From Caldilineales bacterium (GTDB lineage Bacteria; Chloroflexota; Anaerolineae; J102), in NCBI GenBank assembly GCA_019695115.1, contig JAIBAP010000055.1:1-41318 (forward strand): DNA of 41,318 nt, in the 5' to 3' direction. Both the position numbers and the translations under genes were made by a program. Position 1 is the first letter of the stretch. Each line of letters begins with the position of its first letter. Of this stretch, positions 1 through 41,318 are shown piece after piece. A model generated the notes under the pieces. It was not told the DNA's origin and searched no databases. It saw only the letters and a list, made by a program, of their open reading frames with translations.

Positions 1-2
1 AT

Positions 3-37
3 TTACTAGTCACCAATTACCAGTTACCAATTACTAG
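3..37. repeat. Heptanucleotide array, TTACCAR family
   Basis: Five adjacent 7-base units (TTACTAG, TCACCAA, TTACCAG, TTACCAA, TTACTAG) fill this stretch downstream of the minus-strand gene that ends at 64. The same family recurs at 21765-21799 and 24367-24425. The period is exactly seven, like the short tandemly repeated repetitive (STRR) sequences known in filamentous cyanobacteria. It is non-coding as far as can be seen. Confidence 0.8.
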
Positions 38-63
38 CTGCCACCTGCCCCCTGCCAACGTTT

Positions 64-1248
64 TCATGATATTACCTGCAATTCTCGCCCAATTTTGGCA
101 AAGGCAGACAGGCCGAAGTCCAGGTCGGCGCGGGTGTGGGCGGCGGTGTTCATCACCCGGATGCGGGCCAGGCCGCGGGGGACGGTGGGGAAGCCGATGC
201 TCATGGCGAAGACGCCTTCCTCGAACAGGCGGCGGCTGAACGCTTTCGCCAGGCCGGCGTCGCCGAGCATGACCGGCAGGATGGGCGTCTGGCTCTGGCC
301 GGTGTCGAAGCCAAGCGCCTGCATCCCCTGGCGCAGATAGGCGGCGTTCTCCCACAGTTGGCGGACGCGGTCTTCGCTTTCTTCCAGCAGATCGACGGCA
401 GCTAGACAGGCGGCGGTGTCGGCGGGGGTGGTGGCCGAAGAGAAGAGCAGCGGGCGGGCCTTCTGGCGGATGTAGTCGATGATCAGCTTCTTGCCGGCAA
501 TGACGCCGCCCACCACGCCGAAGGCCTTAGAAAGGGTGCCGATCTCGAGATCGAACTTGCCGTGCAGCCCGAAATGATCGACGATGCCCCGCCCGCCCCG
601 GCCCAACACCCCTTCGCCGTGGGCGTCATCGACCATCGTCAGCACGCCGTGGCGTTCGGCCGCCTCGTACAGCTGGTCGAGCGGGGCGATGTCGCCATCC
701 ATACTGAAGACGCCGTCGGTGATCAGCAGCCCGCGACGATAGTTGGGCAGGTGCTCGGCCATCTTGGCCTCGGCATCGACGGGGTCGCCGTGCTCGTAGA
801 CGATGATCTTGGCGCCCGAAAACCGGCAGCCGTCGATGATCGAGGCATGGTTGAGCCGGTCGGTGAAGATGACATCCTCCTTGCCCACCAGCGGCGAGAT
901 GGCGGCCTGGTTGGCGTTGAAGCCGCTCTGGACGAAGAGGGCGTCTTCGACGCCTTTGAAGGCGGCCAGACGCTGCTCAAGCTCGCGGTGAAGGCTGGTG
1001 GTGCCGGCGATGGTGCGCACCGCTGCCGGGCCGACGCCCCAGCGCGCCACCGCCTCCTGCGCGGCCTGTTTGAGCCGCGGGTGATTGGCCAGGCCCAGGT
1101 AATTGTTGGTGCAGAAGTTGAGGACGCGCTGGCCATCCACTACCATCCAGGCATCGGCGGCCGTCTGGACGGTGCGGATGGTGATCAGCAGGTTGGCCTC
1201 GGCCAGGGCGGCGAGTTCGGCGCCGAGAAAGGCGTATTTGTCAGTCAT
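64..1248 (-). CDS. kbl: Glycine C-acetyltransferase (2-amino-3-ketobutyrate CoA ligase)
   Basis: This cytoplasmic PLP enzyme of the alpha-oxoamine synthase family is expected to cleave 2-amino-3-ketobutyrate with CoA to glycine and acetyl-CoA, in threonine breakdown. The protein is about 394 residues, the usual length for KBL. Visible motifs are FCTNNYLGL near the N-terminus, the DDAHGEG cofactor motif, and TLSKAFG with the Schiff-base lysine at about residue 241. The start at 1248 is preferred over an ATG at 1311 because GTAGGAGC lies just upstream and the extra N-terminal residues are not family-like. Related enzymes (8-amino-7-oxononanoate synthase, serine palmitoyltransferase) share the fold; overall similarity favours KBL. 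No threonine dehydrogenase gene is present in the window. Confidence 0.88.
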
Positions 1249-1311
1249 GTTGCTCCTACCTTTGCTTGCGAAGTGGCTGGAGGTTCGAACAATCGGCCGA
1301 ATCTGGCGCAA

Positions 1312-1320
1312 AGTATAGCA
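1312..1320 (-). promoter_or_regulatory. Extended -10 element for kbl
   Basis: On the minus strand this reads TGC followed by TATACT, an extended -10 box about 64 bases upstream of the kbl start. No convincing -35 hexamer is seen at 16-18 bases, so this is a weak-to-moderate prediction. Confidence 0.4.
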
Positions 1321-1416
1321 GACGCGTCGCCGGCAAGGTGAGGAAGGGAGGGGCGGATCGAAGTGATGGCGGCGGGTAGGATGGTGCTCCGCCCCCTGAC
1401 CGGCCTGACCGCGCCG

Positions 1417-4400
1417 CTATCCGGTTGCTGCTGTGCGCAGAAACGGCAGGTAGAGAAGCCGGCGGCCCTCGCCGGGGTTGGCCGGGTCGACGCCGTTCTC
1501 GGCCTCCCAGCCATCGCTGGCGCCGTCGTGGTCGCTGTCGGGGTCGAGGGGGTCGGTTTTCAGCGCCAGTTCGCCGGCATTGTCCACACCATCGCCGTCG
1601 GGGTCGCCGGCGGCGCCGTTGTCGCCGCTGGCGTCGCCGTCGTCGAAGCCGTAGTGCATCTCCCAATAGGCCGGGAGACCGTCGCCATCCTCGTCGCCGC
1701 TTAGCCCTAACCGGTAGCTGACGGTGAAGACAAGCCGCTCCCAAACCAGTGTCTCACCCGCGACCAGGTCAGCGGGGGCAGAGGCAAGCGAACTGGCAAC
1801 GGGCAGGCTGCGGCGCTGCACCGGGTTGATCCGCAGGCGCACGGCCTGATCGGTCCCGCCCTGAACTTCCACCGAGCTGGCCGGGAAAAAATCGACGCTG
1901 GCCCAGCGCGGGCGAAAGCTGACATCGTGGTTGCCCAGGGCCGGGACGGGAATGGGGCCGGGCAACAAGCGCGCCTGGCTCTGGGCGCCGTCGATCTCGA
2001 CTGATAGCACCTGGCTGCCTTCGGGCAGCAACGGCGCCAGGCTGAAGATGGGGCGCAACGGCTGGTTGAGTCCGCCCGCCGTCGGCATCCCGGCCACGCC
2101 GCTGGCCTGCAACGAATCGGCCAGGGGCGGCAGGCGCAGTTCGTAGCGGATGCGCAGGGTGCGCTGGCTCTGTTCGAGCACGGTTTCATCCCACCAGAAC
2201 TCGCCCGGAAGCGGCCGCAGGATGGCGTTGGGGGGCAGGAAGGGGCGTCGCCAGCGATAGGTGGGGAAACCGTAGAAAGTGGTGGTGGCCAGGACGCGGC
2301 GGTGGCCGCCATCGTTCAGCGCGCCTGGCCCGGCCGCAGCCAGATAATCGTCCACCGCCGCCAGCCAGGCCCGGCCGGCCGTGCGGTAGCCCCCGTGCAG
2401 CAACTGCCGGATGAAGAGGGCGGCGAGTTGTTCGGAATAGAGCGCATAGGCGGGGTCGTCGCTGTCTTCGCTGAGGCTGACCCAGGTGTAGCCGGTGGCG
2501 GCCAGATAGACGCCCACCCGCCGCGCGGCGAAGGCTTCGGGAAAGTCGGCGAAGGTCGGGTCGGCGGTAGGGGCGTGGTAGAGTTGATTGCCGAAGTTGA
2601 CGCCGTTGTGACAGCCGGCGGCCACCACGACGGCGTTCGGCAAGTCGCCCAGATCGCTCACATCGCCCTGAGTGGCGCTGGCGCCCGACCGGAAGCCCTG
2701 GTCCCACTTGCGGGTGGTGATCCAGTTGTAGTCGCCATGCCCGGCCAGAAAGAGGATGTTGGGGCTGGCGGTCATGGCGGGGGGCAGCTGGGCCGAGGTA
2801 AAACCGGGCTGGATGAGGGCGGCGTCGGCGCCTGGCCCCATCGCTTCGGCTGCGGCCCGCGCCCCATCCATGAAGTCGCTCGACCCTGCCGCCAGACGGC
2901 CGGCGTCGGCAAGATAGGCCTCGGCCTCGAGATAGGTGGCGATGAGTGCGCCGATCTGGGCCGGCGTCTCGACCAGGCGGCCGACAGCCAGCTCTGGGCG
3001 CAGCACGCCCTCGTTGCCCCAGCCATCAGCGACAGTGCTGAGGTCGGCATAGGGGGCGTCGGTCAGGTAGTGGCCGGCCGAGCCGGCGCGGTAGAGATCG
3101 AAGAGATAGCCGCTGTTCTGGGGCAGGGGCCAGCTGTCTTCGTCGTAGTTGTCGGCAGGGCGGGCCTGCATGGGCAGGACCTCGTGCCCGCCGACCAGGA
3201 TCAGGTTCTTCAGGTTGGGATAGGTCTGCTGGCGGAGGCTCTCGATCCAGCCGTCGATCGCTGCCACCGCCGCATTGGTGCGTCCGACCTCGCCTTCATG
3301 CCCCGCCCAGGCGTCGAAGCTCGCTCGCACAGCAGCCGGGGCCAGCCCCACGTCTCGGTGGATGGCGATCATGTTGGTTGCGACCGGCGAGCTTTGGACA
3401 AGGGCGCCTACCTGGCCGATCATGGCCTGCACCTGGCTGGCTTCGTAGCCGATGTCGGTCATGCGTTCGCAGGCCGTGAGCACCAGGGTGTCCACAGCCG
3501 CCGGGTCGGGCAGGGGCAGGGGGCGATGGAGATAGTCGATCAGGTTGAGGAAGGCAGCGCGGCCGTCGCCGGTCAGGCGGTCGGGGCCGAGCGCGAAACC
3601 CCAAAGGGCGAGACGGTCGCCCTCGCGCAGCACCGGCCAAAAGGCGGGCGCGTCCGGCACAGAGGCCAGCGGCCGGAGTTGGGCCGGTGGGTTGGCGATG
3701 GGGACGACGACCGCCGAGCCAGGCTGGTCGTAGAGGGTGGTCTGGCCTTCGGAGTCGGCGACGAGGGGGCGAGGGATGCCAAGATCGGGCTGAGCACACG
3801 AGGTGCGGATGGCCGAGGCGGTGGTGTGAGCGCCGGCGGGCCAGCCGATCAGCGCCCCGGCCCGGCCCAAAAAGGCGTAGCCCCCTTCGCCCAGCCCCAG
3901 GACGCGGGTATCGGCGGCCAGGATGCGCTCGACCAGTTGCGGGTTGCCCCAGTCGTTGGCCGAACCGGTGTCGGGGCCGATGAGGAGCAGGCTGTAGGCG
4001 GCAAGGTCCGCCTCGCCGGCCTCGTCCAGGCTGAGATAGCTGGCGTCGAAGCCTTGTGCCACCAGCCAGCGCAGCCAGGTCGCGGCCAGGTCGGCGTCAT
4101 GGTCGTAGAGATAGGCCAGACGCCGGGCCGGCCGCCAACGCTCGAAGGTGAGGTCGTCGATGGTTTCACCGTTGGCGCTTTCGCCGTAGTCCAGGGCCAC
4201 GGCGGCGATGTCGTTGGCGGTGGAGTAGAGGCCGAAGAAGGCCGTCGATGCGGTGGGAGTGGCGCGGGTGAGGACGCCGATGACATCGCCGGTGGCAGTG
4301 TAGGCGCGCAGGGTGGCCATCGCCCCCTGGCCGTTGCCCATCTCCAAGCCGACCCTGCCCACCGGGGGGTCGAAGCGCAAGACCAGGGGCTGGCCGGCGC

Positions 4401-4710
4401 TGCTGGGGCCCGAGGCCGGCCGGTTGGCCAGGGCGTGGGAGGCTGAAGATGCGCCTGGCCCGGTCGCGATGACCACAGCCGAGCTTTCGGGCGGGTCATC
4501 GATGCGCAGGCCAAGGGCGGCGTACTGGCTGCTGATGTGGCTGCCGGGCGCCTGTTCGTCGAAACCAAGCCGCACGGCATAGGGGCTGAAGACGGCAGGA
4601 TCGCCGATCTCGCCGAAGCTGCCGGGAGCGGCCAGGCTGACGCTGCCGACCAGAAGCAGGAGCGCCAGAAGCGGCGGCAGGGTGAGAGCGATGAAACGCA
4701 CACGGGGCAT
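1417..4710 (-). CDS. Secreted gingipain-like C25 family cysteine peptidase with calcium-binding repeats
   Basis: This 1,097-residue exported protein starts with a signal peptide (about residues 1-28: MPRV, then a long Leu-rich core ending near SLAAP). The middle matches the caspase-like fold of peptidase family C25. The putative catalytic His658 sits in LAGHGDYNW and Cys700 in AAGCHNG. The C-terminus has thrombospondin type 3/EF-hand-like Asp-rich repeats (DGDG, DPDGDGVD, DSDHDG; about residues 1010-1075), then a short hydrophobic motif LLYLPFLR close to the end. A related YLPLLMR motif is found in the giant protein at 12690-20120. The start has GAGGAAAAG upstream and its own promoter. It probably acts as an extracellular protease; substrate unknown. 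Confidence 0.8.
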   Translation of the reverse strand: MPRVRFIALTLPPLLALLLLVGSVSLAAPGSFGEIGDPAVFSPYAVRLGFDEQAPGSHISSQYAALGLRIDDPPESSAVVIATGPGASSASHALANRPASGPSSAGQPLVLRFDPPVGRVGLEMGNGQGAMATLRAYTATGDVIGVLTRATPTASTAFFGLYSTANDIAAVALDYGESANGETIDDLTFERWRPARRLAYLYDHDADLAATWLRWLVAQGFDASYLSLDEAGEADLAAYSLLLIGPDTGSANDWGNPQLVERILAADTRVLGLGEGGYAFLGRAGALIGWPAGAHTTASAIRTSCAQPDLGIPRPLVADSEGQTTLYDQPGSAVVVPIANPPAQLRPLASVPDAPAFWPVLREGDRLALWGFALGPDRLTGDGRAAFLNLIDYLHRPLPLPDPAAVDTLVLTACERMTDIGYEASQVQAMIGQVGALVQSSPVATNMIAIHRDVGLAPAAVRASFDAWAGHEGEVGRTNAAVAAIDGWIESLRQQTYPNLKNLILVGGHEVLPMQARPADNYDEDSWPLPQNSGYLFDLYRAGSAGHYLTDAPYADLSTVADGWGNEGVLRPELAVGRLVETPAQIGALIATYLEAEAYLADAGRLAAGSSDFMDGARAAAEAMGPGADAALIQPGFTSAQLPPAMTASPNILFLAGHGDYNWITTRKWDQGFRSGASATQGDVSDLGDLPNAVVVAAGCHNGVNFGNQLYHAPTADPTFADFPEAFAARRVGVYLAATGYTWVSLSEDSDDPAYALYSEQLAALFIRQLLHGGYRTAGRAWLAAVDDYLAAAGPGALNDGGHRRVLATTTFYGFPTYRWRRPFLPPNAILRPLPGEFWWDETVLEQSQRTLRIRYELRLPPLADSLQASGVAGMPTAGGLNQPLRPIFSLAPLLPEGSQVLSVEIDGAQSQARLLPGPIPVPALGNHDVSFRPRWASVDFFPASSVEVQGGTDQAVRLRINPVQRRSLPVASSLASAPADLVAGETLVWERLVFTVSYRLGLSGDEDGDGLPAYWEMHYGFDDGDASGDNGAAGDPDGDGVDNAGELALKTDPLDPDSDHDGASDGWEAENGVDPANPGEGRRLLYLPFLRTAATG

Positions 4711-4758
4711 GGTAGCTTTTCCTCGATGACCTGAACCCGCCCTGCGGTGGGTGAAGCG

Positions 4759-4787
4759 ATTGTAGCACCGGCCCCCACTGCCGCCAA
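4759..4787 (-). promoter_or_regulatory. Sigma-70-type promoter of the C25 peptidase gene
   Basis: On the minus strand TTGGCG (4787-4782) and TACAAT (4764-4759) are separated by 17 bases, with TGC just before the -10 box. The start codon is about 50 bases downstream. Confidence 0.6.
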
Positions 4788-4860
4788 TTGCCAGGATGCA
4801 CGAATACCGGCAGGTCGTCAGCTACCGATTCGGGCAGAGCACCCCCGCCTGCAAGTCCGT

Positions 4861-4889
4861 TTGCGCTACGAAGAAACCACGGCTAGAAT
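4861..4889 (+). promoter_or_regulatory. Promoter of the isoprenoid enzyme/peptide unit
   Basis: TTGCGC (4861-4866) and TAGAAT (4884-4889) are spaced by 17 bases. The predicted transcript starts near 4896, which lies inside the longest open frame of the next gene. This argues that translation begins downstream, at about 4949, rather than at 4796. Confidence 0.55.
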
Positions 4890-4948
4890 GCTGGTCGCGG
4901 GTCAGTTCGCAGCGATCCGCACCACCACCCCTGCCAAAAGGATGCCAT

Positions 4949-5893
4949 TTGCAGGTCGAACTGCTTTCGTCTCGTGAAGAAGCGGCCATCCGGGGAGCGT
5001 TTCGACAGACGCTGGTTCGCAGCGCGCCGTCCTTGGCCGAGCAAGGCGACCGGCTGCTCGACCGCCTCCCTCCCCAACGCTGGCTGTTGGAGTGGGGCCT
5101 GCCGTTGTGGCTGGGTGAGAGCTTCGGCCTGAACGAGGAGGTCGCCCTCACCCTGGCAGTGTGCAATCTCCTCGGCCTGGCCTATGTTCGGGTCCAGGAT
5201 GATCTGACCGACGGCGAAATCGAGGCCGCCGACCGCCCCCAGGCGATGGCGCTGGCCACGGTTGCCTTTCAAGCGGCCATCCTGTCCTTCGCCCGCTTGT
5301 TCGGCGGCGACGAACGCTTTTGGACGGCGCTCGAACAGCGGCTGGGGCAATGGGCGCAAGCCCTGCCTGCCCCGCCCGACCTGGCTCCCGGCTTCAGCGC
5401 CCACCCCCACCGCCCCTCGCTGCGCCGGCTCGCTCATGCCGGCGCGCCGGCCCACATCGGCCTCGTCGCTGCCTGTCTGTTGGGTCGGCGCGATGATCTA
5501 CTGCCCCAGCTGAGCGCCGCCCTGGATGACTGGCTGCTGGCAAGTGTGCTCTTGGACCACGCCCGCGACTGGATGCCCGACCTGGACGCCGGTCGCTACA
5601 ACGCTTTCGTTGCCCACAGCACATCGCTGGCCCAGGCGCCCGCCCACCACCAGGCCATCCGCCGCCAGATGCAGGAGATGATTCTCCTGGGCGATGGCGG
5701 CCGACCCTATTTCGATCTCGTCCTGCGGCTGCTGCACGAGGCTCAGGCCGCCGCCCGCCCGGCCGGGTGCGCCCGACTGAACGCCTACCTGGATTGGTTT
5801 GTCGCTCAGACGACTACCGAACTAAACAACCATCGCCAACAGACCGCCGACCAGCTCCATCGCGCTACGAAGCTGCTGTTTGGCAACATCTGA
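4949..5893 (+). CDS. ComQ-like class 1 isoprenoid (polyprenyl) enzyme
   Basis: An all-alpha protein of about 314 residues that resembles trans-isoprenyl diphosphate synthases, and ComQ in particular in size and context. The first Asp-rich motif is DDLTD (residues 84-88). The second is D-H-A-R-D-W-M-P-D-L-D (from about residue 203), followed by GRYN; together these would bind Mg and an allylic diphosphate. The frame is open from 4796, but the promoter at 4861-4889 and the AAAAGG upstream of a TTG codon at 4949 favour the TTG start. The next gene, 84 bases on, encodes a small peptide ending in Trp, so a role in isoprenylating that peptide is inferred. Alternatives are a terpene synthase or an ordinary prenyl diphosphate synthase. 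Family placement is fairly sure; substrate is not. Confidence 0.72.
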   Translation: MQVELLSSREEAAIRGAFRQTLVRSAPSLAEQGDRLLDRLPPQRWLLEWGLPLWLGESFGLNEEVALTLAVCNLLGLAYVRVQDDLTDGEIEAADRPQAMALATVAFQAAILSFARLFGGDERFWTALEQRLGQWAQALPAPPDLAPGFSAHPHRPSLRRLAHAGAPAHIGLVAACLLGRRDDLLPQLSAALDDWLLASVLLDHARDWMPDLDAGRYNAFVAHSTSLAQAPAHHQAIRRQMQEMILLGDGGRPYFDLVLRLLHEAQAAARPAGCARLNAYLDWFVAQTTTELNNHRQQTADQLHRATKLLFGNI

Positions 5894-5905
5894 TGCGCGT
5901 ATCTT

Positions 5906-5928
5906 GCGGGGTCCTTTTCTGGCCCCGC
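5906..5928 (+). other. Small hairpin in the enzyme-peptide gap
   Basis: GCGGGG-T-CC pairs with GG-CCCCGC around a TTTTCT loop, with one bulged T. No U-run follows. It lies between the enzyme gene and the peptide gene and could act as an attenuator or mRNA-processing site that raises peptide over enzyme output. This is inference. Confidence 0.35.
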
Positions 5929-5977
5929 CATCACATCACCCTCCTTCCTCTCATTCACCTACAAGGAGATCTAGAAA

Positions 5978-6208
5978 ATGGCAAGCGAAAGCGAACGCGA
6001 ACGACTGGCCGGACACGCCCTGATGAGCGACGAGAGTTTCCGGAGATGGCTGCTCGATGACCCCATAGCTGCGGCCAAGAGCCTCGGCATCGAGCTATCG
6101 ACGGCCGAAGCCAGGGCGATTCAGTCGGCGGACAAAGGTATGCTAGAGGAGGCGGCCGACCTTGTCTACAAACTGGCGGCCGGGCCTCGCATGATGGGCG
6201 GCTGGTAG
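5978..6208 (+). CDS. Small RiPP-like precursor peptide ending in Gly-Gly-Trp
   Basis: A 76-residue peptide with an excellent ribosome binding site (AAGGAG, 5965-5970). Its N-terminal two-thirds look like a helical leader. The segment DESFRRWLLDDPIAAAKSLG (about residues 18-37), followed by IELSTAEARAIQ, resembles the leader type seen in Franean1_4349-like and other RiPP precursors (F-R-x-x-L-x-x-D-P-x-x-A). The last residues are AGPRMMGGW, with Trp76 at the very C-terminus. ComX of Bacillus is isoprenylated on a Trp close to its C-terminus by ComQ. The neighbour here is ComQ-like, so Trp76 is the obvious candidate target. No protease, transporter or histidine kinase is adjacent. The coding call is strong; modification is inferred. 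Confidence 0.75.
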   Translation: MASESERERLAGHALMSDESFRRWLLDDPIAAAKSLGIELSTAEARAIQSADKGMLEEAADLVYKLAAGPRMMGGW

Positions 6209-6216
6209 CCGACCAG

Positions 6217-6258
6217 TGAGGCGTGGGCGGCTGGCGCCAACCGCCCACGCCTCATTTT
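6217..6258. terminator. Strong intrinsic terminator, probably bidirectional
   Basis: A perfect 14-bp stem (6217-6230 with 6241-6254) encloses a 10-base loop and is followed by TTTT on the plus strand. It ends the enzyme/peptide unit. The convergent minus-strand membrane-protein gene stops inside it at 6252. Confidence 0.85.
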
Positions 6259-7373
6259 ACAACGAGCGGCACCACATAACGCTGGATGATCTCGGTCAGA
6301 ACGATATAGATCAGCGGGCTGGTGGCAGCCGCCAACGCGCGTATCAGCGCGCCCAAATCACGGAACGGCCAGTTTGGCGCTTTGAGGATGTGCGTTCGCA
6401 GCAACGCCAGCTTCTCGGTGCGGGCGGCCAGGTTGTCCAGCGCCTCACTGCTGAGGTAGCTCTCGTCCATGAGGGCGGCGTGCACCTCGCCAAGCTGGCT
6501 GTTGATCTTTTGGCCGGCGCCATCCTTGACCTGCACCATCTGGACGTGAACGCCCCAGAGCGGCAGGATGAGGGTGAGCACGCTGGCGACGAGGGTGAGG
6601 GCAAGGACGAGGAAGCCGACGTGGGTGGGCGGGCCGAGGGTGAGAATAGGAATGAGGATGACGCCGGCCAGGGTGGCGCTGTGCCACAGGCTCAGACGGC
6701 CAAACTCAAGCACGTTGGTGGCATCGAGGACGTTGAGGGCAAGCGACCGGCTCGAGAGCCGACGCAAACCGATGGCATGAGACAGGGCGTCGTACGAGAG
6801 ACTGAGGCCGATCCAGCCAAAGAAGGTGTAGCTGGCGATGATGGCTGCGGCCAAGAAGGCATTGTCTCGGGGCAGAAAGACATCGTCGTAGGCCGGCATG
6901 GGGATGTCCAGGAGGACGAACACGACCAGGACAATGGCAAGCGTAGCGGTCGCCAGGCCCAGGTAGGTATGGCGGCCGGTGCGCAGCATGCGCTGAGCGA
7001 TAAGGTGGTAATCGGCGTTGCTGATCTGGACGCTGGGGCGGAGGCTGCGCAGGGCCTGGAGGGTGCGCCGTCGCAACAAGCGCCAAACCACCATCATGTA
7101 GACGGTGAGCACCGGCAGGAGGAGCCAGGCGGGCAGCAGGCTGAACGTGGTGTTGGTCGTCTCGATCCGCGTCTGCGCTTTCTCCCACAACTGTTCGGCC
7201 ACGATCAAGATGGTGATCGAGGCCAGGCCGAATCCAAACGGCAGCGGCATCCGTTCCAGGGGGGTGCGCGCCCACTCCGGCCACAGCTCGGACTGCCACT
7301 GCTCCCCAGCAGGCGCGGGCGAGCGGGCGTCGTCATCGGCGCTGGGGGGTGGGCTGTGGTCGTGTTCGCTCAT
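6252..7373 (-). CDS. Polytopic membrane protein of unknown function
   Basis: The protein has about 373 residues, with a polar N-terminus (MSEHDHSPPPSADD) and about seven hydrophobic segments. Examples are FGLASITILIVAEQLW, LLPVLTVYMMVVW, ATLAIVLVVFVLLDI, FLAAAIIASYTFFGW, LAGVILIPILTLG and LTLVASVLTLILPLW. A soluble helical stretch (about residues 290-340) follows, then a last hydrophobic segment near the C-terminus. I do not recognise the family. Start 7373 is chosen because residues encoded further upstream look non-coding. It converges on the peptide unit and shares its terminator. No kinase, GGDEF or transporter ATPase motif is visible, so a link to the peptide system is not supported beyond proximity. 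Confidence 0.7.
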   Translation of the reverse strand: MSEHDHSPPPSADDDARSPAPAGEQWQSELWPEWARTPLERMPLPFGFGLASITILIVAEQLWEKAQTRIETTNTTFSLLPAWLLLPVLTVYMMVVWRLLRRRTLQALRSLRPSVQISNADYHLIAQRMLRTGRHTYLGLATATLAIVLVVFVLLDIPMPAYDDVFLPRDNAFLAAAIIASYTFFGWIGLSLSYDALSHAIGLRRLSSRSLALNVLDATNVLEFGRLSLWHSATLAGVILIPILTLGPPTHVGFLVLALTLVASVLTLILPLWGVHVQMVQVKDGAGQKINSQLGEVHAALMDESYLSSEALDNLAARTEKLALLRTHILKAPNWPFRDLGALIRALAAATSPLIYIVLTEIIQRYVVPLVVK

Positions 7374-7475
7374 GGCTAGGGTGGAGATCGGCGCCGGGCT
7401 GGAAACCCACTTGGCTGAGGGAAAGGCGCGTGTCTGCACAGCACCCTGACATTCTAACACGAATCCAGGACGGTA

Positions 7476-7484
7476 TGCTACACT
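7476..7484 (+). promoter_or_regulatory. Extended -10 element upstream of hpt
   Basis: TGC followed by TACACT, about 52 bases before the hpt start codon. A clear -35 hexamer is not seen. Confidence 0.35.
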
Positions 7485-7536
7485 CCGCCTGCCGTCCCGT
7501 TTCCGTTCTTTTATCGCCTTCTACGGATGCCCGATC

Positions 7537-8079
7537 ATGCACAACGATATTGCCGAAATCCTCATCACCGAGAAGCAATTGGCCGTGCGCGTAAGCGCCC
7601 TTGCAGCCGAGATTTCCGCCGCCTATGCCGACCAACAGCCGGTGCTGGTGGCGGTGCTGAAGGGCAGTGTGGTGTTCATGGCTGACTTGATCCGCTCGTT
7701 GACGGTGCCGCACGCCATCGACTTCATGGCCACCTCCAGCTATGGCGCCGCCACCGAATCGACGGGCGTGGTGCGCATCCTCAAGGACCTGGACGAGCCA
7801 ATCGAAGATCAACACGTCCTGATCGTGGAGGACATCATCGATAGCGGCAACACGCTGTACTATCTGCGGAGTTTGCTGCTGGCCCGCAGCCCGGCCAGCC
7901 TGCGCATTGTCACCTTGCTCAGCAAGCCCAGCCGCCGGCTGGTGGATGTGCCCATCGACTGGGTCGGTTTCGAAATCCCCGATAAATTCGTCGTCGGCTA
8001 TGGTCTGGACTATGCCGAGCGCTATCGCAACCTGCCCTACATCGCCGTGCTCAAGCCCGAAGCCTACGGCGGGGGGTGA
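7537..8079 (+). CDS. hpt: Hypoxanthine phosphoribosyltransferase
   Basis: A type I phosphoribosyltransferase of 180 residues, the normal length for Hpt. It would convert hypoxanthine or guanine plus PRPP to IMP or GMP in purine salvage in the cytoplasm. The PRPP-binding motif VLIVEDIIDSGNTL is exact. Other family segments are VAVLKGSVVFMADL near the N-terminus, DFMATSSYG, and DWVGFEIPDKFVVGYGLDY near the C-terminus. The ribosome binding site is weak. It stands alone between the membrane protein (opposite strand) and a degraded gene region. A palindromic repeat begins 8 bases after its stop codon. Confidence 0.93.
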   Translation: MHNDIAEILITEKQLAVRVSALAAEISAAYADQQPVLVAVLKGSVVFMADLIRSLTVPHAIDFMATSSYGAATESTGVVRILKDLDEPIEDQHVLIVEDIIDSGNTLYYLRSLLLARSPASLRIVTLLSKPSRRLVDVPIDWVGFEIPDKFVVGYGLDYAERYRNLPYIAVLKPEAYGGG

Positions 8080-8086
8080 GAATTGC

Positions 8087-8119
8087 AGGTGCGACGCACT
8101 TTGGAAGTGCATCGCACCT
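8087..8119. repeat. 15-bp palindromic repeat, copy 1
   Basis: AGGTGCGACGCACTT, a 3-base loop (TGG), then AAGTGCATCGCACCT, which pairs with one mismatch. An almost identical element lies at 36447-36479. Both follow the 3' end of a gene and lack a U-run. This looks like a dispersed REP-type element. Confidence 0.75.
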
Positions 8120-8120
8120 G

Positions 8121-8162
8121 ATGATTTCATTGCCAGTGAAATCATTTGGCTGTATGATTTCA
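8121..8162 (+). promoter_or_regulatory. Promoter with an overlapping inverted repeat before the ATPase relic
   Basis: TTGCCA (8130-8135) and TATGAT (8153-8158) are spaced by 17 bases, placing transcription start at about the ATG at 8165 (leaderless). ATGATTTCA (8121-8129) and TGAAATCAT (8137-8145) form a 9-bp inverted repeat across the -35 box. A third half-site ATGATTTCA (8154-8162) covers the -10 box. This is a plausible operator, still present although the gene is broken. Confidence 0.6.
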
Positions 8163-8164
8163 GT

Positions 8165-8608
8165 ATGAGTGAAAACAATTGGGCAGCGAGATGGTCGAAG
8201 GCCCAGATTCGGGCCATGCTGCGCCAGCAATTCCAGGCATTCTGGCAGCGAGACACCGGCATCGAACGGACACAGTTGGCCGCCGTCGAACGCGCATCGC
8301 CGCTGCCTCATGCTGTCGTCATCTCCGGCTTGCGGCGGGCCGGCAAGTCCACCCTGCTGGCGCAGCTCGCTCACCGGCTGGGCGAGGACACGTTTTACTA
8401 TCTCAACTTCGAGGATGAGCGTTTCCTCGGCTTCGAGGCGAGCGACGCCAACGACCTGTACGGGCTGTTGATCGAAGTCTTTGGCCAGCGCCGCGTCTTC
8501 GTGGTGGACGAAATCCAGAATCTCGTTGGCCGAGTGGTTGCTTGGGGGCCAACTACTCCGCCATTCCCAAATACCCCTACGGTGCTGAAGCCCCAACACC
8601 TTGCTTAG
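8165..8608 (+). pseudogene. Truncated AAA-type ATPase (AAA_14/DUF4143-like), N-terminal part
   Basis: The open frame gives 147 residues, but only the first ~120 look like the family. The Walker A motif is SGLRRAGKSTLL and Walker B with its acidic pair is RVFVVDEIQN (ending near 8525). Intact proteins of this family run to about 380-450 residues, with a C-terminal DUF4143 domain. Here the similarity ends right after Walker B, and the remaining residues (about 8528-8608) are unrelated filler. It converges on a MazF-like fragment that is also truncated at its 3' end, so one deletion probably removed both tails. The promoter and operator upstream look intact. Confidence 0.72.
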
Positions 8609-8688
8609 TCGCTGTCCACAGACAGTACCAATTCACCTTCAGGCAATAGAAATGGCACCAGCACAACATCGCCACGTTCGTAGTTCAT
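8605..8688 (-). pseudogene. MazF/PemK-like toxin, N-terminal fragment
   Basis: This short minus-strand frame starts with ATG at 8688 and stops at 8605 after 27 codons. It begins MNYERGDVVLVPFLLPEGE, the typical start of MazF/PemK endoribonuclease toxins (usually about 110-120 residues). Its ATG overlaps the TGA of the preceding small gene (ATGA), the coupling typical of antitoxin-toxin pairs. The rest of the toxin is missing. Confidence 0.65.
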
Positions 8689-8933
8689 ATGGACCTATCC
8701 GACGATCCTGAATTGTTTATCGGCGCGAAGTCATCGTACAGGTTTTCCGACGGATCAGCCCAGAAAGCGAAAGCTGATTCTGCCAGATACAGCCAGCCCC
8801 GCCCCTCCTCGCTATCGCCGGTCGCGGCCAACACCCGTGGCAGCCGCCGTCGCAAATCAACGGCCTCTGTATCGGTCAACTGGCCGATTGCGATTAAAAT
8901 CTGGTCTACATTCAGTCTGGCTACTGTTCCCAT
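8685..8933 (-). CDS. Probable antitoxin of a broken MazF-type pair
   Basis: An 82-residue protein beginning MGTVARLNVDQILIAIGQLT and containing FWADPSENLYDDFAP near the C-terminus. The ending resembles small antitoxins that finish with an acidic W-x-D-P-x-x-x-x-Y-D-D segment, which wraps the toxin. Its stop codon overlaps the start of the MazF-like fragment by ATGA. With the toxin cut to 27 residues it is an orphan, which it can remain without harm. No DNA-binding fold can be assigned with confidence. No good ribosome binding site is visible. Confidence 0.55.
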   Translation of the reverse strand: MGTVARLNVDQILIAIGQLTDTEAVDLRRRLPRVLAATGDSEEGRGWLYLAESAFAFWADPSENLYDDFAPINNSGSSDRSI

Positions 8934-9019
8934 GTTGCTGTCTCTGCTTTTTGAACGACTACATCACGATGAACTTGGGTGACAGCCAGGATCATACGGA
9001 GAACCTTTCTTCGTTGTCA

Positions 9020-9166
9020 AGCTTGCCTGCTCGCCACTTTGCTTCGGCGGTGGCCGGGCGCTACCCCGCCCTGCGGCTCGGCCCGCCCTGGTGGTTTTTC
9101 GATAGCATCAGCGGCATGACCCGCTATCGCGACCTGGTGCATGAGACCGCCCGGCTTTCTCGCTAA
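9020..9166 (+). pseudogene. Uronate isomerase fragment
   Basis: A 48-residue stretch contains GRYPALRLGPPWWFFDS followed by SGMTRYRDLVHETA. This matches the C-terminal part of glucuronate/uronate isomerases (UxaC family, normally about 430-470 residues), where the conserved WWF-x-D segment lies near the active site. There is no upstream UxaC sequence, and the frame stops at 9166 soon after the motif. It is a relic of a sugar-acid catabolic gene and marks this region as a deletion scar. It abuts the 3' end of the MgtC-like gene on the other strand. Confidence 0.6.
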
Positions 9167-9657
9167 GATGGTGGATTCGTTGCGCCAGGAGGGGGCGGCG
9201 GGGTCGCCGGTTTGCGCACCTTCTCGATGTAGATCGCCTCGAGGCGGTGCAAAACCGTGAGGATGAGGAGCACAAGCACCGTGGCCACCAACGCCAACAG
9301 ACCAAAGCCGGCGCCGGCGGCCATGCCGATGCCGGCAGCCACCCACAGCCCGGCCGCAGTCGTTAGCCCCTTCATCGTATCCTGCGCCCGCCAGATAGCT
9401 CCAGCCCCCAGAAAACCGACGCCGGTGACGATCTGCGCCGCCACACGCGCCGTATCGCGTGCGGGGCCTTCCAAAGGAAAACCGTAGATCGACAAGAGCG
9501 TAAACAGGCATGAACCGACGCTGACGAGCATGTAGGTGCGCAAGCCGGCCGGGCGGGCGGCGGTGGTGCGCTCCAACCCGATCACCCCGCCCAGAAAGGC
9601 GGCGATGACCAGATCCCGCACCATTGCCCAGGTGACAGTGTCAAAAAAGCCGAACAT
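9163..9657 (-). CDS. MgtC/SapB family membrane protein
   Basis: The protein has about 164 residues and four or five membrane segments. It matches the MgtC/SapB N-terminal family: FLGGVIGLERTTAARPAGLR (residues 19-38), then TYMLVSVGSCLFTLLS, AQIVTGVGFLGAGAIW and GLTTAAGLWVAAGIGMAAG. The family is linked to growth at low magnesium and to control of membrane potential or the F-ATPase in some bacteria; its role here is unknown. The start at 9657 is supported by GAAGGAGGG upstream. The C-terminus is short and proline-rich (KPATPPPPPGATNPPS), so the cytoplasmic ACT-like domain of longer MgtC proteins is absent. Confidence 0.88.
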   Translation of the reverse strand: MFGFFDTVTWAMVRDLVIAAFLGGVIGLERTTAARPAGLRTYMLVSVGSCLFTLLSIYGFPLEGPARDTARVAAQIVTGVGFLGAGAIWRAQDTMKGLTTAAGLWVAAGIGMAAGAGFGLLALVATVLVLLILTVLHRLEAIYIEKVRKPATPPPPPGATNPPS

Positions 9658-9800
9658 GGGTCCCTCCTTCGGGGTTGGGTACGGCGTAGGCGATGGAGAA
9701 CCTCGCTCACGATGCCAGATCATACTTCCCCATGCCGCTTGACGCAAGCCCTCGCCCGTGTTTGGCCCTTGCCAGGGCAAGATGTCCACCACAGGCCGCC

Positions 9801-9830
9801 TTGCCTTGATCCCTTGTTCCACCTTATACT
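9801..9830 (+). promoter_or_regulatory. Promoter upstream of the polyproline protein
   Basis: TTGCCT (9801-9806) and TATACT (9825-9830) are spaced by 18 bases. The leader to the next start codon would be about 100 bases and ends with AAGGAGGG. Confidence 0.45.
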
Positions 9831-9935
9831 CCTGCCATCGTCCACTTTCGCTGCCAGTCCTGTCTACGTCGACTAGATAAGCGGCGAACCGTTATCGACA
9901 GAGCCTCCCGCACTCTGGATAAGGAGGGTGCACTG

Positions 9936-10499
9936 ATGAACCGTGACTGGGATAGTCGTCTCGATGCCATGGGCGCACGTCTGGAGACGCGACCAGACGC
10001 CGAGTTTCACCTCGTCGAAGCGCGCTGGCAGGATGAAAAGGCTTCGGGTGACAAGCATCACATCTACCTGCGCGTCCTGGATGAAAACGGCAAGCCGATC
10101 GAAGGCCACTTCTTCCGCGTCAGCAACGGCGGCGTCTATGTCGACCGCACCAAAGGGCCGGGTTTCGACGATTATTGGGGCAATTTCCCCATGTTTGCCG
10201 GCGGCGCCTACACGGTGGACATCCCGACCGGCGCCTCTGACAGGGTCATCAATCTGCCAAGTGGGACCCCGGCCAACCGCTACGCCAACACCTGCTTCTT
10301 CCTCGTCTTTCAGCGCGGCCAGGCATCTCCCCCACCCCCGCCTCCTCCACCCCCGCCTCCCCCGCCTCCTCCACCCCCGCCTCCTCCACCTCCGCCACAC
10401 GGACTCGACGCCCCCACCAGGCAACGGCTGTTGGATCTGCTGGCGCAGGCGCAGGCCGAGATCGACGCCGCTCGCGCCCTGCTGGAGAGCCTGCAATGA
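9936..10499 (+). CDS. Hypothetical protein with a 23-residue polyproline tract
   Basis: A 187-residue protein with a strong ribosome binding site (AAGGAGG, about 9921-9927). Residues 1-130 look like a compact beta-rich domain (HHIYLRVLDENGKPIEGHFF, then GGVYVDRTKGPGFDDYWGN). Then come 23 consecutive prolines (10329-10397), built from a near-repeating mix of four Pro codons, and a C-terminal helix (LLDLLAQAQAEIDAARALLE) that could form a coiled coil. There is no signal peptide. Translation through the prolines should depend on EF-P. The stop overlaps the start of the next gene (ATGA), so the two are translationally coupled. Related beta domains may bind carbohydrate; this is inference from the neighbour. 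Family not recognised. Confidence 0.75.
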   Translation: MNRDWDSRLDAMGARLETRPDAEFHLVEARWQDEKASGDKHHIYLRVLDENGKPIEGHFFRVSNGGVYVDRTKGPGFDDYWGNFPMFAGGAYTVDIPTGASDRVINLPSGTPANRYANTCFFLVFQRGQASPPPPPPPPPPPPPPPPPPPPPPPHGLDAPTRQRLLDLLAQAQAEIDAARALLESLQ

Positions 10500-11776
10500 C
10501 CCGCAAACTCCACCGCGTCGGTTTCCACTGGCGCTCCACCTTCCATCACGACAATGTCCCCAACTGGGACATGTGGTTGCGCGAGATCGAAGCGCTGGGG
10601 ATTGGCGGGCTGTTCATCTGCCATGATGTCAGCGGCATGCGGCACTACGACCCCCACACCAGGACGCTCGACCCCAACCGCATCCCCACCGACGCCCGGC
10701 CGGGCATCGAAGGGATGGTGCGCGACCTGCTCAGCATCGGCGTCGAACCGGCCCTGCGCCTTAGCGATGGCGACGGCATCCGCCCCAACGCCATCCCCGC
10801 CCATGTCTTAGATGGCCTGGCTAAGGCAGGAGTCAAACACGTTCAGATCTGGAACGAACCGAACGACGACCGCGAATGGTATGACAAGAAGGTGCCGAAG
10901 GATTGGGCGAGAAAGTCGATCGAGTGGGTCTTGCCGGCCTGTCGCTACGGGCTGGACAACGGGCTGGAGATGTCGCTGCCAGCGATCAACCCTGGCCCCA
11001 ACGACAATCAGTTCCAGATGGTGGTCGATCTAGGCGCCGGCGACCTGTTCGAGAAAGGCCTGGCCGTCAACATCCACCTCTATCCCTTCAATCGCTTCAT
11101 CTGGAAAGGCAAACCCTACCCCTTCGACGATGTCCATCAACAGGGCGAGCAACTGACCGAAGCCGAGTACGCGGCGCTGGACCCCTGGTATTGGCACGGC
11201 TACCCGCGCGAATACATCAACCAGATGCGTCGCGAGCAGGCCAAACCCGGCTGCACGATCATGGACGACGCCAACGGCTTGATGGGCTGGCTGTGCCACG
11301 AGCAGCACATGAAGGCCGCCCTCGGCCCTGACGCCGCCGTGCCGTCTCGCATCACCGAGATGGGGCCGCGACCCTGGCAAGACCTGGACAAACGCTACCC
11401 GCGCCTGACGCCCGCCGAACATGCCCGCCAGGTGGCCCTCATCTGTCGTTGGCTGGAAGGCGAAATCGATATCGGCGGCTACCGGCGGCCAGAATGGCTC
11501 AAGGTCGGTTATTTCTGGATCATGGGCGGCAAAGTGCTGGGCGACCTCAGTCATGTCTTCGAGGCCGACTCTTTCTACGGCGACTGGTTCATGGATCGCC
11601 GCGAGCCGCAGTACAATTATCCGCAGACTCCCATCGGCCACATGCCAGCCATCGAAGCCATGAAGGCATTGGCAGACGAGCAGGCGCCCGTTGTCGACTA
11701 TGGCGAGATCATCCGTCATCTTCTGGCCGCGCAACAGGCGCTGGGCGAGGCCAGCAAGTTGATCTCAAGCTTGTAG
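10496..11776 (+). CDS. Glycosidase-like TIM-barrel protein (clan GH-A type)
   Basis: A 426-residue protein without signal peptide. Segments follow a (beta/alpha)8 barrel: FHWRSTFHHDNVPNWDMW at the start, VKHVQIWNEPNDD with the putative acid/base Glu121 after Asn, and SRITEMGPRPW with the putative nucleophile Glu288. The Asn-Glu-Pro signature and the position of the second Glu are those of clan GH-A glycosidases (GH5/GH39-like). The C-terminus has a short helix (LLAAQQALGEASKLISSL) like the one ending the preceding protein. Its ATG overlaps the preceding stop codon, so the two proteins are probably made together and may form a complex. The absence of a signal peptide is odd for a polysaccharide hydrolase. 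Confidence 0.68.
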   Translation: MTRKLHRVGFHWRSTFHHDNVPNWDMWLREIEALGIGGLFICHDVSGMRHYDPHTRTLDPNRIPTDARPGIEGMVRDLLSIGVEPALRLSDGDGIRPNAIPAHVLDGLAKAGVKHVQIWNEPNDDREWYDKKVPKDWARKSIEWVLPACRYGLDNGLEMSLPAINPGPNDNQFQMVVDLGAGDLFEKGLAVNIHLYPFNRFIWKGKPYPFDDVHQQGEQLTEAEYAALDPWYWHGYPREYINQMRREQAKPGCTIMDDANGLMGWLCHEQHMKAALGPDAAVPSRITEMGPRPWQDLDKRYPRLTPAEHARQVALICRWLEGEIDIGGYRRPEWLKVGYFWIMGGKVLGDLSHVFEADSFYGDWFMDRREPQYNYPQTPIGHMPAIEAMKALADEQAPVVDYGEIIRHLLAAQQALGEASKLISSL

Positions 11777-11849
11777 GCTGCCGCCGGCCGATTGCGCCTC
11801 CTCGCACTCGTTCATCCAACTCCGTTCCGCTCAGCCGATCCTGTCCACC

Positions 11850-12590
11850 ATGCGAATCAAATGCCTGGGCTGCGAGGTGCTGGCCCGCCCCCTCTACACC
11901 TGCGCCGCCTCCTCGCCCCACATCGTCGACATCCACCTTTTTCGCCGCGGCTTACACAACACGCCGCAGGTGTTGCGCAACCACCTCCAGGAACACATCG
12001 ACCAGGCAGCGGGACAGGGCTATGATGCCGTAGTCATGGGCTACGGGCTTTGCGGTCAGGCCACGGCCGGATTGACGGCCCGCAAAGCGCCGGTGGTGAT
12101 CCCGCGCGCCCACGACTGCATCACCCTTTTCCTGGGCGGGCGCGACCGCTATACGCGGCAGTTCGAGCAAACCCCCGGCACCTACTGGTACGCCCTGGAC
12201 TACATCGAGCGCGACGATGGCACGGGCGGGAACATGGGGCTTGGCTCCGGCCTGGGCAACACCGGCCAGGATGTCTATCAGGAATACGTGGAGAAATACG
12301 GCCAGGAGAACGCCGATTATCTGATGGAGGTGATGGGCGCCTGGCAATCGCATTACCAGCGCGCGGCCTACATCGAGATGGGGGTGGGCGATGGCAGCCG
12401 GGTCGAAGCGAAAGCGCGCGACGACGCCAACCGCCGGGGCTGGCTGTTCGAACGCATCATCGGCGACCTGGTGCTCATCCGCCGGCTGGTGCACGGCGAC
12501 TGGGCCGATGATTTCCTCGTCCTCCAGCCGGGTGAGCAGGCAAAAGTCACCTACGACGAGGGTATCATCGATTGCGTCTTGGTTGGGTGA
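11850..12590 (+). CDS. DUF1638 domain-containing protein
   Basis: A 246-residue cytoplasmic protein matching the DUF1638 family. It opens with MRIKCLGCEVLARPLY and contains the conserved stretches DAVVMGYGLCGQATAGL and PVVIPRAHDCITLFLGGRDRY. The C (CLGC, CG, HDC) and H residues are conserved in the family and could bind a metal. Members are often found near corrinoid-dependent methyltransferase genes, but none is adjacent here. The ribosome binding site is weak. It lies 73 bases after the glycosidase-like gene and could share its transcript. Biochemical function is unknown. Confidence 0.82.
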   Translation: MRIKCLGCEVLARPLYTCAASSPHIVDIHLFRRGLHNTPQVLRNHLQEHIDQAAGQGYDAVVMGYGLCGQATAGLTARKAPVVIPRAHDCITLFLGGRDRYTRQFEQTPGTYWYALDYIERDDGTGGNMGLGSGLGNTGQDVYQEYVEKYGQENADYLMEVMGAWQSHYQRAAYIEMGVGDGSRVEAKARDDANRRGWLFERIIGDLVLIRRLVHGDWADDFLVLQPGEQAKVTYDEGIIDCVLVG

Positions 12591-12638
12591 AGCCGCCGTC
12601 ATTGCTTTGCGGGCCCGCGACCTGCCCGCTTCAAACAC

Positions 12639-12644
12639 TATACT
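12639..12644 (+). promoter_or_regulatory. -10 element of the giant surface protein gene
   Basis: TATACT about 45 bases upstream of the ATG at 12690. No matching -35 hexamer is seen at the usual distance. Confidence 0.35.
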
Positions 12645-12689
12645 GACGCCATCGTTGTCGCGTCCGGCCTCTCTGCGCAGGTGGTGGAA

Positions 12690-15600
12690 ATGAACACAGC
12701 AGCATATTCACAGCGATTCCTCGCGACCAGGCGTCTCCAGCAAACGGTGGCACTGGTCATGGTGTTGGCCCTGTTGCTTTCCAACACCCACGCCGCGCCT
12801 GCAGCAGGGCTCCCGGCGGGTAACGGGTTGGGCGGCATCACGGTCAGCGGGGCCGAAGTCACGGCACCGATCGGGGCCGACTCCGCCGCCTTCACGGTCG
12901 CGGTGGCGGCGCCGCCGGCGCTGGCGGGGCCGGCGCTGACCCTGGCTTGGGGCGAGCCAACCGTGCTGGAAACCCGCGACGTGGTGGGCGGCATCGCCGG
13001 GCAAGCTCACCCCGCCCCCGCGCCGCAGCCTGCATCCGACCGGCCCGCCACGCCCCAAAGCTTCGTCGTGCGCAATGCCAATCCGGACGGGCCCGAATCG
13101 CTGTATGCTGCCATTGTCAATGCCAACACCAATCCCGGCCCCGACGACATCACCTTCGCCATCGCTCCGCCGGGAGCGCATACGATTTTCGTGGAGGGGC
13201 CTGGGCTGCCGCCCATCACCGATGCGGTCACGATCGATGCCACTACGCAGCCGGGCTTCGACGGCGCGCCGGTCATCGAATTGGACGGCAGCCTATCCAC
13301 GAACGCCAGTGGGCTGGAAATCCGGGCGGGGCCGACCACCATCGAAGGATTGGCGATCAATTCGTTTCCGGGGGTCGGCGTGTTCATCCTCAGCGGCGAG
13401 GGGAACGTCATCGCCAAAAACTTCATCGGCGTGGCCCTCAATGGGACGAGCGCCAAAGGCAACAAGCTGTCGGGCGTCGAGATTCGATCGAACAACAACC
13501 GCATCGGTGGGGTGAGTGCCAGCGACAGGAATGTAATCAGCGCCAACCACACAGGCGTCTATATCAACACCCAGGCAACCGGAAACCGCATCTACGGCAA
13601 TTACATTGGCACGGACAAGGCAGGAGACGAGGCGTTGGGGAATCATCCCGGCGCGGGAGTCGCCATCCAGGATTCAGATACAAATCAAGTGGGCAGCGAC
13701 GCCGCCGATGAAGGCAACGTGATCTCCGGCAACGCCAACGGCATCTTGCTTTATGGAGGCGCGTCCGGCAACTCTATCGACGGCAACACAGTCGGCGCCA
13801 CATCCTCCGGCCAGGAAAGTCTGAGCAACGCCGGTTACGGCATCGTGCTGCAAGGTGCGACCGACAACACCATTGGCGGCGCCGTCGCGGGGGCGGGCAA
13901 TCTTGTCTCGAGCAACGGCAACGTGGGCATCTATATCTCGGCGGGCTCCAACGAAAACCAGGTTTTCGGCAACAAAATCGGCCTCCAGGCACAGGGCACG
14001 CTACCGCTGGGCAATGGCAGCGCCGGCATCGCCATCGTCGATAGCACCGGCAATCACATCGGCGGCGCGAACGAAGGCGAAGGCAATGTCATCGTCGCTA
14101 ACGTCGGCAGCGGCGTGCACATTTCCGGTGCAGCGGCGGGCAACGAAGTCAGAGGCAACCAGATCGGCGTCGCCAACTTCGCCAACTTCGATGCCGGCAA
14201 CGCCGCCCACGGCGTCGAGATCAACGGCGCCGACGACAACACGATCGGCGGGCCGGCGAAATCGGATGGCAACATCATCTCCGGCAACAAGCTCGATGGC
14301 ATCTGGATCGGCAATGGCGCCAAAAACAATCACGTGCTTGGCAATCGCATCGGCTTGAACGCGAACGGGCAAGGGCGCGGCAATCGCCTGCACGGCATCG
14401 AAATCGTGGATGTTGGCTTCAACGCCATCGGCGGGCGCACTGCCAAACCCGGGGACGCGCCCGGCAACATGATTGCAGCCAACGGCTCGGCGAGCGACGC
14501 TGGCAGCGGGGTCGGCATCCTCCTGCGCGGAGCCACGTCCGGGGTCGAGGTGCGCGGCAATCTCATCGGCACAAACGATACGTCCGCCGCCGGACTCGGT
14601 AACGACCAGGTGGGGGTGGCCCTGGTGGGGTCGGGGACCGTCGCCAATGCCATCGGCGACGTCGACCGCGCATCGGCCAACGTCATTTCTGGCAACGACA
14701 AGAGCGGTGTGTACCTCGGCGACAACGCCACCAAAAACCGCATCTACGGCAACATCATCGGCCTGGCGGCAGACGGCGCCACCGCGCTGCCCAATGCCTG
14801 GCACGGCGTCATGATCGAGAATGCCTCGGAGAACTACATCGGCGCGCCGGCCTCTCCCGCCGGCAGCCCGCCCGGCAATATCATCTCGGGCAATGGCGAT
14901 GGCAACGCCGGCCACGGTATCGGCGTGTGGGTGCTCGGCGCTTCCACGCTGACCGAAATCGAGGGCAATATCATCGGCGGCGACGCCACAGCCACGTTGG
15001 CGCGCCCCAACAGATTGGTCGGCGTGCTTCTGGATGGCGCTGGCGCACACAACAACAGGGTGGGCCGGGCGGCGGCGAACGGCGGCAACGTCATCATTGG
15101 CAACGCGCTGGATGGCGTGACCATTCAGAACGGAGCAGCCGACAACTTCGTCTATGGCAACCTGATCGGCCTGAACGCGGCCAATGCCCGGCTGGGCAAC
15201 GGGCGTTTTGGCGTGGTCGCGGCGGGGGCGGGCAGCAACCGCAACGCCATCGGGGGGCCGAACCCGTTGCAAGGCAACGTGATCTCTGCCAATGGCCAGG
15301 CGGGGGTGTGGCTGGGCGAAACCGCGACCCAAAACAATGTGCAAGGCAACAAGATCGGCACGGACGCCGCCGGGGCGGCCGCCCTGGGCAACCAACTCAG
15401 CGGCGTGGTGGTGGACGCAGCCAACACCAACCTGATCGGCGGGCCGGGAGCGGGCGAAGGCAACCTGATCTCGGGCAACCAACAACATGGGATCAGCCTG
15501 CAAAATGGCGCCACGCAGAACACCGTGGCCGGGAATCGCATCGGCACGGACGCGGCCGGGGCGGCGGCCCTGGGCAACCAACTCAGCGGCGTGCAGATCA

Positions 15601-18600
15601 ACGCCGCCAATGACAACACCATCGGCGGGACGACAACCCAGCGCGGCGCCCCGCCCGGCAACCTGATCTCCGGCAATGTGCAGGATGGCGTGATCCTGGC
15701 CGGCGGCGCCACGTTGAACAAGTTATTCGGAAACATCATCGGCGCCGATAACACCGGGGCCAGGCGCCTAGCCAACGGCTACCACGGCGTGGAGATGGCG
15801 GCGGCGCCGGGCAACTTCGTGGGCGGGGCGAACAACGCACCCACAGCGCTGACCGGCAACCTGGTCTCGGGCAACGGCAGCAGCGAAGGGTTTGGGCACG
15901 GCGTGCTGATCTGGCAGGCGTCGGCCAACACCACAGTGCAGGGCAACCTGATCGGAACTGACCTGGCCGGCGAGCACATCTTGCCAAACATGCTTGCGGG
16001 CGTGATCATCGACGGCGCCGGCGCGAACACCAATCTGATCGGCGGGGCCACGGCCGCCGTCCGCAATCTGCTTTCGGGCAACACCCTTGACGGCGTCCTC
16101 ATCCAAAACGGCGCCGCCGATAACCGCGTGCAGGGCAACCTCATCGGCCCGGACATCACCGGCGCGCAGGCGTTGGGCAATGCCGCCAACGGCGTGCGCA
16201 TCTTCGACGCGCCGCGCAATCGCATCGGCGGCCAGGCGACCACACCGGGCGCGCCGCCGGGCAATGTCATTTCGGGAAATGGTTCGAGCTTCAGGGCTCA
16301 TGGCATCTTCATTTCCGGCGCTGGCGCCACCGGCAACTGGGTGGAAGGAAACCTGATCGGCGCCGACGCGACCGGAAATGTGGCGATGAGCAATGGGCTG
16401 AACGGCGTGGCGATCGTCGATGCCAAGGGCAACACCATCGGCGGCGGCGCCGGGCCGAATGCCCCCCTGCGCAACATCATCTCCGGCAACTTCACCAACG
16501 GCGTCAGCATTAGCGGCAGCACGGCCTCCGACAATCGCGTGCAGGGCAACTTCATCGGCTTGAACATCGATGGCACGAAAGCGCTGGCCAATCGGCTCAA
16601 CGGCGTGTGGGTGGAAGAAGCGCCGGAGAACGTGATCGGCGGTGCAGTCGCAGCCGCTGGCGCCCCGCCGGGTAATGTGATTTCGGGCAATACCAGCAAC
16701 GGCGTCACGCTGAAGGGCGCCGGCGCCACCGGCAATCTCGTCCAGGGCAACCTGATCGGGACGGACGCCAGCGGCGAGGCGGCATGGGGCAACGGCTACG
16801 AGGGCGTAGAGATCAACGCGGCGCCCTCGAACACCATCGGCGGGGTGGGGGCCGCGGGGGCGCAGTTGGGCAACGTGATTGCCGGCAACGGCGAGCACGG
16901 CGTCCTGATCGGGAACGCCACCGGCAACCTTGTCCAGGGCAACGTGATCGGCGCGACGCCCGGCGGCGACGCCGACCTGGGCAACACGGGAGTGGGCGTC
17001 CGGCTGACGCTGGGCGCCAACAGCAATACCATCGGCGGCGTGCAGCCTGGCGCAGGCAACATCATCGGCCACAATGGCGGGCCGGGCGTGTATGTGGACT
17101 CTGGGATTGATAATGCCATCGAGACCAATGCCGTGGGCCGGAACGAAGGCCTGGGCATCGATCTGGCCCCGCCCGGCCCCACCCGCAATGATTCCGGCGA
17201 CCCCGACGATGGCCCCAACCATCTGCAGAACTTCCCCGTGCTGCTGACCCTTTCCGCCGACCGCAAGACGCTCACGGGATCGCTCAACAGCCGGCCCTCG
17301 CAAACCTATCGGCTCGAATTCTTCGCCAGTCCAACCTGCGATCCATTGGGCTATGGCGAAGGCGAAACCTTCCTGGGCGCGACCACCGCCGCCACCAATG
17401 CCGGAGGCAATGCCGGGTTCTCGAAGACTTTCGCAAGCGCCGTGCCGGCCGGCCAACAGATGACGGCCACCGCCACCGACCCGGATGGCAACACGTCCGA
17501 GTTCTCGCGCTGCTTCGATGGCGCCACGCCGGTCGTGGACGCCATCCAGCCGGCCTCGGTCAGCGCCAACATCAACGTCGATGTCACCATCCTGGGCTAC
17601 TTCTTCCAGCCGGGGTTGCGGGCATGGGTGGGGACGAGCGAGGTGCTGGGCATCCAGTTCTTGCCCGACGAGACCACGCCGCCTTTCCGCTCGCGCATCA
17701 AGGGCACGCTGGCAGCCGGCCTGGCCCCGGGCGTCTACGACGTGACCGTGACCAATCCCAACGGCAAGGCGGGTGTCCTTCCCAAAGGGTTCACCGTGCG
17801 GTCGGATATCAGCCGGGGGCTGGGTCTGGCCACCGTCACCTACGGCCCCTATACGTGGAGCGGGGTGACATCGGCCAACCATCCCTTCGTGCTCAGCTGC
17901 GTGCCGCACGCCAGCTTCACCGTCGAGGAGCCGATCTACGGCGACCCCCCCGCCAGCGTGACGCTGGTCGATGCGCAGGGCAATGTGCTGGGGGCCATGA
18001 CCAAAGTGGCCGACATCCCCGGCGGTGGGCGGTACACGGGCACGTCAAGCGCCGGTTACACCGACCTGGGCACCACCGTGATCAAGAAAGTCGTCTGGCC
18101 CGACGGCGAGATCATGACCGAGGTGGTGCTGAGTGGACGCCTGGCCTGCATCGATCCTGCTGGACGAGTGTACGATGCGAACACCAGCGCTCCGCTGGCG
18201 GGCGCGGTGGTCACGCTGTATCAACGCGACCCCGCCAGCGGCGACGCCATCTGGAACCCCACCCTCTCCGGCCAGCTCAACCCACAGGCCACGAACAATG
18301 AAGGCCGCTACGGTTGGGAGACCTCGGCGGGCAATTTCTACGTGACGGCCTCCAAGCCCTGCTACGCCGACGCCCAAAGTCGCACGGTGACAGTGCCACC
18401 GCCCGTGACCAACCTGGATATGGGCCTGACCCCGCGCGGCTGCTCCCCCGTGCAGCTTGGCCCGCTGGGGGTGCTCGATGGGAACGGCAATCCGGTGCCC
18501 GGCTTGCCGCCCGGCTTGCCGCCCGGCAGCAGCATCCGCCTGCAAGCTTCCATCGACAACGGCGCCGGCGCAGCGCGTGCAGCCGAGGCGAGCGCCGTGA

Positions 18601-20120
18601 TGGTCAATTACAGCCTGATCCTGGCCGACGCCGCTGGCCATGCCGTCCCCGGCTTGTCGCAGAGCGGCTCGCAGACGCTGGCCCCCGGCGCCAATAAACT
18701 GACACTGGAGGGTCAGCTCCCGACGGGGCCGGAAGGCGAATACACGTTCGGCGTACGCGTGAGCTTCGACCAGCAGACAGCCTTTGCCGCCGTCAAATTT
18801 CGGGTGACATTGCCGCACAGCTATCTGCCGCTGCTGATGCGGCGCGGCGCCAACAGCCCCACCGCCACGCCCACCCCTTCGGCTACGCTCAGGGCAAGCC
18901 CCACCGTCACCCCCACCACCGCCAGCGCCGACTTCATTCGCCGCGTGATCGAACTAACGAACACCACGCGCAGCCAAAATGGCCTGCCGCCGCTGCAACC
19001 TCAAGCCGATTTGGGCCGAGCTGCCGCCTGGTTTGCCGGCGACATGGCGGCCCAAAACTACTATGACCCCAATCACATCGATCGCCTGGGCCGCGACATG
19101 ACCACCCGGCTGGTCGGCTTTGGCTACACGCCCTACAGCGCCATCGCCGAAAACATCGCCGCAGGTCAGGATTCGCCCGAGGCAGTGGTCACTGCCTGGC
19201 TCAACAGCCCACCCCATCGCGCCAATCTCCTCAGTCCCCTGGTCTGCGAGATCGGTGTGGGCTATGGCTATAGTGCATCCAGCACTTACAAGCACTATTG
19301 GGTGCAGGATTTCGGCTGTCGCTCAGGCGCGGCTACACCCACGCCCACGCGCACCCCCACCCCCACGCCGACGAGTCCGACTGGCGCCACCCCTACCCCC
19401 ACGCCGACGCCCACGCGCACGCCCACACCCACGCCATCGCCGGGCGCGACGAACACGCGCACACCGACCCCGACGCGCACTCCCACCAGCGCCACGCCAA
19501 CCCCAACGCGCACACCCACGCCCACGACTTCTGCGGACGGCTGGCAGACTATCTTCGCCGACGGCTTCGAGGGCGCCTTCCCCGGCCCCTGGCAGCGATA
19601 TGGCGCCCCCACCTGGGGCAGGACCACGTGCCGGGCCAACCAGGGCAGCTATAGCGTGTGGCCGGCGGCGGCTGGCAGCGGCGCGGCGCGGCCTTGTCTC
19701 GATCCCTATCCGCCCAGCCTCGAATCGTGGATGGTCTACGGCCCGTTCGACCTCAGCGACGCCACGGTGGCTGAGGCTTTGTTCGATCTTTGGGGCAAGA
19801 GTGAAGAGGGCGCCGACTATTTCGGTGTGCTGGCGTCGTCAGATGGCGCGAACTTCGACGGCTATCTTCTCGACGGTGATAGCGAGGGCTGGATCGCTGG
19901 CTTTCCGTTCGATCTGGTGGACTATGTAGGCCTGTCGGAAGTATGGTTCGCCTTCTACTTCACAAGCGACGACTCGATCGCCAGCGAGGGCCCGTTTGTG
20001 GACAACCTGATCCTGCACAAACAGACGGGCGTCCAGCATCAGGCGCCGTACCGGCCTGCCTTACCCGCGCAACTTCACCTCCGCCCGGTCAACCTACGGC
20101 TGCCCTGGCGCGGTTCATGA
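12690..20120 (+). CDS. Giant secreted beta-helix protein with a CAP (SCP/PR1) domain
   Basis: A protein of about 2,476 residues. An N-terminal signal segment (VALVMVLALLLSNTHAAPAAG) leads into some 30 right-handed beta-helix turns (about residues 153-1473). Each turn has the pattern N-x-I-G-G...G-N-x-I-S-G-N...G-V-x-I...N-x-V-x-G-N-x-I-G. Next are an IPT/TIG-like domain (about 1613-1703), a carboxypeptidase-regulatory-like fold (about 1823-1913), the hydrophobic motif YLPLLMRRG (about 2045), a CAP domain (about 2080-2210; AENIAAG, WLNSPPHRANLL), a Thr-Pro linker (about 2213-2283) and a C-terminal beta domain (about 2285-2465). The ATG at 12690, preceded by AGGTGG, is preferred over GTG at 12681. 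It is probably a cell-surface or matrix adhesin; the ligand is unknown. Finding YLPLLMR before the CAP domain suggests that the CAP and C-terminal parts were fused on. Confidence 0.85.
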   Translation: MNTAAYSQRFLATRRLQQTVALVMVLALLLSNTHAAPAAGLPAGNGLGGITVSGAEVTAPIGADSAAFTVAVAAPPALAGPALTLAWGEPTVLETRDVVGGIAGQAHPAPAPQPASDRPATPQSFVVRNANPDGPESLYAAIVNANTNPGPDDITFAIAPPGAHTIFVEGPGLPPITDAVTIDATTQPGFDGAPVIELDGSLSTNASGLEIRAGPTTIEGLAINSFPGVGVFILSGEGNVIAKNFIGVALNGTSAKGNKLSGVEIRSNNNRIGGVSASDRNVISANHTGVYINTQATGNRIYGNYIGTDKAGDEALGNHPGAGVAIQDSDTNQVGSDAADEGNVISGNANGILLYGGASGNSIDGNTVGATSSGQESLSNAGYGIVLQGATDNTIGGAVAGAGNLVSSNGNVGIYISAGSNENQVFGNKIGLQAQGTLPLGNGSAGIAIVDSTGNHIGGANEGEGNVIVANVGSGVHISGAAAGNEVRGNQIGVANFANFDAGNAAHGVEINGADDNTIGGPAKSDGNIISGNKLDGIWIGNGAKNNHVLGNRIGLNANGQGRGNRLHGIEIVDVGFNAIGGRTAKPGDAPGNMIAANGSASDAGSGVGILLRGATSGVEVRGNLIGTNDTSAAGLGNDQVGVALVGSGTVANAIGDVDRASANVISGNDKSGVYLGDNATKNRIYGNIIGLAADGATALPNAWHGVMIENASENYIGAPASPAGSPPGNIISGNGDGNAGHGIGVWVLGASTLTEIEGNIIGGDATATLARPNRLVGVLLDGAGAHNNRVGRAAANGGNVIIGNALDGVTIQNGAADNFVYGNLIGLNAANARLGNGRFGVVAAGAGSNRNAIGGPNPLQGNVISANGQAGVWLGETATQNNVQGNKIGTDAAGAAALGNQLSGVVVDAANTNLIGGPGAGEGNLISGNQQHGISLQNGATQNTVAGNRIGTDAAGAAALGNQLSGVQINAANDNTIGGTTTQRGAPPGNLISGNVQDGVILAGGATLNKLFGNIIGADNTGARRLANGYHGVEMAAAPGNFVGGANNAPTALTGNLVSGNGSSEGFGHGVLIWQASANTTVQGNLIGTDLAGEHILPNMLAGVIIDGAGANTNLIGGATAAVRNLLSGNTLDGVLIQNGAADNRVQGNLIGPDITGAQALGNAANGVRIFDAPRNRIGGQATTPGAPPGNVISGNGSSFRAHGIFISGAGATGNWVEGNLIGADATGNVAMSNGLNGVAIVDAKGNTIGGGAGPNAPLRNIISGNFTNGVSISGSTASDNRVQGNFIGLNIDGTKALANRLNGVWVEEAPENVIGGAVAAAGAPPGNVISGNTSNGVTLKGAGATGNLVQGNLIGTDASGEAAWGNGYEGVEINAAPSNTIGGVGAAGAQLGNVIAGNGEHGVLIGNATGNLVQGNVIGATPGGDADLGNTGVGVRLTLGANSNTIGGVQPGAGNIIGHNGGPGVYVDSGIDNAIETNAVGRNEGLGIDLAPPGPTRNDSGDPDDGPNHLQNFPVLLTLSADRKTLTGSLNSRPSQTYRLEFFASPTCDPLGYGEGETFLGATTAATNAGGNAGFSKTFASAVPAGQQMTATATDPDGNTSEFSRCFDGATPVVDAIQPASVSANINVDVTILGYFFQPGLRAWVGTSEVLGIQFLPDETTPPFRSRIKGTLAAGLAPGVYDVTVTNPNGKAGVLPKGFTVRSDISRGLGLATVTYGPYTWSGVTSANHPFVLSCVPHASFTVEEPIYGDPPASVTLVDAQGNVLGAMTKVADIPGGGRYTGTSSAGYTDLGTTVIKKVVWPDGEIMTEVVLSGRLACIDPAGRVYDANTSAPLAGAVVTLYQRDPASGDAIWNPTLSGQLNPQATNNEGRYGWETSAGNFYVTASKPCYADAQSRTVTVPPPVTNLDMGLTPRGCSPVQLGPLGVLDGNGNPVPGLPPGLPPGSSIRLQASIDNGAGAARAAEASAVMVNYSLILADAAGHAVPGLSQSGSQTLAPGANKLTLEGQLPTGPEGEYTFGVRVSFDQQTAFAAVKFRVTLPHSYLPLLMRRGANSPTATPTPSATLRASPTVTPTTASADFIRRVIELTNTTRSQNGLPPLQPQADLGRAAAWFAGDMAAQNYYDPNHIDRLGRDMTTRLVGFGYTPYSAIAENIAAGQDSPEAVVTAWLNSPPHRANLLSPLVCEIGVGYGYSASSTYKHYWVQDFGCRSGAATPTPTRTPTPTPTSPTGATPTPTPTPTRTPTPTPSPGATNTRTPTPTRTPTSATPTPTRTPTPTTSADGWQTIFADGFEGAFPGPWQRYGAPTWGRTTCRANQGSYSVWPAAAGSGAARPCLDPYPPSLESWMVYGPFDLSDATVAEALFDLWGKSEEGADYFGVLASSDGANFDGYLLDGDSEGWIAGFPFDLVDYVGLSEVWFAFYFTSDDSIASEGPFVDNLILHKQTGVQHQAPYRPALPAQLHLRPVNLRLPWRGS

Positions 20121-20134
20121 CCGGCGCCCTGAAT

Positions 20135-20173
20135 TTGACGAGTGTTCATGACGCGGGTATCATGGTATACCAT
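20135..20173 (+). promoter_or_regulatory. Promoter and FadR-type operator of the GntR gene
   Basis: TTGACG (20135-20140) and TATCAT (20158-20163) are spaced by exactly 17 bases. The 12-bp perfect palindrome ATGGTATACCAT (20162-20173) overlaps the -10 box and the expected start point. It contains TGGT-N2-ACCA, the half-site pattern of FadR-subfamily GntR regulators. Autorepression is the natural reading. Confidence 0.75.
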
Positions 20174-20198
20174 TCTACCAGAAGCCATCCTACCGCAG

Positions 20199-20948
20199 AT
20201 GAACACCCGAATCGCCGACATCGAACCCATCGAACGCGAGCAGCGCCTGTACGAGCGCGTGGCCGAGCGCATCCTGACTTTGGTGCGGGAGGAGACCTGG
20301 CGGCCGGGCGACCGCCTGCCCACCGAGCGCGATCTGGCCGAAGCCTTTGGCGTCAGCCGCACGGTGGTGCGCGAGGCGGTGAAGGTGTTGGAGGCGCGCG
20401 GGGTGCTGGAGACACAAACCGGCAGCAGGGCCTATGTGCGCAAACCCGATTCGGCCATCGTCTCGCGTTCGCTCCAGACTTATCTGCAGATGATGGGACA
20501 GGATGACGTCGACCTGCGGCTATGGGAGATCCGGCGGGTGCTGGAAGTGGAGACGGCGGCGCTGGCGGCGATGCGGGCCAGCGACGAGCAGGGCCGTGAG
20601 TTTCAGCGGCTGTGTGGCGAGATGCGAAAACAGGTGCAATCCCCGCGTGTGCTGGCCGAACTCGACCTGCAATTCCATCTCCTGGTGGCGGAATCGACCC
20701 AGAACGAGCTTTTCGGCGTCTTGCTGGCGCCGTTGATCGAGCAGTTACGCAGCCATTTCGTCTACGGCTGGGAGCACTACGGCGACCGCCCGGTCGAGAC
20801 GATTTTCGACCAGCACGAGGCCATCGCCGGGGCCATCGCCCGGCATGACGCCGCCGCCGCCCGCCGTGGCATGGCCGACCATCTCGACTATTTTCGCGGC
20901 ATCCTGCAAAGCAGGAGACGCCAACCGCACGACAACGGAAACCAATAA
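20199..20948 (+). CDS. FadR-subfamily GntR transcriptional regulator
   Basis: A repressor-type protein of about 249 residues. It has an N-terminal winged helix-turn-helix (LPTERDLAEAFGVSR, then TVVREAVKVLEARGVLE) and a C-terminal all-helical FCD ligand domain with family metal-site residues (ELDLQFHLLVAES, FDQHEAIAGAI, MADHLDYF). Such proteins control sugar-acid or organic-acid catabolism and bind an acid effector. The start at 20199 is chosen because the promoter and operator (20135-20173) cover the longer open frame from 20142. The gene heads a co-directional block (cupin, YCII, E1 alpha, lactonase, E1 beta, dehydrogenases) and is the likely local regulator. Its stop overlaps the cupin start by one base (TAATG). 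Confidence 0.88.
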   Translation: MNTRIADIEPIEREQRLYERVAERILTLVREETWRPGDRLPTERDLAEAFGVSRTVVREAVKVLEARGVLETQTGSRAYVRKPDSAIVSRSLQTYLQMMGQDDVDLRLWEIRRVLEVETAALAAMRASDEQGREFQRLCGEMRKQVQSPRVLAELDLQFHLLVAESTQNELFGVLLAPLIEQLRSHFVYGWEHYGDRPVETIFDQHEAIAGAIARHDAAAARRGMADHLDYFRGILQSRRRQPHDNGNQ

Positions 20949-21301
20949 TGCCAACCTCCGCCCCAGCGATCATCGACCCCGCCGATTTGCCCCTGTCCGA
21001 GCACCCTCGCTTCGCCGGCATCGCTATGCAGCAGGTCTTCACCCAGGCCAGCCACCCCTTTGCCAGCCTCGGTCTCGTCTTCGTCCCGCCCGGCGGCGTC
21101 ATCGGCCTCCACACCCACCCGAACGAGATCGAGGTGGTGCACATCCGGGCTGGCCGGGCAATTCTGACCACAGACGGGGTTGAGCGTGACTTCAAGGCCG
21201 GGCAGTTTGTGGCCATCCCCATCGGCATGACCCACGGCCTGCGCAACGAGGGCAGCGAGATGGTCGAGCTCATCACCTTCTTCACCCCGCCGATTTTTTG
21301 A
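20948..21301 (+). CDS. Cupin-domain protein
   Basis: A single-domain cupin of 117 residues. The metal-binding motif is visible as GLHTHPNEIEVVHIRAG (H-x-H-x-x-x-x-E) with the second-motif His in IPIGMTHGLRNEG. It is translationally coupled to the GntR gene (TAATG). Small cupins in such operons act as isomerases, epimerases or dioxygenases, or as ligand-binding proteins; specificity cannot be read from the sequence. Tight coupling to the regulator suggests that it acts on the same metabolite. Confidence 0.85.
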   Translation: MPTSAPAIIDPADLPLSEHPRFAGIAMQQVFTQASHPFASLGLVFVPPGGVIGLHTHPNEIEVVHIRAGRAILTTDGVERDFKAGQFVAIPIGMTHGLRNEGSEMVELITFFTPPIF

Positions 21302-21342
21302 TCCGCGAAGAACGCGAATGACCGCGAAGAGCGGCCTCTTTT

Positions 21343-21666
21343 ATGAACTGGTACATCTACAAAATCCAGGTCACTCGGCAGGCGATGCTGACGGAAGGGC
21401 CAACGCCCGACGAGGCGGCCATCCTTTCCGTTCACGCCGACTATTTGTCGAAGCTCGTCGAGCAAGGCGTCGCCTTCCTGGTCGGGCGCACGCTCACAAC
21501 CGACGAAGGCACCTTCGGCCTTTGCATCTTCCAGGCCGCCTCGCCTGAGGAAGCCGAAACCATCATGCGCAGTGATCCCGGCATCGCCGCCGGCGTCTGG
21601 CGCGGTGAACTCCGTCCCTTCCGCATCTCCTTCCTCGCCGACGCGCTTCCGCATCTCCCGGCCTGA
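21343..21666 (+). CDS. YCII-related domain protein
   Basis: A 107-residue dimeric ferredoxin-like-fold protein of the YCII family. The family pattern HADYLSKLVEQGVAFLVGRT (conserved His and Gly) is in the middle. GLCIFQAASPEEAETIMRSDP with the Asp-Pro pair follows. Members include muconolactone-type isomerase relatives and proteins of unknown role. It lies 41 bases after the cupin gene on the same strand, so it probably belongs to the same operon. No catalytic role is assigned. Confidence 0.82.
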   Translation: MNWYIYKIQVTRQAMLTEGPTPDEAAILSVHADYLSKLVEQGVAFLVGRTLTTDEGTFGLCIFQAASPEEAETIMRSDPGIAAGVWRGELRPFRISFLADALPHLPA

Positions 21667-21711
21667 TGGCATAAGTCAAGTCACATTCAATCAGCGATTC
21701 GGGCGCCACTT

Positions 21712-21739
21712 GACGATGGACGATGGACGGTAGACGATG
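21712..21739. repeat. Heptanucleotide array, GACGATG family
   Basis: Four adjacent 7-base units (GACGATG, GACGATG, GACGGTA, GACGATG) lie in the gap between the YCII and E1 alpha genes. This is a different sequence from the other arrays but has the same period. Confidence 0.75.
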
Positions 21740-21764
21740 CCCATCATCACGGCTACCACCTCGG

Positions 21765-21799
21765 TTGCCAATTACCAGTAACCAATTACCAGTAACCCG
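21765..21799. repeat. Heptanucleotide array, TTACCAR family
   Basis: TTGCCAA, TTACCAG, TAACCAA, TTACCAG, TAACCCG in direct succession, ending 10 bases before the E1 alpha start codon. It occupies the leader where a ribosome binding site would be expected. Confidence 0.8.
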
Positions 21800-21809
21800 C
21801 CACCCTCCC

Positions 21810-22793
21810 ATGCCTCACACCAAGCCCGACCCTTCGCTCTACTCAGGGCAAGCTCTCCTCCATATCTACCACACCATGCTGCTCATCCGCCGCTTCGAGG
21901 AGCAGGCGGTGGCGTTCTACAAGTCGGGCGAACTGCGCGGGTCGCTGCACCCCTGCATCGGCCAGGAAGCGACCGCCGTGGGTGTGGTGCTGCCGCTACG
22001 CCGCGATGACTATCTGACCTGCACCTATCGCGGGCACGGCCACGCCATCGCCAAAGGGCTGGACCCGAAAGAAGGTATGGCCGAGCTGCTGGGCCGGGCC
22101 ACAGGTTGCAGCCAGGGCAAGGGCGGCTCGATGCACTACACCGACCTCAGCATCGGGCTGCTGGGCGAGAACGCCATCGTCGGCGCGGGCGTGCCCATTG
22201 CCGTGGGCGCGGCCCTGCGCGCCAAACTGGACAAGACCGGCCAGGTGGCGATGACGATCTTCGGCGACGGCGCCATCAACCAGGGCGCGCTGCTAGAGGG
22301 GCTGAACCTGGCCGCAGCCTGGAAAGCGCCCATCGTCATCGTCTGCGAGAACAACCTCTATTCCGAGATGACGCCTATCCGCAACACCACCGCCACGCCC
22401 ACGCTGGCCGAGCGCGCCGCCGGGTTCGGGATCAGGACGATGACGGTCGATGGCTACGATGTGCTGGCGACGTATGCCGTTGCGAGCGAGGCGGTGGACT
22501 ATGCCCGCGCCGGCCACGGCCCCGTCTTCATCGAGGTGATGACCTACCGGCTGTTCGGCCACATGGTCGGCGATAACGAGCCGTATCGCACGAAAGAGGA
22601 AGTCGAGGGGTGGCGAGCCAAAGACCCCATCATCACCTTCCCCCGCCGGTTGATCGACGAATTCGACCTGGGCGAAGCCGAGATTGCAGCGGTGCAGGCG
22701 CAGGTCGAGACCGAGATCGCCGAGATCGCCCGCTTCGCTCGCGAGAGCCCGTGGCCCGAGCTGAGCAAGATGGCGGAAGATGTGTTTACGTGA
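21810..22793 (+). CDS. Thiamine-dependent 2-oxoacid/acetoin dehydrogenase E1 component, alpha subunit
   Basis: A protein of about 327 residues in the PdhA/AcoA family. It forms an alpha2-beta2 E1 with the product of 24451-25425 and decarboxylates pyruvate, acetoin or another 2-oxoacid. The thiamine diphosphate motif runs GDGAINQGALLEGLNLAAAW (from about residue 152) and ends with CENN. The start segment is HTMLLIRRFEEQAVAFYKSG, and SQGKGGSMHYTD is the substrate-loop signature. The ATG at 21810 is chosen because the upstream frame is only translated heptamer repeat. Alpha and beta genes normally touch; here they are 1.66 kb apart. No E2 or E3 gene is in the window. Substrate is uncertain; acetoin or pyruvate is likely. 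Confidence 0.88.
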   Translation: MPHTKPDPSLYSGQALLHIYHTMLLIRRFEEQAVAFYKSGELRGSLHPCIGQEATAVGVVLPLRRDDYLTCTYRGHGHAIAKGLDPKEGMAELLGRATGCSQGKGGSMHYTDLSIGLLGENAIVGAGVPIAVGAALRAKLDKTGQVAMTIFGDGAINQGALLEGLNLAAAWKAPIVIVCENNLYSEMTPIRNTTATPTLAERAAGFGIRTMTVDGYDVLATYAVASEAVDYARAGHGPVFIEVMTYRLFGHMVGDNEPYRTKEEVEGWRAKDPIITFPRRLIDEFDLGEAEIAAVQAQVETEIAEIARFARESPWPELSKMAEDVFT

Positions 22794-22804
22794 AGAAAAG
22801 GCAA

Positions 22805-22832
22805 CAATCAACAGTCAACAATCAACAGTCAA
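22805..22832. repeat. Heptanucleotide array, CARTCAA family (inverted relative to 23233-23483)
   Basis: CAATCAA, CAGTCAA, CAATCAA, CAGTCAA in a row between E1 alpha and the four-helix-bundle gene. The arrays after that gene carry the reverse complement (TTGATTG/TTGACTG), so the gene is flanked by inverted arrays of one family. Confidence 0.85.
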
Positions 22833-22853
22833 CGAATAACGGAGGCGCGCGAG

Positions 22854-23216
22854 ATGGCGAAAGGTGATGATATTCAGGAGCGGTTGATTCGATTTGCCGC
22901 CAGAATCATCAAGGTTTGCGATGCCTTGCCATCCTCGATTGCGGGCCGGCATGTGGCCGGGCAACTTCTACGGAGTGGAACCGCTCCGGCTCCGCAGCAC
23001 GGCGAAGCCCGCAGCGCCGAAAGCACCGAAGATTTCGTTCACAAACTCAAAATCGCCGTCAAAGAACTCAATGAAAGCGAAGTCTGGCTGCGCATCATTA
23101 TCGCCAGCGATATGCTGCCAGCCTCACAACTCACCGACCTGTTGGACGAATGCGAACAACTCCAGCGCATCCTCAGCGCCAGCATCAAGACCGCTCGCAA
23201 CTCGGTCAATCGGTAG
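22854..23216 (+). CDS. Four-helix-bundle protein (23S rRNA IVS-encoded family)
   Basis: A 120-residue all-helical protein of the family first seen in 23S rRNA intervening sequences. Typical segments are IRFAARIIKVCDALPSS, LLRSGTAPAPQHGEARSAES and FVHKLKIAVKELNESEVWLR. Start at 22854: GGAGG lies about 12 bases upstream. Members are common as small mobile-looking insertions between genes; their function is unknown, possibly nucleic-acid binding. It sits between E1 alpha and the lactonase, flanked by inverted heptamer arrays. Its last 17 codons plus the stop are duplicated twice downstream as non-coding repeats (see 23166-23488). This suggests that it arrived with, or moves with, the repeats. 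Confidence 0.82.
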   Translation: MAKGDDIQERLIRFAARIIKVCDALPSSIAGRHVAGQLLRSGTAPAPQHGEARSAESTEDFVHKLKIAVKELNESEVWLRIIIASDMLPASQLTDLLDECEQLQRILSASIKTARNSVNR

Positions 23217-23488
23217 GCAGTTCCGTTAGCCGTTGATTGTTGACTGTTGATTGTTGACTGTTGACTGTTTTCTTCTCCTCCGCATCCTCAGCGCCAGCAT
23301 CAAAACCGCTCGCAACTCAGTAAATCGGTAGGCAGTTCCGTTAGCCGTTGATTGTTGACTGTTGATTGTTGACTGTTTTCTTCTCCTCCGCATCCTCAGC
23401 GCCAGCATCAAAACCGCTCGCAACTCAGTCAATCGGTAGGTAGTTCCGTTAACCGTTGATTGTTGACTGTTGATTGTTGACTGTTTTC
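23166..23488. repeat. Three tandem copies of a 108-115 bp unit (gene tail plus heptamer array)
   Basis: Units begin at 23166, 23281 and 23389. Each contains the last ~51 bases of the four-helix-bundle gene, then GTAGGCAGTTCCGTTAGCCG, then a TTGATTG/TTGACTG array. The first array has five heptamers and the other two have four, which explains the 115- versus 108-base spacing. Copies differ at a few positions. Only copy 1 is coding. This fills the ~300-base gap before the lactonase gene. Confidence 0.85.
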
Positions 23489-23514
23489 CTTCCTTCCTCA
23501 AAGGAGTCTTTGCC

Positions 23515-24366
23515 ATGCCCATCATCGACTGCCATCAACACCTCTGGGACCTGAGCAAGGTCGAATACCCCTGGCTTGTCCCTGCCTACGGTCCCCTATT
23601 TCGCACCTATCTTGCCTCTGAGCTGGAGCCGCAACTGGGCGAGGCGGGCGTGGCCGTCACCATCATGGTGCAATCGGCCAACAGCTTCGAGGACACCGTG
23701 TACATGCTCGACCAGGCCGATGTCTTCCCCTGGATGATCGGCGTCGTCGGCTGGGCGCCGTTGCTCGACCCCGAAGCCACGGGCAAAGCTATCGCCCGCT
23801 TCCGGCAGAACCCGTATTTCAAGGGCGTGCGCCACCTCATCCACGAGGAGCCGAACCCGCACTGGCTGCTGCAAGAGCCGGTCTACGAAAGCCTGGGATT
23901 GCTGGCCGGCGCCGGGCTGACCTTCGACGTGGTGGCGACCAAGCACGAGCACATGGCATGCATCCCCGTGCTCGGAGAGAAGGTCCCGAACCTGAAAATG
24001 GTCATCGACCACCTGGCGCAGCCGCCGTTCCAGGCAGGCGAGCTGGGGCAGTGGGGCGAGGACATGCGGGTGGCCGCCCAAAACCCGAACGTCTTCGCCA
24101 AGATTTCCGGCCTGGGCACGGCCAGCGGCGATTGGGAAGGCTGGACCGCCGGCAGTGTGCGCGGGCTGGTGCACTGGGCCATCGACCTGTTCGGGGCCGG
24201 GCGCTGCCTGTTGGGCGGCGACTGGCCGGTCTCGGTGCTGGCGGGCGGCTATGCCAAAGCCTTCGCCGTCTACAAACAGCTCGTGGCCGAACGCTCGCCC
24301 GCAGAGCAGGAGCAAATCAACCACCGCACTGCCGAAGCCTTCTACGGCGTGAAACTGCCCGCATAA
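23515..24366 (+). CDS. Amidohydrolase family 2 / L-fuconolactonase-like sugar lactone hydrolase
   Basis: A metal-dependent hydrolase of 283 residues. It opens with MPIIDCHQHLWDLSKVEYPW, where H-x-H is the first metal-ligand pair and W-D-L is typical of L-fucono-/L-rhamnonolactonases. GVRHLIHEEPNPHWL, PNLKMVIDHLAQPP and CLLGGDWPVSVLAGGY (catalytic Asp) also match. It would open sugar-acid lactones in the cytoplasm. The start at 23515 has AAAGGAG nearby. The frame upstream is heptamer repeat, so the longer open frame is discarded. Together with the Gfo/Idh/MocA and SDR dehydrogenases it suggests non-phosphorylative oxidation of a deoxy sugar such as L-fucose or L-rhamnose. The exact sugar is inferred only. 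Confidence 0.83.
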   Translation: MPIIDCHQHLWDLSKVEYPWLVPAYGPLFRTYLASELEPQLGEAGVAVTIMVQSANSFEDTVYMLDQADVFPWMIGVVGWAPLLDPEATGKAIARFRQNPYFKGVRHLIHEEPNPHWLLQEPVYESLGLLAGAGLTFDVVATKHEHMACIPVLGEKVPNLKMVIDHLAQPPFQAGELGQWGEDMRVAAQNPNVFAKISGLGTASGDWEGWTAGSVRGLVHWAIDLFGAGRCLLGGDWPVSVLAGGYAKAFAVYKQLVAERSPAEQEQINHRTAEAFYGVKLPA

Positions 24367-24425
24367 TTACCAATTACCAGTTACCAATTACCAACAACCT
24401 GCAATCCGTAACTGGTAACTGGTAA
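24367..24425. repeat. Inverted heptamer arrays before the E1 beta gene
   Basis: TTACCAA, TTACCAG, TTACCAA, TTACCAA (24367-24394) are followed after 17 bases by the inverse units CTGGTAA, CTGGTAA (24412-24425). The arms can pair into a stem-loop in the leader of the E1 beta gene, right after the lactonase stop codon. Confidence 0.8.
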
Positions 24426-24450
24426 TTGGCGTCTTCCAGGAACCCACTTG

Positions 24451-25425
24451 ATGCGTGAAATCACCTATTCCCAGGCCCTGCGCGAGGCCATCAGCGAAGA
24501 GATGGAGCGCAACCCCGACATCCTCCTGCTCGGCGAAGACATCGGCGTCTACGGCGGCGTGTTCAAAGTCACCGAAGGGCTGCTGGCCAGGTTCGGGCCC
24601 GAGCGCGTGATCGAGACGCCCATCTCCGAGGCCGGGTTCATCGGCGCCGCCATCGGCCTGGCCATGACCGGCAAACACCCCATGGCCGAGCTGATGTTCA
24701 TGGATTTCGCCTGGGTGGCCTCCGACCAGATCTTCAATCAGGCCGCCAAGATGCGCTACATGTCGGGCGGGCGGGCCAGCGTGCCGCTGGTGATCCGCAC
24801 ACAACAGGGCGGGGGACGGGGCAATGCCGCTCAGCATTCGCAAAGCCTGGAAACGATCTTCACCCATATCCCCGGCCTCAAGGTGGCGATTCCCGCCACG
24901 CCTTACGACGCCAAAGGCCTGCTCAAGACCGCCTTTCGCGACCCCAACCCGGTCGTGTTCATCGAACACAAGCTGTTGTACAACAGCAAAGGCCCGGTCC
25001 CGGTCGAGGAGTACACCCTCCCCTTCGGCAAGGCGGCGGTCAAGCGCCCCGGCGACGATGTCACCCTGGTCAGCTACTCGCGCACCCTGCTGTTTGCGCT
25101 GGAAGCGGCGGAACAGGCTGCGGCCGAGGGCATCGAGGTCGAAGTCATCGACCTGCGCACCCTCGCCCCGCTCGACCTGGACACCATCCTGGCCTCGGTG
25201 CGCAAGACCAACCGGCTGGTGATCGCCCACGAAGCGCATCGCACCCTGGGCCTGGGCGCCGAGATCTCCGCCCTGGTGCAGGAACACGCCTTCGATTATC
25301 TGGATGCCCCCATCGAGCGCGTCGGCGCGATGGACATCCCCATCCCCTACTCAAAGCCGCTGGAAGATGAGGCGTTGCCAGGGGTGAAGCACATTTTGGA
25401 TGGAATTCGGAAAGTTGTACGTTAG
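24451..25425 (+). CDS. Thiamine-dependent 2-oxoacid/acetoin dehydrogenase E1 component, beta subunit
   Basis: A protein of 324 residues with the PdhB/AcoB plan. It opens with MREITYSQALREAISEEM and contains LLGEDIGVYGGVFKVTEGL, RVIETPISEAGFIGAAIGLA and PLVIRTQQGGGRGNAAQHSQ. The C-terminal transketolase domain has VIDLRTLAPLDLDTILASV. The Glu in E-x-P-I-S-E-A is the family residue that activates thiamine diphosphate in the shared active site. ATG 24451 has CCAGGAA upstream. The partner alpha subunit is at 21810-22793, with a four-helix-bundle gene and a lactonase gene inserted between. Substrate specificity (pyruvate, acetoin or another 2-oxoacid) is unknown. Confidence 0.9.
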   Translation: MREITYSQALREAISEEMERNPDILLLGEDIGVYGGVFKVTEGLLARFGPERVIETPISEAGFIGAAIGLAMTGKHPMAELMFMDFAWVASDQIFNQAAKMRYMSGGRASVPLVIRTQQGGGRGNAAQHSQSLETIFTHIPGLKVAIPATPYDAKGLLKTAFRDPNPVVFIEHKLLYNSKGPVPVEEYTLPFGKAAVKRPGDDVTLVSYSRTLLFALEAAEQAAAEGIEVEVIDLRTLAPLDLDTILASVRKTNRLVIAHEAHRTLGLGAEISALVQEHAFDYLDAPIERVGAMDIPIPYSKPLEDEALPGVKHILDGIRKVVR

Positions 25426-25427
25426 TA

Positions 25428-25496
25428 TTGCGTGTTGCGTGTTCCGTGCTCTTCGCTGATTACAGGCTATTCTTACGCAACACGGAACACGCACCT
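25428..25496. repeat. Inverted heptamer arrays, TTGCGTG family
   Basis: TTGCGTG, TTGCGTG, TTCCGTG (25428-25448) face CGCAACA, CGGAACA, CGCACCT (25476-25496). TGCGTGTTCCGTG (25436-25448) pairs perfectly with CACGGAACACGCA (25481-25493), giving a 13-bp stem with a 32-base loop between the E1 beta and oxidoreductase genes. Confidence 0.8.
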
Positions 25497-25521
25497 CGCT
25501 TTCACACGCAGAGACGCACCT

Positions 25522-26643
25522 ATGGTCGATCCCATTCTTGAACTTAATTACAAACCCGTCCTGCCGCCCAAGATCGATTACGGCCTCGGCCTGGTTGGTT
25601 GCGGTGGCATCGTGCAATATGCGGCCATGCCGTCGTATCGCAAACACAAGCTGCGCGTGGTAGCTGCTTATGATAAGCAGCGCCCGACCGCCGAGATCGT
25701 GGCCCAGGAATTCCAGATCCCTCACGTCTACGACTCGGTCGAGGAGCTGGTCGCCAACCCCGACGTCGACATCGTCGAGATCTCGGTGCCGCCGAAATTC
25801 CAGCCCGCCATCGCTCACACCTGCATCGAGGCCGGCAAACATCTGTTGTGTCAGAAGCCGCTGGCGCTGACCCTGGCCGAAGCGGCAGGCATCGTCGAGC
25901 ACGCCCGGCAGAAGAATGTGAAGGTGGCCGTGAACCAGCAATTGCGCTGGGGCCAGGGCATCCGTGCGGCCAAAGACCTGATCAAGAAGGGCTGGATCGG
26001 CCAACCGGTTGACGCCTCGATCCAGGTCAGTGTGAACACGCCCTGGAACATGTGGGACTGGCTGTATGTCTCGCCCCGTCTGGAGGTGCAATTCCACTCG
26101 ATCCATTACATCGACGCCATGCGCGCGCTGTTCGGCGACCCGGTCTGGGTGACCAGCCGCCACGCCCGCAATCCCTTGCAGGGCACGATGGTCGGCGAGA
26201 CCAAGACGATCACCATCCTGGACTACGGCGAGACGTTGCAGGACAACGAGCTGCAAGTCTTCGTCGCCGACAACCATTACAACCAGTCGGATGACTATTT
26301 CGCCATCTTCCGTATCATCGGCACCGACGGCCACATCACCGGCACGCTGGGCGCGATGTACAACTATCCGCACGGCCGCGAGGATACGCTGGAATGGAGC
26401 AGCAAGCGCTTCTACAAAGACAAGCGCTTCGAGGCCAAGCTGGAAGGCAAGTGGATCCCCGACGCCTTCATCGGCCCCACCGCCTCGCTGATGCAGGCCA
26501 TCCAGGAAGATGGCGCGCCCGAAACCGATGCCGCCGATAACCTGAACACCCTGCGCATCGTCGAAGCCTGCTACGTCTCCGCCGCCGAGCATCGTTCGGT
26601 GCGGCTGGACGAGCTGCCGGCGGTGTCGGATTGGGGGAAGTAG
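25522..26643 (+). CDS. Gfo/Idh/MocA family NAD(P)-dependent oxidoreductase
   Basis: A sugar dehydrogenase-like protein of 373 residues. The N-terminal Rossmann fold shows GLVGCGGIVQYAAMPSY (G-x-G-x-x) and VVAAYDKQRPTAEIVAQEF. The helix before the catalytic domain has EAGKHLLCQKPLALTLAEAA, with Gln-Lys-Pro in place of the usual Glu-Lys-Pro. The conserved active-site Lys is kept. The C-terminal beta sheet domain follows (IHYIDAMRALFGDPVWV). Start 25522 is used because the upstream frame is heptamer repeat. It probably oxidises a sugar or inositol derivative and fits the lactonase and SDR neighbours. The specific substrate is unknown. Confidence 0.87.
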   Translation: MVDPILELNYKPVLPPKIDYGLGLVGCGGIVQYAAMPSYRKHKLRVVAAYDKQRPTAEIVAQEFQIPHVYDSVEELVANPDVDIVEISVPPKFQPAIAHTCIEAGKHLLCQKPLALTLAEAAGIVEHARQKNVKVAVNQQLRWGQGIRAAKDLIKKGWIGQPVDASIQVSVNTPWNMWDWLYVSPRLEVQFHSIHYIDAMRALFGDPVWVTSRHARNPLQGTMVGETKTITILDYGETLQDNELQVFVADNHYNQSDDYFAIFRIIGTDGHITGTLGAMYNYPHGREDTLEWSSKRFYKDKRFEAKLEGKWIPDAFIGPTASLMQAIQEDGAPETDAADNLNTLRIVEACYVSAAEHRSVRLDELPAVSDWGK

Positions 26644-26653
26644 ACAAGGAAAC

Positions 26654-27541
26654 ATGGAACAACGCTTCGCAAACAAGATCGCTATCGTCACCGGCGCCGG
26701 ACAGGGCATTGGCCGGGGTGTGGCTATGCGGCTGGGCCAGGAGGGAGCGCGGGTCGTCGTGGCCGATTACAATCCCGATACGGCTGCCGCCGTCGCCCGC
26801 GAGATCGAGGCGGCGGGTGGGCGGGCGTCGGCCCATCGCGTCGACATCAGCGATGTGGCGGCGGTGCGGGCGATGGTGGACGCCGTCGTGGCCGAGTTTG
26901 GCCGCATCGACATCCTGATCAACAACGCCGGCATCGTGCAGACCAAGCCCATGCTCGACCTGACCGAGGCCGACTGGGACCGGGTGGTGGACATCAACCT
27001 GCGCGGCACGTTCTTCTGCCTGCAGGCGGTGGCGCAGCAAATGATCCGGCAGTTGCCGGAGGCGCTACGTGGGGGAGCGGGGCTGGCGGACTTGCTGGCG
27101 GCGCAGCTGAGCAGGGAGACGGAAACGACTGAAGTCGTTACTACGAGTTTGTTGGCGTGCTACGGCAAGATCGTCAACTTCTCGTCCGTTGCCGGGCGGC
27201 GGGGACGGCCGCTCTCGACGCATTACGCCGCCACCAAAGCCGCCATCATCAACCTGACGCAATCGGCGGCGCTGGCCCTGGCGCCTTACCGCATCAATGT
27301 CAACGCCGTGTGCCCCGGCATCGTGCCCACGCCCATGTGGGACAGCATCGACAAGGATCGGGCCGATTTGTTCGGCGCCAAGCCAGGCGAAGCAATGAAC
27401 GCGTTCATCGGCACGGTGCCGCTGAAACGGGCGGCCACGCCCGAAGACCTGGCCGGCGCTGTCGCCTTCCTGTGCTCGTCCGACGCCGACTACATCACCG
27501 GACAGGCATTGAATGTGGATGGCGGGTATGAGATGGATTGA
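26654..27541 (+). CDS. Short-chain dehydrogenase/reductase with an in-frame insertion
   Basis: A classical SDR of 295 residues, about 40 longer than usual. The cofactor motif is TGAGQGIGRG, then NNAGIV; the active-site run is NFSSVAGRRGRPLSTHYAATK (Ser, Tyr-x-x-x-Lys). The C-terminus has NVDGGYEMD. Between AVAQQMIRQ and GKIVNFSS there are about 37 extra residues (27048-27162, roughly residues 132-169). This segment contains the short palindrome at 27124-27139. The frame is kept, so the protein may still fold with an extended surface loop before the beta-strand that leads to the catalytic Ser. It follows the Gfo/Idh/MocA gene by 10 bases, with AAGGAA upstream, so they are co-transcribed. Likely a sugar (e.g. 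L-fucose or L-rhamnose) dehydrogenase; inferred. Confidence 0.87.
   Translation: MEQRFANKIAIVTGAGQGIGRGVAMRLGQEGARVVVADYNPDTAAAVAREIEAAGGRASAHRVDISDVAAVRAMVDAVVAEFGRIDILINNAGIVQTKPMLDLTEADWDRVVDINLRGTFFCLQAVAQQMIRQLPEALRGGAGLADLLAAQLSRETETTEVVTTSLLACYGKIVNFSSVAGRRGRPLSTHYAATKAAIINLTQSAALALAPYRINVNAVCPGIVPTPMWDSIDKDRADLFGAKPGEAMNAFIGTVPLKRAATPEDLAGAVAFLCSSDADYITGQALNVDGGYEMD
27124..27139. repeat. Short palindrome inside the SDR insertion
   Basis: AACGACT-GA-AGTCGTT, a perfect 7-bp inverted repeat followed by ACTACGA. It lies within the extra segment of the SDR gene and resembles a short REP-type element read in frame. Confidence 0.6.
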
Positions 27542-27566
27542 CTTAGTCTACAACTTAGTCTATCAT
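27538..27566 (+). promoter_or_regulatory. Promoter and direct-repeat operator of the Phd/PIN pair
   Basis: TTGACT (27538-27543) and TATCAT (27561-27566) are spaced by 17 bases. The identical 10-mers ACTTAGTCTA (27541-27550 and 27553-27562) fill the spacer with a 12-base period. This suits autorepression by an antitoxin-toxin complex. The -35 box overlaps the SDR stop codon. Confidence 0.68.
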
Positions 27567-27583
27567 GTGATCGGAGGTTCAAC

Positions 27584-27805
27584 ATGACCACAATCGTCAA
27601 TGTCCATGAAGCTAAGACACATTTTTCCAAATTGCTCGAACGGGTGATGAGCGGCGAACAGATCACCATCGCCAAGGCAAACAAGCCCGTGGCCGTCCTT
27701 TCACCAGTGGCAACCCCGCCTTCAAGACGCATCCCTGGCATCGACGCAGGTCGCGTTGTGATCGCCCCTGATTTCGATGCACCGCTGCCGGAGTTTGATC
27801 TGTGA
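27584..27805 (+). CDS. Phd/YefM family antitoxin
   Basis: A 73-residue protein with the Phd fold. The N-terminal segment VNVHEAKTHFSKLLERV and the middle EQITIAKANKPVAVLSP are standard. The C-terminal tail (IAPDFDAPLPEFDL) is acidic and would wrap the toxin. GGAGG lies 7 bases upstream. It is expected to neutralise the next gene's PIN RNase and, through its N-terminal domain, repress the promoter at 27538-27566. The stop codon overlaps the toxin's GTG start (GTGA), so the pair is translationally coupled. Confidence 0.92.
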   Translation: MTTIVNVHEAKTHFSKLLERVMSGEQITIAKANKPVAVLSPVATPPSRRIPGIDAGRVVIAPDFDAPLPEFDL

Positions 27806-28188
27806 GAGCTTTGCTGGATACTCACACCTTTCTTTGGTGGAATCTCGACGACCCGTCGCTTTCCACCGCAGCAAAAGACTTCATCGGCGACGGGCAAAAC
27901 GAAATCCTCTTGAGTGCAGCCAGCGCATGGGAAATTGCCATCAAGTATGCTAAAGGCCGGCTTAGCTTGCCAGAACTACCTGAGCGTTATATTGCCAATC
28001 GCATCACTCACTATAGCTTCCAGCCTTTACCAATCCAACTGAGTCATGCCCTCAGAGTGGCCAGCCTGCCGCTCATTCACCATGATCCGTTCGACAGATT
28101 ACTAATCGCGCAAAGTCAAATGGAGAACCTCCCACTCTTGACTTCAGATCCGGAGATCGCCAAGTACGATGTCGACATAATCTGGTAA
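27802..28188 (+). CDS. PIN-domain toxin (VapC-like RNase)
   Basis: A complete 128-residue PIN domain. The first acidic residue is in MRALLDTHTFLWWN (Asp6), the second in SAASAWEIAIKYAKGRLSLP (Glu), and the third group is in HHDPFDRLLIAQS (Asp). These would bind Mg/Mn for RNA cleavage. The start is GTG at 27802, overlapping the antitoxin stop. The W-E-I-x-I-K and DPFDRLLIAQ signatures place it in the Phd-associated PIN subgroup. Codon use is visibly less GC-rich than in flanking catabolic genes, in keeping with horizontal gain. Confidence 0.92.
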   Translation: MRALLDTHTFLWWNLDDPSLSTAAKDFIGDGQNEILLSAASAWEIAIKYAKGRLSLPELPERYIANRITHYSFQPLPIQLSHALRVASLPLIHHDPFDRLLIAQSQMENLPLLTSDPEIAKYDVDIIW

Positions 28189-28210
28189 CCCACACTCACC
28201 GAGTAAACCT

Positions 28211-28282
28211 ATGTCCAGCATCCTGATCCATGTGACTCAAGGCCCCGAGAATCCCACGCTGGCTGGCATGTTCACTTATTGA
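28211..28282 (+). pseudogene. DsrE-like protein, N-terminal fragment
   Basis: A 23-codon frame reading MSSILIHVTQGPENPTLAG and then a stop. This matches the start of small DsrE-family proteins (K-I-L-x-H-V-T-x-G-P-E-N-P-T), normally about 110-120 residues long. The rest is missing and the next gene begins 27 bases on. It is a relic. Confidence 0.5.
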
Positions 28283-28308
28283 AAGACTCTCAGCGAGAAG
28301 CCACATTC

Positions 28309-28530
28309 ATGAATGTGTATGATATTCAGATTCGAGTGGAAGAGCTGGCCGACGGCGGCGACTATCGCTATCTCGCCACCAGCCCCGACCTGCCCGGCCT
28401 ACTCGTCGTTGGCGACACCGCCGAAGAGGTATTGACATTGGCCCCGGATGTCGCATCGGCGCTGATCGATTCCATTCATGCCCTGGGCGATCCACTCCCG
28501 CCTTCTGTCAAGGAACCCATCTCATGCTAA
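28309..28530 (+). CDS. HicB-like/DUF1902-type orphan antitoxin
   Basis: A 73-residue protein beginning MNVYDIQIRVEELADGG and containing YLATSPDLPGLLVVGDTAEE, the HicB-type partial RNase-H fold in which the active site is degenerate. No HicA toxin gene is adjacent; the place upstream is taken by a DsrE fragment. Its TAA stop overlaps the ATG of the MetE-like gene (28524), an accidental-looking coupling. A longer start at 28279 is possible but not supported by a ribosome binding site. It is probably an orphan antitoxin or a small regulator. Confidence 0.7.
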   Translation: MNVYDIQIRVEELADGGDYRYLATSPDLPGLLVVGDTAEEVLTLAPDVASALIDSIHALGDPLPPSVKEPISC

Positions 28531-29561
28531 CCTACCGCCCCACCGACCTCCCCCTCATCCCCACCCAAGTCATCGGCTCGCACGGCGTCCCCGGCTGGAT
28601 TTGGGTCGTGCGCGACGCCGTCGCCGCCGGCAAGATGGGACCGTACGACATCAACGAAGCCCTGAAAGACGCCACTCGCCTGGCCATCCTGGATATGGAA
28701 GAGGCCGGGGTGGACATCATCTCGGATGGCGAGATGCAGCGGGCTGACTTCACATGGCATTTTCATGGCAAGGTGCATGGTCTGGAGACGCAGGAGTTCT
28801 CCCGCAAGTTAGGCTATCCCGGTCCCGACCAGCTCGACGCCTTCCGGGCAGTAGCTCCGCTGACTGTGCCCGCTGGCTACGGCCATGCCGAGGAATTCCG
28901 CTATGCGCGCACGCTGACTGAAAAGCCGCTGATCTCCCCCATCCAAAGCCCGGTCACCCAGGCTTTTCGCATCGACCCCGGCTCGGTTTACAAAAACAAG
29001 ACCGAGATCGCCTGGGCGCTCGTGCCGTTCATCAACAAGGAGTTGAAGGACGTGGTGGCGGCCGGCTGCACCCATGTGCAGTTCGACGAACCGGCCTATT
29101 GGATCGCTGAGGGCGGGCCGGAGGAGATGGTCGAGATTTTCAACGCCTGCGTCGAGGGCGTCGAGGCAACCATCGGCTTCCACCTTTGCTTCGGCAACTT
29201 CCGGGGCCGGCCCGCCACCTCCCACCGCAGCTTCGCCGCCTTCGCGCCGCATTTCAAAGACTTGAATGTGGATGTGCTGCACATCGAGTTCGCCAGCCGC
29301 AACCTGTACGAGATCGAGCTTTGGGAAAAATACGGCGGGGACAAGATCCTCTGCGCGGGCGTGATCGATGTCAAGGGACGCAGCCTGGAGCCGGTCGAAG
29401 TCGTGGCCGACCGCATTCGCACCTGCCTGCGCCACTGTGCGCCCGACAAGTTGTGGGTGGCGCCCGACTGCGGCTTCAGCCAGACGCCGCGCTTCCTGGC
29501 CAATGAGAAGATGCGGGCGATGGTGGCAGCAGCGCGGATCGTGCGTGAGGAGATCGGCTAG
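28524..29561 (+). CDS. MetE-like cobalamin-independent methyltransferase (C-terminal-domain type)
   Basis: A 345-residue single-barrel protein of the MetE C-terminal family, lacking the N-terminal barrel of full-length MetE (about 750 residues). Zn ligands are His220 and Cys222 in GFHLCFGN, Glu255 in HIEFASR and Cys316 in APDCGFSQ. The N-terminal part (QVIGSHGVPGWIW, DIISDGEMQRADF) also matches. Such short forms transfer methyl groups to thiols using various donors; the donor here is unknown. It may be the last gene of the catabolic block or a separate unit. Its 3' end (29283-29559) is repeated, about 94% identical, at 33383-33659. Confidence 0.87.
   Translation: MLTYRPTDLPLIPTQVIGSHGVPGWIWVVRDAVAAGKMGPYDINEALKDATRLAILDMEEAGVDIISDGEMQRADFTWHFHGKVHGLETQEFSRKLGYPGPDQLDAFRAVAPLTVPAGYGHAEEFRYARTLTEKPLISPIQSPVTQAFRIDPGSVYKNKTEIAWALVPFINKELKDVVAAGCTHVQFDEPAYWIAEGGPEEMVEIFNACVEGVEATIGFHLCFGNFRGRPATSHRSFAAFAPHFKDLNVDVLHIEFASRNLYEIELWEKYGGDKILCAGVIDVKGRSLEPVEVVADRIRTCLRHCAPDKLWVAPDCGFSQTPRFLANEKMRAMVAAARIVREEIG
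29283..29559 (+). repeat. Direct repeat A: 3' end of the MetE-like gene
   Basis: The last ~277 bases of the MetE-like gene are repeated 4,100 bases downstream at 33383-33659 in the same orientation. I count 16 differences in about 276 bases, and only two change the protein (Lys to Asn, Ala to Ser). The repeat starts just before the codon for Glu255 and ends within the stop codon (TAG here, TGA there). Confidence 0.9.
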
Positions 29562-29860
29562 GCATTGAGCCATTCTTCGATTCCGACTGGCCGCCATGCT
29601 ATCTTTGGCATCATGATCAGCATTACCCCATCTTCCAAGACGCATGTAAGGTTGGTCTTGGATGGTCTGCCCTGTTATCGAGGGTGATTTCAAGCTCAAC
29701 ATGGTTTGAAACTATCAACTGCCAGCTCCAAAGTCGATTTACTGGCCTTCACAGAGGTCTAGGAGCCTTCTGATGCTCGATGTTACTGGCAGTAGAAGGC
29801 AGTTTCAAACTTACAACTCGACATAATTAGATGCAATCGCCCTGTAGGGTTATATGAATT
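29562..29860. other. Non-coding left end of the island with a spaced inverted repeat
   Basis: No supported gene on either strand. GTTTGAAACT (29704-29713) and AGTTTCAAAC (29801-29810) are perfect inverse 10-mers, 87 bases apart. Short minus-strand frames exist but are interrupted and not recognisable. The stretch ends with AT-rich sequence before the next start codon. Confidence 0.5.
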
Positions 29861-31351
29861 ATGAGTACTTTTCCGGAATCAGTGACACGTTCAACGGAGC
29901 TATTAGGGTTAACGCGCTCAGTAGTTAAGCGAATGCTTAGGGCAATGAATCCGAATAGCACGGAACTGCACGACAAATTGCAGCCAAAGTTTCAACAAGT
30001 TTTGCAGCGGTTTTTCGACGCCCGTGCACATGAGCCTGCTGCAGTTGATGCGGTTATTCCAGGGGCAAAAGCTGAAATTCGTGCGCTCCAAAATGCTGAT
30101 GAAGCGCGTGACTTTCTAGGTGCGCTGGCTGCTTTGCGTGACACTATCATGGGTGCATGGCAAGTTGATTTTGATCTCAGAGCCAGCCTACTACCCACCG
30201 GTTTGATACTTCTGACATCGATGACCATGCTGCTGGCTGCCTGCGCTGCGTCTGATGGCAGCAACCCTTTGATGGTTCCAACACTTAATGTTCCTAACGA
30301 AACCGCAACGCCTGAGATAAGCCCTACTGCAGACCAATTAATTGATGTCACACCCACTCCGAGTCCTGAAGCCACAACTGCTCCCACAGATCAATGGTTA
30401 ACTCCAACCGAACTTACCCCAGAAGCAACGCAACCAATCACAGCAACTGCAACCATGACCGAAACGGTAACCCCGACAAGCACTGCGACACCAACTGCCA
30501 CTAGCACTCCAGAGTTCACGCCCACTCCTAGCGTGCCAATGGCTGTCCCATCAAGTAATATTAATGTTCGCCAGGGTCCAGGCACCAACTATGATGTGGT
30601 TAACAGAGCGGCAACAGCTCAACAGCTGCTCATCACTGGCAAAATACAGATTGGAACGGAACTTTGGTTGCAGGTCGCAGATGAGGCAGAGAAGGCAATT
30701 GGGTTTGTGAGAAGTGATGTGGTTGGGGTCGAGGGATCGCTAGATTCAGTGCCAAACCTGTCTCCTGAAAGTGTGCCTCCAACGCCAACAAGAGAGCCAA
30801 CGGCAACTCCAAGACCTGCCACGCCGACGCCTGCTGATGCTCAGCCCCCTCCAACCGACTCAAGACCTGTCGAAACCGCACCAGCTAGCGGTGGGTGGAT
30901 GGAAAGTCTATTTAATGGGGGTCCAGGACCGTACAAGATTGAAATTCTCGAAGGCGGTGTTGGATCACATTCGAGGGGCATAGAGACATTTATGATTAAG
31001 CGAGTGGTTACAGCCGAGGCGAGACAATGGGAAGACTACAACGCAATACGAGTTATGTTTGATGATAATACGCGTGCACTCTTGTACCTAAGGGGAACGC
31101 CAAATACTACAACAAGCGGCACCAGATCTCCGATTAATGGATTTTGTATTGAGGACACAGCAAGCCATGTTTGCATACTGGATCCTAGCATCGCGGCTCA
31201 CGGTGATATCGCACAGTATGTTGCCCTAGTAGCTTCAGCATTAAGAGGCCAGGTCATCGGCTTCAACAACCCTGCAGGAGAAGGCAGTGTTCCTGGTGCA
31301 ACTTATGTAATAGTTTCAGGTGCACTTGGCTCAATGCTTCGAGGACTCTAA
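29861..31351 (+). CDS. Membrane-anchored SH3b-domain protein
   Basis: A 496-residue protein with unusual order. Residues 1-108 are a charged helical, probably cytoplasmic, domain (LTRSVVKRMLRAMN, then KLQPKFQQVLQRFFDARAHE). Then comes one hydrophobic segment (LLPTGLILLTSMTMLLAAC, about 110-128) ending in a lipobox-like Leu-Ala-Ala-Cys. A long Thr/Pro-rich spacer, a bacterial SH3 domain (NINVRQGPGTNYDVVNRAA to IGFVRSDVV, about 231-283), a second Pro/Thr spacer and a C-terminal domain (about 350-496) with two Cys follow. It would be anchored by the hydrophobic segment, with the SH3b domain outside, perhaps touching cell wall or surface polymer. There is no clear ribosome binding site. Composition is AT-richer than flanking DNA. 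Confidence 0.75.
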   Translation: MSTFPESVTRSTELLGLTRSVVKRMLRAMNPNSTELHDKLQPKFQQVLQRFFDARAHEPAAVDAVIPGAKAEIRALQNADEARDFLGALAALRDTIMGAWQVDFDLRASLLPTGLILLTSMTMLLAACAASDGSNPLMVPTLNVPNETATPEISPTADQLIDVTPTPSPEATTAPTDQWLTPTELTPEATQPITATATMTETVTPTSTATPTATSTPEFTPTPSVPMAVPSSNINVRQGPGTNYDVVNRAATAQQLLITGKIQIGTELWLQVADEAEKAIGFVRSDVVGVEGSLDSVPNLSPESVPPTPTREPTATPRPATPTPADAQPPPTDSRPVETAPASGGWMESLFNGGPGPYKIEILEGGVGSHSRGIETFMIKRVVTAEARQWEDYNAIRVMFDDNTRALLYLRGTPNTTTSGTRSPINGFCIEDTASHVCILDPSIAAHGDIAQYVALVASALRGQVIGFNNPAGEGSVPGATYVIVSGALGSMLRGL

Positions 31352-31399
31352 ACACCGAATGCTCTAGTCGACAAGATCTAAGTGGTATATATTTAACGT

Positions 31400-33661
31400 G
31401 TGTTGCGCTTGTGTTTATTGTTTTTTATTGCTTTAATCGAAGTCACAGTACTATTTAGATCTAATTTTTTTGCCCTTCCTCAAAACAACATAATTTCAGT
31501 CGTAGAGGCGGCATACCCCTGCCTGGACGACTCTGACTGCGATCTTGGTCAAACTTGTAACACCGCCAATGGCATATGTAGAGATGATGCAGATATTTGT
31601 GGCGACCACAGTTGTACGGGCAGCGAAAACTACGCTAACTGCCCAGGTGATTGTCAGCAAGCCGAATCAACAGTCTGCGGTCAAATTTCCTGTAGTGATG
31701 GATCAGTTGGCTACACTATTTGTGAACCAAGTTGCACTGTCGACAACCGCACCTGTCACGAAACATGTCCAACAAACGTCTATCAAAATTGTGAATTCAG
31801 TAGCGACTGCGATGGTTGTGCCAACTGCGGTTACGATCAATGTACCGGTACTTGGCGATGTAACGAAGGTTCTTGTGAAGTAATTAATTGTGGCACAACC
31901 GACCCCGACGCCCCCACCGCCACACCCACTCGTACACCCACACCACCACATACTCCTACACCAACACCCACCCCTATGTGCGACAGCGGGCCAGCATTAG
32001 TCCCCAATAAAGTCTGTAGCGTTGACGCCAACACCAAAATTGCCACATTTAACTGGAACTGGACCGGCGATACGGCTTGCGCCAGTGGCAGCTGCACCGG
32101 TTACGAAGGTCCTGTGGGTTACTGCGCTTCGGGCAATTATCCATCCGGACGTGACGATCCTGGCGTCACAATTTGGTGCGGCAACACCTGCACTACTTCA
32201 CCTTTTTACTATCAAATCTATAACATCGCTAACGGGGTTAATCTGACTTCTGGCAACACCGGTCAAACCACTGCCACAGTCAGCTGTGACACCAAGGCAC
32301 TGCGTGGCCAAACACTCAAACTGGATGTCAAAGCCCATGATGCGCGTGGCAACGGTTCAGCCTTTACTAGCTGCACTGCTGAATGTCCTAAGGCTGAGTG
32401 TGGTCAGTCATGCAATGACAGCAGCCAGTGTGGCACTGGCTTAACCTGTGAAGGCGGCAGCTGCGTCCTGAATGAATGTGTGGGGAGCTACACTTGCACG
32501 TGCTCGTTACCCACATCATGTGAAGATGACTTACCTTGCTCTACCTCTCTCGATTGTCAAACTACAACAGATCAATCCATGATTTGCGCCTCTGATAATG
32601 GCGTTAACACTTGTCAACTTCCCGATTGTGCCAACTGGGCATGTCAATGTTCATCTAACGATGCCAAAGGAGCCCTGGGAGCCACCTCATGCACCAATCC
32701 CACCGCCAATACCGCCAGTATCACGACTCAAGGTTGGGCTTGTGATCTTGATGCACCCTCCACCGCCTTGACAGTGCTTCTGTATGACGGCGACCCATTC
32801 AACGGCGGTCGGCCACTCGGATCGGCTGTGGCCTCGGAAACTTGGAATGCAGGCGTGTCCAGCCAGTGTGCCGGCACCACTAATCATAGTTTCACTGCAT
32901 CACTACCGAGCGATTTGGCAGACGGGCAAACTCACCAAATCTATGGCTATGCCAATAATATCGGCCCGGGCAACGGCGCAATTCTCTGGAACTCTCCGGT
33001 TACACTCCAAACTGCTAGCTGCGCTTTGCCGTCCCCAACACCCACCCGCACTCCCAGCCCCACACGCACACCAACCCCCTCGCCAACTGGTGAACCCGCA
33101 GATGTTTTCTGTAATAACGGTTCGCTGACCCCAGGCCAAACAGTCTTGGATGGCGCATTGATTAGTTACAGTTCTGGCACCTATAAATCTGGCTACACCC
33201 GCACCAGTTACTATGAGTACAACAACCTCAATGGCTCGGGCAAGATCAACTGTGGTACCTCATCCTGTTCGTTTACCGCCGATCGATCCAAAGGCGCTCT
33301 CGTCATGGTCTATACCAACTTGTCAAAATCAATTGGCGGCACCACCTACACATGTCAAGCGGGGGGATATTGGTCACCGCATATCGAGTTCGCCAGCCGC
33401 AACCTGTACGAGATCGAGCTTTGGGAAAAATACGGCGGGGACAATATCCTCTGCGCCGGCGTGATCGATGTCAAGGGACGCAGCTTGGAGCCGGTCGAGG
33501 TCGTGGCCGACCGCATCCGCACATGCCTGCGCCACTGCTCGCCCGACAAGCTGTGGGTCGCGCCCGACTGCGGCTTTAGCCAGACCCCGCGCTTTCTGGC
33601 CAACGAGAAGATGCGGGCGATGGTGGCAGCAGCGCGGATCGTGCGCGAGGAAATCGGCTGA
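31400..33661 (+). CDS. Cys-rich exported protein fused in frame to a MetE 3' end
   Basis: The 753-residue frame starts with GTG (or TTG at 31403) and a hydrophobic signal segment (LRLCLLFFIALIEVTVLF). Cys-rich repeats follow (CLDDSDCDLGQTCNTANGIC, then CGDHSCTGSENYANCPGDC). Next are a Thr-Pro linker (about 173-192), further Cys-rich domains, a beta-sandwich-like domain (about 440-540), another Thr-Pro linker (about 544-562) and a short beta domain. From about residue 660 the sequence abruptly becomes the last 93 residues of the MetE-like protein, from HIEFASR to the C-terminus, with two substitutions. That part is out of place in an exported protein, so the natural protein is probably truncated here by the junction at about 33381. 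No ribosome binding site is evident. Confidence 0.7.
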   Translation: MLRLCLLFFIALIEVTVLFRSNFFALPQNNIISVVEAAYPCLDDSDCDLGQTCNTANGICRDDADICGDHSCTGSENYANCPGDCQQAESTVCGQISCSDGSVGYTICEPSCTVDNRTCHETCPTNVYQNCEFSSDCDGCANCGYDQCTGTWRCNEGSCEVINCGTTDPDAPTATPTRTPTPPHTPTPTPTPMCDSGPALVPNKVCSVDANTKIATFNWNWTGDTACASGSCTGYEGPVGYCASGNYPSGRDDPGVTIWCGNTCTTSPFYYQIYNIANGVNLTSGNTGQTTATVSCDTKALRGQTLKLDVKAHDARGNGSAFTSCTAECPKAECGQSCNDSSQCGTGLTCEGGSCVLNECVGSYTCTCSLPTSCEDDLPCSTSLDCQTTTDQSMICASDNGVNTCQLPDCANWACQCSSNDAKGALGATSCTNPTANTASITTQGWACDLDAPSTALTVLLYDGDPFNGGRPLGSAVASETWNAGVSSQCAGTTNHSFTASLPSDLADGQTHQIYGYANNIGPGNGAILWNSPVTLQTASCALPSPTPTRTPSPTRTPTPSPTGEPADVFCNNGSLTPGQTVLDGALISYSSGTYKSGYTRTSYYEYNNLNGSGKINCGTSSCSFTADRSKGALVMVYTNLSKSIGGTTYTCQAGGYWSPHIEFASRNLYEIELWEKYGGDNILCAGVIDVKGRSLEPVEVVADRIRTCLRHCSPDKLWVAPDCGFSQTPRFLANEKMRAMVAAARIVREEIG
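33383..33659 (+). repeat. Direct repeat B: second MetE 3' end
   Basis: The diverged partner of 29283-29559. It is in frame with the upstream Cys-rich gene and supplies its last 93 codons. It encodes Glu255- and Cys316-equivalents but lacks the His-x-Cys ligands, so it cannot be an active enzyme by itself. Confidence 0.9.
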
Positions 33662-33687
33662 CCAAAAGACCGAAGCTGTCCTCCGCG

Positions 33688-33718
33688 TTGGCAAAGCCAG
33701 CCAACCTTGCGCTACAAT
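33688..33718 (+). promoter_or_regulatory. Possible promoter of the DUF433/DUF5615 pair
   Basis: TTGGCA (33688-33693) and TACAAT (33713-33718) with a 19-base spacer, wider than ideal. The antitoxin ATG is 22 bases downstream, with GAGG between. Confidence 0.4.
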
Positions 33719-33740
33719 CAAGCCAGAAGAGAGGCAAGCC

Positions 33741-33971
33741 ATGACTTATTACATTTCCGATCGAATCACGGTGAACCCAGAACAGTGCGGCGGCAGGCCC
33801 TGCATACGCGGGATGCGTATTCGCGTGGTCGATGTGTTGGGCTTGTTGGCGGCCGGCCTTAGTTTTGGTGAAGTGCTCGCTGAGTTGCCTGATCTCGAAA
33901 TGGCCGATCTTCAGGCGGTCTTGAAGTATGTCACCTTGCGGGTCGATCACCCTGTCTTGGTTGCGGCATGA
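33741..33971 (+). CDS. DUF433 antitoxin
   Basis: A 76-residue protein of the DUF433 family. It contains the hallmark NPEQCGGRPCIRGMRIRV, followed by VLGLLAAGLSFGEVLAELPD, a small helix-turn-helix-like fold. DUF433 proteins pair with DUF5615 PIN-like toxins. The gene overlaps the next one by ATGA, giving tight coupling. GAGGCAAGCC precedes the ATG. It lies immediately after the second MetE 3' end, so the pair was originally downstream of a MetE-like gene. Confidence 0.93.
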   Translation: MTYYISDRITVNPEQCGGRPCIRGMRIRVVDVLGLLAAGLSFGEVLAELPDLEMADLQAVLKYVTLRVDHPVLVAA

Positions 33972-34318
33972 TCATTTGGGTCGATGCCCAGCTTTCGCCG
34001 ACCATAGCGGCCTGGATTCAGTTGAATTTCGGCATCAAGGCCAGGTCTGTTCGTGATCTGGGTCTTCGCGATGCCACGGATCGCCAGATCTTCATGGCAG
34101 CGCGGGCTGAAGGCGCTGTTGTAATGACCAAGGATAGCGATTTCGTTGTCTTGGTAAGTCGATTGGGCGCGCCGCCGCAAGTCATTTGGGTAACATGTGG
34201 CAACACTTCTAATGTGCATCTGCGTCGCATTCTGAGCAAGACGCTATTGCAGGCCGTGGATGTGCTCGCATCTGGTGAGCGGATCGTTGAAATCAAGGAT
34301 ATCGGTTCTCCAACATAG
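33968..34318 (+). CDS. DUF5615 PIN-like toxin
   Basis: A 116-residue protein of the DUF5615 family. It starts IIWVDAQLSPTIAAWIQLNF (conserved Asp in a short strand). The middle is DLGLRDATDRQIFMAARAEG, and VVMTKDSDFVVLVSRLG carries the second acidic pair (K-D-x-D-F). This is the reduced PIN-like RNase fold of the VapC superfamily. The ATG overlaps the antitoxin stop. Catalytic residues are all present, so it is probably functional. Confidence 0.92.
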   Translation: MIIWVDAQLSPTIAAWIQLNFGIKARSVRDLGLRDATDRQIFMAARAEGAVVMTKDSDFVVLVSRLGAPPQVIWVTCGNTSNVHLRRILSKTLLQAVDVLASGERIVEIKDIGSPT

Positions 34319-34324
34319 TGTCCG

Positions 34325-35383
34325 ATGGCTATCGTTCGGCATGAGGCTCATTTGCTCAAACTAGAATTCAACTCCCTCCTCAACCGCATGCTCCGCGTCG
34401 ATGACCTCGACACGCTCGGCGTCTCCACGCAAACCCTGGCCGAGCAAGCCGTCCTGGTCGGGCGCACGGATGAAGCCGTCGCTCTGGTGGCTTACTTCCA
34501 TCAGGAAATGCGGATCATGCACAACATCATGATCACGTGGCTGACCGACATCAGCCGCTACATCGTGGCCAGGGGCGGGCCGAGCGAGCACGCTGGCGAG
34601 GTGGCGACCACGCTATTCGAGACCTGGCGCACCTATCCCTTTGGCGAGAGCTTGCGCGCACGTTGTCAGGAAGCCATCCGGGCGGCAGATAACGACCCGC
34701 GCATCGCCGACGAAGCCATCGACCTGCTCGACAAGATGCGGCTGGAGTTCAAATATCCGCACGATGTGCTCGTGGCCTGGGTGCAGAACCTGCTGACTTC
34801 GATTGCCGAGCGCTGGGGCGAGGACGCCGTGCTCGAATCCATTCTGGAGACGCACCAAAGCATCTGGGGCGACCGCTACGAAAACTGGCTGAAACTGACC
34901 CCGCACGAGCGCCTGGCCCTGACCGTGGAAGGCATGCGCGGCGGGCATTTCAGCGGTGAGCGGCGACGCGGCGACATGACATTGCGCGACGATGGCGACC
35001 GCCTGACCATGGTGATGGAATTGTGCGGCAGCGGCGGCGTCCTGCGCCGGGGCGACCCTGAAACCGGCCGGCCTCCGCACCCGGCCGGCGAGCACGGCGT
35101 GAACCAGGCGCCGCACGATTGGACCTGGCAGAAGACCGGCGTGCATTGGTATTGCTCGCACTGCGCCATCGCCATGGAGTGGCTGCCCGCCCGCAAACGC
35201 AACGGCCGCCTGCTGCGCCCGCTCGACCATGTTATGGACCCGCACGCCCCCTGCACGTGGTACATCTACAAAGGTGAAGACCAGACCCGGGCCTACCACT
35301 ATCCCCGCACCAACTCGCCCACCCTGCCCGGCGCGCCGGACACGGGCGAGGACTGGAGGGCGGAGTATCCCGGCGGGAGCTAG
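34325..35383 (+). CDS. Hypothetical protein with possible metal-binding Cys/His motifs
   Basis: A 352-residue cytoplasmic protein that I do not recognise with certainty. The N-terminal 170 residues are helical (FNSLLNRMLRVDDLDTLG, YFHQEMRIMHNIMITWLTDI). The C-terminal part has MVMELCGSGGVLRRGDP (about 230-246), HWYCSHCAIAMEW (C-x-x-C, about 277-280) and DPHAPCTWYIYK (about 304-316). Such a set of Cys and His residues suggests a bound Zn or iron-sulfur centre. It begins 6 bases after the toxin stop and may be read from the same transcript. The last ~54 coding bases (from 35330) recur at 35881, at the end of the following gene. Confidence 0.7.
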   Translation: MAIVRHEAHLLKLEFNSLLNRMLRVDDLDTLGVSTQTLAEQAVLVGRTDEAVALVAYFHQEMRIMHNIMITWLTDISRYIVARGGPSEHAGEVATTLFETWRTYPFGESLRARCQEAIRAADNDPRIADEAIDLLDKMRLEFKYPHDVLVAWVQNLLTSIAERWGEDAVLESILETHQSIWGDRYENWLKLTPHERLALTVEGMRGGHFSGERRRGDMTLRDDGDRLTMVMELCGSGGVLRRGDPETGRPPHPAGEHGVNQAPHDWTWQKTGVHWYCSHCAIAMEWLPARKRNGRLLRPLDHVMDPHAPCTWYIYKGEDQTRAYHYPRTNSPTLPGAPDTGEDWRAEYPGGS

Positions 35384-35390
35384 GAGCGAG
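35330..35390 (+). repeat. Direct repeat C, left copy: gene 3' end
   Basis: 61 bases covering the last 17 codons (GAPDTGEDWRAEYPGGS), the stop and seven bases beyond. They recur at 35881-35941 with five differences. All four in the coding part are synonymous third-position changes. Confidence 0.9.
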
Positions 35391-35395
35391 TCCAC

Positions 35396-35424
35396 TTCCA
35401 TCATCCCCGACGCTGTGCTACAAT
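35396..35424 (+). promoter_or_regulatory. Promoter of the nucleotidyltransferase gene
   Basis: TTCCAT (35396-35401) and TACAAT (35419-35424) are spaced by 17 bases. The -10 box is good and the -35 box is weak. The expected start point is about 35431, some 30 bases before the ATG. Confidence 0.5.
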
Positions 35425-35460
35425 TCGAGACATGAGAGCGGACACTCGGAACTGGATCGA

Positions 35461-35934
35461 ATGGTTGAAACAACACCCCAACTTGCAGGAATAATCCAGC
35501 GATACTGTCAGGAGCTTCAGAAGATGGATATCGCTTGCGAGCGCGTTCTCCTTTTTGGATCACAAGCCAATGGAACCGCGCACGAAGGCAGCGATATCGA
35601 TCTCATCATCGTCTCGCCTGACTGGGCGCGTTATGGCGATCTGGAGAGGTTGGAATCGCTCGGTCTTGCTGCGGGGCATATCCTCGAACCCGTGGAAGCG
35701 CAAGGTGTAACGCCCGAAGAGATTGTCTCACACCAGCTTTCACAGTTCATGGCCTATGTGATCGATGAACTTGCAGTTGACGTAACCCATTTCATGCCGT
35801 CGGCTTCTGTTCGTCAAAATGACCCTGCAACGCCAACCAGGAATTGGGGTGAGCAGGGCCAACTGAAGGCTGTCGCTTTCGGCGCGCCGGATACAGGCGA
35901 AGACTGGAGGGCGGAGTATCCGGGCGGGAGCTAG
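35461..35934 (+). CDS. Minimal nucleotidyltransferase (MNT-type), tail replaced by a duplicated gene end
   Basis: A 157-residue frame. Residues 1-115 are a DNA polymerase beta-like minimal nucleotidyltransferase: VLLFGSQANGTAHEGSDIDL has the Gly-Ser motif and the Asp-x-Asp metal pair. Such proteins serve as antitoxins that AMPylate HEPN RNases. No full HEPN partner gene is adjacent; a 20-codon frame at 35432 is too short to call. The last 17 residues (GAPDTGEDWRAEYPGGS) are identical to the C-terminus of the preceding gene and come from the right copy of direct repeat C. The native C-terminus is therefore probably lost. The catalytic core looks intact. Confidence 0.75.
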   Translation: MVETTPQLAGIIQRYCQELQKMDIACERVLLFGSQANGTAHEGSDIDLIIVSPDWARYGDLERLESLGLAAGHILEPVEAQGVTPEEIVSHQLSQFMAYVIDELAVDVTHFMPSASVRQNDPATPTRNWGEQGQLKAVAFGAPDTGEDWRAEYPGGS

Positions 35935-35941
35935 GGGCGAG
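35881..35941 (+). repeat. Direct repeat C, right copy
   Basis: The partner of 35330-35390, 551 bases downstream. It ends the nucleotidyltransferase frame. Identity is about 92%, with only silent changes in the coding portion. Confidence 0.9.
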
Positions 35942-35973
35942 ACGATGCTGGCTGGTCGTGCCGGCGTTGTTCT

Positions 35974-35981
35974 GCTATGAT
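35974..35981 (+). promoter_or_regulatory. Extended -10 element before the first PepSY-like gene
   Basis: TGC-TATGAT about 41 bases before the ATG at 36023. The -35 region (TGGTCG at 17 bases) is weak. Confidence 0.4.
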
Positions 35982-36022
35982 GGCCCTACGCAACCAACCC
36001 ACTTCACAAAGGCAGACACTAT

Positions 36023-36382
36023 ATGGCTATCGAGGTTGTGGATCTGACTTTGCCTCCACAGGCACAGATCAGGATCGATTTCAGCCTGACCGCTCAGGTC
36101 AACGTAACCGACTACGCCGCTCAACGCAAGGTGAGCCGGTTGCTGCTCGATCAAGCGGGCAACTTGCTCTATGGCGAGCGCCCTAGCCTGGGTGCGGGCA
36201 GGCGTCTTCTATGGTGGGTGCCGGTATGGCTGGCATTGCCCACTACCGGTCCCGTGGGGCAGGTCGGTAGCCTCGATGTCGATGCTCAGACCGGTGAGAT
36301 TCTGTTCGACCAGCGTATTCTCGATGAACTCGCGGAGCGTGGCAATGCCCTGGCTCGACGTACCTCATCAGCAGCAGGTTGA
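36023..36382 (+). CDS. Small PepSY-like protein, paralogue 1
   Basis: A 119-residue protein of no named family. Its C-terminal half reads LLWWVPVWLALPTTGPVGQV, then GSLDVDAQTGEIL, a PepSY-like strand-turn with the D-V-D-x-x-T-G-x-I signature. The protein at 38137-38499 aligns over most of its length (GEP/GER-P-x-L, L-x-W-x-VP, TG-x-VG-x-VG, DVD-x-x-TG). AAAGG precedes the ATG. The 3' end overlaps a relic of a C39-type cysteine peptidase, a coupling that suggests an inhibitor or chaperone for that peptidase. That idea is inference. Confidence 0.7.
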   Translation: MAIEVVDLTLPPQAQIRIDFSLTAQVNVTDYAAQRKVSRLLLDQAGNLLYGERPSLGAGRRLLWWVPVWLALPTTGPVGQVGSLDVDAQTGEILFDQRILDELAERGNALARRTSSAAG

Positions 36383-36434
36383 TCCGAGTTGGTGTTTGCC
36401 TGCCTGCGTGGCCATGGTGGCCGCCTATTGGTAG
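36345..36434 (+). pseudogene. C39-like cysteine peptidase, N-terminal fragment
   Basis: A 29-codon frame overlapping the preceding gene by 38 bases. It reads MPWLDVPHQQQVDPSWC, then LPACVAMVAAYW and a stop. The Gln-rich start and Cys followed by P-A-C-x-A-M-V-x-A-Y-W match the catalytic-Cys region of C39/papain-like peptidases (usually above 130 residues). The reading frame ends directly before the palindromic repeat at 36447-36479. Confidence 0.62.
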
Positions 36435-36446
36435 CAGCTTTAGAGC

Positions 36447-36479
36447 AGGTGCGACGCACTTTGTAAGTGCGTTGCACCT
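36447..36479. repeat. 15-bp palindromic repeat, copy 2
   Basis: AGGTGCGACGCACTT, a 3-base loop (TGT), then AAGTGCGTTGCACCT, with one mismatch. Same element as 8087-8119. It sits between the C39 fragment and the convergent carboxylase gene and could act as a weak bidirectional terminator. Confidence 0.75.
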
Positions 36480-36492
36480 CAAACGCCGGAAC

Positions 36493-38103
36493 TCACATCC
36501 TGAACACACCGAAGGTCGTCCGCTCGACGGGGGCGTTGTAACAGACCGATAGCGCCAGGCCCAGCACACGGCGGGTCTCGGCGGGGAGCAGGATGCCGTC
36601 GTCCCACAGCCGGGCGGTCGAATAATAGGGGCTGCCCTCGCGCTCGTACTTCTCCAGGGTCGGCCGTTTGAATTCGGCCAGGTCGTCAGCGCCCATCGGC
36701 GGCTGCCCTCGCCGCGCCAATTGGTCTTGCTTGACCGTCGCCAGCACATTGGCGGCCTGCTCGCCGCCCATCACGCTGATGCGGGCGTTCGGCCACATCC
36801 ACAAAAAGCGCGGGCCATAGGCGCGGCCACACATGCCGTAATTGCCGGCCCCGAACGAGCCGCCGATGATCACCGTCAGCTTGGGCACGGCAGCGTTGGC
36901 AACCGCATGCACCATCTTCGCCCCGTCTTTGGCGATGCCCCCCACCTCGTACTGCTTCCCCACCATAAAGCCAGTGACATTTTGCAGGAACAACAGCGGT
37001 ATCGACCTGCCAGCGCACAATTCGACAAAGTGGGCGCCTTTGAGCGCCGACTCGCTGAAAAGGATGCCGTTATTGGCCACGATGCCCACCGGATAGCCGT
37101 GGATGCGGGCGAAGCCGGTGACGAGAGTCGTGCCATAGCGGGCCTTGAACTCGCGAAACTTGCTGCCATCCACCAGCCGGGCAATGACCTCGCGCACATC
37201 GTAGCTCTCGCGGAAACTGCGCGGGAGGACGCCGTACAATTCTTCGGGGTCGTAGAGCGGGTCTTCGGAGGGGGCCAACTCGGCCTCGACGCGCTTGACC
37301 GTGTTGAGGGTGGCGACGATGGCCCGCACTTGCTGCAAGGCGTCGTCATCATCGATGGCGAAATGGTCGGCCACGCCCGAAAGCCGCGTGTGCACGTCCG
37401 CCCCGCCCAACTCCTCGGCCGACACCTCCTCGCCGGTGGCCGCCTTCACCAACGGCGGCCCACCCAAGAAAATCGTGCCTGCCCCCCGGACGATGATGGC
37501 CTCATCGCTCATGGCTGGGACATAGGCCCCACCCGCCGTACACGACCCCATCACACAGGCGATCTGGGGGATGCCGAGGGCGCTCATCCGGGCCTGGTTG
37601 TAGAAGATGCGCCCGAAATCATCCACATCCGGGAAGACCTCATCCTGCATGGGCAGGAAAGCGCCGCCCGAATCGACCAGATAGATGCACGGCAGCCGGT
37701 TCTCCAGGCCGACCTGTTGGCCGCGCAGGTGCTTCTTCACCGTCAGCGGATAGTACGTCCCGCCCTTCACGGTGGCGTCGTTGGCGATGATCAGGCATTC
37801 CCGGCCCGAAACCCGCCCCAAGCCGGTCACGATGCCTGCGCCCGGCGCCTCGCCGTCGTAAAGCTCCCAGGCCGCCAGCGGCGACAGCTCGAGGAAGGGG
37901 CTGCCAGGGTCGAGCAGGCGGTCGATGCGGTCGCGCACGAACAGCTTGCCCTGCTGTCGATGTCGTTCGTGTGCGGCCGGCGGCCCGCCCTGGCGGATTT
38001 CGGCCAGCCGGCCGCCCAGTTCCTCGGCCAGCCGGCGATGGTGCTCGGCATTGGCCCGATAGCCGGCATCGTGACGAAGATTCCGGGATTCGAGAATGTC
38101 CAT
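36493..38103 (-). CDS. Acyl-CoA carboxylase carboxyltransferase subunit (methylcrotonyl-CoA carboxylase beta type)
   Basis: A 536-residue carboxyltransferase, the normal length for the MccB/PccB group. Crotonase-fold halves are clear: N-terminal [20 protein letters not shown], then [15 protein letters not shown] and [20 protein letters not shown]. The C-terminal half has [32 protein letters not shown] and [10 protein letters not shown], which resemble the methylcrotonyl-CoA enzyme more than the propionyl-CoA one. It transfers carboxyl from biotin to an acyl-CoA in leucine or isoprenoid breakdown. AAGGAG precedes the start. No biotin carboxylase subunit is in the window. Confidence 0.9.
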
Positions 38104-38136
38104 TTGCTCCTTATCGCCCAGCGATACTGGCGTTGT

Positions 38137-38499
38137 CTATGATGCGAAACGATCAATCGTGGCATGGGTAGAGGCCAAAAAACGAGCGCTATCGATCAGT
38201 TGGTTCATTTTTTCCGGGGTCATCATGATCTGGCCTGTTTCGACATCTACATCCACAGCGCCGACCTCTCCAACAGAACCAGTGTCCGGGTAGGATAATG
38301 TTAGGGGCACGCGCCAGAATAACCGATCTTTGACTGCTAATGTCGGCTCGCCGACCCGCAATAAGTAACTGATTTCGTCGGCCGCGAAACGGCCGGCCAT
38401 ACGCTGCGCTGCCCGCGCCGAGTAGTTGAACCTGGCCGAAACCTGGATCGTTAATTGGATATCACCCATGCGAGGTAGCTCTTCTAGGGCGACTTGCAT
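38137..38499 (-). CDS. Small PepSY-like protein, paralogue 2
   Basis: A 120-residue protein paralogous to 36023-36382. The C-terminal half has DRLFWRVPLTLSYPDTGSVG, then EVGAVDVDVETGQIMMTPEK, again PepSY-like. Start 38499 is supported by GGGAGG about 10 bases upstream and gives nearly the same length as the paralogue; a longer frame from 38574 exists. It lies 33 bases upstream of the carboxylase gene on the same strand but is probably unrelated to it. No C39 peptidase gene is attached. Confidence 0.7.
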   Translation of the reverse strand: MQVALEELPRMGDIQLTIQVSARFNYSARAAQRMAGRFAADEISYLLRVGEPTLAVKDRLFWRVPLTLSYPDTGSVGEVGAVDVDVETGQIMMTPEKMNQLIDSARFLASTHATIDRFAS

Positions 38500-38650
38500 A
38501 TGACAGTAGACCTCCCGTCTCTCAAAACCACGCTGGCTGGTGTCGGGGTGAGGATCGAAAACGGCGCTCGGCATTTAATCTGCCGCATAAACAAGATTAT
38601 AACACAACCGGGCGCATCCCCTGTGATTGGTTTTCGCTGTCGGTGTCGCC

Positions 38651-38671
38651 ATCCGCAATCCGCAATCCGCA
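38651..38671. repeat. Heptanucleotide array, ATCCGCA family
   Basis: Three exact units ATCCGCA in a row, followed by a partial one, in the gap before the exporter gene. Another sequence family with the same 7-base period. Confidence 0.7.
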
Positions 38672-38680
38672 ATCGAAACG

Positions 38681-38708
38681 TTTGGGCCAGCCACCTCTAT
38701 CGGCTATG
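38681..38708 (+). promoter_or_regulatory. Promoter of the exporter gene, probably leaderless
   Basis: TTTGGG (38681-38686) and TATGAT (38703-38708) with 16 bases between. Only six bases separate the -10 box from the upstream-most base of the region before the ATG at 38717, so transcription would start at or next to the start codon. Confidence 0.5.
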
Positions 38709-38716
38709 ATCCTGCC

Positions 38717-40174
38717 ATGACCCACACCGCCCCTGCCCCCGACGAACACCATCCCCACCGCTGGCTCATCCTCATCGCCGTGGGCTTGACCCTTTTCATG
38801 GGCGCCATCGACGGCAGCATCGTCAATGTGGCCATGCCCAGCCTGGTGGTGGAACTGAACACCAACTTCCGCACCATCCAATGGCTTGCCCTGGCCTTTC
38901 TGGTGGGGCTGACCATGACCATGCTCAGCATGGGGCGCCTGGGCGACATGATCGGCAAGAAACGCGTCTTCACCCTCGGCCTGATCATTTTCGTGTTCGG
39001 CTCGATGCTGTGCGGGCTGGCCGGCTCGGTCTACTGGCTGATCGCCTTTCGTTTCCTGCAATCTCTGGGCGCCGCCATGAGCCTGGCCCTGGGGGTGGCC
39101 ATCGTCACCGAAACCTGGCCGGCCAACCAACGGGGCAAAGCCATCGGCATCTCTGGCGGCATCATCTCCGTCGGCATTGCCGCCGGCCCCGCCCTGGGCG
39201 GATTGATCCTGCACGCCCTCAACTGGCGTTGGATCTTCTTCGTCAACCTGCCCATCGGCCTGATCTCGCTGGCGCTGGTGTTGGCCTTCGTGCCGGCCCT
39301 GCGTCCCAGCCATCGCTCCGAACGTTTCGATTTCGCCGGCGCCCTGCTGATCGGCTGCTCCCTCCTGGCCTTTGCCCTGGCCATGAGTTTGACGCAGTCA
39401 GAGGGCCTGCTCTCGTGGCCGGTATTGGCATTGCTGACCCTCTTCGTGGCCGGTCTCGCCGCCTTCCTTGCCGTCGAGCGGCGCTCTTCGCAGCCGATGA
39501 TCGACCTGACGTTGTTCCGAAACCGGGTCTTCAGCCTCAACCTGCTCACCGGCTCGCTCACCTTCATCGCCATCTCTGGCGTCGTCCTGCTGTTGCCGTT
39601 CTATCTGCAACTGGTCATGGGCCTGGAGCAACGGTCGGTCGGGCTACTGATGGCGGTGGTGCCCGTCGTCCTCAGCATCCTGGGGCCAATCTCCGGCAGC
39701 CTCTCGGATCGCCTGGGCACGCGTCCGGTCAGCCTGGTGGGATTGGCGCTGATCATGACCGGCTATCTCTCGCTCACCCGGTTGGGCGTCGCCAGCACAC
39801 CGCTGCACTTCGTCTTGTTGCTGGCGCCGGTTGGCATGGGCATGGGCACGTTCCAAAGCCCCAACAACACCTCGATCATGAACGCCGCCCCGCGCAACCG
39901 CCTGGGCGTGGCCTCCGGCATCCTCAGCATGACGCGCACGCTGGGCCAGCTGGTCGGCATCGCCCTCCTGGGCGCCTTCTTCGCCAGCCGCCTCGCCGTC
40001 CATGCGCAGGCGCCGGTGGATGTGACCGAGGCCGCCCCAGAGGCCATCGTCGCCGCCATGCACGACCAGCTCTATCTGGTCGCAGTCATGATCGGCGCCG
40101 GCCTCCTCCTCGCACTCTGGCAGGCGGGCAACGAGCGCCATGCCAAACGCAACCAGGCGGGCGAGATGGCATGA
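38717..40174 (+). CDS. MFS exporter, DHA2 (EmrB/QacA) family
   Basis: A 485-residue membrane protein with about 14 hydrophobic segments, the DHA2 layout. The first segment is HRWLILIAVGLTLFMGAIDG with the acidic residue of TM1, followed by IVNVAMPSL. The loop 2-3 motif GRLGDMIGKKRVF and the motif C-like stretch IISVGIAAGPALGGLI are clear. It would expel drugs or metabolites with proton antiport. The start at 38717 is taken because the frame upstream is heptamer repeat. The gene stands alone, convergent with R2lox. The short 3' gap has no strong terminator. Confidence 0.9.
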   Translation: MTHTAPAPDEHHPHRWLILIAVGLTLFMGAIDGSIVNVAMPSLVVELNTNFRTIQWLALAFLVGLTMTMLSMGRLGDMIGKKRVFTLGLIIFVFGSMLCGLAGSVYWLIAFRFLQSLGAAMSLALGVAIVTETWPANQRGKAIGISGGIISVGIAAGPALGGLILHALNWRWIFFVNLPIGLISLALVLAFVPALRPSHRSERFDFAGALLIGCSLLAFALAMSLTQSEGLLSWPVLALLTLFVAGLAAFLAVERRSSQPMIDLTLFRNRVFSLNLLTGSLTFIAISGVVLLLPFYLQLVMGLEQRSVGLLMAVVPVVLSILGPISGSLSDRLGTRPVSLVGLALIMTGYLSLTRLGVASTPLHFVLLLAPVGMGMGTFQSPNNTSIMNAAPRNRLGVASGILSMTRTLGQLVGIALLGAFFASRLAVHAQAPVDVTEAAPEAIVAAMHDQLYLVAVMIGAGLLLALWQAGNERHAKRNQAGEMA

Positions 40175-40197
40175 TCTGCCTGAGGCGCCAGGCCTGT

Positions 40198-41100
40198 TCA
40201 GGCATCATCCTGATCGATGTAAGCCTGCGTCATCGCCACGACCTCCCGCAGCGCCAGCCCGCGCGCCTTCTCCAATCGCTGCATACGCTTCTCGAACTGC
40301 CCGGTGGCGTAGTCGATAAAGACATCCTCGCTCAGACCAAAGGGGACGGGATCGTAGGCATCGAAAGCATCGGTGACCACCCCCAGGGCGGGGATGAGCA
40401 GGTCATTCATCGCCGTATCGACGACCTCCCACAGCCGGCCGTCCTCGGCCAGCAGCCGCGCCAGCAAGAAGACGCCGTAGGCGATGTGCCGCGACTCGTC
40501 CTGCTTCAGGTGAGCCACGCCTCGGCGCTGGCCGGGCAGGATGCCTTCCTGGTCGAGCACGGTGAAATAGGCGTGATAGCCGGTCTCGGCCAGCACCCCC
40601 TCGACGATCATGTTGTAGGTGATCGAGGCCGCCACCTGGGCAGCCGGCGATGGGTCGGCGTCCAGGCGAGAGAGTGCAGCCGGGAGCGCCTGATAGACGA
40701 TGGTGCGGTAGTTGGCCGTATGATAGCGTCCGAGATCAGAAGCCTGGACCCCGGCCACTTCCCGCAGAAAACGGTCGAAGAAGTCGGTGTGTTTGGCCTC
40801 CTCCCACAAGAACGTGGTCAGATACATCGCTTCTTCCACCCGGCCTTCGTTGGCGATCACCCGCATCAGCGGCAACAGATCCAGCGTCACCGCCTCCTCA
40901 CCGGCCGCGAACAGCGACGTCAGCCGCAAGAGAATGTCGCGCTCGTCCGCGGCCAGGCGCTGCCAGTCGCGGGCATCCTGCCCGAAATCGAGGTCGGACG
41001 GATTCCAGACGCCGAGTCGTTTGGCCTTCTCGAACAAACGGAGGGCCGGGTGCTGCCGGTTCAGCCCGGCCGAGGTGGTGGTAAAGGTCTCGTGGTTCAT
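40198..41100 (-). CDS. R2-like ligand-binding oxidase (Mn/Fe, R2lox)
   Basis: A 300-residue ferritin-like protein. With the start at 41100, every known R2lox metal ligand falls at its standard position: Glu68 (GEEAV), Glu101 and His104 (EEAKH), Glu167 (IVEG), Glu202 and His205 (DESRH). Val71 and Tyr162, the pair joined by the ether cross-link in R2lox, are also present. R2lox proteins assemble a Mn/Fe cofactor and bind a fatty-acid-like ligand; their physiological role is not settled. They are distinct from ribonucleotide reductase R2. A TATACT box 9 bases before the ATG suggests a leaderless transcript. Confidence 0.92.
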   Translation of the reverse strand: MNHETFTTTSAGLNRQHPALRLFEKAKRLGVWNPSDLDFGQDARDWQRLAADERDILLRLTSLFAAGEEAVTLDLLPLMRVIANEGRVEEAMYLTTFLWEEAKHTDFFDRFLREVAGVQASDLGRYHTANYRTIVYQALPAALSRLDADPSPAAQVAASITYNMIVEGVLAETGYHAYFTVLDQEGILPGQRRGVAHLKQDESRHIAYGVFLLARLLAEDGRLWEVVDTAMNDLLIPALGVVTDAFDAYDPVPFGLSEDVFIDYATGQFEKRMQRLEKARGLALREVVAMTQAYIDQDDA

Positions 41101-41109
41101 GGCGGCGGC

Positions 41110-41115
41110 AGTATA
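41110..41115 (-). promoter_or_regulatory. -10 element of R2lox
   Basis: TATACT on the minus strand, nine bases before the start codon. No convincing -35 hexamer is seen. It suggests a very short or absent 5' leader. Confidence 0.45.
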
Positions 41116-41318
41116 CACGCGCCTCTGCCCTGCGCCCAGAACGGCATCCACCCGCAACGGCCACGGGCGCGCCGCCGTCTCCGCTTGACTGGGGGTGGGC
41201 GTCAAAGTTTCCCGAAGAGAGGGAGATGAGTTAAAGTAGGCGGAACTCACATAATCCAGGCAGGGGCGCAAACGCCGGCTCGGCCGAGCAGTCGACACCT
41301 GGCATCAAAGTAGGCTGA
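41116..41318. other. Right end of the window without a supported gene
   Basis: About 200 bases upstream of R2lox with no recognisable coding sequence, repeat or RNA gene. Confidence 0.5.

Follow-up and report, generated by a model that had tools for sequence, protein, structure and literature searches.

What do an enzyme gene with isoprenyl-synthase motifs and the small tryptophan-ended peptide gene behind it make, and which other genes belong with them? The question is raised by a contig of a Caldilineales bacterium (Chloroflexota; GenBank JAIBAP010000055.1), of which 41,318 nucleotides, here called the window, were analyzed. A preliminary description made from the letters alone had read positions 4861 to 6258 as a compact two-gene system for an isoprenylated peptide, with a promoter, a ComQ-like enzyme, a peptide with a RiPP leader, and a terminator. 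We find that the unit has three genes and extends past 6258 into a convergent gene. The features are as follows.

4949..5893, plus strand: enzyme gene, PalQ-like putative Trp prenyltransferase, 314 amino acids, TTG start
5963..5968, plus strand: ribosome binding site of the peptide gene, AAGGAG, read from the sequence
5978..6208, plus strand: precursor peptide gene, Os1348-type NHLP, 76 amino acids, ATG start, ending ..GPRMMGGW
6217..6254, no strand assigned: near-perfect inverted repeat between the peptide gene and the convergent gene, probable shared terminator
6252..7373, minus strand: conserved convergent membrane protein gene, seven hydrophobic segments, N-in/C-out, candidate receptor or immunity protein

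The best start of the enzyme gene is the TTG at 4949, preceded by AAAAGGA, and the stop lies at 5893. The longer form given by the ORF finder, from an ATG at 4796, is unlikely because the alignment with relatives begins near residue 1 of the protein read from the TTG. Both acidic motifs noted earlier are present: DDLTD at residues 84 to 88, and LLDHARDW from residue 201, which contains D203-H-x-x-D207-W. The enzyme has no match in Pfam or NCBIfam (the Pfam polyprenyl synthetase profile is absent at an E value of ≤1), its profile found nothing among PDB sequences, and a single-sequence scan over the genome contigs gave no confirmed relative. The AlphaFold2 model, built with 14 relatives in the alignment, has a mean pLDDT of 89.5 and a trans-isoprenyl-diphosphate synthase (trans-IDS) fold, with a best Z score of 23.4 over 270 residues (rmsd, 3.1); trans-IDS structures match it with Z scores of 20 to 23 across 240 to 284 residues, about its whole length. 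The isoprenyl-synthase part of the earlier assignment therefore stands, while ComQ is displaced as the nearest kind of enzyme by the PalQ type.

PalQ, PalX, and PalP were described in Paenibacillus alvei in 2023. The substrate of PalQ is an NHLP precursor, whose C-terminal Trp receives the prenyl group at C3 (PMC10853753). PalQ is a trans-IDS-like enzyme in which Gln197, three residues before Asp200, contacts the indole NH, and it does not tolerate residues after the Trp (PMC10853753). According to a review, it prefers GW ends (PMC13290415). The window's enzyme has V200 at the position of PalQ Gln197, and Val is found there in all 14 aligned cassette enzymes. D84, D203, and D207 are invariant in the same alignment and H204 is present in 13 of 14; several members have a degenerate first motif (DAWAD, DALSD, DKLVD, and DQLAE). 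Most distant relatives of the enzyme in the phylum retain the Gln. In the tree, all 15 cassette enzymes group together (support, 96/99), and the rest of that tree is unreliable because of long branches outside the cassette group. With Val for Gln and a separate cassette clade, we call the enzyme a PalQ-like sister variant and not PalQ.

The peptide gene agrees with its first description: ATG at 5978, stop at 6208, a strong ribosome binding site, and Trp76 as the last residue after Gly-Gly. Its leader, first taken for a RiPP leader of the Franean1_4349 type, is indeed of a RiPP kind and matches the Os1348 family NHLP clan model (NF038399) with 49.5 bits against a cutoff of 40; the Pfam Frankia_peptide model gave 29.8 bits, below its cutoff of 48. 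We rejected a ComX-type identity: there was no match to the pheromone family PF05952 at an E value of ≤1. A ComX family search of the window's own genome found none, but the control set for that search gave no matches either, which makes its negative outcome uninformative.

Is the terminal Trp a property of peptides that accompany this enzyme? A Trp follows the leader part in all 18 peptides read from cassette loci. It is the last residue in nine (GGW, RGW, FLW, SFW, VLW, TFW, SFW, IPW, and GFW) and lies within 10 residues of the end in 17; the exceptional peptide has Trp at the 17th and 23rd positions from its C terminus. Half of the peptides carry 1 to 22 residues beyond the Trp. Conservation of a Trp at or near the C terminus, on which the preliminary description had staked its reading, is thus seen, whereas a strictly final Trp is not, and we do not claim it as a family rule. 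Os1348 peptides occur in 104 of 199 genomes of the class, often enough for a control set to be formed from 58 of them lying away from cassette enzymes. Only 1 of these 58 is Trp final, and in 19 a Trp falls within 10 residues of the end. The differences from the cassette peptides (9/18 versus 1/58, Fisher P = 3e-6; 17/18 versus 19/58, Fisher P = 4e-6) are indicative, since the peptides are related and not independent draws.

Other Os1348-type sequences were seen along the way. The window's genome has two more (G000:C38:23416-23598 and G000:C74:14071-14208), one of them inside a 414-amino-acid repetitive reading frame, with no PalQ-like enzyme nearby. A subgroup with ..R.TK..W.. ends, one of them Trp final, occurs at L090 (G200, 1480-1689), L091 (G188, 1477-1692), L106 (G204, 1471-1686), and L110 (G147, 1471-1680), with no recognizable prenyltransferase within 1.5 kb.

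As for the borders of the unit, the hairpin described after the peptide gene is there and is strong, with 19-nucleotide arms that are 95% complementary and a minimum free energy of −34.9 kcal/mol (z, −6.2). The promoter could not be recovered: no sigma-70-like site on the plus strand upstream of the enzyme passed a simple scan. Nor does the unit close at 6258, as had been proposed, with the convergent gene at 6252 to 7373 belonging to it.

We searched 396 genomes of the class with the enzyme profile and found 15 strong loci in 14 genomes; the remaining matches, with E values of 2e-15 and weaker, form a separate distant group outside these loci. An Os1348 peptide gene lies directly downstream on the same strand in all 15 loci, in some as two or three copies, and a Trp-bearing peptide thus accompanies every one of these enzymes; none of these relatives is a synthase without a peptide partner. 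The membrane protein gene is adjacent and convergent in 14 of the 15. At the 15th (G142), the contig stops after the peptide, and a strong membrane protein match opens a second contig. Strong membrane protein matches (E < 1e-40) occur in 14 of 14 enzyme genomes versus 2 of 382 others; weaker relatives are more widely distributed and lack the enzyme. No fourth gene is generally conserved around the cassettes (one is common to three close relatives only), and the survey of neighbors found no protease, exporter, kinase, or regulator in the conserved unit. One genome (G183) has the complete three-gene cassette twice, in diverged copies (L043 on C31 and L050 on C143). Apart from the window, a phylum-wide sample yielded distant relatives of the enzyme but none close to the cassette enzymes.

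One cassette (G048, L049, 7271-8659) shows apparent frameshifts in the enzyme and membrane protein genes, perhaps from long-read assembly, with its peptide end, ..GLGFW, intact. Among distant enzyme relatives of the Gln type, L118 (G703, 894-2220) and L054 (G271, 162-3510) have nearby Os1348 peptides whose ends read ..GSFWK and ..VLGWN. Neither locus shows a match to the seven-transmembrane partner; they are a further PalQ-like clade beyond the cassette clade. At L051 (G279, 4839-11394), L052 (G303), and L055 (G324), a protein of 626 to 710 amino acids weakly matches the enzyme profile; each cluster also has another enzyme-like gene and an Os1348 peptide that ends in ..FGENxAAV, without Trp. 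These proteins are possibly fused prenyltransferase-cyclase types targeting another residue.

Outside the phylum, tblastn searches of 72,556 plasmids with the enzyme and with the membrane protein each returned one record, and it was the same one: the 13-kb plasmid unnamed6 of Tolypothrix sp. PCC 7910. It carries all three genes in the layout of the window, with the enzyme gene spanning the record start. Its peptide is annotated as "Os1348 family NHLP clan protein" and has Trp at the 17th position from the end (..HVNWRVDLPNRTSIALLKKI). The cassette is therefore also present in Cyanobacteriota and can be mobile, and the linkage of all three parts is strict across two phyla. The peptide alone found nothing among the plasmids, and viral contigs and phages contained no cassette relatives.

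The link to PalQ was found through Paenibacillus cellulosilyticus. The Tolypothrix enzyme detects a PalQ-type homologue there by tblastn (24% identity; E = 9e-14), and the cassette enzyme profile matches it with an E value of 1.2e-27. This homologue has Gln at the position of PalQ Gln197. It is followed by five NHLP peptides and a convergent 641-amino-acid histidine kinase with HisKA and HATPase_c domains, a seven-transmembrane region, and a weak 7TMR-DISM_7TM match. The five tandem precursors (NZ_CP054613.1; L171 6858-8337) are without annotation in the PLSDB table, and their Trp is penultimate (TWV, VWI, NWL, VWF, and IWT). This arrangement agrees with what was published for PalQ/PalX/PalP of P. 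alvei. Enzyme, peptide or peptides, and convergent membrane partner are therefore a layout common to both systems; the partner is a kinase in the Paenibacillus locus and a seven-transmembrane protein that is not a kinase in the cassette. A pattern scan of the genome contigs for the PalX core, DNVRRFFW, found none.

Could the enzyme instead be a conventional synthase of isoprenyl diphosphates or terpenes, beside a peptide that is an unmodified regulator or unrelated? The trans-IDS fold and the DDxxD motif kept by the window's enzyme would suit one. The lack of any Pfam or NCBIfam synthase family match, Val-DH in place of a Gln-DD second motif, the peptide pairing with a Trp conserved at every locus, and the homology to the PalQ-type locus all argue otherwise; we regard this explanation as very improbable and reject it. 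From the fold, the motifs, the three-gene linkage, the Trp enrichment, and the Paenibacillus PalQ-type homology, we consider it likely that the locus is a three-gene PalQ-like prenylated-peptide cassette with a non-kinase membrane partner, probably a receptor or immunity protein. A prenyl group would very probably be attached to the last Trp of the small peptide, as in PalQ/PalX. The points against this PalQ-like reading are Val for Gln197, degenerate first motifs, tails after the Trp, and a unit with no protease, exporter, or kinase.

In such a cassette, the Os1348/NHLP leader would dock the precursor on the trans-IDS-like enzyme, where Asp84, Asp88, and the DHxxD motif may hold Mg2+. The indole of Trp76 would then receive an allylic group, probably one of C10 or C15, in the manner of PalQ. 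A host protease would remove the leader, and the short prenylated peptide would pass to the membrane or outside. The N-in seven-transmembrane protein, sitting in the sensor-kinase slot of the PalQ-type locus, would be the partner of the product and most likely its receptor, possibly a ligand-gated channel with an insect-chemoreceptor-like fold.

What, then, is the membrane protein? Among 12 aligned sequences, it has seven hydrophobic segments with a strong positive-inside bias (on average, 25 Lys and Arg over about 202 residues in the inner parts and 4 over about 61 in the outer parts) and a long cytosolic region between segments 6 and 7. Searches of Pfam and NCBIfam gave nothing informative and no kinase or transporter family, and its profile found nothing among PDB sequences. 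In the AlphaFold2 model (pLDDT, 77), the top 20 structural matches are all insect odorant or gustatory receptors, with Z scores of 9.4 to 12.2 over about 280 residues; VIA-align against Orco (6C70) gave a Z of 10.1, but helical proteins may reach values below 13 by chance. Foldseek gave an E value of 0.26. The PDB is rich in other seven-transmembrane proteins. Published screens for the 7TMIC group, which comprises insect odorant and gustatory receptors and their relatives, used a Dali Z of >10 to 6C70, N-in topology, and odorant or gustatory receptors as best hits (eLife 85537), and prokaryotic members have been reported (PMC11526382). We take the likeness in our model as a lead that is only suggestive and do not claim 7TMIC membership, given the Foldseek value, Z scores under 13, and no sequence match. 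A weak second relative of the protein (E = 1e-11) lies elsewhere in the window's genome (G000:C12:248-1183), without the enzyme.

The preliminary description had noted that no ComP/ComA-like sensor was present and had placed any receptor elsewhere. There is indeed no conserved kinase; the second part needs correction because a conserved convergent seven-transmembrane gene adjoins the peptide gene. We think that this protein is most likely a receptor, as its gene position and the middling fold match of the model suggest. The cassette might instead make a prenylated antimicrobial peptide, with the membrane protein conferring immunity. Strict linkage and separate transcription are equally compatible with that, a plasmid copy suits a bacteriocin, and Os1348 of Pseudomonas Os17, an Os1348 relative, has been linked to antibiotic activity (PMC7726476). 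On the other side, the PalQ-type locus of Paenibacillus has a sensor kinase in the equivalent slot, inner loops totaling about 200 residues are large for a plain immunity protein, and there is no dedicated exporter; we judge immunity somewhat unlikely. That the enzyme prenylates the peptide and the membrane protein acts as an exporter, flippase, or membrane-processing partner seems quite unlikely to us: a lipidated peptide requires a way out and the unit holds no other conserved export or processing gene, but the protein matches no transporter family, and the Paenibacillus slot is again filled by a kinase. The receptor reading in its fullest form is a mobile three-gene pheromone-receptor pair across phyla, in which a C-terminally Trp-prenylated peptide would be sensed by a bacterial insect-chemoreceptor-like seven-transmembrane channel replacing the kinase of ComQXPA and PalQXP. 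We put it forward tentatively, as rather unlikely in all its parts.

Prenylation of Trp in NHLP peptides is known as a kind since 2023, and the joining of a RiPP leader with a C-terminal-Trp prenyltransferase, as read in the preliminary description, is not new and has its precedent in PalQ/PalX (PMC10853753). We found no description of the variant with Val for Gln, an Os1348 leader, a non-kinase seven-transmembrane partner, and occurrence in a second phylum and on a plasmid in the literature searched, mostly outside subscription journals. Descriptions of Trp prenylation in NHLP peptides have so far concerned PalQ of Paenibacillus; the cassette would take it into another class of bacteria and onto a plasmid of a cyanobacterium. 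Its enzymes differ in the second Asp motif and have no Trp-sensing Gln, so they can be used to test indole recognition. A receptor-like bacterial seven-transmembrane protein also gains a strictly linked partner gene, and prokaryotic insect-chemoreceptor relatives would gain a concrete candidate ligand should the protein be a receptor.

Compared with known systems, the membrane protein resembles the 7TMIC proteins in its seven N-in transmembrane segments, short outer and long inner loops, and best structural matches, all to odorant and gustatory receptors, and differs in having no sequence match and only Z scores of 9 to 12 with a Foldseek E of 0.26. The ComQ/ComX/ComP/ComA system of Bacillus shares a trans-IDS-like enzyme expected to prenylate the Trp of a dedicated small peptide and a membrane partner nearby; the cassette peptide, however, is an NHLP RiPP precursor without a ComX match, and no ComP or ComA is linked to the cassettes. 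The Trp farnesyltransferase Ord1 (PDB 9v4g) is similar in fold to the enzyme model (Foldseek E = 2e-3; TM score, 0.63), but its substrate is free Trp, and it keeps the Gln and Asp residues (Q216 and D219 by PDB titles). PalQ/PalX differs from the cassette in having Gln197 instead of Val200, DDxxD instead of DHxxD as the second motif, a classical nitrile-hydratase-like instead of an Os1348-type leader, and a linked sensor histidine kinase instead of a seven-transmembrane protein without a kinase; many cassette peptides, unlike PalX, also continue past the Trp. In both systems, an NHLP-type precursor with a Trp end adjoins a trans-IDS-like enzyme, and the spacing of the Asp motifs agrees (D89/D93 and D200/D204 in PalQ; D84/D88 and D203/D207 here). 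With the PalQ-type locus of P. cellulosilyticus, the cassette further shares detectable enzyme homology and the order of the genes, the membrane partner being convergent in both.
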